Source of the DNA: Pollenia angustigena
Lineage: Eukaryota > Arthropoda > Insecta > Diptera > Polleniidae
Reading direction: 5' to 3'
Length of the DNA: 64,000 nt
Assembly: GCA_930367215.1 (NCBI GenBank)
Contig: OV884056.1
Coordinates: forward strand, 254,041,127 to 254,105,126
The position numbers and the translations under genes are program-made. How positions within the stretch are numbered: the first letter of the stretch is position 1; each line of letters begins with the position of its first letter. This document shows positions 1 to 64,000 of the stretch, in pieces. The notes under the pieces were generated by a model. It did no database searches and was not told the DNA's origin. It was given only the letters and a program-made list of their open reading frames with translations.

Positions 1-862
1 CATATATGATGGGGGCCAGGTTATTATACATTTATGTCACATATGGTCCGGAATTGTTTGCTATTGAAATTCAGAAAGATCGGTCCACAAATGGCTGAGA
101 TATGAGCAAAAAACCACGACTACCTCTAATTTTTCCCAAAAATCCCTTGTTGTTGTGGTATTTTTATTACTTTTTTCTGTATATCTTTATAACGGCAAGA
201 GCCAAAGCTTTCAAATTAGGTACACACATTAAAGTTATCAATACACAACCTTCCACAAAATATGGGCGGGATCGGAGAAGTCGGCGTGGTATCTCCCGTA
301 CAAAAAATATCAAAAATTGTATAAAAACCTGTTTTTTTGGGTTGTAATATGACCTGTGGATATCCCTGGCATATCAAAATATCGTACATCTTTAGTAAAA
401 AATATTTTCTGAAAAACTCGGAAAAATCGGTTCAGATATTAAAAATTTATGGCCAAAATAATATTTTTTTTTTTTTAAATACCCACTTTCGGGAACCATA
501 CATCTTGCCGAGTCCAAGACTTATAACCCAGCTAACTGCCAAATTTCTTCTTTAACACGTCGGTGTATAAGTCTGTCAAATCGGTTAAAAAATTGCTGAG
601 TTAAATATTTTTATTTTTTTTATGTTCTAAAAACGATTTAAAAAAAATATTTACCAGTTTGAAGTTGAAGTTTTAAGTATTGTAAATATGTATGTATATG
701 TAAAAATTATTTAGTTTTTGTCTAGTTGCTCTGTATTCTGCTCGCACAGTGGTGAAGGGTATATAAGATTCGGCACAGCCGAATATAGCACTCTTACTTG
801 TTTATGTATATAACTTTTTGTTCTTATCTCATCATGGTGAAGGGTATACAAGATTCGGCAAT
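1..862 (+). repeat. Dispersed repeat, 3' part with terminal hairpin
   Basis: Non-coding AT-rich sequence. Near its right end (about 640-800) it shares blocks with 38010-38095, including GTCTAGTTGCT and ATTCTGCTCGCACA. It ends with GGTGAAGGGTATATAAGATT followed by a small hairpin, TTCGG-CACAG-CCGAA (769-783). The GGTGAAGGGTATA..AAGATTCGGCA block is repeated once more at about 836-862. I read this as the 3' part of an interspersed repeat whose other copy lies at 37200-38095. The class is unknown, and the short reading frames inside it have no recognisable product. Confidence 0.5.
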
Positions 863-3800
863 TTTTGGACACCCTTTATAATAATAAAATTAAAAATATC
901 AAAGATATTAAATGATTTTATTATTGCTTTCTATTTATATTATATTTTATTACACATGAATTTGTATTATGCTTAGCGATAATTTGTTATTTAAATTGGA
1001 GATGACAGTAAATTTTTCGTGCTTCGCGACAAAATTAAACAAAATACTTCACCCTGAAAATTTTGTATGGCGAAACATGATATTTCAATCATGGGAGAAC
1101 TAAACACGAATACTGTTGTCATAGTATTATATATTAAAATTTTCTAAAGATATGGTCACACTTCAAAAATTTGGATGGCCTACGCATAAGCACTTTTTTT
1201 ATTTAGTATTTGTTTGCTTTAACTATTAAACTTTCATTGTACTACGTTTTTTATTTTTTTGACAAGCAATTTATTGTTCAGTAAAATTTAAATTACATAC
1301 ATTTTTCTACACAATCAATTGTCTGTCACCTGGAAACAGCACATTAGTCATTAAAAATGGCTAATACAGAGGTTAAAAGTTAACCAATTTAGTAGTCACG
1401 CTGTTTACGGATTAGTTATTTTATCAAATATTTAAAAGCTTATAGGGTAAAGTATTTTTGAGATTTTTCGGAAAAGGTTTAGAGGTCGCTCAAGTCGAAT
1501 TTTTGCCAAAACTCGTGTCTGCCGGTCTTTTTTTAAGTTTTATTTATAACTTTGTCAAAACCCACGAGTTTCTTCACTTTTAAGGAAATAATTAAAAAGA
1601 AAAATGTTCAAGCTTTATTTTGGTGTGCAAAGACTAAAAGTTTTTGCAACTCATTTGCTCATTTATGCACCCTACATTCAAATTTTTCGTAATATTTCCA
1701 TAAATTTTGTAAATAAGGTTTTATAACCTTTAAAATTTTTAGGAAAATGAAAGAAACCAACAATCCGGTTTGAAAGATCAATTTTTTCTAAATAACTTAG
1801 AAACAAATATTTTTAAATTCGGTCTTACCGCTTAATTGCTTCATATGATTTTTATGCCCATGTTTAACATCTGACGTAATTACATGGTGGGTCTTCCCCA
1901 CTGAGTAATTTACAAATTGTCGATGTACAGAGTTGACAAGACTCGCATATCTTGCAATATGTAAACAGTTGGAGATACTGAATACATTCAAACTCCTTGC
2001 TATGAAGTTTGAGCTATCTGAACTCTGCTGCATTGTTCGAACCTGTCATGCACCTCCTGTTGATTAGCAACAGGATTAACCCAGTAAAAAAAATTTGTGT
2101 TTTTGAAGCACTACAGAGAAAAAGCGCATACTCAAGCGCTTCAATTAGAGAGCTCTTATAAAGCAGTAAATGATAGCGAATAAAACATACAAAAAAGCTG
2201 CTATTTTAGTCTGGCAACGAAGAGGGGTTTTAAGCGAAAAAAAAAAATATATTGTGGTTTACGAAAATGATTGAAAAAAGGAATTTAAACAAGTAAAAGC
2301 AAAACATTAATGAATATGTTAATATAGTTAACCGTTAAAAAAGCACTCTACGAGCGCTTTGTTTGCATGTTAAAAGAAGCGCTTATTGTCAGCAGAAAAT
2401 AGTCCTCCAAACCGGGAACAACCCATACAAAAATCAGGCATCCCATCAGCAGGTTTGAAGCGATTTGAGGTATGAATTCATACAAAAAACCTGCTCCTTT
2501 TGGAGTACGTTTTTTACTGGGAAGATGTTTCCTCCTTACAACCGAGCCCACTCAACTGATTCCAATTGTAATTGTAACAATGTACCCGCGTAAGTTTGAG
2601 TAGCACCACAACCACCTCGTGTAATTGTTTTATCCACATCATTGTAAGAAAAGCATTTTGCAACAAATAGCCTCATCTTTGTTCAGTTACACTAATCTTT
2701 TGTGAAAGAAACAAACAACTACAAACCAAGATCTTATTTTGGCAAGTTTTCACCTTTAAATCTCCTTCCCCTCGGGCTTGCACTATAACAACAGTAACAA
2801 ACGTATCAGGCTGGCGCTACTAATACCATCTTGATATCTACGCCGCAAATCTATCCACCCAGACATAAATGTCTCGTCCAGTTTGGCTACAATACCATGC
2901 AGTGTAACACTTTATATATGAAGACTTTCACATTTTCCTTTCCGATCAGCATCTGGCCTGATGAGAGGGCCACGTGCTCAACCCAAATACCCAGCAGCGT
3001 ACTTACTACAAAAGGCTACTTATCAGCATACATAAATGATCTATACACCACCTCTGAGATCTCTTACAGTACTCCATTACAAACCACACTTCTCCAACGC
3101 TAGACGGACATTCCTCCACAAATAGTGTTACAAAACAAAAATTTAGCTTTCCGAATCAAATCCCTTAAGAGTCCTCCACTGCAAGTGGACGATAAAACAA
3201 TACCTCAACCGATGATCAGCACAGGTGTTGCAACTCACCTGCGGGCCACTGATCCCCGAGGAGAACCATATAACCTTAAGTACTATGGTGAATACTTCAC
3301 ACCATTGAATGGAAGGAATACAAGGGCGCTAGACTTTTGGAAATTGCACCGCCACATCCTAGCGAAGGCTCAACTAGAGCCCTGTATTTTAGCCATCTAC
3401 AAGATATGTTACCAGAGATTACCACGGGGAGGTAATACATAGGCTTTTGTTGAAAGTTGAAGGTATACCACTATAGCCGTCCTTCTGAACAAGCAAATTA
3501 ATCTCTATTTTTATTCAACAGTAAAAGTTACAGAAGAATCGGGACCGCTGGATGAAGAAAATTATATATTTTTAAACTTATGCACTTTTAAATCGCTGTA
3601 ATCTTGCAAGGACAATTCAAAATTCGATGCCATGCTAGAATTTAGTTGATTTAATTTAAGAATAAATATCAAAAGCTGATACCTCTGTCAATGCCCTCGT
3701 TACGCTTCTCTCAATTAACTTAGTCTTATTTAGCAGTTGGATAACTACAAAATTAATAATGAAGCAGTTAAACGCGCCACGTTAAAAACTTGTTTACATC

Positions 3801-3877
3801 ATCAGTGGTACTTTATCCCAAAATTGTCTACCTTAGCGTTTTTTGATAAACATACCGACACCAGAACTTTGAGTTAA
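863..3877. other. No gene recognised
   Basis: AT-rich sequence. Several open stretches of 60-105 codons exist (for example 2831-3103 and 3125-3442), but none shows a domain, compositional signature or splice context that I can support. The 2600-3450 part is less AT-rich than its surroundings, so it may be an old coding or repeat remnant. Confidence 0.4.
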
Positions 3878-4193
3878 ATGGCAGAAAATCTTAATACGCT
3901 AAGTAGCGAGAACGGAGTAGTACATTTTATAGAAGAAAGCCTTAATAATAAAGAAATTCAAGGATTCATTTCCAAAACCAGTCTTATTCGTTTTTTAAGA
4001 TTGCCATATTTATATAGATCTTTTAAAAAAAGATCCAGAAAATTGGGAAGCCAACAAGTCATTTCAAGATGCAAAGAACAAGGTTCAAAATTTACAAGAA
4101 GTAAATGATGTGGCAGAACAAGGTGTGGCTTTGGCTAACACTTACTTCAATGTCACAATTTCTGAAACAGGTTTTCAGGATCCAAATAAATGA
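3878..4193 (+). pseudogene. Decayed fragment with an ND-x-AE-x-GVAL segment
   Basis: Two overlapping frames join across a frameshift near 4015-4030. The second frame (4032-4193, ending in TGA) has the order DPENW, then VNDVAEQGVAL, then a short acidic tail. An ND..AE.GV.L segment after a W-containing stretch recalls the C-terminal region of a large uncharacterised family of insect TE-associated proteins; that recollection is from memory and unchecked. The first frame (from 3878) is acidic and helical, with no motif I know. Short length, frameshift and lack of splice signals make this a pseudogene remnant. It could also be chance, so confidence is limited. Confidence 0.35.
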
Positions 4194-4199
4194 TTTTTA

Positions 4200-6640
4200 A
4201 ACAAAACAAAATAAAACGTTCGATTTTAATTTGTTTGTTGGGTATGAGAATTAATATCATAAACTGTTTATAAATCTAAAAACCGGTTAAACTCAGGAAC
4301 GAATTTAACAGATAAATATCTGGTGTATCTGTTTCGACAATACTACACTCGTGCAGGTTTTAAGTATAAACATAACTTCAGCCATCTTTTTGAATGCAAC
4401 CACTGTTGTAAGAAAATTATTGTATTTGTTTATAACTTTGACACTTTAAAACCATTATTAATAATTTTCTTTTCAATATTCCACTAAACTTATTTAATAT
4501 AAAGGTGAAATATTACAAAAAAAATTGGACATTCGCAGTTCGCTGCTTATTTGGGGTCTTAAAAAGATTTCAGCCGACTAAACTAAAGATTAGTTTACAA
4601 AAGGTACCTTTAGAACTTTATTGTTAAAAGGCCCAGCCATTGAGAATTTAAAGATTTTATCTTCAAAATAAACGTTTGTAAGTGGGCAAATTAAATTATA
4701 TACATATAGTTTATGCAAATTTGGTATATTTTCAGTGTCATAAAAATTATGACATCCGTTTGAAAAATTAACTGTTCCAATAACACTTTCCCCTACTGTT
4801 GGTTAAAATGGATTGTCTATGTATATTTATATTTATATGGTAATGTTATGTAAGTTGTACATATTTATGAATAAATTTACTCGTTTTTGTTCGCAGAAAT
4901 ACATTTAATATGTATGTTACAAACATACTAACAAATTAAAAAAAAGTCTGTAAATGTAATTGTGTGTATTTTTTGTTGTTGCACAAAATGACTACACTTG
5001 CATTGTACTTCAGTCAAGAGAAACTTGTTTATACAGAAACGTGTGTATGTGTTTCTTAGAATTTGTTGCTGAATTTAATTTTTCTTATAAAATACTTTCT
5101 GTTAAAAAATTTACATATGTATGTGTGAACATAAATACGAACAAATACATAAATACAAATAGACACACATATGCATGTGAGTATGCTTTAGCCGCGTTGG
5201 AAGCCTGGGATCCCTTCCCTGCAAATAATATTGGACCACCTGATCCATTTTAATTAAATGGACTACTCCATGCCTGATCCAATTTAATGCAAGCATGGAG
5301 CATGTCATTGTTAAAAAGTATTTGTATTGAGACGACATGTCTTCGTTTTTTAACGACGAGCTTTCGTTTTTAGGCAACTTCAAAAATAATCCTCTTGAGT
5401 ATACCATGGTGTAGTTTTTAAACTAATCCTTTGTAGTCCAAAGGTGGGTTATATGGTCCTGCCCTAGGACATCGTTATCTTAAATAGACCATGTTTTTTC
5501 CAGCAACACTATTTTTAAAGAAAATTTTGATCATATAACCCCGTATTCATAAACGATTATTAAATATAACAAACGTTTTTTAAGTACATTTCATAGTACA
5601 TTTGATCGTTAAACCTTTATTTAAGGCAATAATGTTTACTTATCCATATTATTGTCATATTATTGTCACCAACATTCATATTTTGAATAAAATAGAACAT
5701 GTTATTGTTTTTACTCCGGAGTTTCCATTTCAAAAACGCTAATCGGGCATGGCTGTCAGCTGTAAAATATCTGTCATATGAAGTTATAATAATGTAATGA
5801 ATGGTTTTCCATTTACGAATACGGCTCGTTAACAACCGTAGAACGCGTAAAAATATTCAAAACTTATTGTAGCTCCAACGTGGCACACTTTTCGTGTATG
5901 ACGGGGTGATTTTGGTTGTAATAATTGACCTACTGTGGAAGGACTTGGCAAGATTGTGAAGCAATTTTAAGAGACTTAAAGCATTACAGATTTGGTCTGG
6001 CCTGTGCATCATCATAATGTGCGCCTCACCAACAACATCGGTTCTGTTAGGTAAAGTGTGGTAGCCAAGATACTGCCTGAAATGTGCAAAAAAGTGGTCA
6101 AGAAGTACCTCAAAAGCGTCGAGTACCGCAACCAATATAGAGGTGGTCATTTAAATAGCATGTCGTTCGTAGCTGATAGATCCAGGCAGGCATTATGAAA
6201 TAAAAGTAAAATCGTAATAATATCTGTATGTGTATTTTATTTCACTTTTCTTTTGAAACCCAATACGAATAAATTCATATATAGGCATTTCCTGGGGTCA
6301 CAAACGTACGTTCGTACGCTTTTGATGTACAAATTATATAGAACACAAAACTTTTCCCAGCATTTTTTTGCGATTCAATAGCAGCTCTATGCTCTATGGG
6401 TAGCTCTATGTTTAGTACAAAAGATGGATTTCATCGATTTTAAGTTTCCATAATAAAAGTTATAAACGTGTGGTCAGGAACGTACGCAATATAGAAGTCA
6501 AATTCGGCTGACAGTAGTGAAACGTAAAAATCTGCGTAATAAAACGGAATTTTCAAAAGTGATTAATTTATTTTAAACGTGCATTAATGTAGGTCTCCAT
6601 CCAGTATTTACAAAATAAAATATCTCTCTTGGTTTTTATT
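4200..6640. other. No gene recognised
   Basis: AT-rich sequence with scattered short frames. The 97-codon minus-strand frame at 5857-6150 and the overlapping frames at 4960-5407 show no known motif. Runs of ATGTATGTATA type are common. Confidence 0.4.
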
Positions 6641-6649
6641 TAATTGGCT

Positions 6650-7070
6650 ATGTACCAGTCGCGAACCAACGGATCGCTAACGAACGATTTTGTTTTTTTT
6701 CGATATGTTTTTTTATTATTATCATGCATTTTACCATAAATGTCTTTCCTTAACAAAAAAAAACTTAATACTCCTTTTACAATTGATTGTAATGGAGAGA
6801 TTATGAAGAAATAGTATAAACATAACATAATTTTTGCATGTAAAATAAGTATATAATGTCTTTAGAAGTAGAAAATACAGGAAATTATAAAATTTTCCAG
6901 TTTCCAGCCTAATTTCCTTAAGTAAAACAGCTCAGATATGCTAGGAAACTATTATTTATAAGAACATAGGCTTTTTTTTAATAATAAACAATAAAATACG
7001 ATGATAATCAACATTTTATTTTTACATCCTGGTAGACCATTCTGGGGAAATGCCCATATGTAAGTATTTG
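6650..7070 (+). repeat. About 400-bp interspersed repeat, copy 1
   Basis: This stretch aligns with 57185-57575 over nearly its whole length. Shared blocks include TTGATTGTAATGGAGAGATT, GTTTTCCAGTTTCCAGCC, TTTCCTTAAGTAAAACAGCT and GAATGCCCATATGTA. Copy 2 lies inside a hAT-type element (56569-57846), so the block is probably part of that family. The copies differ by many substitutions and small indels. Confidence 0.65.
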
Positions 7071-7133
7071 AATTTAGGTTATTACTTTATGTCCATATTT
7101 CAAAGCATTTTCTGGTCGACAGTTGGTCAGTAG

Positions 7134-7860
7134 TAGTGCTGGGATACTATCGATATTTTCTACTATCGATATTTATCGAAGGTTCAGATTTCACTATCGC
7201 TATCACTATCGACTGAACGTCTGTACTTGTGCAGGAAAACTTAACTAGTTTTTTTTTATTAGGCTAAAGATCGTTTTTTATCACTTTATTGAACGTATGA
7301 GATGTATGTATGTACTCACGTTATTTTAGATGACAGTTTTTGAAAAATTGGTCTGCTGACCAGCACCTTTCTGAAGGAACCGAAGTAGCAGGGCAAATAA
7401 GTTATTTAATTGCAATCTAAAATAATTTTCTAAATTGGTTTTGATTCTCATACCCAGAAGGAAATCAATCTAGCGGACTTATCCTTTAATGGTCGTTCAT
7501 TGTTTTATCCTATGCTCGTAATTGCAATTGCATTTGCATTTTCTTTAAAACATTACAAAAATATTTGACATTTCAGTCTCTATGTAAACATATACAAATT
7601 TCGATATAAAGCCCTTTAATAAGTAGTAAAAAATCATATCTAAGCAATCCGTACCACCTGTCATTCTTGTTGCTTGTATTCATTGCTATAATTCAGTGAA
7701 TTAATAATAGCAAGCAAAAACTTGCGACAAAAAACAGTGTGTGTAAAGCTGCTGTAACATGTCTTCATAGCTGTATTTTAAATAATAATAATATCGATTT
7801 AAATTTTTTTCTTATCAATATTTTCGATATTTTATCACTATCGATAGTTTCCCAGTGCTG
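7134..7860 (-). mobile_element. hAT-type element, copy 1 (TAGTGCTGGGA family)
   Basis: Imperfect terminal inverted repeats: the left end reads TAGTGCTGGGATACTATCGA and the right end, read inward, CAGCACTGGGAAACTATCGA. Subterminal TATCGATA motifs follow on both sides. The interior contains a block (about 7690-7800) that is the reverse complement of part of the copies at 14010-14712 and 51159-51811, so this copy is inverted relative to them. The family is assigned to hAT because the other copies have 8-bp target duplications and a VPSERC transposase remnant. No duplication is visible around this copy. Confidence 0.65.
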
Positions 7861-8689
7861 TTTTACTTTTCACATTTTCTACTGGGAATGTACTCTTTAC
7901 ACATACCTACACATAGACATTAAAGTGTATTCAACAGTCATATGAATGCATTTGTGTTTCTTGAATATTTAGATAAGAAAAACCCTCATAAATACATACA
8001 TATAAACAGAAAAGTATTATTAAATTAAATTATACACACATTTTCGAAAAAAAAATAAATTTTTTTTGGTAAATAATAATGAAAAGAAATAGATCTCGTA
8101 TAATGTAATTAAACCTTTTATGAACGAAACACTACATTTGTAAATATAAACATTCATATTGGAATTGGTATTGTATATAAACTGTTTGTTAAGATTTACA
8201 CACATATATTTTGAATATATGAAATTCTATATTTTTCTAAAATATTTTACAAGAATTTCAATTTATATGAATAACTCGAATGTATTTTTTTGTAAAACAA
8301 CAAAAATATGAAATATTTTCAACTTTATTTAAACTACAAATTAAAGTGTTTTATAGAAGACAATAGGGAGAACTATATCACTATACCACTTTTCCCCAAA
8401 ACCGGTTTTTTGAATATTCCGAATAGCTGCTATTTAAAAAACCGGTTTTTGTAAAACACACACAAAAATCAAACTAGTTTTTGAAATTAAAAGTTAATTT
8501 AAGTAAAAACAAAACAATTCACGACGGACGGTAAGAAAGTAACCAAATACACACACGCAAAGAACAAACATGGTTGTGGTAAATATATTCTAAGAGCAAC
8601 ATATTATGATAAGATTCATGATTGTAGTCACCATATTTAGATTATTATTGAATCATATTATGACTTAATATACTCGTAATATGACATCA

Positions 8690-8880
8690 TAATATTTTTC
8701 CCTTAATCATAATATTATTCTGTTAATCATACTAAGTTAAGAAGTAATCAAATTATTATCATGTTAATCATAATAAGCTAAGAAATTAATCATATTATTG
8801 TCATGTTAATCATAATAAGCTAAGAAGTAATCATATTATCATCAGTTTAATCATAATAAATTAAACAGCAATCAAACTGT
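8690..8880. repeat. AT-rich minisatellite
   Basis: Degenerate tandem repeats of about 45 bp built from GTTAATCATAATAAGCTAAG followed by AAGTAATCATATTATTATCAT-like sequence. I count roughly four units. It lies inside a longer AT-rich repeat whose right side (9340-9600) carries inverted ATAATATGAT-like motifs. Confidence 0.6.
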
Positions 8881-9013
8881 CAAAAAAATATAAAATAAAT
8901 AAAAAAAATGTTTGATCGATTTTTTATTTTGTGGCTTTTTATAATTTTTCTTTATGTATGTAAATTAAATAGCGGAGTTCAGTATAAGGCTTGCAAAAGA
9001 ACAAATGCAAAAT

Positions 9014-9252
9014 CTGTGGTTTTCATGGGTCACCGCGTATGTCCTTTCCGATTTTGAGATATTGCATAATTTTAAACGCTCTTTACATGTTTCTAAAAAT
9101 GTTTGAAAAAAGATGGATCAATTCCGATTTTTTAACGTAGTGACAAAGTTTAAAAAGTGCAATACCTAGCCCATAGTTTGAACTAGAATGGTTTTTCGGC
9201 TCTCCTGAAAAATTTGTTTTAAGACATACGCGGTTGCCCATGAAAACCACAG
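9014..9252. mobile_element. Small inverted-repeat element (MITE-like)
   Basis: A 30-bp near-perfect inverted repeat: the left end starts CTGTGGTTTTCATGGGTCAC and runs to GCGTATGTC; the right end is GACATACGCGG then CCCATGAAAACCACAG. The ends are about 240 bp apart. No coding sequence. Target duplications are unclear. Confidence 0.55.
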
Positions 9253-10372
9253 AAATATCGTATCACTTTTGTTGGATATTACAAATAACGACGACATTCT
9301 GCATTTACACTATTAAATCACTAATACTGAATGAACTGAAATGGCGCTAACATAATATTATTAGAGTAAAAATAGTTTGATTGCATCTCAAACATAATAT
9401 GATATATGTATAGAAAGTTATCATGTTATGGCTATTAGATATCATGATATGATTTTGAGTAATATAATATGTTTTGAAAGTTAACATAATTTAGTTGTAA
9501 GAAAAATAATTATTTTTCGATCAACAATACTCAAATTTATAATTGCGATTAACATATATATGTTTACAGTATAATATTGTTGATATTTAATAAAAAATAT
9601 CAATTATTTGTGTACGACAACAATATATTGTTACATTAAACATAGTGTTGTTGCCGTAACCATGCCCAACCATATTTTTTCTCTGCGTGCAGTTACACAG
9701 TTGCTTGGCAAATACACACTTTGTTATTGTTTTGTGTTTGTCAATAAACAACACAAGCATATTTCGTAAAAAAATTAATATTTCATTTCTGTCTTGTTTT
9801 CAATGAATGCATGCGACGTACGTTGGTCCCAACGACAAATTTAATTTACAAACAGAATGACAAAGTTATATGTACTCTTTTACCTACGGTGACGGGTATA
9901 AAAACTAATTTTTTCGAATGGTGCCAGAGTTATGAAATGAATTTTCGTTTGAATTTAACTACATAATATTTTGAGTTTTGTTACTTCAAAATTCATAAAA
10001 AATAAAATTTCAGCATCCCAAATAACCTTAAAAACAACATTTATTTCTTAATCAACACAAAAAAAGTTCAATTTTTCCCGCTGTGTAATCTTATAAGATT
10101 GATATATGTCAGCATTACGTTGTTTGGCGCCTTCACGCATAGAAACATACGACCTTTTTGAGTATTTACCATAAATTCTTCTTCTTTCACGTATGGCGTA
10201 TTTAACCATTTTTTTTATTTTCTGGAGAAACATCTATGGTTCTGGCAACGTCTGCAGCAACTCTTTTGACTACTCTAAGAAAACTACTTTCAGCAGCAAA
10301 TGTTAACTCTTCTTGGGAACAAGTGTTCAAAAGAGACTTAATTTTCAACTGCTTTAATCTTTCCCTTCTTCT

Positions 10373-10981
10373 TAACCCTAGAACACACACCCGGGCACAA
10401 ATGTATCATTTTGCAACTTTGCAGTGCTGTAACTCAAGAACAGCTTAACTAAACGAATAGAGATTTCGGATCTAGGAAACATAAGTAATTTCTAATGGTT
10501 TATAGGTTATTGCAATTTGGATCAGTGGTTCAGGAGCTACGAGCCTCCAAAGTCGACACCTACGTAAACACACACCGGGGATACGATTGTGCCACACCAG
10601 TTTATATCAAAATAAAAGGCAACAAACCATTATATATTATTTTATTTGAAAAATGAAAATTATGAATTATTGTTACATACTGTACACTCGGTGTTGGTAA
10701 TCCGCTAAATAATGGCGAATGCACAACAACATCAAAAAGCAATCGTTAAAATATCCAAATACTACAAACACTTGTTTATCACTTGAATATAGTTGCCTGC
10801 ATGCACTCTTTTGCTTATATCTTTTGAACCATGAATATTTGCATGAAACAAAACTAAAACATTTTTAAAATATTTATTTACGCTTTAAAAAAAATAAAAA
10901 TTAAATTGGACGATTTAAACATAAGAAAAAGCCAAAATAAGCTAGAAGGTACAAACGTATCCCGGGTGTGTGTTCTCGTAG
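10373..10981. mobile_element. piggyBac-like MITE with CCCGGG inverted ends
   Basis: The left end reads TTAA-CCCTAGAACACACACCC; the right end carries the inverted block whose complement is GAACACACACCCGGG. The shared core is 15 bp. TTAA next to CCCTAGAA resembles known piggyBac ends. The right end lacks a clean TTAA, so it is damaged or the class is wrong. A related CACACACCGGGGATACG motif lies inside at about 10568. The interior is non-coding. Confidence 0.5.
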
Positions 10982-11059
10982 AAAAAGTTGGGTATGCATC
11001 GTACGGTTAAAACGATTTGGATTTTGGATTTGGAAACTTTTTCAACCGACAAAAATCAA

Positions 11060-11099
11060 ACAAATTAACAAAAAAAAAAAAAAAAAAAAAAAAAAAACG
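11060..11099. repeat. Poly(A) tract
   Basis: A run of about 25 A residues. It produces the poly-lysine stretch in one frame and poly-phenylalanine in the opposite one, so neither surrounding frame is a credible gene. Confidence 0.7.
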
Positions 11100-11729
11100 G
11101 AAAAACCTTATTTTTTGGTAGTTTGTTATTTTAATAACAAACAAAGATGTTGAAAAATAAAATTTTCTTAAAATTACTATATTTTTATTCAATTTTAACA
11201 GTACCGAAAACGAATTTAATAACCTACAATCAGTTACTGTAATAACTTTATGAGTGTAATTTTTGCAAATTTTTATTTTTTTAACTTCAACGATATCTCT
11301 GAAACTACTGGTAAAATTTAAAACCAATGAAAGCACGGCTTTTAAATAATATCGTCGACGAATTTTGAATTTTTTTTGAACTGAATATAGTGACCCATTT
11401 GCAAGTTATTTCAATAAATGTAGCGGAAGTGCCTTAATTTTGGCAATAATGGTATATCTCGAAAAGTCGAGCTGATAGAAAAAAACTAAGTGCAGATTTG
11501 GATTAAGCCCTTATAAACTTAAAAACAATATTAAGTTCTTAATCACCAAAAACCTTGTTCCCTTGTATTATGAAATGATTTTGAAGGTTTTATGTCAGTA
11601 AATTTTATATGGAAAGCACCACACCAACGCAATCGAATCCGTCAATTTTTGGCGTAAGATCGTGCCATACCAAGTCAATTGTTCGTACAAATTTTTATCC
11701 TTATATGTACTTATAAAAAGAGCTATTAG

Positions 11730-11999
11730 CCAGTAAAAACTTCGCCTAAAAAATAATGTGTTGAGTAATCAGAAAAACATAAGAGCACTACTTACAATTC
11801 TACTGAAAGAACAAATGAATTTCACAAGGGATATCCCAAAATGAATGCATTAAAAAGTTAGTCATAATTTTTTTACCTGCATACATCCAGAAAAAAGTAA
11901 TTATGTATAGTAATTATGGAAGTTGTTATAGAAGAAAGCTACAAAATAATGAATTAAAGAAGCTATTAATTTTGAAAAAGTAGGCGAAGTTTTTACTGG
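11730..11999. mobile_element. MITE, copy 1 (CCAGTAAAAACTTCGCCT)
   Basis: Inverted ends of about 18 bp (CCAGTAAAAACTTCGCCTA / AGGCGAAGTTTTTACTGG), 270 bp apart. It is closely similar to 18050-18307, sharing ATGTGTTGAGTAATCAGAAA, CTTACAATTCTACTGAAAGA and CATACATCCAGAAAAAAGTA. No coding sequence; superfamily unassigned. Confidence 0.75.
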
Positions 12000-12341
12000 G
12001 GAGTTTTTTCGCTCTTGATTTGTCATTCGGACCACTGTGCGACGTTAGTGCTGTGGCAGTTTTATTGCTATTTATTTAAAACGGAGAAGAAAATAAAACA
12101 AAGGAAGAGAATTTGGAATAAAAAGTGATTCAAACAACGATCTGTTTTGTGGCAAACAATGCCACCAGATGCTTCAAACGTCTGTCCAAACAGCAACAAC
12201 CACATTACAAACACTAAATATTTGTATATTTTTGATTAGCTTTGCCCTAGAATTTTTCTAAGAACTATGGTTTTTAAAAATTACATATAGGAATTAAATA
12301 CATTTTTTATTTAAGATAATCTTTCAATTTTATTGTTAAAC

Positions 12342-12793
12342 AGAAAAATTCTTGACAAAAGTACGAAAAAACAGAAGTAAGGAAAAAACATGTAAAATCA
12401 ATTAAAATGGATTATCATTCAGGAAAGCAAATTTCGATCTACCAAATGTTAAAATACAATTTGGTTTAAGGATTGATGTTTGACTATTGACGACAGCAGT
12501 CGTCGATGGCTGCGAGTGTAAGACGGCAAATCCATCTGAGGAGATCGAGTGGTTGCGATCGAAACATGTCATGGTAACCTGCCGGCCAGGGTTCGAGCCC
12601 GAGCCACGTCAAGAATGAAAGATTATCAATAACAATTTTAATTAATTTTCATGTTGTAAAATTCCTTTCTTCATAAGAATAATTTAATGAAAATAAAATT
12701 TCATGAACTTAAGCCTAATTAAAAATATTAAAAATTTGGATTAAAAACCATAAATAGTTCAACAAAATAACCACAATACTAATTATTGTTAAA
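12342..12793 (+). repeat. tRNA-derived SINE, tandem copy 1
   Basis: A 452-bp unit repeated at 12902-13353 (offset 560) with three differences noticed by eye. Within it, about 12537-12610 resembles a class II (Ser/Leu-type) tRNA: ATCGAGTGGTT matches the A box and GGTTCGAGCCC (12590-12600) the RNA polymerase III B box, with flanking complementary bases. The remainder is an AT-rich tail. A third, divergent and truncated copy lies on the minus strand at 29398-29600. The tRNA-like part lacks a convincing anticodon arm, so it is not a working tRNA gene. Confidence 0.7.
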
Positions 12794-12901
12794 GCTAAGG
12801 CACGAGCTCTATGTGTACATTTGTCCTTCAAGTTGTGCTAAAAAAGGTCAACAAAAAAGAGAAAGACAAAATGAAAAAACAAAAAATGTAATTGGACTTC
12901 A

Positions 12902-13353
12902 AGAAAAATTCTTGACAAAAGTACGAAAAAACAGAAGTAAGGAAAAAACATGTAAAATCAATTAAAATGGATTATCATTCAGGAAAGCAAATTTCGATCT
13001 ACCAAATGTTAAAATACAATTTGGTTTAAGGATTGATGTTTGACTATTGACGTCAGCAGTCGTCGATGGCTGCGAGTGTAAGACGGCAAATCCATCTGAG
13101 GAGATCGAGTGGTTGCGATCGAAACATGTCATTGTAACCTGCCGGCCAGGGTTCGAGCCCGAGCCACGTCAAGAATGAAAGATTATCAATAACAATTTTA
13201 ATTAATTTTCATGTTGTAAAATTCCTTTCTTCATAAGAATAATTTAATGAAAATTAAATTTCATGAACTTAAGCCTAATTAAAAATATTAAAAATTTGGA
13301 TTAAAAACCATAAATAGTTCAACAAAATAACCACAATACTAATTATTGTTAAA
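12902..13353 (+). repeat. tRNA-derived SINE, tandem copy 2
   Basis: Near-identical to the unit at 12342-12793; seen differences are GACGTCAGC versus GACGACAGC, CATTGTAACC versus CATGGTAACC, and one A/T change in the tail. The B box GGTTCGAGCCC is at 13150-13160. A 108-bp non-homologous spacer separates the units. TTATTGTTAAACAG occurs both just before copy 1 and at the end of copy 2, which suggests a segmental duplication or repeated insertion at a tail. Confidence 0.7.
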
Positions 13354-13451
13354 CAGTTTTAATTTGTTGGCGGTTGTCTAAATGCATCGGTAGACTTCAA
13401 CCATATTATTGAAAAGTTACAAACAAAACCTATTAACCAAGATTTTATATT

Positions 13452-13866
13452 TTAACCCTTCTGCATCCCTTTGATATGTGCCCATCCTATGATCCTTTGG
13501 GTCAATATGACCCAACAACATTTCTTATTTAAGTGTAATAAAAGATAAAAGCGATTCTATTGATTATTTGACTGAAAAAATTATTGATCGATGATTCTGA
13601 ATGAAGATGACTCAATTCAATGGGGAAAAAATTTTAAAGTGGAATTAAACTTGCAATATCGCTTGTTGGGTCATATTGACCCAAAGGATATTAAATGTGT
13701 GTAAATCGTGTTTTTTGGAGGGGGAGGAACAATTAAGATTTCTAATTTTCGTCCCTGTAATGGATAAATTAAAGTTTCACGTCCATATCTTATATTTAAA
13801 GGGACAAATTTTGCATTTGAAAACCAAAATTGGATCAAATTGACCCAAGGAGAGGAGAAGGGTTAA
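13452..13866. mobile_element. piggyBac-type MITE flanked by TTAA
   Basis: TTAA-CCCTTCTGCATCCC at the left and AGGAGAAGGG-TTAA at the right: the TTAA target duplication and CCC-starting ends typical of piggyBac. Inside is an inverted pair, CCTTTGGGTCAATATGACCC (from about 13494) and its near-complement ending near 13690, each itself a GGGTCAATATGACCC palindrome. No transposase. Confidence 0.75.
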
Positions 13867-14009
13867 ATGATTTTGTTTTAGCATTAGAGAAACAAATAGT
13901 AATATGAACATAATTTTGTATTTAATATCTGTCCATTCGTCGACCACATTTCTTAAATTTTATTTTTTATTTTTTCAATTTCTTGAAAGTAAGGAAAACG
14001 TATATAAAT

Positions 14010-14712
14010 TAGTGCTGGGAAACTATCAATAGTCTTCAAATAGCGAAAATATGGAAAAAATTTCGATATCGATAGGAAAAATATCTATAACGATCTTATT
14101 TTTTAAAATACAGCTATGAAAACATGTAACAGCCCTTATGCCAGAAACCAATTTAGAACATTATCTGAAGTTGCAGTAAAATATTTTACAGTTCCTTCAG
14201 AAAGGTGCTTTCGGCTGCCGGTGAAATATTAAATAAAACAACTTCAGAATGTATTTATGTCCATATGTATGTGTTTCTTCAACTTAATTATTTTTGCTTA
14301 CTACCATTTTTTGTTAGGTTAGAATTCTAATATGAGTAATATTTTTGTTTAGCCGTTTAGTTTAGTTCTATTTGTTTACAAATATTATTTTGTGAATTAA
14401 ATATTATGGCTTTCTTTTCAAATATATCTTTACGTTTTTTATTTAAACCTACATGTTACATATGTATGTTGCAAATAGAATGAAGTTCTTAATCGGACTT
14501 TATTTCGTGGTTTTATTCAGTTATTGAAATTTATTTTAGTTGTTATAAAAATTTAATACTTAAAAAAAAACGAAAAACGAACTGTAGTCAGATTAACAAA
14601 TATTTTATGTTTTCCTACTCAAGTACAAACATTCAGTCGATAGTATCGATTGTGAAATCTGATCTATCGAAAGATATCGATAGTAGAAAATATCGAAAGT
14701 ATCCCAGCACCA
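14010..14712 (+). mobile_element. hAT-type element, copy 2
   Basis: Ends TAGTGCTGGGAAACT and its inverted counterpart (TGGTGCTGGGATACT). Flanked by 8-bp direct repeats ATATAAAT (14002-14009) and ATATACAT (14713-14720), one mismatch, as expected for hAT insertion. At about 14190-14240 a decayed coding remnant reads VPSERC followed, after a frame change, by AAGE, matching the hAT C-terminal dimerisation motif. The interior is otherwise broken. Confidence 0.8.
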
Positions 14713-15233
14713 ATATACATAAAATACACAATATGAAAATAACCGGTTTATTTTACTAAAATAACCGATTTATTCGATATTCGAAACATGGATATATTAA
14801 GATAACCGGCTTGAGCAAATCTAAAAAACCCGGTTAAAGCCGGTCGAATAATAACCCATCGTTCGCCCAACCAGACATGAAATTTAAGCAAATATTACAA
14901 ATTAGAAAAGAGAAATAATGTTATTTAAACGTTTACATACTTATATACAACGTTTATGCCTATCACTTATTCGAAAATTAATATATTACAAGAAGAAAAA
15001 ATTACCGCATGAACAGTTCATTAAATTTTTATTTGCGAATATCAAACTCACGAACACGATTCCTTATTAACGACACTATTTACAAATAAGATTTTTAACA
15101 TTGCCTCACTTTTAGCCGTTTTACGCGTTTATGTCAATGTTGTACATTCATATGACAGCAAAAGCAAAATAAAATTTATAAATGCACAAAAATTTTGATT
15201 TTTTGATTTAAAAAAAAAAAGTTAATATACGAT

Positions 15234-15435
15234 CATGTTCTGTCAATCGCACGATTTGAACTCGCAAAACGCCAGATTTATTTTATGGTGTTCTGAAACT
15301 GTAACGTTTTGCTTTCGACCTGCCACGGTTTTTTGAAGTCACCAGACTTCTTGCGATTGCGATTTACAGTACACGTATTATGCAGTTTCAGGTCAAGATC
15401 GCAAATTTTAAGCTTTTGGCGATTGTCAGAACATG
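15234..15435. mobile_element. Short MITE (CATGTTCTGTCAATCGC)
   Basis: Inverted ends CATGTTCTGTCAATCGC and GCGATTGTCAGAACATG (one mismatch) 202 bp apart, with further partial complementarity inward. No coding sequence. Confidence 0.6.
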
Positions 15436-15580
15436 CCCGATACATACAGTGCAAAATTAGAATTTAGCCGTGCACTTGCTAGTTTATTATCAAAGTAATT
15501 TTTTTGGGAATACAACATTTTTAATTAACAAGATTTTGTTTGTCTTGCTTAATTCCCAATATTTATTCTTGAATATTCCG

Positions 15581-15606
15581 ATTCGCATTCGCATTCGCAT
15601 TCGCAT
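15581..15606. repeat. (ATTCGC)n short tandem repeat
   Basis: About four perfect six-base units, ATTCGC. Confidence 0.8.
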
Positions 15607-15674
15607 TTGCAATCTTTTCGCTATAATTTTTGCTATTTGCATATGCATTTGCTGACATGTATGTGAATATTTGG

Positions 15675-16060
15675 GGGGTGCTTTTAAACCATGTGAGATG
15701 AGGCCATGATGGTTTTATTGCTCAATTAAATGGGTGGTAAAGCCATAATGGCCTTATTGCCCAATCATTGAGAGGTAAGGTCATATTTAAAATTTTGCGA
15801 AATGAGAGATATAGCCATATTTTTTTTACAAATGAGAGATAAAGCCATGTTTTTCAGAATATTGTTACGCATGGTGTAAACATTCTGGAAAAGGGAAAAT
15901 CCTTAGTTATCATTGAAAAACATTTTTTTATTCTTGTGAGGCACGCAGGAAAACTTTATTCAGCGAAGCCACCTGCCGCGTCCTACTGAAGGAAAGAACC
16001 CCTAAGCACCGCCAGGGTTGCCACGAAGAAAAACTTTAGTATGCGAAGCCAAATAGAAAA
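15675..16060 (+). repeat. Truncated copy of the GGGGTGCT MITE family
   Basis: About 390 bp closely similar to 23793-24180. Shared blocks include ATGGCCTTATTGCCCAATCA-like sequence, AAAGGGAAAATCCTTAGTTA and GCGAAGCCACCTGCCGCGTC. The right end present at 24270-24414 is missing here, so this copy is truncated. Confidence 0.7.
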
Positions 16061-16428
16061 AAAAAACATTAGAAAAACTTAAACTGGAACAGAATTAATA
16101 TTGCAATTTCTTCTACAAAAATTTAAAAAAACTAAATTCTTTAAATTTGTTTTTTGTTATTATATTTAATAAACAAATAAGTTGCAATTAACTGGTTACA
16201 ATATATTTCTCTTTTAAAACCTTGACAAAAATGTTGCACATTATGAAAACTATTAGTTAGGTCTTTTAAAGATGGGTCGTTTGTTTTTTGATAATAAAAT
16301 CGTTAATTTTGTTAGAAAGTTTCCAACATCTTTGTGGACATTTGAGTTGCTGCTATACATCAGAATCAATGAAAAAGTTAATTTTTCATTTTTGATTAGC
16401 TAGATCATTTTGCGTTTTAGCTAACGAT

Positions 16429-16900
16429 ATGTATGTATGGAAAAAATTTACGCACCCTGCGGTAAAAACTGAAAGAACCGCAAGTGACAGGGCGTATCTG
16501 CATCGTTTTAATATTGAGAGGGATCCGTTCTGTCCATACTGTACTGGTGATGTGGAAGAGGATGAGAGGGCCAACTTGGAAGTGTTATTAGGATGTAGTG
16601 TCGGACCGAAAAACATTGTATATATAATGTTGTCGTCCTTGGCTAATTGGGAGCATGTATGTAATTATGTGAAATTGATTCTAATTGAACTTCGTAGGGA
16701 AGAAAGGATACGAAGGGAAATCGGATTAGTCTAGTGTAGGTTTCTACCTTTTCCCACCCTGTGAGGTAATGCTTTGCGGTAGTTCCACAGGGACTCTTGG
16801 GCTGGTGAAACGAGGTTGTTTAAGCGTGTTAAAGTCTCGCACTCCTGGCACTACCATCTGGCCATGGTCTTTTGATGATTTTTTCCTCGTATAAAAAAAA
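16429..16900 (+). pseudogene. 3' end of a non-LTR retrotransposon (LINE), ORF2 C-terminus
   Basis: The 101-codon open stretch 16429-16734 has ASDRAYLHRF, then DPFCPYC, an acidic linker, LANWEHVCNYV and a basic end. RAYLHRF...DPFCPYC...E is the C-terminal cysteine region seen downstream of the reverse transcriptase in R1/jockey/LOA-like LINEs. The usual E/D-H plus C that complete the finger are altered, and no RT domain lies upstream, so this is a 5'-truncated dead copy. After the stop come about 150 bp of 3' UTR and an A-rich tail (16887-16905) running into (CATA)n, as expected for target-primed reverse transcription. The exact clade is uncertain. Confidence 0.7.
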
Positions 16901-16902
16901 AA

Positions 16903-16938
16903 AACATACATACATACATACATACATACATTCATACA
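16903..16938. repeat. (CATA)n microsatellite
   Basis: Tandem CATA units directly after the A-rich LINE tail; probably grew from it. Confidence 0.8.
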
Positions 16939-16939
16939 C

Positions 16940-17860
16940 TTGGGTCAAATTCTGACCCGAAGACCGTTAACGTCAGCAAATTTGAAGACCTTATGAAGGT
17001 TAACTTGATTCTACTACCAAAATTCAATATTTTAAAAGTTTTTTCATTTTGAGGTTACAAATACTTAATATTTTTTTTAATTTTTTCCTCTTTTTAAATA
17101 TAATTTATTTTAATTTAATAATAAAAATAAAATTTTTCACAGATGCCATATGTAACTTAAAACTTACATTTAAATTTTTTGCTTTTGGCAATTTTCAACC
17201 CATATTTTAAAAGAAGAAGACATTAGAAGTACGCATATAAGGGTAGTATATCAAAGTTTTTACACTTAAATTAAATTTTATTTTACCATCCAAAAAATAT
17301 GTATAAATTATATTTTTTTGTATTAAATTTTTAAAGTAGTACAAAACACTGTGGTGCTTTTGAAAAATAACAAATAAATAAAAAAAAACATCAAATCTGT
17401 GAGATTGCATAAAATCTATACAAATTTTATCAAATCTATGAAATTGCATTTGTCTCAAAATTTGTATTGCTAATATACACATATGTATACATATATGTTT
17501 GTTTTAATCAAGCTCAAATATAACGTAGTAAATAGTTAGTTAATATAGTGGTATGGAGTCGTAATCAGTGTTGCCAAAGAATACTTCAAAAACAAAAAAA
17601 ATCACTTTTTCCTTAGACGTCAAAAAGTTTTTTTTACGTAAATCCCTACCGAAGCACTGTCATACAGGTGACTGTATCAGAGACAGTTATGCTGGCTCTA
17701 ACTTTTTGTCTGAAATACATAAAACTACATAAAAAATAGATTGTACCTTAATCCCAAAAATGTAGTTCAAAATATTTAATTAAAAATAAAAATGTTTATC
17801 AAGAAAATTTTTTATTAAAAAAAATTATTATTTTAAAAACATTTTTTTTAATCAAATAAA
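16940..17860. other. No gene recognised
   Basis: AT-rich sequence. CAGTGTTGCCAAAGAATAC near 17567 matches the end of the hAT element at 25941, but I find no partner end, so it is only a possible solo terminus. Confidence 0.4.
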
Positions 17861-18049
17861 GTCATCGTGAATCACGGGATTTTTTAAAAATTTTCGGGAT
17901 TTTTCGGGATTTATTTGTTTTATACCAAATATAAATACTTTTTAAACTGTATGAAAAATACTTAATTTTCCAGTAAATACTCATATTTCATGAACATATA
18001 CTTAGGTATTATTTATTTGTAAAAAATATAATAAAATAAACTTAAAGTA

Positions 18050-18307
18050 CCCAGTAAAAACTTCGCCTACAAAACAATGTGTTGAGTAATCAGAAAAACA
18101 TGAGAGCACTACTTACAATTCTACTGAAAGAACCAATGAATTTTACAAGGGACGTCCCAAAATGAACGCATTATTTTTTTTTACTTGCATACATCCAGAA
18201 AAAAGTAGTTATAGAAGTTGTTGTAGATGTAGTTATAGATGAAAGCTACAAAATAATGAGTAAAAGAAGCTATTCATTTTGAAAAAGGAGGCGAAGTTTT
18301 TACTGGG
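18050..18307. mobile_element. MITE, copy 2 (CCCAGTAAAAACTTCGCCT)
   Basis: Perfect inverted ends CCCAGTAAAAACTTCGCCT / AGGCGAAGTTTTTACTGGG. Interior closely similar to 11730-11999, with indels around GTTATAGAAGTTGT repeats. No target duplication is evident. Confidence 0.75.
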
Positions 18308-18554
18308 AATTGATCACAATTCATAAAGATAATATAATAAAAACGTAACAAAAAAAATAAAAATTATTGATATAAAAATCACACCATTTCGAAATGTATT
18401 TAAAAAAATTGTGTACAGCCCAGGAAAAACTTTACCTACCTGGTAAGTTAGCAAATAATGTTGGAGAAAATAAACACTACTTATTTTTCGGCTGAATAAC
18501 TACTTATTTTTGATCGAGGTGTCCAAAGAATTCAGTACTTACAAAATACACTTT

Positions 18555-18780
18555 GACCCATTTTCACAACTTACCAATAGCTAAAAGTAGACTTTAACGG
18601 GCCTTATAAAAAGTGTTCCCTTATTAAAACATTACTTTAACCTAAAGTGAGCGATAAAGTAAGTTAAAGTCCATCCTACCTGGTAGTTTAAAGTAAAGTT
18701 CTAATAATGGAACACTTTTTATACGGCCGATAAAATTCTATCTTTAGCTATCGGTAAGTTGTGAAAACGGGCCTTACTAG
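18555..18780. repeat. Long imperfect hairpin
   Basis: Inverted arms: ACAACTTACCAATAGCTAAA and GGCCTTATAAAAAGTGTTCC on the left mirror GGAACACTTTTTATACGGCC and TAGCTATCGGTAAGTTGTGA on the right. TACCTGGTAAGTT-like motifs occur throughout 18430-19030, so the hairpin is probably the centre of a larger MITE. Confidence 0.5.
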
Positions 18781-19429
18781 AAGTCAAAAAATATCTAGTT
18801 ATTATTTAACTACTAGTAAGTTGAATTGTAAGTACTTACAATAAACTTACCAGAAGCCAAAAAATCACTAGTTAAAAGACCTAATAAGTAGTTATTGAGT
18901 ACGTTACCAGTAAGCAAATATTCAGTAGTGAAAATAACAGAAGTAATAAGTAGTTGCTGAGGTCATTACTAGTTAGTACTTATTGAAGTTTTCAGAATAA
19001 TGACAATTGTAATGACAACTACTTACCAGGTAATGCGTGAAATAACTACCACCTATTACTTAAAATCACAATTTTGAAATACAATTGCACAATTTCAACA
19101 AAAAAAAAAAAAAAATGAAACATTTAATAAAAACCTTTTCAACATATTTAATCAATACATTTAAAACAAAACTTTTTGTTATTAATAAATTGTACACATT
19201 GTAATTATTGTTTTCTCAAATGAAAGGAAGCATAGGTTTTGTTTTGGTATGTTTTGTTTATTTTTAAACAACAGGGTGTATCAAAAACTTATTTTGTCAA
19301 CAAATACACCAACAAATAAATATTTATAGAAATTATTTAAAATACAAAATATAAAAAAAACGGGATCCCGAAAATCCCGGGATTAAAAATCAGAAATCCC
19401 GAGATTCGGGATTCACCTAATCCCGACGA

Positions 19430-20060
19430 AGAAGTGACTTTCTTTCAGAATTGGCAGAGCAGCTGGTAGCCCCCTACGTGGAGAAGAGCGCTACGAAGTG
19501 GTCTGTTCGAGGCATTCAAAACTTCAAAGAAATGTCATTGAAGATGTGAACATTTCTTATATTTATTAAATTTCAATGGTAAAATCAATTGTTCAATGTG
19601 TTTTCGTAATAAGCTACTGGTTCGTCGATGGACGATTAACCAACCCATGACACCACCTCTAAAACTTGACCGTTGTGCTCGGAAAAACCCAGAAAACTGT
19701 TGTGCCCACAACATTCAAATTCGAAGTACACGTGCTTCGAATGCTGCATGCCATTTTTGTTTCTTAGCTACGATAGATAAAAGAAGGTACATTGTTACCT
19801 ATAAAATGTAAAAACATGTTTTAATTGTTTAACTTGTCATTTTGCTAGTATAACACGTATTTACACAATTTAAGGGCTTCCGCCTATGTATTTCTATAAA
19901 AAAATCCCATGTAGGTCTGGGCAGATCTTATTGTACCACTAAGCGCCAAAAGTCCTTGAATCTCCTAGCAAAGGGATCTTGGGATTTTTCCATCTTTAGA
20001 CGACACTGATCGTTATCCCCCATTCAAAATTTGTTTAAATCATTTTTTATTAATAAAACT
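19430..20060. other. No gene recognised
   Basis: The part at 19440-19810 is less AT-rich than its surroundings and holds a 71-codon frame with many cysteines, but no ordered zinc-binding pattern or homology I can name. Confidence 0.35.
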
Positions 20061-20069
20061 AAATTTTAA

Positions 20070-20290
20070 AAAGGGGAATGTAATATTGTTGGTGTTTTGT
20101 CTAAGCTTTGATATCGTTTGCAAGTAAAACTTATCGTTTGTAATTCTCATTCGTTTTTTAGTTTTATTTGTATAACATCTTTAGCTTTTTCAAAGTCTTT
20201 GCAAAAATCAAAAATAAATATTTGGAATTAAGCACGTGTTATTAATAACAAATTTTGTATTCCCAAAGATTACTTTGATAATAACAAAAT
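20070..20290 (+). repeat. Degenerate copy of the hammerhead-repeat family
   Basis: Begins GGGGAATGTAATATTGTTGG and contains AAGCTTTGATATCGTTTGCAA and AGTTTTATTTGTATAACATC, then ends GAATTAAGCACG...TGTATTCCCAAAGATTACTTTG, all family landmarks. The central block that carries the ribozyme core in other copies is deleted. Confidence 0.6.
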
Positions 20291-20706
20291 TTGGTTTTCA
20301 TTTTGATAAAAACAAATGTCTTTATTCATGTCAATCGAGGTGTAAGAAAAGGTGTGTATGTTTGTGCTCGAGTTTAGGTGTTTGACTGGATATGTGAAAC
20401 AGGATACCGCGATGTAAGTTACACCATTTGCAATGATATGAATGTAAATAAAGTATGACACGCTAGTTAAACTGTAAGCACACATTGTCACTTCAGTAAA
20501 ATGTAAAGATTTCTTTTTGCTGTCAACTTTAAAGATTCGCATAACAACGCATGTTAAACCATTGTACACTTACTCACACACAAACACATTTATTTACATT
20601 TAAAAACACACATTTGCACTGTAAAAGGATAGCATAGACATTCATTCATATATGTATGTTTACTAATATACACATAGACATAGTCATACATTTGGCACGT
20701 TTATGA

Positions 20707-20708
<2 letters not shown>

Positions 20709-20741
<33 letters not shown>
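20709..20741. repeat. (TA)n microsatellite
   Basis: About 16 uninterrupted TA units. Confidence 0.9.
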
Positions 20742-20742
<1 letters not shown>

Positions 20743-21113
20743 TTACAAAAACACACACTGAGTTACTCGTAGTTACTCTTATTTACATATCACATATACA
20801 CTTCCTTCATGTGTTTGGAGTAACTGCGTTTACACTGAGTGTATGTTTATTTTTGGGTAAATATTACTTATATTTATGGCGGCACGAATAGTTTGTTTGT
20901 GTATTTCTTGCATATCACTTTGTTAGGTAAACATCATTTAACATTCCGCTAAAAAAGTGGGAAAACCCTGTTTTTTTTCTTGGCAAATCCGTGTGAGTGA
21001 TTTTTAGTCACACAAAAAAAATTTTTTTCAAAACCTAAAACGTGTGAAAAAAATATCTACTGTATTCAGTCGCAGGATAAGTTTATTTAAATGAAAACAA
21101 AAAACATTTTTAT

Positions 21114-21601
21114 AGGCCGTTTACATTGCAACGAAATCTAGTAGACTTGATTTGAAATCTTCCTCAACATATGGTGCGTTTAAATTGTACTTTTGTGAAA
21201 TTAGCGAAATTTTGTTTGCATAACAAAACAGCTGACTAAAAGTTTTTTGTGTAACACATACATACATGCATAAAAAGAAATGTGCATTTACAATCCTGCT
21301 TTACCTTTTATTTAGAATCAACTTCATATAATTTATCAATGTTATTTATCTGTTCCATATTTTTACTTTTTTTCTTGTTATTCTAAAGGTTTTAGCAATT
21401 ATTGTTTTTGTTTTGTTTTGTTTTGAACGAATTTTTTAGTACTATATGCACTGCCAAGTGCCATCTACTAGATTTTGAGTTGATTTCTTTAAAATCTAGT
21501 CACGAAGTAGATTTTTTTAGTTTGAGGAATCTCCTCGAAAACAACTAGATTTTGCTCGAAATCTCCCAAGTACTAGATTTGGTTGTAGTGTAAATGGGCT
21601 T
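21114..21601. mobile_element. MITE (AGGCCGTTTACATTGCAAC)
   Basis: Inverted ends: AGGCCGTTTACATTGCAACG then AAATCTAGTA at the left, and TACTAGATTTGGTTGTAGTG then TAAATGGGCT at the right. Subterminal CTAGATTT copies are frequent. No coding sequence; flanking duplication not clear. Confidence 0.6.
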
Positions 21602-21884
21602 TAATTCAATTTGAATTCCTTAAGATTGTCGTTGGAGAAAAATTCTATGATATATGAACTTCTAACGATTTTTATGTTTATTTAAGATGTATTTTTCCCT
21701 TAATAAATTTAAATTAATAAATACTTGTTTGAATCGTTATTGCTTGATGTGCATTGTTTCAATATTTCTAACGTGTTTGTAATTTTATTAACAAACGTAT
21801 GCCGGGGTATTTTTTCTTTTTATTATCTTTAATGCCTTTTCGGATATTGCACCTTCTTGAGTAAAAAACAGCAATTTTTTTAAA

Positions 21885-22015
21885 TCGTGTAAAAGAAGAT
21901 CCCATCAACAATAAATTTCAGTTTATCAATAGTATGAAATGGGAATTTAGCACATTTAAACGTGACCTTGTTAATTAATTTTTTTAATCCCAAGAAAAAC
22001 TTTGATAACTAATAT
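21885..22015 (+). repeat. 3' fragment of the hammerhead-repeat family
   Basis: CCCATCAACAATAAATTTCA, then a GGGAATTTAGCAC block and AATCCCAAGAAAAACTTTGAT. This is the part downstream of the ribozyme core in fuller copies; the core itself is absent. Confidence 0.55.
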
Positions 22016-22130
22016 GCATGTGGCAGTGTAAATAAAACTGAACTGGCAAAATAAAATAAAGTAATTTAGGGTTGACAAAAAATCAACCAATTGTTGTCGG
22101 GACTGTAAGAAAAGATAAACTCACTGTTTA

Positions 22131-22766
22131 AGGCGCCCGTACACGACATGTATTTGTCATCTGACATGTCAAATTTTCAAGTCACATGTAATTGTTCATG
22201 TCTGTCAAAATTGCTGTTTTACATAAGGTTTATAATTTTCGGTCACAAACGTACATGTAATTTGCTTCTGACATTGTCTCTGGTTTTTTTTCGCATTGTT
22301 ATTGCAAAAACCAAAGTAGTTCTCGGTTTCAAAATAGCTTGCTGCCGCCACGAAAATATTTATTTGCGCCGTAAAATAATTTAGCCATCTTAACATTTTT
22401 TTCTTTTATTTTAAAGATACCAATTTAGAATTTTATAATGAAACGGTTTTTATGTTTATATTTACATAAATTCTATTCAATGGTAAGATGAGCATACATA
22501 TCTTGGTATTGTAAAATATTAACTTCAGCCGGCTAATGATTACGTCAATAGTTGACGCCGCTGCCAGTTTCTTCCCGGCATAGATTTCTGATGTCAGATG
22601 GTTTGTCAGAAGAAAATAGAGCACGCTCTAATTGAAATTTTGTCAGATGACTTTGCGTCTGACTTTTACAGAAGCAAAGTTAAAAAGGTAACACACGACA
22701 TGTATGTGTTTTGCAGTGGGAAATTTGACATGTCAGATGACAAAAACATGTCGTCTATACGCTCCT
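22131..22766. mobile_element. PIF/Harbinger-like MITE with TTA duplication
   Basis: Left end AGGCGCCCGTACACGACATG; right end, read inward, AGGAGCGTATAGACGACATG; both continue inward with TTTGTCATCTGACATGTCAAA-like sequence, giving about 45-bp inverted repeats. TTA sits on both sides (22128-22130 and 22767-22769). It interrupts a hammerhead-repeat copy, and the uninterrupted sequence CACTGTTTATTGTTGATG at about 29792 shows a single TTTA there. TTA duplication plus AGG-starting ends fit PIF/Harbinger. No transposase inside. Confidence 0.75.
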
Positions 22767-22884
22767 TTATTGTTGTTGTTTTTGTTTAAGCTTTGATATT
22801 GTTACAAGTAAAACTGGGGTTTATAATACTCATTCGCTTAACAGTTTTATTTGTATAATATCTTTAGTTTTCCTAAAATGTTTG

Positions 22885-22945
22885 GATGAAGTTTCCTGAC
22901 GATCTGGCCTAAGCAACCAGTGAAATGCGCATAGGAATAGCTTAT
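22885..22945 (+). ncRNA. Hammerhead ribozyme-like core (type I), copy A
   Basis: Core CTGACGA (22896-22902), stem II CTGG(22904-22907)/CCAG(22917-22920) with loop CCTAAGCAA, GAAA (22922-22925), then ATGCGCAT, whose inner bases allow a 3-bp stem III with a 2-base loop, and the predicted cleavage base A22933. Stem I pairs GTTTC upstream with GGAAT downstream. The stem II closing pair is U-U instead of the usual G-C. Known type I hammerheads with very short stem III occur in Penelope-like elements and retrozymes. The fold is inferred by hand. Confidence 0.6.
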
Positions 22946-23404
22946 CCCGTCAACAATAAACTTCAGTTTATCAATAGTATGAAATGGGAATTTAGCACAT
23001 TATGACGAAACCTTGTTATAAAACTTTTTTAGTTAAGCATAAAAAATAAACTAAAATAAAACATTAAAAATATTATATTAATAATCTCATTATTTGATAC
23101 GAATTTTAGCACTTTTTGTGTTTTGAAATTATTTTTCCTTAACCTTTCGTCATGAGCTAACATTGTTGAAAAAAGGGCGTAATTTGAAACACATAAAAGT
23201 TATATAATAAAATATAAATGAGCTTCGTCGATTCGACGAACAGTAACCATCCAGGGTTAAATTCTAAGTTCTCGTACGGCAGCGGTGCTAGTATGTCCAG
23301 AACCGAATATATGTCGCTTTAAAACCCTCTCTCTAAAATCGTTTGGATGAAACCTCATGTAGATATCAAAATATTGTCGGAACCATAGTATAATAAGTAC
23401 CAGG

Positions 23405-23645
23405 GGTGGCATGAAATAACCCCCCACGAAATAAGTCCCCAAAAAATTATGAAATAATTCCCCAATTTTCGGGGTCGAATGTCATTGAAATTAACCCCCA
23501 ATTTTAAAATGAAATGAAACCCCAACGAACAGAAATAACTTTCCACATCAAAATGAAATAAATCCCCACAAAATTGGGTAGTTATATCATTTGAAATAAA
23601 TCCCCATTTGCTGAAATGAAATAAATCCCCAAAAAGTATTCAAAA
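23405..23645. repeat. Degenerate GAAATAA-TCCCCA repeat array, left part
   Basis: At least seven spaced copies of a GAAATAA(A/G/T)TCCCCA-like word, 20-40 bp apart, in one orientation. The same word returns at 24597-24700 beyond the nested MITE. Confidence 0.6.
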
Positions 23646-23792
23646 CATCCAATCAATTCAAAATATAAATCAATTTGGATGCAGTGCTATACAAACAGAG
23701 GCAATAAAACCATATGGCCTTATTTCTCAATGGAATGAGAAATGAAATCATATGACTTTATTGCCTACACCCAAGTTCAATATCACCATATT

Positions 23793-24414
23793 GGGGTGCT
23801 CTTTAACCATGGGAGGTAAGGCCATGATGGCATTATTGCTCAATTGAATGGGAGATAGATCCGTAATGGTCTTATTGCCCAATCATTGAGAGGTAAGGTC
23901 ATATGTAAAATTTTGCGAAGTGAGAGATATAGCAATATTTTTTCCCCAAATGAAAGGCAAAGCCATATTTTTCCAGAATATTGTTATGCATGGTGTTAAC
24001 ATTCTGTAAAAGGGAAAATCCTTAGTTATCATTGAAAAACATTTTTTTATTCTTGTGACGCACGCAGGAAATCTTTATTCAGCGAAGCCACCTGCCGCGT
24101 CCTCCTGGAGGAAAAAACCCCTAAACGCGGCCGCAGGCCTCCACGCAGAAAAAATTTAGTATGCGAAGCCAGATTTCAATACTTAACTTTAATAAAAAGG
24201 AAAATCATTACCTCTTAATTATAAAAATAAGAAAACTATTAATCAATGTAAAATGGGAAAATTCTTCGAAACTGAAATGATTACTAATGTGTCCTAAGAC
24301 CATAATGGCTTTGCCTCCCATTCGAATGCGAAAAAATAAATTTATCTCTCTTTTGAATGGGAGATAAAGCCATCATGGTCTTACTTCCCATGGTTGAAAA
24401 GCACCCCCCCCCCC
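23793..24414. mobile_element. MITE with long inverted ends (GGGGTGCT)
   Basis: The left end GGGGTGCTCTTTAACCATGG runs into GGCCATGATGGC; the right end is its imperfect complement, finishing in ATGGTTGAAAAGCACCCCC. Inverted repeats extend about 70 bp. CACCATA lies on both sides (23784-23790 and within 24413-24420), a likely 7-8-bp target duplication. A poly-C run at the right tip probably expanded by slippage. A truncated relative is at 15675-16060. Non-coding. Confidence 0.65.
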
Positions 24415-24596
24415 ACCATAATCGTTTATTAACCAAAGTGGAAATAACACCACAACACAGTAATTGTTATGGTTATAAATTGCCAAAAGAATGAATTGCC
24501 ATTATCAAGTGTTGACCATTCATTAAAACAAGTTTTGTTTACATTTTATAACGGGACATAATTTGCATTTTTGACGATTTTGGAATAAATTTGAAA

Positions 24597-24705
24597 ATGA
24601 AATAAGACCTCAAAATATTTTTAGAGACTTATTTCATATGAAATAACTCCCCAATATAAAAATTAAATAATTCCCCAAAAAAATTAAATAAATCCACAAA
24701 AGACG
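24597..24705. repeat. GAAATAA-TCCCCA array, right part
   Basis: Three to four degenerate copies continuing the array at 23405-23645 in the same orientation. Confidence 0.5.
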
Positions 24706-24934
24706 TTGTTGTTGCTGTTTGACGTTGTTTGACGTTATATGAGAATTGAAATTGAGAACATTTCTAATGACTATACCTTGTACTTATTCTACAATGGTCG
24801 AAACTTCTTTATGAATATTGAGGTAATGTGAAAGTTGCGCCCTAAAGTACGCTCTATCTACTAAAATTTTTGATTTTGTACACTCACAATATTGTGTACG
24901 TAAAATTAACTAAAAATTGTAATATAAAATATAT

Positions 24935-25190
24935 GAGGGGCTTAAAGCACAAGGGGTTCAAGTGACTTATTTTAAATAATGAGACAAAAACGGTTGTTTC
25001 GCTTGTGCTCTAAGCGAAGCAGGTATTTTATTGTCAAGTGCTTGAATTGTTGACCATATCTAGCGTCGGGATGATAATCCTACATTCCCCTCTTGTGCTC
25101 TGAACAATTTCTCCGAACTATACCTATTATTCCATATGTAAACTCAGTTTTAGAAAAAGACACTTAAACCCGTTGTGCTTTATGCCCATC
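24935..25190. mobile_element. MITE (GAGGGGCTTAAAGCACAA)
   Basis: Left GAGGGGCTTAAAGCACAAGG then GGTTCAAGTGAC; right, read inward, GATGGGCATAAAGCACAACG then GGTTTAAGTGTC. About 30-bp imperfect inverted repeats, 256 bp apart, with ATAT on both sides. Confidence 0.6.
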
Positions 25191-25224
25191 ATATGAAATT
25201 CAGTTAAAAACCGGTATAGTAATT

Positions 25225-25865
25225 TTTCATTTATTTTTGACAAAAAGTTAATTTAATTTTTACTGTCAAAAATTCAACTAAAAACAAATGACTTTAACTG
25301 AATATTATATAAATTAACTGTCAAAAAATCAACTACATATTCCGTAAAAAACAAAGGAATATTCAGTTATTTTATTAAATTCAGTAATTTTCGCTTACTC
25401 CACAAAAAACCGAATTTCTAAAAAATACCAGACAGACACCTGTCCGCTTGCTTTTCTAATAAGCGAGAGAGGGAGAATATTATTATTTACTTACCCTATT
25501 ACACACGTTTGTTTAACTTTTGTTGTACTGACCACGTTGTTTTCAGAAGAACTCTCAATTATAAGACACCAGCAGCATGACCGATATGGCATCGCAATTA
25601 TTTTACTGATGTATTTAACTAAATTATTTTAACAAAAAGAAAATGTGAACTGCTTACACAAAACAAGCAAATCAGTTTTTATAGATAAGAAAACATTTAT
25701 TTTTGGTAGTTAAATTATATAAAATAACTGAATATTCCTTTGTTTTTTACGGAATATGTAGTTAATTTTTTGGGAGTTAATTTATATAAAATAACTGAAT
25801 ATTCATTTGTTTTTACGGAATGCGCGGTTGAATTTTTGACAGTAAAAATTAAATGAACTTTTCGT
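25225..25865. mobile_element. Long inverted-repeat element
   Basis: Left arm (25230-25380) with TAATTTTTACTGTCAAAAAT, ATTCCGTAAAAAACAAAGGA and ATATTCAGTTAT is mirrored at 25700-25865. The middle (25500-25620) resembles 30790-30930, sharing CAGCAGxATG.CCGATATGG and GTATTTAACTAAAT. No coding sequence. Confidence 0.6.
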
Positions 25866-26298
25866 AACTTTAAATTACATTTTCATTTAATTTTACATAA
25901 AGGGAATTTTACTCAATCAACGGACAATATTATCTGCAACCAGTGTTGCCAATTTAGCGAATTAGTGGCTAGATTTAGCCATTTTCACCCTGTTTAGACA
26001 TTTTTCCACTTGTTTAGCCATAAAATGTTTTGCCGTTTTTCTTTTAAAAGAATAATTTTTATTTTATTATACAAATTTATAAAAGTAAAATAAATATTTT
26101 GAACAATTAAAACGCCTTTAATTTAAATCACAACTTTTACAAATGCTGAAAATCGCTATCAACTATGACGCTGAAACATCTTTCAAAATAAAGGAACAGT
26201 ATTCCACTATTAAATTTATAATATTGATCAACACAAGCATCGCTGTTTCTTTCTGGTTGCAAGTATTTCAATAAAGGGATGCAGGTGATAACAAAATT

Positions 26299-26421
26299 GT
26301 TTTAGAAATTTCAGAATTGACTATAAAGTTGCTCTCACTTCCATGGTCTAATGCTGAAGTAGAGAGGGTGTTTAGCCAAGTAAACATCGTTAAAAGTAAT
26401 TTGAGAAATAGGTTACATTAA
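26299..26421 (+). pseudogene. hAT transposase C-terminal dimerisation region
   Basis: One open frame ending in TAA. It reads LLSLPWSNAEVERVFSQ followed by VNIVKSNLRNRLH. The SNAE.ERVFSQ.N..K...RNRL pattern is the conserved C-terminal hAT dimerisation block, where the family's proteins self-associate. The catalytic RNase H-like part is missing; 26100-26290 holds only scraps in shifting frames. Position inside CAGTGTTGCCAA ends with 8-bp flanks supports the assignment. Confidence 0.75.
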
Positions 26422-27094
26422 GCAACCGTTTATTCGATTTTATCAATTAAGTAAATATTTTTACCATAACAATACAATATTTATACCACCACCTATTGTG
26501 GGGAGGGTACTATGCGTTTTGCTGATGTCTGTAGCACCTTAAAATATTAGTCCTTAGCCCACCTTTACGTATACCAATTAACTCAGAATCACTTTCTGAG
26601 TCGAATTAACGATGTTTGTCCGGCTGGCTTGCTGTCCATGTAAACCTTGTGCGCAAAGTACAGGTCGCAATTTAGAGATCATTTGATAAAATTTGGTACA
26701 AAGGTTCTAATGTGGTGTAGAGTATCATAAAGTTGATCTGGACTCAAAAGGTTGGGTAAATGTTTTCGTGATTATGATGTACCTTCAAATTATTTAAAAC
26801 TTATAATTATTTGAAACTAATGAGTGATTCCTTTGAGATGAGCAATATCGACATCGAATTTTTCGATGATTTAATTTTTTAATATTAATTTATTTTAATA
26901 TTAATTTACGTTTATTCTTATTTAACAAATTGAGCTTAACTCACAATTTCATCATAAACAACTTTAAATGAATTATATCTGTTTTGTTATTAAATTTTAA
27001 TGTGTTTTTATTAAAAAAACTCTTTTATCCATTTTTTAGCCCATTTTTAGCCCATTTTTAGCCATTTTTTTCCGTAAATTTAGCCATTTTTAAT

Positions 27095-27325
27095 ACGATC
27101 TTCGTATGACGTGCTAAATTCCCAGTTTTTCATATTTGATAAATACACTGAAATTTATTGTTGAGGGAAAGCAAGCCTCTATGCGCATTTCGCCGGTTGC
27201 TTACACCAGCTCATCAGGAAACCTTTTCCAAAGATTTTAGAAAAGCCAAAAATATTAAACAAATAAAACCTTAAGCGAATAAGAGTTATAAACACTCTAA
27301 GTCTTACCTGTAACAATAAGACAAG
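27095..27325 (-). repeat. Hammerhead-repeat family, inverted copy
   Basis: Reverse-orientation copy: GTGCTAAATTCCCAGTTTTT, AAATTTATTGTTGAGGGA, the core block, AAAACCTTAAGCGAATAAGA and TGTAACAATAAGAC. It lies within the hAT element and ends just before its right terminus. Confidence 0.65.
27170..27228 (-). ncRNA. Hammerhead ribozyme-like core (type I), copy B, best match
   Basis: Read on the minus strand: CTGATGA (27217-27211), stem II GCTGG (27210-27206), loop TGTAAGCAA, CCGGC (27196-27192), GAAA (27191-27188), ATGCGCAT and cleavage base A at 27180. The stem II closing pair is the canonical G-C, and the U-G inside keeps the stem. Stem I can form seven continuous pairs (GGTTTC side with GAGGCTT, some G-U). 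All invariant hammerhead residues (CUGANGA, GAAA, UH) are present. Confidence 0.7.
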
Positions 27326-27609
27326 TTTTGGCAACACTGACTGCAACTGAAAATCCGTATAAATATGCACTTAGTTTTTTGAATAACTGTTAGAATCAGT
27401 TTAAAATAAATTTGCTTGCAATTTTAAATGTTTATTTATTTAAAAATGACTGAACGGAATATTTCTTAAATAAACTGCAGTCCGTTACTGTAATAATATT
27501 GGGAGTGTACATAAAAAAGGCAAACTTTTAAATGTTAATTTTTATCTTTCCAATTAAGAAGTCGGCAGAACAACTTTCGAATAGTGGTACTTATGCCTGT
27601 TCGAAAATC

Positions 27610-28168
27610 AATATATATAAAAAGAAGTGTACACTTTGATGTCACCACTAACTTCGAAAACGGGTAAACGTTGGGGTACGTTGGGAATAGTCTGTAGATA
27701 GTTTATGTAAAGTTTGCATGAAATCGGCCCAGTTGTTCCGGAGATATGGCGTTTCGATTTTCCTATATATTCCCATACAAATATCAGCAAAATGTCCTCC
27801 ATTTTGATTTCCTTCGAAACGGCTTGACTGATTTTTATGAAATTTTGTATGTGTTTTTGTTAGGTATGATCATAGGTCGTAGAGTATATTTTATATCGCT
27901 AGAGGGCGCAAAATAGAGCAAAAGCTTCCCCTCCCTATATCGTCTTAGCTAATCAACCTGTTTTCTTAAAATTTGGTATGCCGGCACTGTAACATCTGAA
28001 AGAAAATAGGGAATAGGGCGTGAAATAGGGCAAGAGGAGTAAAAGCTCCCCCTCCCTATATCTGCTTAACAAATTGACCGATTTTCTTAAAATTTGGCAT
28101 GCAGACATTGTTACATCTGAAAGAAAAAAGTTATATTGCAAAACAACGTTTGCCGGGCCAGCTAGTAG
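27610..28168 (+). repeat. Dispersed repeat ending GCCGGGCCAGCTAG (Helitron-like candidate)
   Basis: Two direct sub-repeats (about 27907-27990 and 28035-28125) share GCTCCCCCTCCCTATATC-like sequence, TTTTCTTAAAATTTGG and TGTAACATCTGAAAGAAA. The right end is ACGTTTGCCGGGCCAGCTAG; CTAG after a GC-rich end is compatible with a Helitron 3' terminus, but no hairpin of normal strength and no 5' end are identified. Confidence 0.4.
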
Positions 28169-28169
28169 A

Positions 28170-29397
28170 ATGTAAATTTAACGAAAGCCATAAGCAAATT
28201 TTTTTATATATCTAAACAAATCGGAACTCTACATTTAATCAAAAAATTGTTGAGCCAATCTTAGACATTTTTTCAATATCTCTAAGTTGGCTTTTAAATG
28301 TGATATTTTTCTTTGCGAAATTAAAACTTTTAGAGTAAGACTTTTTGCCCAAACATTATTTTAGCCAAGATAAGCTTTACACTCTAGAAAAAAAAAATCA
28401 CATGCATTATGGCATTGCATCCATTTGGGTAGAAACACTTAAACATTTTTAAAAATTGTTTTAGATTTTTTTTTTTTTATTTCTTGGTTTGGTTTAATTT
28501 AAATTAGTAAAGGAGCTCGATAGAATTCTTACTTCTTAGTTTGTCCATAAGTATAAAATTAAATACTTACCATAACTATATAATTATTTAAGTAAACAAT
28601 AGAAATTACGCAGACAAATTTAAAAAAGCAAAGAATTAAACATACACAAATAGTTAAAAATTATACATAATGAGAAAAAATGTAATTAAAAAATATCAGC
28701 AAAGAGGCAATATTTGGCCGTACCGAATCTATAGCACCCGCTACTATTACCTCAAAAAAATTAAGGAAGATTGTAAATCACAAATGGTACAAACACTGCG
28801 AGATATTTCTTAGATGAGAAGTAACCTATAAAAAATGTAAACCTTTTTTTATTTGGTGCTTTTTAGTACATCTGTACGTATATAACAAGTCAGTTGTAGT
28901 AAAAGACGTCCACAGCTTCCAGGAATTAGTGAAGCTTCACGTTGAGAAAACACTTATTTCAATATGGTTAACTCCAAGAAAACAATTTTTAGCAAAAAAG
29001 GTTGAACTTAACCATGTTGTTGTCACTGGCAGCCATATAAAGAGTTAATTAGTCCGCTCTCCAGAAGCCACAACAATAATATAAAGGACTCTTGATGGAG
29101 GACTTATTTAATCATAATATTATTGCCGCTGATCAACAAGGGCTTTATAGACATGAATGTGAAATAATGAATATAAAAAAAATTTGTGCATAGAAACCGT
29201 TTTGACAAAATTCTGTTGCTTTGACTCCTTCCGAGTGCCCACTTTAATACCTAAAGCCTTATTTTTAGGGTAAATTGGTATAGTTGATAGGTGTAATAAA
29301 GGACCATTTGAACTTATTTTCAAAGCCAAATGAACATGTCGGACAGAAGGACCAAATCCATCAAAAGTGACGTTTAATTCAGGGAAGTTGTAATTTT
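28170..29397. other. No gene recognised
   Basis: AT-rich sequence with no frame or repeat that I can classify. Confidence 0.4.
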
Positions 29398-29601
29398 GAA
29401 ATATTTTTAAATATTTTTTTAATCCAAATTTTTAATATTTTTAATTAGGCTCAAGTTCATTAAATTAAATTTTCATTAAATTATTTTTATAAAGAAAGGA
29501 ATTTTACAACATGAAAATCAATTAAAATTAACTGATAATTTTTCATTCTTGACTCAATCTGGGCTCGAACCCAGGTGTTTACGGACAGGTTACCCTGGCA
29601 T
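29398..29601 (-). repeat. Truncated tRNA-derived SINE copy
   Basis: Reverse complement of the 12342 SINE body: B box (29571-29561, GGTTCGAGCCC), a GTCAAGAATGAAA-like junction, CATGTTGTAAAATTCCTTTC and the ATTAAAAATATTAAAAATTTGGA tail region. The tRNA-like part is cut off upstream of the B box, where the hammerhead repeat at 29602 begins, so the A box is lost. Confidence 0.65.
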
Positions 29602-30094
29602 GTAATTTCAATTTTTGGGAATACTTTTTGATAATAAACGGGCAAGTGCACGGCCTAAAAAAAACACTTAATGGACAACATCTTTTGTAAGTTTTTGCTG
29701 TTTTTATTTTGTTTTTCTTAACCTTCTTACAACTACAATTAATGTTGGAAGAATTTTAACTAATTGTAGTGGGGAATGTAAGATGAGATAAAACCACTGT
29801 TTATTGTTGATGTGTTTTGTTTAAACTTTGATATTATTACAAGTATAACTGTTGCTATAAGTCTTATACGTTTAACAGTTTTATTTGGTTTAATATCTTT
29901 AGTTTTTCTAATATCTTTATAGATGAAGTTTCCTGATGATCTGGCCTAAGCAACCAGTAAAATGCGCATAGGAATAGCTTATTCCATCGACAATAAATTT
30001 CAAGTGTTTTTATCAAGGATAAAAACTGGAAATTAAGCACGAATAACAAAATCTTTTGAAATTAAAATTTTGTATTCCCAAAAATTGAAATTAC
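29602..30094 (+). repeat. Hammerhead-repeat family, full-length-looking copy
   Basis: Bounded by a perfect 23-bp inverted repeat: 29602-29624 is the reverse complement of 30072-30094 (inner end TTGGGAATAC / GTATTCCCAA). Order: AAACGGGCAAGTGCACGGCC; GTAGTGGGGAATGTAAGATG; TTTGATATTATTACAAGTAT; core; CGACAATAAATTTCAAGTG; AAACTGGAAATTAAGCACGA. It directly interrupts the SINE at 29398-29601. Non-coding. Confidence 0.7.
29922..29985 (+). ncRNA. Hammerhead ribozyme-like core, inactivated copy C
   Basis: CTGATGA (29933-29939), stem II CTGG/CCAG (29941-29944/29954-29957), ATGCGCATA as in copy A. The GAAA is AAAA (29959-29962): the invariant G12, needed for general-base catalysis in hammerheads, is lost, so this copy should not cleave. 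Confidence 0.6.
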
Positions 30095-30448
30095 TTTTTG
30101 ATATTTAACATTATTTTAATGTTTATTAGTTAAATTAAAATCCGATTTTTTTCGCCAAACTTTATAATTTCAAAAATTTTTCTCAAAAAAGTAACATTAG
30201 GAAAAATTATTATTTTTTATTGGTCATTATTCATAAACATCGAACAAACAACAAAAAAAAAAAAAAAAAACAGAATTGCTCATTCTTGAAATGAATCGAT
30301 TAGAACTGAAAAGAAATCTGTTTAAGACGTCTTTTATTGTTTCCTGAGATTCTTCAGCTTGTTGAAAAATAGGGAATAGTGAAGGCGATATAATTTTTGT
30401 CCCGTGAATAAAGTATTTATGTAAAGTATATAAAGGTATATAAATACA

Positions 30449-31256
30449 CACAGAAAAAAATCAATGTAAATTCGTTCAAAACAAGGCTGATTTTACAGTT
30501 TTCAGTAGTGATTTTGCTTCATTGTTGTTTCATGTTATTTAAACATGATTTTAAAATCACTTGCGAACAACACTGTTTTCTTTTAAAATAACCTTAATGC
30601 ATGTTAATTTAACATTGCAGTAAAGTTAGAGCAAAATGACATTTATATTGAAATAAGAATCCGAATCAGGTTGAATGAAAGTTATTTCAAGTTGGAACAA
30701 CTTGAATTAAATGTAGAATCAAATCGTTTGAGTGTGATATAACAGTGTGAAGACAACATATGCATTTATTTAAGAATAATTTAAAACACTTTCCCCTGTA
30801 ACACATGTTTCACTTACTTTGTATCTCCTTTGTTAACAGAAGCATCAGCAGAATGGCCCGATATGGTTTTCGTCATCATTCTACTTTGAAAACTTGATGT
30901 ACTATTTAACTAAATAAGTTTTATTAACAGAATACGGGAATTGTCTTCTTTTTATCACATATTTTAAACATGAAAATAAACAAATGTACATACTTAAGTA
31001 TGTATGCATGTTAGTTTAACAAGATAGAATTTTGATTTTATTATAAAACAGGTTTTTATGGATTCAATATTGAACAATGTTGTTTTAACACTGAATAATA
31101 TTAAATAAACGTGATTTAAGGTTATTTTAATATTTTTCATTTAAGATGAATAATGATAAATTTAAACAAAGGGCATACTTTTGCAGAAATTGACTATGAT
31201 TCTCAAACAACATTTCGCCATATTATTTTAACATTGGTATTTTTTTCTGTGTGTAG
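30449..31256. mobile_element. MITE with CACACAGAAAAAAAT ends
   Basis: Ends CACACAGAAAAAAATC and TTTTTTTCTGTGTG, about 808 bp apart. The interior (30790-30930) is related to the middle of 25225-25865. It has many TTTAAAATCA-type short palindromes and no coding sequence. Confidence 0.5.
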
Positions 31257-31947
31257 TCCCATGATTATTTTTAACAAATATTCTGACAGTATTGTTTTTA
31301 TACCCTTCACCACAGCACACTGGGAAATTCCGGCCAAAAATTTTTTTTTTTTTTTTTTTAATTTTAATAAAATTTTGATGACAGATTATAGCGAACACTT
31401 CAAAACATACAACTCTCTTCTTATTTTGGCTCTTAGATAACTATTTTACTGTTAAAAGTGGAGTAAGTAGATAATTTTTTTCTTATAAATTTTAGGTTTT
31501 TAAAGTAGATATTTGTGCTTTGAAATAAAAGTAAGCTATGATTTTTTCTTTTAAGTATTCTTTGAAAATAAGCACTTTAACTTTAAACCGTATTAGTAAT
31601 TAATCATTCCATGTGATAATTGTTTTTGTGCGCGTTATTTTTTTGGATAAGTGAAGTGATTGTGAGTTACTTTAAAAATAAATAAAATCTAAAGTAAGCC
31701 AAATTTAAAGAGACCATAACAAAAAAGGTGGGGCTAGGGGAGGTTAAGTGATAATTAGATCTAGTACTGTTAAGTATCCAAAGTAAGTACTATAAATTTC
31801 AGCTGCCACCACCTTCCACCCTAGTAGCCAGATCGTTTTAAGTAATTTCCCATATTTTAATTTCAAAAGATTTTGTTATTCGTGCTTAATTCCCAGTTTT
31901 TATTCTTGATAAAAACACTTGAAATTTATTGTTGATGGGATAAGCTA

Positions 31948-31998
31948 TTCCTATGCATTTCACTGGTTGCTTAGGCCAGATCATCAGGAAACTTCATC
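31948..31998 (-). ncRNA. Hammerhead ribozyme-like core, copy D
   Basis: Minus-strand CTGATGA (31987-31981), stem II CTGG/CCAG, GAAA (31961-31958), stem III reduced to ATGCAT, then A (31952). With no loop bases, stem III could form only between two molecules, so any activity would need a dimer. Confidence 0.55.
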
Positions 31999-32525
31999 CA
32001 TAAAGATTTTAGACAAACTAAAGATATTAAACCAAATAAAACTGTTAAACGTATAAGACTTGTAGCAACAGTTTTACTTGTAACAATATCAAAGCTTGAA
32101 CAAAATACATCAACAATAAAAAAGTGGGTTTATCTCATCTTACACTCCCCATGTTTATCAAGAATAAAAACTGGGAATTAAGCACGAATAACAAAATCTT
32201 TTGAAATTAAAATTTTGTATTCCCAAAAATTGAAATTACTTTTTGATAATAAACAGGCAAGTGCACGGCCTAAAAAAACGCTTAATTGACAACATCTTTT
32301 GTAAGTTGTTGTTTGTTTTTCTTAACCTACTTACAACTACAATTAATGTTGAGAGAATTTCAACTAATTGTAGTGGGGAGTGTAAGATGAGATAAACCCA
32401 CTTTTTTATTGTTGATGTATTTTGTTCAAGCTTTGATATTGTTACAAGTAAAACTGTTGCTATAAGTCTTATACGTTTAACAGTTTTATTTGGTTTAATA
32501 TCTTTAGTTTGTCTAAAATCTTTAT

Positions 32526-32588
32526 GGATGAAGTTTCCTGATGATCTGGCCTAAGCAACCAGTGAAATGCATAGGAATAGCTTATCCC
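32526..32588 (+). ncRNA. Hammerhead ribozyme-like core, copy E
   Basis: CTGATGA (32538-32544), stem II CTGG/CCAG (32546-32549/32559-32562), GAAA (32564-32567), ATGCAT, A32573, and GGAATAGCTT for stem I. Same reduced stem III as copy D. Confidence 0.55.
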
Positions 32589-32719
32589 ATCAACAATCAA
32601 TTTCAAGTGTTTTTATCAAGAATAAAAACTGGGAATTAAGCACGAATAACAAAGTCTTTTGAAAATAAAATTTTGTATTCCCAAAAATTGAAATTACTTT
32701 TTGATAATTTCCCATATTT

Positions 32720-33490
32720 GTATAAGATTAGCGTGACTGACTGGGTGATCATCGCCCAGCCCAAACAACTTACGCCAGACACTTGAAATTTTGTATGTAG
32801 ACTCCTCTCTTAATGTGTTAATAAAAACCGTAGAGACTTTTGGAAATTAAGTTCATAAGGGGTTAGAAATGGGTAAAAACGGGTAAAATCAGCAACATTA
32901 TATGTCGTGATCTAACAGAGGTAGACGTAAAATTCAAAAAATACCATATAAAATTTAATTATCATGTGTTGGGTACTTTTTTGAAATTTGCAAATTTTGG
33001 GTATAAAAAAACATCAATAAAATTTTGGTACTTTTTTGGTAAACAATTTATCTTCTTAAAGTAATAAAGATAAAAATAAATTTAAATTGTGTTCTATTCT
33101 CTTAAAAAGCTCTTATACAAATTTTGGTACGTTTTGGAAATTCGAATATATAAATACCGTTGGTACTTTTTTCTGTTAAGCTATTTTTATTTTTATACTG
33201 AATATATGCCTAATATTTGAATGCCAAATTTCAGCTATTTACTGAAAGAAAATATATTTGTTATATATATGTAGCTATGTAGTCGCGAGTACAGGGGAAG
33301 AAAAAAGAACTGGTACACATCCTTACCCATCTAAACTCCCAACCCCCTTAAACGGAAAAATATATACCATTTCTATGATCTTTCCAAATGAAATTTTGCA
33401 AAATGGTATGTTTCAGTTGAAGGTTCCTAAACAATCCCCCCGTCACCCATCCGACAGGAGCTCAAGTCGGATCCACGTCTGAGTTATTTT
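32720..33490. other. Probable old TE sequence, unclassified
   Basis: Contains GACTGGGTGATCATCGCCCA, tracts of GGGTAAAAACGGGTAAAAT and two GGTACTTTTTTG-like words, giving the look of an old interspersed repeat. No frame with recognisable content; 33258-33482 is a 74-codon frame without motif. Confidence 0.35.
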
Positions 33491-33901
33491 AAGATATAAG
33501 TATATACATTAGAGCGACTCAACAAAAAAAGTGCTCGATGTACCCTCCTAAAAATGAACCTTGGACTTTTTTAAGATGACATTTTAAATTTTTCGGCTCC
33601 AGCTTTGACCTCTCGTGAGCTGGACCAGTTTAACCCATTAAAGACTGAACCCTGATTTCGTAGTACGAAATTGATGAAATTTCACACATTTGATATTATG
33701 GGCATTTATATTTACATTGCGTTTTTTTTTATTTTTACCTGTCAAACCTTGGCCCCTAGACCATGGGTATTTTTCTACCCACTTCGCTCTTAAAGAGTTC
33801 TAAAACATAAGATTTTTTTAAAAACCAAAAATTAAAAAATTCATTTATTGCATGCACTGATGTGTGTGTTGTGTGTTTATTTCACTATGTACGTTGAATA
33901 A

Positions 33902-35030
33902 GTCCCAGCGGGAAAAGAAAGAAGTAAGGATGCCTTCTAGAGGGCCTTTGTATTCCTTCTTTTGGATGAAAAGGATGGTTAAATTTTAAGGGCCGATGTT
34001 GATTTTGAATTAAACAACAATTATTTAGGAAGTCATTGTCATTTATTTTTATTATGAAAATATTGGTATGGTTCGATCATGTATGGAACAAAATATCGGC
34101 CAAATGGCCGCCGTGACCTCGGCGGTACACCTCCATCCGATGGTCTAAATGTTCAATGACGCTGAGGTATAATTGAGGTTCTATGCCGTTAATGGGCCGA
34201 ATTATCTCATCATAGCTCTCGTTGTTTGCTTATCGACGTACACCTTTTCTGTCAAATAAACCCAAAGAAAGAAGGCCAACGGTGTCAAATTAAATGATAT
34301 TGGCGGCCAATTGACATCGCCACCACGTGAGATAACACGGCAATTGAAATCGTTGCGCGAAAGAGCCATTGTCTCGTTAGATGTGTGGCACCGTCCTGTT
34401 GAAAGCACATATCGTCCACATCCATATCTTCCAATTCGACCATAAAAAGTTCGTTATCATCTCACGATAGCGAACACCATTCACAGTAACTGCCAGACCG
34501 GCCTCATTTTGGGAAAAATACGGCCAGATGATGCCGCCAGCCCATAAGCCGCACCAAACAGTCACTCTTGTGAGCGCATTGGTTTTTCGACAATCACTCT
34601 TAAATTATCATTCGCCCAAATTCGGCAACTCTGCTTATTGCTGAATCCACTGAGGTGAAAATGTGCCTTATCACTGAATCACGAAGTGCACGATGTTTAT
34701 TTTGATTTGAACGCCCATATTAATAATAAGCCATAATAAGGTGAGGCTCACATTCAACAATGGCCCTTTACAAGGCTTGCTCGCTTTATTCCACTCTCAT
34801 ATCTTTTCGCACACGTTGTCGTTGCTCTCGCTTCTCTTGCAGTTACATAAGAATGGTAACGGGATCAAAAAAAAAAAAAAAAAAAAATCTTTTACTTTTG
34901 CTTGTGCGAAAAAACATAACCAAAAATGTTACTCCTTCTCTTCTCTGTTGGTATAGAAGGCAATGTGGAATGTTTTATATTTTATACGAAAGAGCCGAGG
35001 CCTTCTTACTAATGCTTTGGATGCTGCTAT
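33902..35030 (+). repeat. CCCAGCGGGAA repeat, split by a mariner fragment
   Basis: Left part (33902-33966) and right part (34757-35030) together match 49033-49345: CCCAGCGGGAA, GTAAGGATGCCTTCTAGA, then ACAAGGC(C/T)TGCTCGCT, AAGAATGGTAACGGGATCAA and GAGCCGAGGCCTTCT. The uninterrupted copy has TTTTGGATTTACAAGGCC across the point where this one contains mariner sequence. A poly(A) tract (34867-34887) lies inside. Confidence 0.65.
34077..34690 (-). pseudogene. Mariner-like (IS630/Tc1/mariner) transposase fragment
   Basis: Minus strand, several frames. Order from 34690 downward: FSDKAHFHLSG (first catalytic Asp region), WCGLWAGGI, VNGVRYREMI, a frame change, CHTSNETM, VISRGGDVNWPP, LTPLAFFLWVYLTEKVYVD (third catalytic region, whose D is changed to N before L-T-P), then EIIRPI..IEPQL and GGHLADILFHT with its stop at 34077-34079. 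This is the usual block order of one insect mariner-like family. Internal stops, frameshifts and a missing N-terminal helix-turn-helix make it non-functional. Transposases of this superfamily cut and paste DNA at TA sites. Confidence 0.8.
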
Positions 35031-37199
35031 GGTGTATGCCAGGAATTTACATTGCATGCTAAGAGAACCTGAAGGATCTCCAGTCATGAGTCAATTTTAT
35101 TTTATGTGAGCGTTGTTGAAACATTGGTGTAAGAGAATAAATTGTCACAAATGCACAAGAAATGGCAAAGCGCATGGATAGCTTTGACCATATGATAAGC
35201 CATATTATTCAGCTTGGCCGTTTTTGACAATGTGAAGCAAAACTGAGTTTGGTTGTACAAAATGCAAATTTTAGTTACACCCAAAGGCTTGTTTTGCACA
35301 TTTTCATCCTGGTGTCCCAAAAAACATTAAAAAATAAAATTATCTCAATAATCGACCACAGTTGTGATATTAATTTCTTTATTTTTTACTAATAAATAGT
35401 TCATTTTACATAAAACATCGCATTTTTTCTTGCCAAAAATTAAAAAAAAACTCTGTGTTTTGAACCCTCTGACAGCGAAGTGGGTATTTAAATACCCATG
35501 TCATTGAATCAAACCTGTGGTCAACGTTATTGGTCCAATTTAGCTAATATTTTTTTCTAAAGCAAAGCACACCTAAGGCTATAAGTCACCAAGAAAGTTT
35601 TCCGATTTTCCACTCTTCCAATTTTCCAGAGCCGTTGTCGTTCACTTTTTCCAAATATTAAAAATTGCTTACTTGTAAGCCGCTAACTTTCCCAATTAAA
35701 GGGGGCAAAATTTTATTTCAAAAATTTGCTTAAGTAGTCTTATCCTTTCTTTATCTATTTGTAAAAACCAATTTCCGATACCTCTTACCTGAAGTTAGCC
35801 AGAATTTTTCTACGAAGGCTCTGTTTTTGGGTATTTAAATACCCATCCGTCCTTAATGGGTTAAAAAAGGGTCTATTTTTGTATGTTTTGTTAATTTGAG
35901 AATCTGTTTCCTTACCAACTTATACAAATTGGGTATGGTAAGAAAGGTTTTTTTAAGGCGCATCCAACTGTATATACAATTTGTCCAAGGACGATCATCC
36001 ATGTCCTTTTTCCAAGGATTTTCTGTAAAAAAACGGTTTTTGAATTTTTTGTTCGTGGTTGTTTGTAATAAAAGTGCTAAATTAACATATTTTAAACTTT
36101 AGTCGATTTAATTAAATACGTGTCTCAGCTTTTTTTGAAATTCGTGCTGGTTCGTGTTTTGGCAAAAATGCAATGGGGTGGTAACCCTTCGTTTTAAATA
36201 GGGCAATATGGGTATCAAATTTTATCTTTTGGCAAGTATATCATCTTTGTAGGTAAATAGTTTAGATTTTTGCAAATTAGATGCATTTAACACGGTGCTC
36301 TGGAATATATAAAAATGCAATTTTGTAGTAACTCTAATATGATAGCGGATTTAGTTTCTAGATCATGTATGGATGAAAATAGGACTAAAGAAAGAAAAAA
36401 AGAAATGATCCACGACTTTTAGCGGCATATTTTTTTCCCCAAATTAAAAAAAATTCTAGTCGTGGATCCTTTCTTTTTTTCTTTCTTTAGTCCTATTTTC
36501 ATCCATACATGATCTAGAAACTAAATCCGCTATCATATTAGAGTTACTACAAAATTGCATTTTTATATATTCCAGAGCACCGTGTAAAATGCATCTAATT
36601 TGCAAAAATCTAAACTATTTACCTACAAAGATGATATACTTGCCAAAAAATAAAATTTGATACCCATATCACCCTATTTAAAACGAAGGGCTACCACCCC
36701 ATTGCATTTTTGCCAAAACACGAACCAGCACGAATTTCAAAAAAAGCTGAGACACGTATTTAATTAAATCGACTAAAGTTTAAAATATGTTAATTTGGCA
36801 CTTTTATTACAAACAACCCCGAACAAAAAATTCAAAAAGAGTTTTTTTTACAGAAAATCCTTGGAAAAAAGGACATGGATGATCGTCCTTGGACAAATTG
36901 TATATACAGTTGGATGCACCTTAAAAAACCTTTCTTACCATACCCAATTTATATAAGTTGGTAAGGAAACAGATTCTCAAATTGACAAAACATACAAAAA
37001 TATACCCTTTTTTAAACTGGTCCAGCTCACGAGAGGTGAAAGCTGGAGCCGAAATATTCAAAATGTAATCTGAAAAAAGTCCAAGGTTCATTTTTAGGAG
37101 GGTACATCGAGCACGAATTTTGCTTCCATACAACTTGAGTCGCTCTAATATACATATGTTTATGTATTTATATAATCACATTAGTTCACATATTATATT

Positions 37200-38100
37200 A
37201 TAACCATATATGATCATATCTACTTTTATTTGCTCTGGTAGGCAAAAAGATGGGGACTGGAGATGAGCATATATAGATATTCCACAAACTTCTAATATAA
37301 TTGCTACAAATGATCATATTTTATTACACCTCCAAAGCCTTTTTTAATTTTGTTCGATACTTTTGGGTCGTCAATGATCTGGGCAACCCCTTTGTGTACG
37401 TGTCTAAAATTTTACCTAGGGATCAAACATGCTATTCTTAAGTTGGATACTTAATTTCAGCCATTTACGTAAAGAAATAAAGAAGTTATGGAACTTTGGC
37501 CGGAATTTCCAAATGTGCACAGGTGTAAATGGTATATTCTATAAGTTTGTAATTCCGTTTGTAATTTCTACTATATTGATCTTAGACCCTAAAAAGTATA
37601 TATATTCAGGGTCCTTATGAGGAACGAAGTTGATTTAACGATGTGATGTCCCCCTTCCCCCTTTTTCAATTGTTTACATATACTAGCATAATGCCCAATA
37701 TGATTTTTGTTATCACTCTTGTTTATTGTTTAATCTATTTAACGATTCACAACTATTACGGTTCAGAACTCAAATAAGTTGATTTATAATTTTTGTATTA
37801 TGGTTTACAACTTTGATATATTGTGGTGAACAAAAACATCAAAAATAATTATTACAACTCAACTGCGTTGAGTCGTGAACCATAAAACGGGCCATATTTC
37901 ATTTTAATGATGTTCAAACAAGGTTCCTTTATGGTTCAGTTATCTAGGGGTTTGTTAAGGTTAGAAACTGTGAGTCCCTTGGTTTGAATCTTGGTTTTTC
38001 AAAAACAAAAATTTTTTTTTTTAATTTTTATGTTCAAAAACGATTAAAAAAAATAGTTTTCGTCTAGTTGCTCTTTATTCTGCTCGCACAAATTGTAATG
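37200..38100 (+). repeat. Dispersed repeat, deletion derivative
   Basis: Contains AAGTTTGTAATTCCGTTTGT then AAAGTATATATATTCAGGGT, and at its 3' side (38010-38095) the TCGTCTAGTTGCT / ATTCTGCTCGCACA block shared with about 700-760. The middle of the family is missing. Class not assigned. Confidence 0.45.
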
Positions 38101-38109
38101 TTGCTCGCC

Positions 38110-38484
38110 TTACAGTATTACCATTGTTAAAGTTTCCAAAGCTATGTTTTGGTTGGTCAACAATCAATCCAATTTTCTCTCCAAATTCCCTTTGAATGTA
38201 ATAGGGCCGATACACAATACCATCAGGATTGTGCGTTCAAGTGATGGTGCAATTAAGCTTGTAGCACACAAAACACCAGCATGCTGGTACAAAATTAATT
38301 TTTTACCAAAAACTGTGTGGAAAATGTTGTAATGTATAATGATAAAACTTTCTGCCCTTTTATTGTAGCATTGATTTTTTAATTCCCATTTGCAGTTTTC
38401 CGTACTTTTAACTTTCCATAGGCAAGGCATTGTTTTATAAAGTTGGAGAAAGTCTTCCCAAAATATTTGTTCTTTGGCATTCAT
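38110..38484 (-). pseudogene. MADF-domain fragment with frameshifted continuation
   Basis: The minus frame from ATG at 38484 reads IFWEDFLQLYKTMPCLWKVK, then KNQCYNKRAE. F...Y...PCLW..KS...K..K...Y matches the start of a MADF domain, a Myb-related DNA-binding module common in fly transcription factors (MADF/BESS) and in some TE proteins. After about 45 residues similarity ends. In a different minus frame at 38110-38290 I read DGIVYRPYYIQREFGEKIG and VDQPKHSFGNFNNGNTVRRA; the last resembles a D/N-GNT-x-RR motif I associate with TE-encoded proteins, from memory only. The frame change makes it a broken gene. No splice sites stand out. Confidence 0.5.
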
Positions 38485-38654
38485 ATTTTAAATTTTGTAT
38501 TTTTTGATGTTAATGCGTTGCCGATTTAACTTTTATGAGCTAACTTTACAACACACGATTCACTAGTTTTGATAAAGCACCAGCAGCTAGTACAATCACA
38601 CCACAAGCTCATTCACGGGCAATCAGCTGGCACAAACACTTGATTGCGCAATCA

Positions 38655-38950
38655 TGATGGTGTTTATTTTTGTATTTTGGTTTAAGCATTGATATTGTTC
38701 CAAACACGACTTTTTGAGTGTTTGCAATTCTCATTCACTCTGCATTTCTTTTTTTTTTGCTAATAACTTTGACTTTTCTAAAATTTTTGGGAAGAATGTT
38801 TTATGATGATCAACCAGTGAAATGTGCACAGGAACTGGCTTATCCTCGAACAATTAAGTTAAGTATATTTATCAAGAACAACAAACTAAATCATATTAAT
38901 TGAATGGAATTAAAATTATGTATTCCAAAAATTACTTTGATAATCACATC
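38655..38950 (+). repeat. Decayed hammerhead-repeat copy
   Basis: Landmarks TTTAAGCATTGATATTGTTC, TGATGATCAACCAGTGAAATG and TATGTATTCCAAAAATTACT. The core has lost the 5' half of stem II, leaving TGATGA next to CCAGTGAAATGTGCACA, so it cannot fold as a hammerhead. Confidence 0.55.
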
Positions 38951-38959
38951 TAGTTTGCC

Positions 38960-40074
38960 ATTTTTTATTCGGTAGTCTATGTGACAAGTGAAACACCCAA
39001 AAATTATTTCCAGCCATGAAGAGCAGAATTACCAAAATTAATTGTATCAACACTCCATCTTTTGCAATATACTTTACAATATTGTTGAAAGCTTTGCTTA
39101 TGGAGCCACATATACAGCACTTTTGTGTGGACTTTAATTTTGCCAATTGTCGTACTTGTAATTGTAACATACAAACGGACAGACGGACTAACACCGCTTA
39201 ATCGTCTTAGCATTTAACAAGGACGCAGAATATTGATACTTTATAGGATTTCCGAAGATTATTTCAACGCGTTACAAAAGAAGTGACAGAAGCAATATGT
39301 CCCCATCTTTTTGATGGTGGATATAATACGAGTAACATTAACGTAAAAGTATATTTAACATAATGGTAAATGGCTTCATAGTCTTCACATTATATGTGAG
39401 AACCTATATACACATAGAGTCAGCAAACACACATACCCTTGCATATCTGCATGTATGTGTTGTTTAGATTTAACTTCCAGCAACAATTTAATTTGTTCGA
39501 ATATGCAAACATACACTGAAAGAAATAATTTAGGTAAAATCAAATAAAACCATTGGTAAAAATTAAAAAAATAAAACATATATTTTCCTTCAATCTATAC
39601 AACAAATCTACAAAAAAAGGCGATAGTTTCAATTGTTAAATAAAAAGTTATTTTAGCTCGTCCATCGAGCAAAATATTCTAAGAGATAGTTTGCCGCTAT
39701 TTGAAGGGTGTGACTTGACTTGTGAAATTCGTTTTATTATTTGAAATTTCGTCGTCATTTAAAAGTTCAGATTTTAACTGAAAATAAGAGTCATTGCTTT
39801 CATTTTCAATATCGCTGAACTCATGCTCGCTCTCTTCCTGCATACCACTATTATATCTGCTCATTGCGGCTTTTAGAAGTTTCATATGATGCTCTCTTAG
39901 ATGAAATAGTAATTTATTTTGCCTTTGAGCGTTTCATTTTGTAGACTCTTACAAAGCAAAACCCAAACGACAATGAAAACTTTGAATAATTTTTTTTTTT
40001 TTTAATAAAAAGCGTTCACCAAAATTGACACTGAAGTACTAATATTGATAACACTGTGGAACATTTTTGGGATT
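38960..40074. other. No gene recognised
   Basis: An acidic 62-codon minus frame (39697-39885) without recognised domain lies just outside the 40078 transposon. CACTGAAAGAAATAATTTAGG near 39515 matches MITE ends seen at 51911, but no partner was found. Confidence 0.35.
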
Positions 40075-40077
40075 ATT

Positions 40078-43000
40078 GTCTGGGGGGTGATTGTACTAGG
40101 TCAGTATAGTAAAACCCTCAAAGGGTTTGGCGTTCGTATGTGTCAGTTCTTTTTTATGACATTTTAAATTTTTTCCTTATCTTGATGTTTTTTCGCTTAG
40201 TTGTAACATTTTGGCAAAAACGTAGTTTAACATTACGCGAGAACCACTTGTCCGATTTTGCTAAAACAAACTCAAAAAAATTTAGAATTACAATTTCTTT
40301 AATCCGTTCATATAACGTTTTTCTTTATAATCCACAGTTTTGCCGGTAAAAATAAATTTGTGGAGAAAAAAAAATATTTTTTTTTTAAATTCATAAAAAA
40401 TCCAAAACGGAAAAAAGGATCAAGTGTTATTAATTTCATGTAAAGTCACATAACCTATAAACAAAATGCGACATAGATCATAGAAATCGATTAACGCGTT
40501 CTGCTTTTATTTGCAATTAAGTGAAGGTATCCCATTTTGACAAGAATATTGATATTTGTTTTTATTCAAAAAAGTGTTATTTATCGCCTTTTTTTATAAA
40601 TTTTCCCCAATAACTTCAGACTTCTGGCCATAAACTACTGAAAAAATTAAGTAAACATTTTTATAATTTTTTATTTTTATTTTAATTATTTATTTTTATT
40701 TATTTTAAGAAATATTGCCTAGACTTTTTTGATGGTGGTTGTTCGGGACTAGTGGCATCGCATTCATCGCTATCATCAGTTTCTGAACCACACATAATGT
40801 CAATGTGTGACTCCACTATTGGCCCTTCTGCATCTCCTGAAAATTCTTTATCATCAAGATCATCCTTGTCTTGCCACACAAGCTTACTCCACCAGCAAAT
40901 TTCCGCAATTATTGCACTCGGCGACTTTTTGCCTCTATATCTGTAAGTTTTTGTTTTATTAAAATGAGTTTGAAAAAATAAAAAATCAGTATTACCTCAT
41001 TTCAAATGGCATAGCAACTTGATGATAGAGTTCACCTTGTTCATCAGATTCGGTAGCCAATTGTTTGCTGAAGTAGTCCAGATGATGATGTAAATAATGG
41101 ATTTTCAAGGACATGTGGACACCAATTTCCGAGAATGCTCTTAACATCCTTGCGACAGAAACATCGTAGTTGTTAGAACGATGCTTTCCCAACAAGCCTT
41201 CTATTACTTCTTTGATTGCCTGCCATGCATTCAATTCAGCGTCAATCAAAATATTGTTGAATGCGTCACTTTTAATCAGCTTTCGTATATCTGGACCATT
41301 TAGTACGCCTGATTGGAAAAAATTAATTTGTAAAGATGGAAAATCATGGGAAATGAATGTGATATTATAACTTACCTTCTTTAATTTTACTTTCGCTGAG
41401 TCTCGGGTAAATTAGTTTCAAACACAAGAAAACTTCATCTCTTTTGGCGACAGTTTTGATAAAATTCTTAACAATTCCAAGTTTAATATGCAGTGGAGGC
41501 AGCAATATCTTCTCCTTCGGCACTAGAGGCTCACGAATAATATTGGCCGTTTGTAACCTGCTGTGCTCTCTGAGTTTCCATCCGTGGCATGCATATTGGT
41601 CACCGGAAAATCGTGTGTCCCAATCGCACATATATTTTATATAGCCGCTTTGAAGACCGCAAAGCATTGCTACAACTTTTAAATCGCAGCATATGCGCCA
41701 CATATGTTTGGCGTAGTTAACCATTTTTAAAATATTTTCCAGTGCATCATATGTTTCTTTCGTTTCTGTACTATAAGCGATTGGAACTGAAGGTTTTTTA
41801 TTGGTCTTATGCAGTAAAACCGCCTTCAAGCTGAGTTTTGAACTGTCAATAAATAATCTCCAGTCATCTGCTTCATATTTTATTTCCATTGCGTCCATCA
41901 ATTTTCCTACATCCGGGCAATATGCAGAAGTTTTTTCATCATTTACAAGGAATAAACTTTGGAGTGTTGCCTGACGACTTCGATAAGCTGTGACTTTCAC
42001 ACCGGGTGCCAACAAATTGTTTGATTTCAAAATGGAAGCCAGCTCTTCCGATTTATGCTGTGTTAATTCCAACTTGGCAACAATTGCATCAAGCTTATTT
42101 TGATTTATTAAAATTGGCTCATTGGATACTGATTGCTCATATGGGGGATCATCACGTGCATGATATGTCGGAGCAGTCGTAGAAGAGAAAATATCTGGGC
42201 TAGAAGCTTTTGGCACAGGAATGTGGTCCGAATGAGGCAATGGTGTTGCGGCACTTGCAACACCAACGTAATTATACGATTTTCTTATCCTTTTTGCGGA
42301 TCCTTTATTCGCACATGCATAGCAATTCAATGGATTGTGACCTTCGCCAGGATTAGTCCAAGTCATTGGGATACCGAATGGCATACTTTCACGTCTTCTA
42401 TTTTTCCAATCCATTAGACGGTTGTAGCAGCTTTTACACACTATATTTGGTACCCAATTTTCGTTCACTATAACATTTTGGTTGAAGTACATCTCGTATG
42501 TTTGAACAAAATCAATACTGAAATTTCCCCTTTTTTTATGTGTTGGGACATATTGACCACAGCAGTAGCAAAAGCTATTTATATCTGGCTTGCACAGTTC
42601 CATATTCTGTTCTCTTTTGTTCACTTTTAAAAAACTGGAGAAAAATCACTTTTACTGTTCGCGTTCGTCGGCACTTGTTGAATGACAAAAATCGATAAAT
42701 GAACACCTATAAATACTACGTATTTTTCAATATTTTACTGACAGATACGTTCCAAAACATGGAATTTCTGTAAAAAAATCATACAGGTAGCCAACGGAAA
42801 ACCCCAAATAATTAAAAAAGTGCACTTTCCTTTTTTCCTTTCAATTGTCCACGCACATTTATTACTTCTTATTACTTTGCTACAGCAATCATAAAAATCA
42901 AATAACCTTTTGTTTATTACTTTTTTTTTAATTCTAAGAATCATAAAAAAAGTCATAAATGTTTTTGCAAAGAATTTTGTGCATATCTCGAGCAAATTTT

Positions 43001-43382
43001 TGAAATGCATACCTTTACTTTTTTATGAATTAAAAATAAAAAATTTAAATTTTTTGGGCAAAAAATATTTTTTTTCTTCATACATTCATTTTTAACTTCG
43101 AAAGTGTTGCACATATAGGAAAACGGTATAGAAACAGATTAGAGAAATTGTAATTCTTAATTTTTCTAAATTTGTTTCATCAAAATCGGACAAGTGGTTC
43201 TCGAGTTATGTTAAACTACGTTTTTGCCAAAAAGTTACAACTAAGCGAAAAAACATCAAGATAAGGAAAAAAGTTAAAATGTCTTAAAAAAAAACTTACA
43301 CATACGAACGCCAAACCCTTTGAGGGTTTTACTATACTGACCTAGTACCATCACCCTGACTTGGAATTTCTCACCCCCCAGA
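40078..43382 (-). mobile_element. DNA transposon with about 320-bp inverted ends and an apparently intact gene
   Basis: Outer ends TCTGGGGGGTGA (40078-40089) and its complement (43371-43382), flanked by TTG on both sides (40075-40077, 43383-43385). The inverted repeats run inward to about 40405 and from about 43025, sharing ACTAGGTCAGTATAGTAAAA, CCCTCAAAGGGTTTGGCGTT, TCTTGATGTTTTTTCGCTTA and ACTTGTCCGATTTTG. The right arm has a 15-20-bp insertion near its tip. Between them is the three-exon gene 40700-42603 on the minus strand and short AT-rich flanks. I cannot assign a named superfamily. Confidence 0.8.
40700..42603 (-). CDS. Transposon-encoded 593-residue Cys-rich protein, three exons
   Basis: Exons (minus strand): 42603-41376, 41308-40996, 40940-40700. 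Introns of 67 and 55 bp have AAG|GTAAGT...CAATCAG and GAG|GTAATA...TTACAG borders, and joining them keeps one frame to TAA. The first ATG is at 42603; an in-frame stop lies upstream. Domains: CxxC (residues 12/15) paired with CKSC (56-59), a FGIP-W segment (near 76-82), CYAC (94-97), a linker, then WRLFIDSSK (248-256), SLKAVLL, CDLKVVAML (306-314), GLQSGYIK, CDWDTRF, LPPLHIKLG, NGPDIRKL, LNAWQAIKEV, HMSLKIHYL and an acidic tail with PPSKKS. This order matches, from memory, a widespread family of uncharacterised arthropod proteins. An RNase H-like transposase with D253 and D307 among its acidic residues is my inference. AATAAA-type signals follow the stop. Confidence 0.8.
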
Positions 43383-43467
43383 TTGGCTGTTGTACTGTGT
43401 AATCATCCTTTATCAACGCCATACGTTAATTTACATTACTCTTAAGCCGGATTTATGAGATGTGGAC

Positions 43468-43684
43468 TAATGGCGTTTTCTTTTCTAGAAAAAATGTGAC
43501 ATTTTGTTTTTAAAAAATGCAGTTTGGAGTCTGTTTCTTAAACATTTTGCTCCCGAAAAGGGTGGCTTGTTTTATTCTAAAAAACTCACCCTTTTTTTGG
43601 AAGCAAAATTTTTATGAAATAGACACCAAATTGCATTTTCTTAAATAAAATGTCACACTTTTTTGTAGAAAAGAAAACACCATA
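43468..43684. repeat. Hairpin of about 105-bp arms
   Basis: GGCGTTTTCTTTTCTAGAAA with AATGTGACATTTT and GCTCCCGAAAAGGGTG at the left mirrors CACCCTTTTTTTGGAAGCAA and GTAGAAAAGAAAACACC at the right. Probably part of a MITE spanning about 43445-44425. Confidence 0.55.
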
Positions 43685-43707
43685 AATTTAAACTATGTTA
43701 GCGCAAT

Positions 43708-44355
43708 CTGAAACTCGGATTTTTCAGGCGAAATGTGATTTTTTTTTTTATTAAAGCCCAATATTTTAAGCAAAACTATGTTTTTCCTTTAAAATCTTAT
43801 ATACAAGCTTAAGATTAACTTAACCTAGTTTAACTGAGATCTCAAAACCCCAGACTAAGCAATTATATTGTTACAGGCGGCAAAACGTGCACGTATTAAG
43901 AGCTTTTCGGGAACATGATCGTTACTATTTAGCTATAAACTTTTAGTATCTGATGATTTATTTTTGAAAATAGCGTACGGTTTATTACTCTTGCTATTGA
44001 CTTCGAGCGCCAACTAATTGACAAAGCCATATCTATCATTAGGATGATTAAACTAACCGCCATTTTTTGTCATGGTATACCTATTTAATACAATGAAATC
44101 GACTAGTCCACATTATCTAAACCGTTCATACCAATTTTATCAATTTTCGGACACTAAAGTGGAATTTTCTTTCCATTTTTTTTGTTCTATATTTTAGGCC
44201 AGGGTTTTGAGATGAGGATATGGTTTAAACTTAGTTTAATGTAGTCTAAAACTAGGATTTTTCCGGCGTACTGTGTTTTTTTTATTTTTGCATTTAAGAC
44301 CAACATTTTAAGCAAAACAAAGTTGTTCCGACAACATTTTGTAGACAGACTTGGT
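43708..44355 (+). repeat. Direct repeat pair
   Basis: 43708-43815 and 44247-44355 share TCTGAAACTCGGATTTTTC-like sequence, GGCG(A/T)A.TGTG, an AATATTTTAAGCAAAAC block and a CTTA/CTTGG end. TTTAACTGAGATCTCAAAA-like words near 43838 and 44398 mark the far ends. Subrepeats of one old element. Confidence 0.5.
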
Positions 44356-45014
44356 AATGGCGGCACAAATCTGTTTTCAGATAACCTAAATCTGGTATAA
44401 CTGAGATCTCAAAAACACAGCCTTAATCGTTTTTGCCGGATTGTATGAACTGTAGCTTGTCGCGTTTGTACAAACACTATTGCACTTCCAACGTACTAGC
44501 AGATTCCCACTATTTTTGTCGGACCTGGGCCCTATTCCACAAAAAAACTTATCCACTTTTTACTTTGCACTTATCAAATTGCATTTTTTGGCAAAGTGAT
44601 AAGTGTTTCTCTTCCACAACATTCTTTGCAAATCTAACTTTGCACTTAGCTAGATTTTGCAAAGACTTTGCTCTCTTTTTTTCTAGTAAGTTTTTTTTTA
44701 TAAAATTATTGTAAATAGCATATGAGAATTATTTCTTTTTAAAAGTTATTTTTATTATATAAACTAATTTTATTTTCGAATGCGTTCAATGAATCAAATT
44801 TCAATTTATAAAGCTACCTTGTAATAGTCTTATTTCTTTAATTTGAATTTAGTATATCTATACACATTCTGCTGGTGTCTTATAATTGTAAAAATGTATA
44901 CACAAAATTTACTTCATTCCTAAATAAAGGGTAGTTTAAAATAAACATATGTAACATGCAGGTACAATAAATTCTAGTAGTGTATAGATTTCCTAATTCC
45001 TAATAATATGTGTA

Positions 45015-46596
45015 TTAGACTGGTCGAAATTTTTTTTGTTTGTTTTTTAAATTTAAAGCTACGTTCACAATCAAAAAAACAATTTCGTTTTTTCTTCTAT
45101 CTTTTTTCTTCCCAAAGTATTTCATATATTTTCCTTTCATTTTTATAGCAAAAATGTAACTGAAACTTTTTAAAAAATTTAACTTAACTTGAGTCAACTA
45201 GAACTTCAGCAACAATTTGTATGAAATTGTTTCTGACGTTTAAAATAATTTTATTTAGTTTTGAATGAAAATTTAAACAAAAGGTTTATAAAAATAAAAA
45301 TAAATGCATAATATTGTTGTGGCTAAAATTTGCGAACGGTTTCTGGATGCAAAATGTGTGTGGGTGCAAAAGAAATTGTTGCTCTATTATGAACACCAAA
45401 TGAAAATGTTTTTTTGATTGTGAACGTATCTTAATTGTTTGCGCTGCTTAAAATATGAGGTTTGGTGTAAGAAATCATGATCTAATTTTTCAGGTCAATC
45501 CGACGGTGCCTAGCCGTGCCGGGTGCGGCTCAAAGTTAACCATATTATAAAAAAAAACATATTTTCTATCAGATCTTTATAGTTATACTAGTTGAAAAGC
45601 CGAAAATCAAAAATGTGGCTTCGGTACGATCTTCCGCAGAGAAAGTACTTCAAGTGTGCCAAATTTCAGCTTCCTATGTCATCAGATGGCTTCAGAAAGT
45701 TGCGGAAAGAATAGCACATACATGCAAGCATCCTGACATACTAAGAAATTATATATTGTATAGATAGATTAAAGTATTTGCTGTTTAATATGTTAGTATG
45801 ATACGAACGAAAGATTGTTAACCTAATTTGGGGTCGCTGAATCCAGTGGTGCTAGCCGTTTTTTTAAGGTTAGCTTTGGTTTTCGAGATATACCGTTATT
45901 TCGAAAATTAAGGATGTTGCACAACATATGTTCGCGCAACTCAAAATCGCTTTAGCTTATTGCAAAACTAAAAAAAACCGAAATTCCGCAATAAAATTTA
46001 CTTTAAGAAAGTTGAAACTTTTTTCTTTATGTTGGCTTTGGTTTTCGAGATATACCGTTATTCCGAAAATTAAGGAGGTTGCACAACATATATTCGCGTA
46101 ACTCAAAAACGCGGCTTTTCAACTAGTATCATCATATATATTATTTCTAAAGCACTTTTTTTTGTCGGTTGCAAATATCTCCCATACCACCGCATCAAAT
46201 TTAATGAATGATATCTCATTTTAAAGCTTATTTCTAACACTTATGACGAAAAATAATTAGAAATTGAAAAATTAATATTTTCATTGATAAAAATTATATT
46301 TTAAAATGTATTGAAGTTACTAAAATTTCTATTTATTATTTTCATTTTATGTTACAAAAATGACAACTAACGGTGCGAAATATTCGCACGGGTCATCTAG
46401 TAACTATAAAGATCTGATAGAAAATATGTTTTTTTTTATAATATGGGGAACTTTGGGCCCCACCCGGCACGGCTAGGCACCGTCGGATTGACCTGAAAAA
46501 TTAGATCATGATTTCCTACACCAAACCTCATATTTTAAGCAGCGCAAACAATTAAATTAAAAAAAAAAAATCCCATACAAGATGCGACCAGTCTAA
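45015..46596. mobile_element. TTAGACTGGTCG inverted-end element
   Basis: Ends TTAGACTGGTCG / CGACCAGTCTAA with TGTA on both sides. Inverted arms (45431-45592 versus 46398-46562) share TGTTTGCGCTGCTTAAAATA, AATCATGATCTAATTTTTCA, GGTCAATCCGACGGTGCCTA and ATCAGATCTTTATAGTTA. The left arm is interrupted by the MITE at 45062-45428. Just inside the right arm (46378-46402), GTGCGAAATATTCGCAC is followed by GGGTCATCTAG, a hairpin plus CTAG arrangement. Confidence 0.65.
45062..45428. mobile_element. Tc1/mariner-type MITE (CGTTCACAATC)
   Basis: Perfect inverted ends CGTTCACAATCAAAAAAAC / GTTTTTTTGATTGTGAACG between TA dinucleotides (45060-45061, 45429-45430). It sits in the left arm of the surrounding inverted-repeat element; the opposite arm lacks it. 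Confidence 0.75.
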
Positions 46597-47429
46597 TGTA
46601 TATATCTATAGCTTCAATTTTAACCAAAGGATGGCTTTAGCATAAAGTATGTGAATTATTAAAGGAATAGGACTATTGCAAGAAAGCTTTAACATTTCAT
46701 TTTAAAGATTAATAAATTATAAAAACAGACTTCCAAAAAACATGGACATATGCGTCTACTATAACATCGACAGCTCTATGAATGTAAACTGCCGATTTTG
46801 CAACACCATGCATAGCTGCAACTCTATGGTACTGGCAACCATTTCCGAGCAGAAGCACACAGTAGCAGTTGATTTTCAGCTTACAAAGTGCGTATTTAAC
46901 TGTGCTCTTATTCTTCTTTTATTTTATTTAAAAAGAAATAAACTGAAATCAATTAAAATTTTGTTGTCCCGAAAAATTAATTCAGGCCCTATAATTTCTT
47001 ATCATGCCCACGTCTTCACTATTGTAGAACAAAGACTCGCGTCTTAACATTTTGAAAGCTTATCTAGCTATAACAATATTAATTTGCAAAGAGATCGTTC
47101 ACCTTGCAAATTTTTGACAAACTTATCAAAATTTGCTTTGCAAAAATAGAATTCACAGTTTTTGTGAAACGAAACAGCATAATTATTTGCAAAGTTTTTG
47201 CAAATTACACTTTGCAATAATAACTTTGCACAAGAGAACGTTCGTGGAACAGAAATTGAAAAGAGAATATAAAAATTGCAAAGACTTTGCAAATTTCACT
47301 TATCAATTACAACTTATCACTTATCAAATTAAATAGTTCTGTGGAACATAAAGTTTTGCAAATTGACGAAAAATTTGAAAAGTGCCAAGTGAAAAGTTGA
47401 TAAGTTGCTTTGTGGAACAGGGCCCTGCA

Positions 47430-47825
47430 CTAAGACATACGTCTCCATTTTCTCTTCGTCTCCTTTGAACATTAGGCATTTAATTTCCGGTATAATTTAT
47501 TTGATTTTTAATTAATTTTTTAATTTGTTCCATATTTTCTTTTGTTTGACGTTATATGGGCTTTGAAGTTGTGAACAAAATTTCTAATTACTATACCTTG
47601 TACTTATTCTACATTAAAATAATAATTATGAATCTATAGCCTCCGAACTTGGCTTAACCCTAAGACTACCCTATTGGTCTGACTAGACGAAATTGGGGCT
47701 TGCAATATTTTCGAATATAACGAAAATAAAAAAAAAAACGACGTGAATGCTACAAATGATTTGTGCTGAAGCTATTGTAACTAAGTTCAAATGGAAACCA
47801 CGTATTGCAATAAAATGTTTCTTTT
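47430..47825. repeat. Unclassified repeat block
   Basis: 47550-47620 resembles 24715-24790 (TTTGACGTTATATG...TTTCTAAT.ACTATACCTTGTACTTATTCTACA). Otherwise nothing recognised. Confidence 0.4.
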
Positions 47826-47828
47826 AAT

Positions 47829-48070
47829 ACACAGAAACAAAATTCTAGAAAAATTTTTCACTAATTAAAGCATTAATCAAAAATTATATCAGTTTTAATT
47901 AAAAATTTAATCAACTGAATTAAAAGTTTAATCAAGTGAATTAAAAGTTAAATCAATTTAATTAAACGTTTAATTGATACAATTAATTTTTCTACTTGTG
48001 CAAATTTAATTAATTTTTTAATTAATATCACAATTTAACTGAAATATATTTCTATATTTTTCTGCGTCTT
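47829..48070. mobile_element. Small MITE with internal TTTAATCAA repeats
   Basis: Ends ACACAGAAACAAAATTCTAG and TTTCTATATTTTTCTGCGT are imperfectly inverted. Between them lie three or four AATTAAAAGTTTAATCAA-like units. Confidence 0.5.
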
Positions 48071-48074
48071 TTTT

Positions 48075-49030
48075 TCTAGTCTGAACTTTTAGATTATCAA
48101 CTATACAAACAAATTTTACATAGGCCCTCAGTTACTAAGTGTACCCAAATTGGCACAGTAAATAACTTAAGATGATTAAATATCCTTTAAATAAAAAAAT
48201 TTGGTACGGCTTGCATAATTTTAATTAATTTTGATCAAAATTATGTTATAGAGTTTTCTTTTCAATACAACAAATTATCTAAGAAAAAGTAAATTTTGAA
48301 AATAAACTTTTGTTTGAATTGCGCCAATGGTTTTTTTGTCTCTTACCGAAGGTTAATTTACCATTTTTATTTCAGTGTACTGTCAGTCCTGGATATGATA
48401 ATAACGGTGATAGTGACTGATAAGTTTAAGCAAGTAGAAAAGAAATGAGTTGGATTATATCTTTATATAAATTAAAATTAAAATAGAACAGCTAAAGTTC
48501 AAAGTAATACTTTGAACAAAAGTCCTTTCAGCCAAGTTAAGGGTTGAGTTTAAGGAAACTAGAATAAATGAAAATAATTCTAGATTTTGGATAAACAGTT
48601 TAAACTATTGATTCAATAAAATTTATTTTTATTTTCCACTTTAACTGTTCTTGGTCCTCTTGAGTGTATATACTTAACCCCTTATATAATTTCATTTTAT
48701 ATACATATTTCAACACCAATAACCATGGATTTTTTTCAGTTTTTGCGATTAAGTAACTCCCTTAAGTGCCCCTTTAATGCAAGAAATGACACTAATATTT
48801 TTTGTGTCTGTACTTTCCTACAAAGCCCTGTTTTTGTTTTTGCTGCTTATTGTCGTTTACATAAACACAAATACACAACTTGTGTATGCAATAAAAAAGA
48901 ATGTTGGATAATTTCAAGTCTTAAAATAAAACAAAAACGTTAAAACGGGTTATACATGCATGCACATTATAGTGTGGACATACTCCCAGCCATACAAAGT
49001 TAATATTTTCATACTTACTACACAGATATA
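48075..49030. other. No gene recognised
   Basis: AT-rich; a 72-codon frame (48725-48943) has several cysteines but no ordered motif. Confidence 0.35.
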
Positions 49031-49032
49031 CA

Positions 49033-49345
49033 CATCCCAGCGGGAAGAAGTTGGAGTAAGGATGCCTTCTAGAAGGCCTCTGTACTTCGTGTTTTGGATT
49101 TACAAGGCCTGCTCGCTCCATTCCATACTCATATCTTTTTTACACACGTTGTCATTGCGGTGAAGCCCTAACGCTCTCGATTCTTTAGCGGGTAAACAAG
49201 AATGGTAACGGGATCAAAATAATAATTATTTTGCTTTTGCTTGTGCAGAATACGAAAAATGTCACTCCTTACCTACTCCCTTCTTATAGAAGCGAGTGTG
49301 GAAGGTGTATCTTTTCTTTAATACCAAGGAGCCGAGGCCTTCTAT
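49033..49345 (+). repeat. CCCAGCGGGAA repeat, uninterrupted copy
   Basis: Matches the split copy at 33902-35030: CCCAGCGGGAAGAAG, GTAAGGATGCCTTCTAGAAG, TTACAAGGCCTGCTCGCT, AAGAATGGTAACGGGATCAA, GGAGCCGAGGCCTTCTATGA. GCCTTCTAGAAGGC is palindromic. Class unknown. Confidence 0.65.
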
Positions 49346-49349
49346 GAGG

Positions 49350-50815
49350 CATTCTTTAGCAGTTAGTTAAGAATAGTAATTGGATCAAAAAATTTGAAAA
49401 CAAGCCTTTAAAAAGGCCTGAAGTAAGAAGGTCTTCTGAGTTTTTCCGCTGTAAATCTGTCATACATTTTTACACAAAAGCTACACATGCAAAAAAAAAC
49501 AAATGATTGTACAATGTGAATGAATGAACAAAAGCATACGCACAAGGACATGTCATAAAATTAAATACTTCTCACGAGAATTAAATGCAGTAAAAAGTGG
49601 GCGTTTATAGTGGGGTTCTCTTGCACAGACACACTCAAATACATTATAATTAAATGTTTTAATGTGCACTACTTTGAGTGTGTACTGTTTTTTGCCTGCA
49701 AACAAGTGTGTGTGTGTAAACAAGAGTGTGTCAGTTAGTGTTATGAATAGATTTTGTAATAAACTTTACACGAACAGTTGTATATGTATTTGTTTGTTTT
49801 ACTTAAATTTATTTTTTACTTTCATATTAATATGAATGTATTTGTTAATGTGCTAAATAGTATTATAAAAGGTTTTGAAGAATAGAAATCGCCTCTATCT
49901 TTTCCACAACATATTTGATATATACTTAAAGAAAAAATAAGTTTCCATATGGTCCTATACATTTTCCTACAAATTTATAAACGAATAATTCTTGAACATA
50001 TTATAGTTACTCGAACTATATTATTTTCAAAGCAAACATATTAAGCTAAACTCAAACGATGTTATTGCTGCCTGCGGTCTTTCTAAAGCTTACCATAAAT
50101 AATTGTATGCTTGCCTATACATATGGGGGATTTCATGTCAAGTGACTCAAAGTTTAAATCGATGTCTCCCGATTTGGATGAAATTTGCACCAAGGTTAGT
50201 CCTATTTGATAGTAGCTTAGGCACAAATTTTCAACAAGATCGGTTTCTCTGAGTTAGAGGGGGTCAAAGTTTGACATTTTGGACATACAGGTTTTCTTTC
50301 TCATCCATGTAACTTATTTCCTATTGTAGTTAGCTAAATTTGTACCAAGTAGCTTCGATAGATATTTGATCAATCTTTTAAACATTTTTTTTATCCGGAA
50401 TGTTTTTTTTTTTTTGCTCAAAAGAAAGCTTATGTCTTTTCCTTTAAGGAAGTTTTGGTCGCTTTTTGGGATACGAGTGGCTTATGTAAAAAAATAATTT
50501 ATATCTCTAGAAGAGGGTTTTTCAATTACCTTGTTTTCTAAAGTAATCAATTTCGCTTCTTAAAACAGGGAAATCCAAAATATTTTTTTGATTTTAACTT
50601 ATTTCGTTCGTATTTAGAATAATTTTATTAGATAAAGAAACATTTTGCTTTGACCAAGCAACATATAAGTTAACGGCGAATTTTACCAAGTTCAGTCAAA
50701 ACTAACTATTACTTAAACTTCAAGTTAACAGTAAATTTTGACAGTTATAACTACTTGCGGGAAATTTGTGTCAATTGTACCAATAGACTGGTCCTGGGAT
50801 TTGTGAAAATAGAAT
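49350..50815. other. Old repeat-like sequence, no gene recognised
   Basis: 50130-50300 (ATTTCATGTCAAGTGACTCA, GATTTGGATGAAATTTGCAC) has the look of an interspersed repeat, but no second copy is in the window. 49360-49730 is rich in (GT)n. Confidence 0.35.
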
Positions 50816-50817
50816 AA

Positions 50818-51094
50818 GTCCGAGTTTAGACGAGCGAACATTTGGAAGGAAAACAACTGGAATTCTCTTTTGTTTTTTCATTCGCGGTCACACAGACGAA
50901 CATGTTGCTGGAAACATTATTTATTTTTGTTGTTTTTTTTTTCTCAAAAAGCAAAGTAAATATCAACAAAGATAATGGGAACAAAGCGTGTCGTCGAGTT
51001 CCGAACACAAAAATCATTCTCTCCTTCCCACCCGTAATTTGCTACCAAACAAATTGTTTCCCTTCCAAATGTTTCCCTGTCTAAATGGGCATTT
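50818..51094. mobile_element. MITE (GAACATTTGGAAGG ends)
   Basis: Left TTTAGACGAGCGAACATTTG then GAAGGAAAACAA; right, read inward, TTTAGACAGGGAAACATTTG then GAAGGGAAACAA. About 37-bp imperfect inverted ends, 277 bp apart. Confidence 0.6.
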
Positions 51095-51158
51095 AGTTCA
51101 TAAAGAAAGAACTCATTACCAGTGAAAGGAAAACCAATCATTTAACTGGTATATAAAG

Positions 51159-51811
51159 TTGTGCTGGGAAACTGTCAATAGTACTATCGATACTATCGAT
51201 AGCCGTAAACTATCGAAAATATCGATAGGAAAAATATCAATATCGATATTATTATTATTTAAAATACAGCTATGAAGACATGTTACAGCAGCTATACACA
51301 CAGTTTTTTGCCGCAAGTTTTAACTTGCTATTATTAATTCGCACAGAATTACAGCAATGAATACAAACAACAAGAATGGCAGGTGATATGGATTGCTTAG
51401 CTGTGCTTTTTTACTACTTACTCAAGGCCTTTATGCCAAAATATTTATATGTTTACATAAGGACTGAAATTTCAGATAGTTTTATGATGTTGTAAAAAAA
51501 AAATCAAATAAAAATGCAATTGCATTTGCGAGCATAGGATAAAACAATGAACGACCATAACAGGAAAAATCCGCTAGATTGATTACCTTTTGGGTTGAGA
51601 ATCAAATCCAATTTAGAACATTATCTAAAGCAGCAACCAAATATCTTAAAGTCGCCGCTTCTTCGGTTCCTTCAGAAAGGTGCTGATAGCTTCACAATTT
51701 TTAAACTTAAGTAAAAATATTCAGTCGATAGTAATATCGATATATCGATAGTGAAATCTGAACTATCGATAAATATCGTTAGTAGAAAATATCGATGGTA
51801 TCCCAGCAGTA
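51159..51811 (+). mobile_element. hAT-type element, copy 3, with perfect 8-bp duplication
   Basis: Ends TTGTGCTGGGAAACTGTC and, inverted, TTACTGCTGGGATACCATC; flanks ATATAAAG at 51151-51158 and 51812-51819 are identical. A remnant at about 51625-51680 reads KYLKVAASSVPSERC in one frame and then stops: the start of the hAT C-terminal dimerisation block. Subterminal TATCGATA repeats as in the other copies. Confidence 0.85.
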
Positions 51812-51910
51812 ATATAAAGAACAAAAAAGGTAGAAAGAGTAATGAATTACAGTACAGACTTCACCGGTGGTGATACACTTTTTTTTGGGACTTTCTTAAT
51901 GTGGTTCCCA

Positions 51911-52687
51911 CACTGAAAGAATTTTCTTCGCAATACCAATGAATTTTGACATTAATCTCATGAAAAATTGCATTAAAAAGGAACCTATGCAGCGCTTCGT
52001 TTTATCAATTAAACCTGTTTCATAAAATGTATTTAATGAAACATTACATTAGATCTATGAATATTATTCATTGGATGAATACTTTCAATAAAGTAAAGAA
52101 AAATTTTTTTTTTTTTATTTCTTTTTATTTTTCTGGCGGGAGGGAATCGATCGCGCAACCTCGGTACTGATAGACTACCTCACTACCAGCTAGTCTACCG
52201 GGGCAGTGTAGTTTTTGGATAAAAAAAACTATGTTTTTAACTCAATTAAGAGCGTAAATATGATATTAAATTATCCATAACAACAATAACAACGTTGATT
52301 GAAAGTTTTTGTTTCATTACTTTAACGACATTTTTCAGTGTTTAAAAATTTAAAAAAAAAAAAAATTTTGATTTCATAAATTTAATGGCATATTACATTA
52401 GATGTATAAAATAATGAAATCTTACATTTTTTGATAAGCAATTAAACATTTTTTTAAGGAAACCAAAAAAAAAAAAAAATTTTTTTGTTTAACTTGGACA
52501 AACTTAAGTTTTCATATATCCAATGAAAATTTGTAACGTAATTACGAAATCCAATGAAGCGATTTTAACGAAAATACTTCATTATAACTATGAAATTTTA
52601 TTTAGACAATGAACATTTTCATTAACCCAAGGAAATTTTTTTTATGAAAATGATTCATTAAATATATGAAGCATTTTTCTTTCAGTG
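51911..52687. mobile_element. MITE with CACTGAAAGAA ends
   Basis: CACTGAAAGAATTTTCTTC and, inverted, CACTGAAAGAAAAATGCTTC. The interior has many CATTAAATGAAA-like words and contains the tRNA-like segment at 52134-52207. No coding sequence. Confidence 0.55.
52134..52207 (-). repeat. tRNA-like SINE head (pol III A/B boxes)
   Basis: Minus strand: TAGACTAGCTGGTAGTGAGG fits an A box and GATCGATTCCC, about 35 bp later, a weak B box (GGTTCGANNCC with changes). It begins CCCCGGTAG and ends CTCCCGCC, without clean acceptor-stem pairing. Likely a tRNA-derived repeat, different from the 12342 family. Confidence 0.4.
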
Positions 52688-52860
52688 TAGGACCTGTTTT
52701 ATTGAAATAATACTACATTGTAGTAACTTACACTAAACATGTTCATTGATGTTATTATTTTAGTTGGCCAGTTTTAAAATTTTAAGTTATTTTCCTATTT
52801 TTAAGCTTGTTAGGCCAGGAGCTTCAATGTAAATAAAACATCAATTTTATTACAGTTTTT

Positions 52861-52904
52861 CCCAACGTTTCGTAGAGTATTTTTCTACTTCTTCAGGGGG
52901 TGTC
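52861..52904 (-). ncRNA. Partial hammerhead-like motif in the Penelope terminal repeat
   Basis: Minus strand: CTGAAGA, then AGTAG-loop-CTAC and GAAACGTTGGG. CUGANGA, a stem II and GAAA appear in hammerhead order, but an extra A precedes stem II and I find no CAACGUH partner for stem III upstream. Penelope-like elements are reported to carry hammerheads; this one may be half of a split motif or decayed. Confidence 0.4.
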
Positions 52905-53092
52905 TATTTAAATATGTGTAAAAACGTACATTATAATACAGTATTTTTTTAAACCATGTATATAACTTACAAATTTTTTTGATTATATTACATTTTTTAA
53001 ATATTTTATTTGTAAAAACAAAAAACAATTAACAATAATAATTTTCAACCTCGTTCTAGTATCACAGTGAAAAACTTTTTTAAATTTGTTTA

Positions 53093-53510
53093 TCAATTTA
53101 AAACAACCATGTAATTAATGTTGATGTTGTCTGTGTCTTCTTTCAGATTCATCGTCTTATTTATTTTCTGTTGGATTCGTAAACTTTCAATCGTATATCT
53201 CTTTTTTTCAACATTCTCTCTATCCAATATTTTGACGTTTTCAAAATCAGCAGTATGACCATGGTGTAACATATGTTGTGCTAGTGCTGTTGTTTCTTTG
53301 TTTTTTGTTATGTCTGCTTTGTGTTCTCCCATTCTCGTCTGTAAACTTCGTTTTGTTGTACCAATGTTTATGAGGTCGCATGGTTCGTCATTATTACCTT
53401 TACATTGTATTTCGTATACAACGTTACTCATTTGTTGTTTGGCGATGGGTGTTTTTGTTCTTGTAAAAATTGTGTTGATCGTTCTATTTGGTTTATAAGC
53501 AAAACAAGTG
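53093..53510 (-). pseudogene. Penelope GIY-YIG endonuclease domain
   Basis: Minus strand. SNVVYEIQCKG, then CDLINIGTTKRSLQTRMGEH and KADI, TTALAQHMLHHGH, ILDRE..KKRYTIESLRIQ. This corresponds to the GIY-YIG nuclease fused to Penelope RT, which nicks target DNA before reverse transcription. The usual YIG is NIG here. The catalytic Arg in TKRSLQTR and the later Glu in ESLRI are present. The domain itself has no internal stop and extends upstream of its first Met in frame, so it was the C-terminal part of a longer protein now disabled by upstream breaks. Confidence 0.8.
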
Positions 53511-53639
53511 TTTTTTGTCTTTATTGTGTTTCTTATGTTCGCATTATCAACAAGGTGTGGAACATATGGTACACTGTAAAAAACTTTTGGTGGTTCTTCC
53601 GTAATTAAGTTAGTTCCGTTATTTTGTTTTAATTGTGTT

Positions 53640-53990
53640 ATTGTACTTTTAATCAGACATTTGGTTAAGTTATTGGGAAAACAGTTATTTTTTTAAATTT
53701 TACGGATAATTTCAATATTTTTGTCGTGAAATACTTCATCGCTTATATTTAGAACTCTCTTAATAAAACTTTTTGCTGTTTTTTATTATTTGATTCATTG
53801 GTTGAGTAGTGTAATAATTCATTATCCTGCCTGATGATGTCTCTTTTGTAAACCAGTCAAATATTATTGTATCTTCCGCCCTATGTAATTTTGTGTCCAG
53901 AAACGCTATTCTCCCTTCATTTTCCATCTCCATTGTAAATTTAATTTTAGAGTGATAACACAGCCCGACAAAATTAAAAAATATTTTTGC
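53640..53990 (-). pseudogene. Penelope RT thumb region, frameshifted
   Basis: Minus strand: MENEGRIAFLDTKLHR, FDWFTKETSSGRIMNYY, TQPMNQI, then after a one-base shift FIKRVLNISDEVFHDKN and a stop. The pattern FLD....R......W..K...SGR..NYYS.HP of Penelope RT is clear. Continuity with the palm (54515-54961) is broken by the foldback insertion. Confidence 0.75.
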
Positions 53991-53995
53991 TTCTT

Positions 53996-54533
53996 TGAAT
54001 TTATCAACTGATTCTAGTTAATTTGCGCTGAATTCAAAACTGTAATCAGTTTGTCTCTATCTCTATGATATGACTTTTTATACCCTCCACTTATGACCTA
54101 CAATTACACCAATTACCCAAATTTTTTTTCCAAATTTTTTTTTTTTTATCAAAATTTTTTATTTACTGTTATAGTTATTGCCAAAAAAAAAAAATCCCAA
54201 ATTTTTTTAAGTATTTAGAAAATAAAACTTTTTTATAGGAATTTAAAAAAATAAAAAGAAGAAAAACTGTTTCATACAGATTTATTAAAATAAAAAAATA
54301 AAATCCTTAAAAAAATTTGGGAGTTTTTTTTTTGGCAATAACTATAACAGTAAATAAAAAATTTTGATAAAAAAAATTTTGGAAAAAAAATTTGGGTAAT
54401 TGGTGTAATTGGAGGTCATAAGTGGAGGGTATATAAAGTTATATCATGAAAACTAGAGCTGATAGAGACAAACTGATTACAGTTTTGAATTCAGCGCACC
54501 AAAATTAACTAGAATCAGTTGATAAATTCAAGG
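53996..54533. mobile_element. Foldback insertion inside the Penelope RT
   Basis: Palindrome of about 538 bp. TTTATCAACTGATTCTAGTT, GAATTCAAAACTGTAATCAG, TTTGTCTCTATC and CCTCCACTTATGACCT on the left mirror the right arm. A GCTTC-type sequence borders both outer edges. The centre (54100-54380) is A/T-run rich. Non-coding. Confidence 0.7.
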
Positions 54534-54961
54534 AAGCAAATTGAGTGTTGGCCTGTGTAATCATTCAATGTTTTTAGAATACTGTCCTTGTCTTGGGATG
54601 AAATTATTGCCAAGAAATCGTCCACATACTTTGTGATGTATTTGATATTAATGTTGATCTTGTTAAGTTTTGCCAGTGCGTCGCCAAGTAAGCTATCAAG
54701 AAGTATATCTGCTATTGTCGGTGATAGAGGGTTACCCATAGGCATTCCAAACACTTGCTTATAAAATCTATTGCCGTATATAAAATAATTATTGTCATTT
54801 AGGCAAAATCTCGGGATATGCAGAAATTTTGCACGAGGGATTTTTGTAAGCTGTTCGATTTTGTTCCAGTTTTTCATTATGTTCTTTATTGCCAATTGGA
54901 CAGGTATATTTGTGAATAACGCGACGACATCATTGATGTTTGACTGGTCAATTGGTGTCAA
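54515..54961 (-). pseudogene. Penelope-like reverse transcriptase, palm part
   Basis: Minus strand: NDVVALFTNIPVQLAIKNI, FCLNDNNYFIYGNRFYKQV, FGMPMGNPLSPTIADILL, KYVDDFLAII. DV.SLFTNIP, the Q..G..MG.PLSP.(I)A box and the catalytic Y/F-VDD motif identify a Penelope-clade RT, which is related to telomerase. The frame is open from the upstream edge of similarity to the foldback junction, where it ends in foreign sequence. The N-terminal fingers are absent. Confidence 0.85.
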
Positions 54962-54964
54962 TTG

Positions 54965-56100
54965 ACCCCCTCCTATGACAACCCCATGTAAAAGTAATAG
55001 GTTTCATTCATATTAAAGTGTTAGAACTAGAACCGGTTTATACCACCACTGACCTATCACGGGACTACTTTGGTGTCAGTTCGCTTCCCTCTAGGGTGGT
55101 AGTTAATAAAAACTCAAATTAGTGAAGTTGGCTGTTAAGATAAGTAATTTTTGGCTTGGACGAGAACATGGGAAATTTTATAAGTTCAGGCCATATTTTC
55201 TGGTGATAAAGTAAATAATTCATTCCGTGTAGATTAAAGCTTATATAACGGCTGCAACTACTACACGGTTACATATATTGTACTACACGGTTACATATAT
55301 TGTAATAAAACTCTGTTTTCATTTCCGATCACATTTTATATTGTAGATTAAATTTTCTGATGAGCAGATATTGAACTGAATTTGGCAAAATAATTGTAAT
55401 TTGCGATTCTTTAATTTAAAATTTTAAAGGAATAGATAGCTGAATTTTTTTAATAAAAACCTACTTGATTTTGACTTGTGCTCATGTTTTTTTCTTGCAA
55501 AATTAAGCCAATTAGACTTGTGTTAGCTGTGGCGTTTTGCGCATTTTCTATTGGCAAACGACATCTCTGCTGTGCAAAAGGTTTAAAACTGATTGATTTG
55601 TTACCTTTTTTCAAATCATTCTTCCCAACAGTATTGCTAGCTTTAATTAATATTAAACGATAATCTGTTTCCAATAATTTAGTCCACCAATTCTGTTCTT
55701 ACATATATTTAAGTGTTTTTCAAAAACTACAATTTTGATTCTTAATAGAATTAAAGCAATGTCATTATTTTTTTATTAATTTTTGTAATGCTTTTATTTT
55801 TCTTATAGGAACTATAGTTCTTTTGTGCTTAAAACTGTTCTGCGAGACATATTTGTTTAATTTTTTAATATAAAACACTTTTAACAAAACTCTGATGTAG
55901 TTTTGACTACTGATCACGACAAAATAAATGAAATTGATAGTGCTTATTTGAAAATGTGAGTTCTAATGGTTTTAATAACGATGCTGAGTGGAGGACAAAC
56001 AAATTTATTGAAATCTGTTATGTTGTCAAAAAAACAAAAAGAAAAGAAAAATGTTTTATCATTGTTTTTTAAATAGAAAGAAAAACTCCAACAATAAGGA
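54965..56100. other. No gene recognised
   Basis: AT-rich. 55255-55300 has a short direct repeat (ACTACACGGTTACATATATTGT twice, in part). Overlapping opposite frames at 55450-55674 have no motif. Confidence 0.35.
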
Positions 56101-56104
56101 GATT

Positions 56105-57865
56105 TTAACCCTTGTGTTAATACCCGGGTACCATGGTACCCACCTTGGTATATTAACATGAAAAAAATGTATTAAGAATTAAAATTATTAAACAAGCTTC
56201 TGGATCGTCGTTATTTAACTTAAAAGAAAGCGAATTTAGATCCTAGATTTATTTTTTTGCTCCTTTAATACTCAAAAAATGTGCTTAAACTATAAATTAA
56301 GTTTCCAAAGCGATAGTATTATAATACGGGGAAGTCTCACTAACATATCATGTATGACCAAAAATGTTCAACTGTTATACCAAAAAATACTGTCCTGTAT
56401 AAAAAATCAAAAATTTTAGGCGTTATGCACTACAAAGTTGAAAAATCACATTTTAACATATATATAATTTAATTCGCTTTTAAAAAGTTTAAAAATTTAA
56501 TTTTATTTCATAAAAATATGGATTATTAATACATTATAGCATATGGGCACCTAAAGTTGGGTATTAACTAGGGTATTAACGGTTAACCGATTAATTACTA
56601 CCCGATTAACTGATCGGTTAATTTAAAATTGCGTTTTTTCGATTAACGATTAAACCGGTTAATTTCAGTCGATTAACCGATTAACCGTTATAACAAAATT
56701 TTGAATATTTTGTAGTATTATAACAAATTTGTTTGTGTTTTTTATTATTTGTTTCGTCTCATATTCAAAAGGTATGTGTTCAGAAAATATTTTTTCATAC
56801 AATATATTTTCTTCTAGCAATACATTCTAAGATACAGTACAAAAACAGAAACTAAGGGATTCGGAAATAAACTTTTTTGCAGAATGTGCGGTGCTGAGCT
56901 ATGCCAGATGATGGCCTGACAACAGAGACTCTCGATAGTAACCGAAACAATTAGAAGTAATCAAAATTTTAAAAAATTAAAACAGTACTTTAATGGCATA
57001 ATGGAAGATTTTATATGTTTAGAGAAATCCAAGAAAAAGACTGAGAAATTAGATATTCTGTTTTATGGATTGCTTTGGATTTCTCTAACATCTTCGATAA
57101 ATGCAAGAATTTCTCTCCAAGTCAAGATTTAACAAATCTAAAGAAAATAATCGCTTAAATGCTAAACATTTAAACCAAATTATTTTCGAACGTACGGGGT
57201 CGCGACTAACGATTTTTCCATATGTTTTTTTATTATTATCACCATGAATTTTCCCAAAAATATCTTAAAATTTCCTTAACAAAAACCTAATACTCAATTT
57301 ACAATTGATTGTAATGGAGAGATTGTGAAGAAAAAGTCCAAACATAACATTTTTTTTGCATGTAAAATAATTTTATAAAAATGTCTTTAAAAAATATAAA
57401 GTTTTCCAGTTTCCAGCCCAATTTCCTTAAGTAAAACAGCTGAGATATGCTATAAAAACCATTCTTTTATAAAAACATAGACTTTTTTTTATAATAATAA
57501 ACAATGAAAGACGATGCTTACCAACATTCTATTCTTTCATCCTGGTAGAACATTCTGTGGGAATGCCCATATGTATTAATTAGTATTGAATTTTCTTTGT
57601 TTGCTCATTTTAGTCCAAGAATTGTTTTGTTTGTTATGTTATTGTTTTTTTTTTTTCAATAATAAACTCCAAATAATAAATAATTTTTGCATTTTTATTT
57701 ATTGAAATTACTTAATTTATAACAAAACTTTATTAATCGGTTCAATAGCAATATTAACAGATTATTAACCGATTAAACCAAAACCTCGGTTAATTAATCG
57801 AGCGATTAACCGATTAAAGCAAAAGCCCGATTAAATGAATACCCTAGTATTAACACAAGGGTAAA
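56105..57865. mobile_element. piggyBac-type MITE, interrupted in its right terminal repeat
   Basis: TTAA-CCCTTGTGTTAATACC at the left; GTATTAACACAAGGG-TAAA at the right. The 15-bp ends are perfect complements; the right TTAA has one change. An element at 56569-57846 is inserted inside the right terminal repeat at GTATTAAC. A GGTACCATGGTACC palindrome lies next to the left end. Without the insertion the MITE is about 480 bp. Confidence 0.75.
56569..57846. mobile_element. hAT-type element nested in a piggyBac-type MITE
   Basis: Flanked by identical 8-bp GTATTAAC (56561-56568, 57847-57854). Tips TAGGGTATT / AATACCCTA. Both ends carry many GGTTAACCGATTAA / TTAATCGGTTAAT words, likely transposase-binding sites. 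It contains the repeat block 57185-57575, also seen at 6650-7070. No transposase seen. Confidence 0.75.
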
Positions 57866-57869
57866 TCAG

Positions 57870-59185
57870 TAAAAATAAAAAGTTCTATAGCTATTTAACA
57901 GAGTGTGTATCAAAATAATTTTTAATACTCTGTACTTATAGATTTCAATATTCTATATTTCTTTATTGATGCGAATTTATCAAATTTTGTCGAAATCAAA
58001 GCCACTACGAACATTTAACCAAGAAACCAAGAAACCAAGAAAGCAAGAAACTTTTAAAGGAGGAGCTGCTCTAATGTACATTGATTTGCTTTGAACACCG
58101 GAATAACATTTGCATTGCTCTTTGCCTGCTTCACTTGGTTGCCTTTTAATAAAACAGTTACAACATTTAAGGTAACGATCATAATAGCTTAAAAGCAAAA
58201 ACAGTTTTAATTATTATTATCATTAGAGCACCTTTTAATGACTAGATAGTTGCTAAATGCATGTCTTCGTTACAAAATTCCTTGTGTTAATACTAGATAG
58301 ATATGTATATTAGGGAGCTTCACCAAAATCCCCTTTCTCATGGTAGGTCTCAGAGAACGGCTTTGTGTAATTCACGTTCAATCAAACTCACACATGCTCA
58401 AATAAAATGTTTACGAAACGAGGTCAATATAGCCATCGTCAAACTTTGATTTCCATGCATAGAATTGATATTAATTTATCACCCATCTTGACTTTCGCAT
58501 AAAATGTATTTCTCGCGCAACTCATCTAAAGCACAAAGACTCTCTTCTCAAGAGCGCATGCCACTAGAGGCCTACATTTTTTAATCAAATCAATTTTCGA
58601 AGCATCGTATGGCCCTTTAAAAATTCTCAAAAACATTTTGATACATTAAACTTTTTTAAATGTGGTTTTTGATGAAATGCCCTAATATATGTACCTTTAC
58701 AATTGTGTATGCATTACTACTACAACCGCACACGCGTACAAGTCCTTTCTGCGTTAACTTAATGGTACTACACACACACATTAATAAAATGTAAATAAAT
58801 GAGGAAGGTTTGTCAGTTGCATACACAAGCAAACGCTTAAACACATTTGGTTTAAAAAAAACATTAACAAGCAGTATCGTTACTTGAAACGTGAAAAGAA
58901 AAGGTATTTAAGGTAAGTATTTAAAATATGTTTCTTTGAGTAAATTTGTCAGTTTGTCCATATGTTGAAATCACAGAAAATAATATTTTTTGCATCAAAT
59001 TAGTTTTAGTTCTCCAAAGCACTTTGTGGTACTCAATAATAGTAATGAACCCAAATGTGTAACAACTGACCTAACAAATTTATATTTCGGTTACAAAAAA
59101 TAACAACAATTGATGGCGAAATGCACCGATTGTTATTCCAGTTTTCACAAGTTTACTTTTTATGCCCAGAATTCAAGATAAAAGG
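57870..59185. other. No gene recognised
   Basis: 58018-58052 is a short tandem repeat of AAGAAACC type. Short frames at 57980-58198 and 58656-58844 lack motifs. Confidence 0.35.
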
Positions 59186-59192
59186 TCGGCTT

Positions 59193-59630
59193 AGCAGTAC
59201 CGTGAACAGTGTTCGCTATCGCGAGATGATAATGGGCCTCATGTGGCCAGAAATTGAGGATATGGAACTGGACGATATGTGGTTACAACAGGTGGTGGCA
59301 CTTGCCACACAGCCAGCTAGACAACGGCTGTTTTACGTGGGGTACTCAATGACCATGTTATCTCCCGTCGTGGCGGTGTTAATTGCCCGCCACGATTATG
59401 TGATTTGACACCGTTGGACTTCTTTCGGTGGGGATATTTAAAGAAAAAGTGTATGTGAATAAGTCGAGAACAATTAAAGACCTAAGGGATGAGATAATTC
59501 GTTAACACTAACGTCATTAAACCTCAATTATGTCTCAGAGTCACTGAAAATATGGACACTTTGGAAAGAGGTATGCCACCGAAGTCGTGTCGAGCATATG
59601 GCCGATATTTTGTTTCTCACATTGTATAAA
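59193..59630 (+). pseudogene. Mariner-like transposase fragment, second copy
   Basis: STVNSVRYREMIMGLMWPEI, then DDMWLQQ, and in a second frame GTCHTAS, VISRRGGVNCPPR, CDLTPLDFFRWGYLKKK, finally HMADILF. Same family and block order as 34077-34690, here on the plus strand. It has frameshifts and stops, and no N-terminus. CDLTPLDFF retains the third acidic catalytic region that is changed in the other copy. It abuts the BEL/Pao element. Confidence 0.75.
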
Positions 59631-59668
59631 GTTGTAAATTTTATACAACGTAAGCTCTGAAAGAATTT

Positions 59669-59983
59669 GTGTTTCAACAGAAAATATGCAACAATTGCCT
59701 CTCTTCAGGCCACACGAAAGCTAAATGCTCCAGCAAGAATACTTGCTTCATTTGTAAATCCGAACATCATACACTACTTCATTTACAAAAATCACGCGAT
59801 TCATCCTTATCTTTGCAAAATGATGAATCCTTAAAAGAATCGAAAGATTACTCACATCAAAAAAAGGATAACACACCTAGGGAAAAAAATATTGAAATCA
59901 GGGATAGTCTACATCAAAAAATTGCCAAGTTGAAGCAAATTTCTCGTCTAATAACGACTTCATTTTACTACGCACAGCTTTAG
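59669..59983 (+). pseudogene. BEL/Pao gag C-terminus with zinc knuckles
   Basis: ICNNCLSSGHTKAKC followed by CFICKSEHHTLLHL: two cysteine knuckles, C-x2-C-x4-H-x4-C and C-x2-C-x4-HHTLLH, the nucleocapsid-like signature of BEL/Pao gag that binds genomic RNA. The first codon of the open stretch is GTG, so the true protein began upstream in sequence no longer present; the junction with the mariner remnant is at about 59640. A Lys/Asp-rich linker follows, and the frame is lost near 59930, before the protease. Confidence 0.8.
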
Positions 59984-60528
59984 TACAAATTGAATACCGT
60001 GGCGAATTATTTACGGTTAGAGCGCTAATAGACCCAGGCTCTCAAAGAACATTTATGTCCGAAAGAATTAGAACTTTACTAAAACTACCGTACCAAAAAT
60101 CTCTAGTTGAAATTGTTGGAATTGGTGGTCAGGTTCAATCTGCAAATAAAGAATGCAAAGTTACGTTATTTGCTAAACGCTTAAACTTAAAATTTAATGT
60201 AAATGCCATTATACTTCCAAAACTAACCAAGCGAATTCCGTCAAGTTCTTTTGAAGTTTCTAATGCCTCAAATCTTGTAAATATTGATTTAGCAGATCCT
60301 AACTTCAATCAATCTTCTCCAATAGACCTAATTCTTGGTAATGACTCCGAGCATTTCATTAATTTAGAAGGAATAAAGAAGAATATATGTGGGCAAGCGT
60401 CAGCGTATAATTCAATATTCGGATGGGTTTTAAGCGGTCCTACTCAAACAAATACAATACAGGCGTTCACTACCACTGTCACTCCGTCCGAAAACACTCA
60501 TCTCACTGAAATCTTAAGAAAGTTTTGA
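59940..60528 (+). pseudogene. BEL/Pao aspartic protease region
   Basis: The frame opens upstream of the first ATG (60055). RALIDPGSQRTF holds the catalytic Asp of a retroviral-type aspartic protease (D-P/S-G-S in this clade), preceded by a TALVQIEYRG strand and followed by LILGNDSEHF and SIFGWVLSG, typical of the Pao protease-RT spacer. It cuts the Gag-Pol polyprotein. A single TGA at 60526-60528 interrupts the frame, which continues unchanged on the other side. Confidence 0.8.
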
Positions 60529-63522
60529 GAACAAGAAGAGCTACCTTTAATGCCGATAGTATCAGAAGAAGACCAGTATTGCGAAGACTTTTATAAGAAA
60601 ACTACAACGAGAGAAGCAAGTGGAAGATATATGGTAAGACTTCCCATCCGAAAAGAATTCCCTGAATCAATATTTCTCGGTCCAACCCGTATTTTGGCTC
60701 TAGTTCAACATTCACGTATAAACCAATCACTTTCTAAATCTCCAGATCAGCAAAAAGAATATAACTCCGTTCTTGAAGAATATTTAACACTCGACCATAT
60801 AGAACCGACTTCATATCGCGAAATAGTTTCAGATGGTAAATATTTTTCCTTTTACTTACCACATCACGCTGTAGTTCGCCCAGAACATAAGACTACTAAA
60901 GTCAGAGTAGTATTTAACGCCTCCCGTAATTCCAAATCAGGGGTTTCTCTAAACGATATTCTGTATACTGACCCAACTCTACAATCCGATTTAATGTCAG
61001 TTATCCTAAACTGGAGAATTTATCAATATGTCTTCAGTGGCGACATACAAAAAATGTATCGCCAAATTTTAGTTCATCCAGATGATAGACAATTTCAACG
61101 CATTATTTTTCAGAAAGATTTAAATGGCCCTTTTAAAGATTACATGCTCAAAACCGTAACTTTCGGAATCAATTGTGCCCCATTTTTAGCAATTCGAACT
61201 CTGCTTCAACTGGCAGAAGACTCTATAGAAAAATACCCAAAAGCTGCTGAAATATTGCGCAAAGAGACTTATGTAGATGATATACTGTCTGGTGGTCACA
61301 CAAATGAAGATGCAATAGAATCTCAGTCCGAAATTGTAAAAACTCTAAACTCAGCTGGATTTATATCAAAAAAAATTACTGCAAACGACAATCGGTTGCT
61401 AACCCATATCTCAACTGAGGACCTTTACGACTCAAATTTTCTTCGGTTTCACGATACAAGCTCAACAAAGACACTAGGAATAAAGAGGAATGCTCTAACT
61501 GACACCTTTAGGTATTCTGTATCCCCAATAAATCCCGCAGAAAACATAACCAAACGTAAAATATTGTCAGGAATAGCGTCAATTTTCGATCGCGCAGGTT
61601 GGATTACACCAATAATCATAAAAGCTAAGATTTTGATGCAGCAATTGTGGTTGGAAGGTATACAATGGGATGACTACGTAAGCTCTGAAATTTTAGACAA
61701 ATGGAATAAACTCATTAAAGATCTGTCGCATATTGATGAAATACACATTCCCAGATGGCTACAATATAAACCCACGGACATTATACAAATCCACGGATTC
61801 TCAGATGCTTCAAAAGGAGCATATTGCGCAGCAGTCTACTTACGATGTCAACGAGCATCTCAGGTTGCAACAGCCAACTTAATTGCAGCTAAGAGTAAAG
61901 TCGCTCCCATACAACCTATTTGCTTACCAAGATTAGAACTTAACGGCGCTGTTTTATTATCAAAATTAGTCAAATATGTAACAGAATCCCTAAATTTGTC
62001 TCAATGTGAAATTTTTCTGTGGACTGACTCTTCAATTGTCGTCGGATGGTTATCTAAACCGGCATGGACTTGGGAAACGTATGTCGCTTACAGAGCAGCA
62101 CTAATTCGCAGCTCCCTACCCAATGCAACTTGGCACCATGTTCGCACACATGATAACCCGGCTGATCTTGGTACCCGTGGCTGCAAGCCTCAGGAACTCA
62201 AAAATAACATCTTATGGTGGCAGGGCCCTTCCTGGCTCACAAATCCGCAAACCGAATGGCCTAAAGAAACCCAATTAAAAATCCCAGACAGCAAAAAGAA
62301 AATTCATTGCCTTCAGTCTGCCATTGAGAAAACGGATATTTTAAACATATTCTCATCATACCACAAAGTACTCAGAGTCTTATCTTATGTTTTTCGTTTC
62401 TACCACAATAGTATCCGAAAATTTAGATTTCAAATTCATTATACGAGTTTAAATCTTACGCAAAAGGAGGTAAACTTTGTTAAATTTCGGTTAATTAACT
62501 TAGCCCAAAACTCAAATTATAAGGCAGAAATTAAAGACATCTCAAACTCTTTGCTAGTCTCTAATAAAAGCCCATTAAAACCCCTTAACCCAATTTTAGA
62601 CTCGCAAAATATTTTACGAGTCAATGGCCGCCTATCAAATGCGTCACTCACTTATAATGAACGGTATCCAAAAAAAGGATATGCTTGTGTTTTTGTGTGC
62701 TTCAGCATAAAAGCCATTCACTTGGAAGTATGTTCAGATTTGTCTACAGCTGCTTTTCGAGCAGCATTTTCTCGCTTCATCGGGAGGCGGGGACTTCCTT
62801 TCAGGATTTATTCTGATAATGGTCGAAACTTTGTTGGAGCGAGTCGACAATTAAAAAGAGAATTTGCCTTGTTTATAAAGTCTGCTTCTGAAGACATTGC
62901 TAAAAAATATATAACACACGGACTCGAATGGATATTCATTCCACCACATGCACCCCACATGGGCGGTTTATGGGAGGCCGCAGTTAAAAGTTTTAAATTT
63001 CATTTAAAAAGAGTTGCAGGGTCATATAAATTTACGTTTGAAGAATTTGCCACAATATTAACCCAAATTGAAGGAATTTTAAATTCCCGACCTATTTCTG
63101 CTATGTCAGAGGATCCTGCTGACTTCTCAGCACTAACTCCCGGGCATTTCCTAAGAAGCGCCCCTATAGTGAGCTTTCCTGAATAAAAAGACCAAAAAAT
63201 AGGAGTGTTAAACAGATGGGAACGACTTTAAGCTATTCATCATCAATTAGCCATTAGATGGAAGGAGGACTACTTAAAATCCCTGCACAAAAGATATAAA
63301 TGGAAAAATGTTACTACAAACTTGAAAACCGGAGACCTCGTAGTAGTCATGGATGACTTATTACCGCCCTCTGATTGGCGCTTAGGCAGAATAGAAAAAA
63401 CATATCCGTGTATAGACGACAATGTCCGAATTGCGGACGTTAAAACAGTTACCGGTATGATAAAGAGACCCATCGTAAAGCTCTGCTATTTACCAATTCT
63501 TGACAATCACGAGTCCACTTAA
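60529..63522 (+). pseudogene. BEL/Pao Pol: RT, RNase H, integrase remnant, C-terminal domain
   Basis: Residues counted from the ATG at 60550. RT: VVRPEHKTTKVRVVFNAS (about 109-126), SGDIQKMYRQI (about 163-173), ETYVDDILSGG (about 239-249). A Pao-type RNase H-like region follows: HGFSDASKGAYCAAVYL (about 415-431), RLELNGAVLL, WTDSS (about 493-497). Integrase: the usual HHCC zinc module and the first catalytic Asp are missing; the text jumps at about 62670 into KGYACVFVCFSIKAIHLEV, with the second Asp in IYSDNGRNF and the Glu in GGLWEAAVK present. After two stops, the C-terminal domain GDLVVVMDDLLPPSDWRLGR (63337-63396) ends at 63522. The integrase could not catalyse insertion. Confidence 0.85.
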
Positions 63523-63639
63523 CATATTTTCCTTCCTATTTTTTGTAGCTCCATATTGGAAAAAAAAATTCAGCACTAATTTACATCAGTTAATATTGTC
63601 ATTAATTTTTCCCTCTTTTTCCTTTTCTTAAAATACATT

Positions 63640-64000
63640 TTACTTTCAGTTCTAGAAGATATAAACGCAAAAGTCCTCCGTCCAGCCGCGATCCCGATTT
63701 ATACCAATGCAGATTATGCAAACACTGCCATTCTATCAGATTCTGCAGGAGATTTTTGAATATGGACGTTAAATCAAGAAATCGTATAGTTAACAAGTAA
63801 AGGTATTGCGTAAACTGCCTAGCGAAAAGTCACGATTTAAGAGCGTGCGCATCTTTGGACACATGCCGAAAATGTGGCAAGTACCACCACACCTTATTGC
63901 ATCCGGGCATTCAGAGCAGACTTAAAAGCAATAGGAGTGATCGCACCGTTCGAAGACAGTCTTCATCATCGACAACTAATCGCCGATCATCCCCTAGCCA
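63640..64000 (+). pseudogene. Separate zinc-knuckle module (Gag-like), open to window end
   Basis: A pyrimidine tract ending TTACTTTCAG (about 63642-63651) precedes an open frame: YQCRLCKHCHSIRFC, RRFLNMDVKSRNRIVNK, a TAA at about 63799, then RYCVNCLAKSHDLRAC and CRKCGKYHHTLLHP, followed by a Ser/Arg-rich tail running off the window. Three cysteine modules in this order match a complete BEL/Pao-type gag knuckle region, different in sequence from the one at 59669. It could be a second element, a captured or domesticated gag exon, or an extra ORF. The acceptor-like site is an inference. Confidence 0.6.

Follow-up and report, generated by a model that had tools for sequence, protein, structure and literature searches.

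The dispersed repeats in the analysed stretch of the Pollenia angustigena genome (64,000 nucleotides of contig OV884056.1, hereafter the window) are very probably metazoan non-LTR retrozymes, whose transcripts would be cleaved by a hammerhead likely acting as a dimer, circularised and copied into DNA by a helper reverse transcriptase that is probably of Penelope type. We assign these repeats, called family A here, to the retrozyme type because of their type I topology, invariant core, compensated differences in stem I and tandem units, and because they have target-site duplications and some 25,000 cores across the genome. The motif, its paired changes, the tandem units, the duplications, recent identical copies and, in the sampled pairs, a head-to-head geometry are directly seen in the DNA. 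A previous sequence-only reading had proposed a non-autonomous, ribozyme-bearing retroelement related to retrozymes or Penelope; the retrozyme type holds, and the repeat is not itself a Penelope-like element. Metazoan non-LTR retrozymes are described by Cervera and de la Pena 2020 (PMC7229834) and in a review (PMC7761336). As the agent that copies them into DNA, Penelope-like elements are named there as no more than strong candidates (PMC7229834), and a genome holding two retrozyme families, recent identical copies and abundant Penelope-like reverse transcriptase bears on that question.

The five cores reported for the window were located at 22896 (+), 27217 (−), 29933 (+), 31987 (−) and 32538 (+), and all claimed parts were found, i.e. 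CTGA(C/T)GA, stem II, GAAA, a palindromic stem III, ATA and the partner of stem I, as was the AAAA replacing GAAA in the 29.9-kb copy. The stem III palindrome is ATGCGCAT (8 nt) in the usual copies, while those at 31.97 and 32.5 kb have ATGCAT instead. An open stem I and a stem III closed as a tiny palindrome give the type I topology; together with the invariant core and descriptor matches beyond chance, this bears out the type I reading. Our first descriptor demanded CTGANGA, stem II, GAA/AAA, a stem III of short length, UH as well as stem I. It retrieved exactly the five reported cores plus 12536 (+), which belongs to a second family (family B), compared to a mean of 0.03 and a maximum of 1 match when the window was simulated 100 times with an order-1 Markov model. 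The second descriptor, which requires GAAA and permits minimal forms, matched at 12536 (+), 22896 (+), 27217 (−), 31987 (−), 32538 (+) and 52896 (−), with 0 matches in 60 simulations; 29933 (+) escapes it through AAAA in place of GAAA, and 13096 (+) through a mismatch in stem I. The invariant core is thus kept in four of the five reported copies. The exception at 29.9 kb carries an A in place of G12, the G of GAAA, which is invariant in hammerheads, and this hammerhead is therefore probably dead. The base of stem II is G-C in the 27.2-kb copy only and U.U in the other four. Two old copies at 20.1 and 38.7 kb as well as two more kinds of hammerhead, at 12.5/13.1 kb and 52.9 kb, had not been reported before. 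All features are collected in Table 1.

Table 1. Retrozyme and Penelope-related features of the window (positions within the 64,000-nucleotide stretch).
Feature	Position	Strand	Remarks
Retrozyme family B, tandem pair, 560-nt period	12345..13353	+	CTGA at 12536 and 13096
Old family A fragment without hammerhead	20084..20201	+	
Retrozyme family A, first part of insertion of more than one unit	21899..22130	+	core +100 round unit to −75
MITE-like element inside retrozyme	22131..22765		47-bp inverted ends (87%), TTA target duplication by eye
Retrozyme family A, second part, carries hammerhead	22766..23018	+	
Type I hammerhead, family A, U.U at stem II base	22884..22951	+	predicted cleavage after A22933
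Retrozyme family A copy, 487-nt subfamily, truncated	27086..27318	−	
Type I hammerhead, subfamily with G-C at stem II base	27163..27229	−	pattern with 1,412 genomic matches
Retrozyme family A copy	29699..30084	+	short inverted piece seems adjoining near 29.6 kb (by eye)
Hammerhead, GAAA changed to AAAA, probably inactive	29921..29988	+	
Left copy of 14-bp target-site duplication	31844..31857		
Head-to-head insertion	31858..32705		minus arm ~31858-32151; plus arm ~32154-32705, more than one unit
Hammerhead of minus arm	31934..31999	−	6-nt palindrome as stem III
Hammerhead of plus arm	32526..32591	+	6-nt palindrome as stem III
Right copy of 14-bp target-site duplication	32706..32719		
Old decayed family A copy	38661..38864	+	broken hammerhead at 38790-38847; 26.8 bits, covariance model R1
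Minimal Penelope-type hammerhead	52850..52905	−	CTGA at 52896; downstream of Penelope-like ORF pieces
Penelope-like C-terminal piece	53093..53692	−	no Pfam match
Penelope-like reverse transcriptase piece	54515..55003	−	RVT_1, 30.3 bits, cut-off 29.6

While five cores are present, five separate copies are not, as those at 31.97 and 32.5 kb are the two arms of a single head-to-head insertion, flanked by the 14-bp target-site duplication AATTTCCCATATTT. Both arms have 15 non-consensus letters in common, most of them typical of a subfamily, and differ privately at only 2 and 4 sites, a likeness that would be expected if one RNA, or like RNAs, templated both. The 22.9-kb copy is the second part of a copy longer than one unit, interrupted by a 635-bp MITE-like element which we take to be Harbinger-like. 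The repeat length had been given as roughly 500 bp; the repeat is real and its actual unit measures 446-487 nt. Non-LTR retrozymes are expected to be non-coding and to lack LTR, PBS and PPT; no ORF of at least 150 aa was found between 20 and 33 kb in the window, and a tblastn search with the Penelope pieces of the window gave no reverse transcriptase match in 28 retrozyme loci (L001-L028).

In 16 family A sequences picked for variety (alignment A2), 90.3% of the cells pair, versus 39-56% in slid versions of the alignment. Two stem I pairs (4-61 and 7-59) change on both sides, one from U-A to A-U and one from A-U to G-C, and both changes come through a single sequence, the 27.2-kb copy. Alone they are weak evidence, the two-sided count being reached in 22 of 500 shuffles, and they gain weight because the letters are fixed in the G-C subfamily: GGAAAAGGTTTC is present in 24 of the 26 stretches read, with L133 differing upstream and L135 having one change. 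Further differences between the subfamilies are the U.U or G-C at the base of stem II and one-sided changes that preserve pairing. Alignment A1 holds 50 of 51 hammerhead stretches, omitting L001, which is the window copy itself; the partial hammerhead in L012 lies outside these 51.

The sequence-only reading had named covariance scores at background as an outcome speaking against a hammerhead, and family A does score at background. None of the Rfam hammerhead families matched family A at its gathering score, nor did any match appear at E values up to 10 for 22-33.5 kb or up to 5 for 101-base slices. We give this failure less weight because family B, with a covarying stem II, is also below cut-off, its 12.5-kb motif reaching 15.3 bits with RF00163 (Hammerhead_1) at a cut-off of 34. 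Family B is the clean case of stem II covariation: with both strands of stem II left free in the search pattern, the first 100 places listed contain GATTG/CAATC 53 times, GATCG/CGATC 43 times, GATCA/TGATC once and others 3 times, amounting to 497 of 500 Watson-Crick pairs, one G-U pair and two mismatches. The background scores are what a chance motif in an ordinary repeat would give, an explanation that hardly deserves credence in view of the simulations, the two subfamilies with compensated stem I changes and the almost perfect pairing at unconstrained positions in family B. Family A shows that even so large a family can be missed by the Rfam hammerhead models.

Predicted folding adds to how the retrozyme hammerheads may work. 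As a single strand, and to this extent against the proposed model, the hammerhead as drawn lies far above the minimum free energy fold, with −0.9 versus −13.5 kcal/mol for the U.U form, −8.6 versus −16.2 kcal/mol for the G-C form and +2.9 versus −14.9 kcal/mol for family B. Cofolding of two strands through AUGCGCAU yields a dimeric hammerhead of −35.3 (U.U) and −44.7 kcal/mol (G-C), the G-C dimer leaving A17 and the core letters free of pairing, in line with expectation, and the U.U dimer being drawn with A17 paired. From both results, we predict that cutting acts mainly as dimers in multimeric RNA. A very short palindromic stem III favouring dimer action is likewise described for the hammerhead repeats of newt and axolotl, which differ from family A in host, unit length and sequence (PMC7229834). 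The axolotl ribozyme HHR_Amex2 resembles family A in its U.U at the foot of helix II, described as weaker there, and in a two-pair stem III with a tetraloop (PMC7229834). U.U, G.U and G-C are natural variants at one pair that would be useful for activity assays.

Counting of genomic copies, as the sequence-only reading had suggested, gave 12,751 + 12,527 = 25,278 exact matches to the family A core pattern with free stem II letters in the 1.37 Gb host genome (31 contigs), with 0 and 0 for the reversed-pattern control; viral contigs had 0 matches in a scan with the core. The G-C subfamily pattern accounts for 702 + 710 = 1,412 matches (control 0). Among the first 100 places listed, a non-random sample from the start of contig C1, the stem II base pair is U.U in 86, G-C in 6, G.U in 5, U.C in 2 and A.C in 1, and the U.U form is therefore the amplified one there, which speaks against the proposed model insofar as this state is described as weaker in the axolotl (PMC7229834). 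Apart from the query itself, at least nine places show 100% identity over 116 nt among the 41 matches listed, for which 40 of 1,200 candidates were scored, indicating recent spread. At least two of them (L066 and L074) have a common downstream flank and hence the identical copies are not all separate insertions. A conservation profile along the unit was set aside as it is biased by the query.

Tandem arrangement is frequent: same-strand neighbours up to 1 kb apart in the first 100 places are spaced by 469-475 nt in 32 of 37 cases and by 487-488 nt in two, while individual loci show 450 nt (L006), 446 nt (L012) and, in L125, five hammerheads at 487-nt spacing whose repeat is 100% identical along 1,782 bases. 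Units within one insertion have non-consensus letters in common in five of seven tandem cases, some of these being frequent variants, which fits a circular template, with a tandem parent as alternative. Tandem arrays would also suit satellite DNA with a hammerhead-like sequence, spread by DNA-level recombination, for which pDo500 of Dolichopoda cave crickets offers an insect precedent: it has a hammerhead-like structure, is about 500 bp by its name and is described as satellite DNA (PMC2808323). We nevertheless judge such an origin very improbable, as family A copies are dispersed over six contigs and show target-site duplications, truncation at the 5' end, 3' ends at recurring sites and head-to-head pairs of one direction only.

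Many family A copies are truncated at the 5' end, and their 3' ends recur near ...TTTGATAA, ...CTTGATAA and ...GTCAATA (by eye). Flank identity of at least 10 nt (10-14 nt) was found in 8 of 42 copies versus 9 of 1,718 mismatched flank pairs; the other 34 copies have none at this length. The 5' ends of 39 copies include one starting at about core position 91-93 and five at 72-80, and an excess at the predicted cut, i.e. a cleavage footprint, was not found among them; genomic ends therefore do not support cleaved linear RNA as the template.

Close opposite-strand neighbours show a single orientation in all pairs sampled. Hammerheads of family A up to 1 kb apart are minus-then-plus in 8 of 8 cases and those of family B up to 1.1 kb apart in 11 of 11 (first 100 places each), and in the loci L019, L023, L024, L025, L036, L038, L068 and L086, all eight pairs that abut on opposite strands are head-to-head. 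By eye, the same minus-plus order is seen for three opposite-strand neighbours of Penelope reverse transcriptase matches within 5 kb and for two of Penelope-type hammerheads within 1 kb. Head-to-head inverted copies are the most frequent arrangement of rotifer Penelope elements, which also form partial tandems with 8-10-bp target-site duplications and for which self-priming on the antisense template was put forward as explanation (PMC3846280). For the retrozymes, we infer that the arms come from symmetric priming on both target strands, self-priming being the alternative. The partial text of PMC7229834 describes no head-to-head arrays for metazoan retrozymes, and no report of head-to-head retrozymes was found in the limited set of literature searched.

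From insertion anatomy alone, we consider the helper to be, with fair probability, the reverse transcriptase of a Penelope-like element. A point against it is that no sequence common to retrozyme and Penelope 3' ends was found by eye in the three families compared. LINEs also produce target-site duplications and 5' inversions, so that a LINE enzyme could have copied a retrozyme-like element, with 5' inversions made by twin priming. In a LINE 5' inversion, the inverted part is the upstream part of the same copy. LINEs and Penelope-like elements are both named as candidates (PMC7229834), and we regard the LINE route as unlikely here, as in several insertions the two arms overlap and each begins at a 3' site of the element itself, like the Penelope cases of PMC3846280. 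As a tentative model that may well prove wrong, we propose that a Penelope reverse transcriptase copies retrozyme RNA circles in rolling-circle fashion, primed independently at the same RNA sites from both cut target strands, whereby two multimeric arms with outward ends meet head-to-head. If true, the one-way geometry in 19 of 19 listed pairs from two unrelated families would be the genomic signature of a Penelope-retrozyme partnership that has long been suspected. The head-to-head geometry is directly testable.

Taken stepwise, a multimeric transcript of tandem units would be cut at each type I hammerhead, in the 22.9-kb copy after A22933, probably best when two units pair via the self-complementary stem III AUGCGCAU. 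The 446-487-nt monomers would then probably form circles. A helper, most likely a Penelope-like reverse transcriptase, would copy circular or multimeric RNA from few recurring internal sites, working from either side of a staggered cut in the target. The resulting insertions would be tandem, 5'-truncated and head-to-head, with duplications of 10-14 bp. Internal initiation of reverse transcription has been shown for a Penelope element. Its hammerhead is dispensable for insertion in vitro and RNA ends at the cut site were not seen, two findings that weigh against the scheme proposed here (PMC11167929).

Penelope-like sequence is present in the window itself, where 52850-55003 (−) is a broken Penelope-like element with a minimal hammerhead 3' of its coding pieces. 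Its C-terminal piece we take to be GIY-YIG from its position, and the reverse transcriptase piece had no match among solved structures. Penelope-like elements and their minimal hammerheads were reportedly described by Cervera and de la Pena in 2014 and Lunse in 2017. Penelope reverse transcriptase matches are abundant in the genome (150 scored of 6,412 candidates), several of them in tandem, and the minimal Penelope-type hammerhead pattern has 420 genomic matches (control 0) with stem II pairs such as GTCAA/TTGAC, GTAG/CTAC and GTCGG/CCGAC (by eye). Other Penelope families (L061, L063) carry CTTGATAA or CTTGAAAA in place of the minimal hammerhead core, followed by a stem and CGAAACG; their core is possibly changed or dead.

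Such Penelope-like pieces with their own hammerheads, in the same window and genome, raise the question whether the repeats are merely pieces of Penelope-like elements (solo pLTRs) and their hammerhead a Penelope hammerhead. Penelope-like elements indeed resemble family A in their hammerhead association and in their tandem and head-to-head inverted copies (PMC11167929, PMC3846280), and the insertion anatomy is similar, with target-site duplications of 8-10 bp versus 10-14 bp in family A (PMC3846280). The family A units, however, are 446-487-nt tandem repeats in which no coding sequence, reverse transcriptase or endonuclease was found; the unit has only a weak match in 20 Penelope reverse transcriptase loci (best E 0.002), and the Penelope hammerheads of this genome are minimal and different in sequence, the stem I of family A being longer and its stem III a genuine palindrome. 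A chimeric Penelope-retrozyme insertion considered for L063 was rejected: at L063/L065, the sole adjacency found, a Penelope tandem has inserted into a retrozyme, because the missing retrozyme part lies beyond the tandem. Judged on the 20 Penelope reverse transcriptase loci and a reading of only four other Penelope loci, the solo pLTR origin appears highly implausible.

Family B, the second retrozyme family, has a core pattern with 24,189 genomic matches and a spacing of mostly 560-569 nt. Its hammerhead has GUC at the predicted cut and the palindrome ACATGT, the one at 13096 carrying one stem I mismatch, and is followed by GGTTCGAGCCC, which presumably resembles a pol III B box; ARAGORN found no tRNA gene in family B. 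One array (G000, C5:140825598-140832924) consists of six full and one partial unit in minus orientation facing a plus arm of one partial and six full units, about 98% identical to the window family B unit. Fixed 3' ends are not claimed for this family, as the flanks continue into unit sequence, and a target duplication was not found. Both families together bring one genome to about 49,000 hammerhead core matches.

Family A has the type I hammerhead, the short tandem units and the multicopy nature in common with metazoan retrozymes, as well as target duplications, described there as >4 bp and here 10-14 nt in 8 of 42 copies (PMC7229834). Unit spacings of 446-487 nt in family A, slightly above the published range of 150-450 bp, and of mostly 560-569 nt in family B set them apart, and the retrozymes of this genome are known from DNA alone, unlike those of PMC7229834. 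Retrozymes were reported in insects "among others", with no detail in the partial text of that paper. The hammerheads reported from house fly and fruit flies among Diptera are type III versus type I here (PMC7936874).

Further features of the window include inverted repeats at 23690-24390 that score below the Rfam cut-offs as several unrelated microRNA precursors, probably representing a foldback repeat. At 59908-63186 (+) there are retrotransposon-like ORFs of 206 and 885 aa, presumably BEL/Pao-like, the 206-aa ORF scoring just under the cut-off as an aspartyl protease. A 426-aa ORF at 41365-42645 (−) without a Pfam match has 1,413 relatives; of the best 120 listed, four are named, and these belong to beetles and gall midges.
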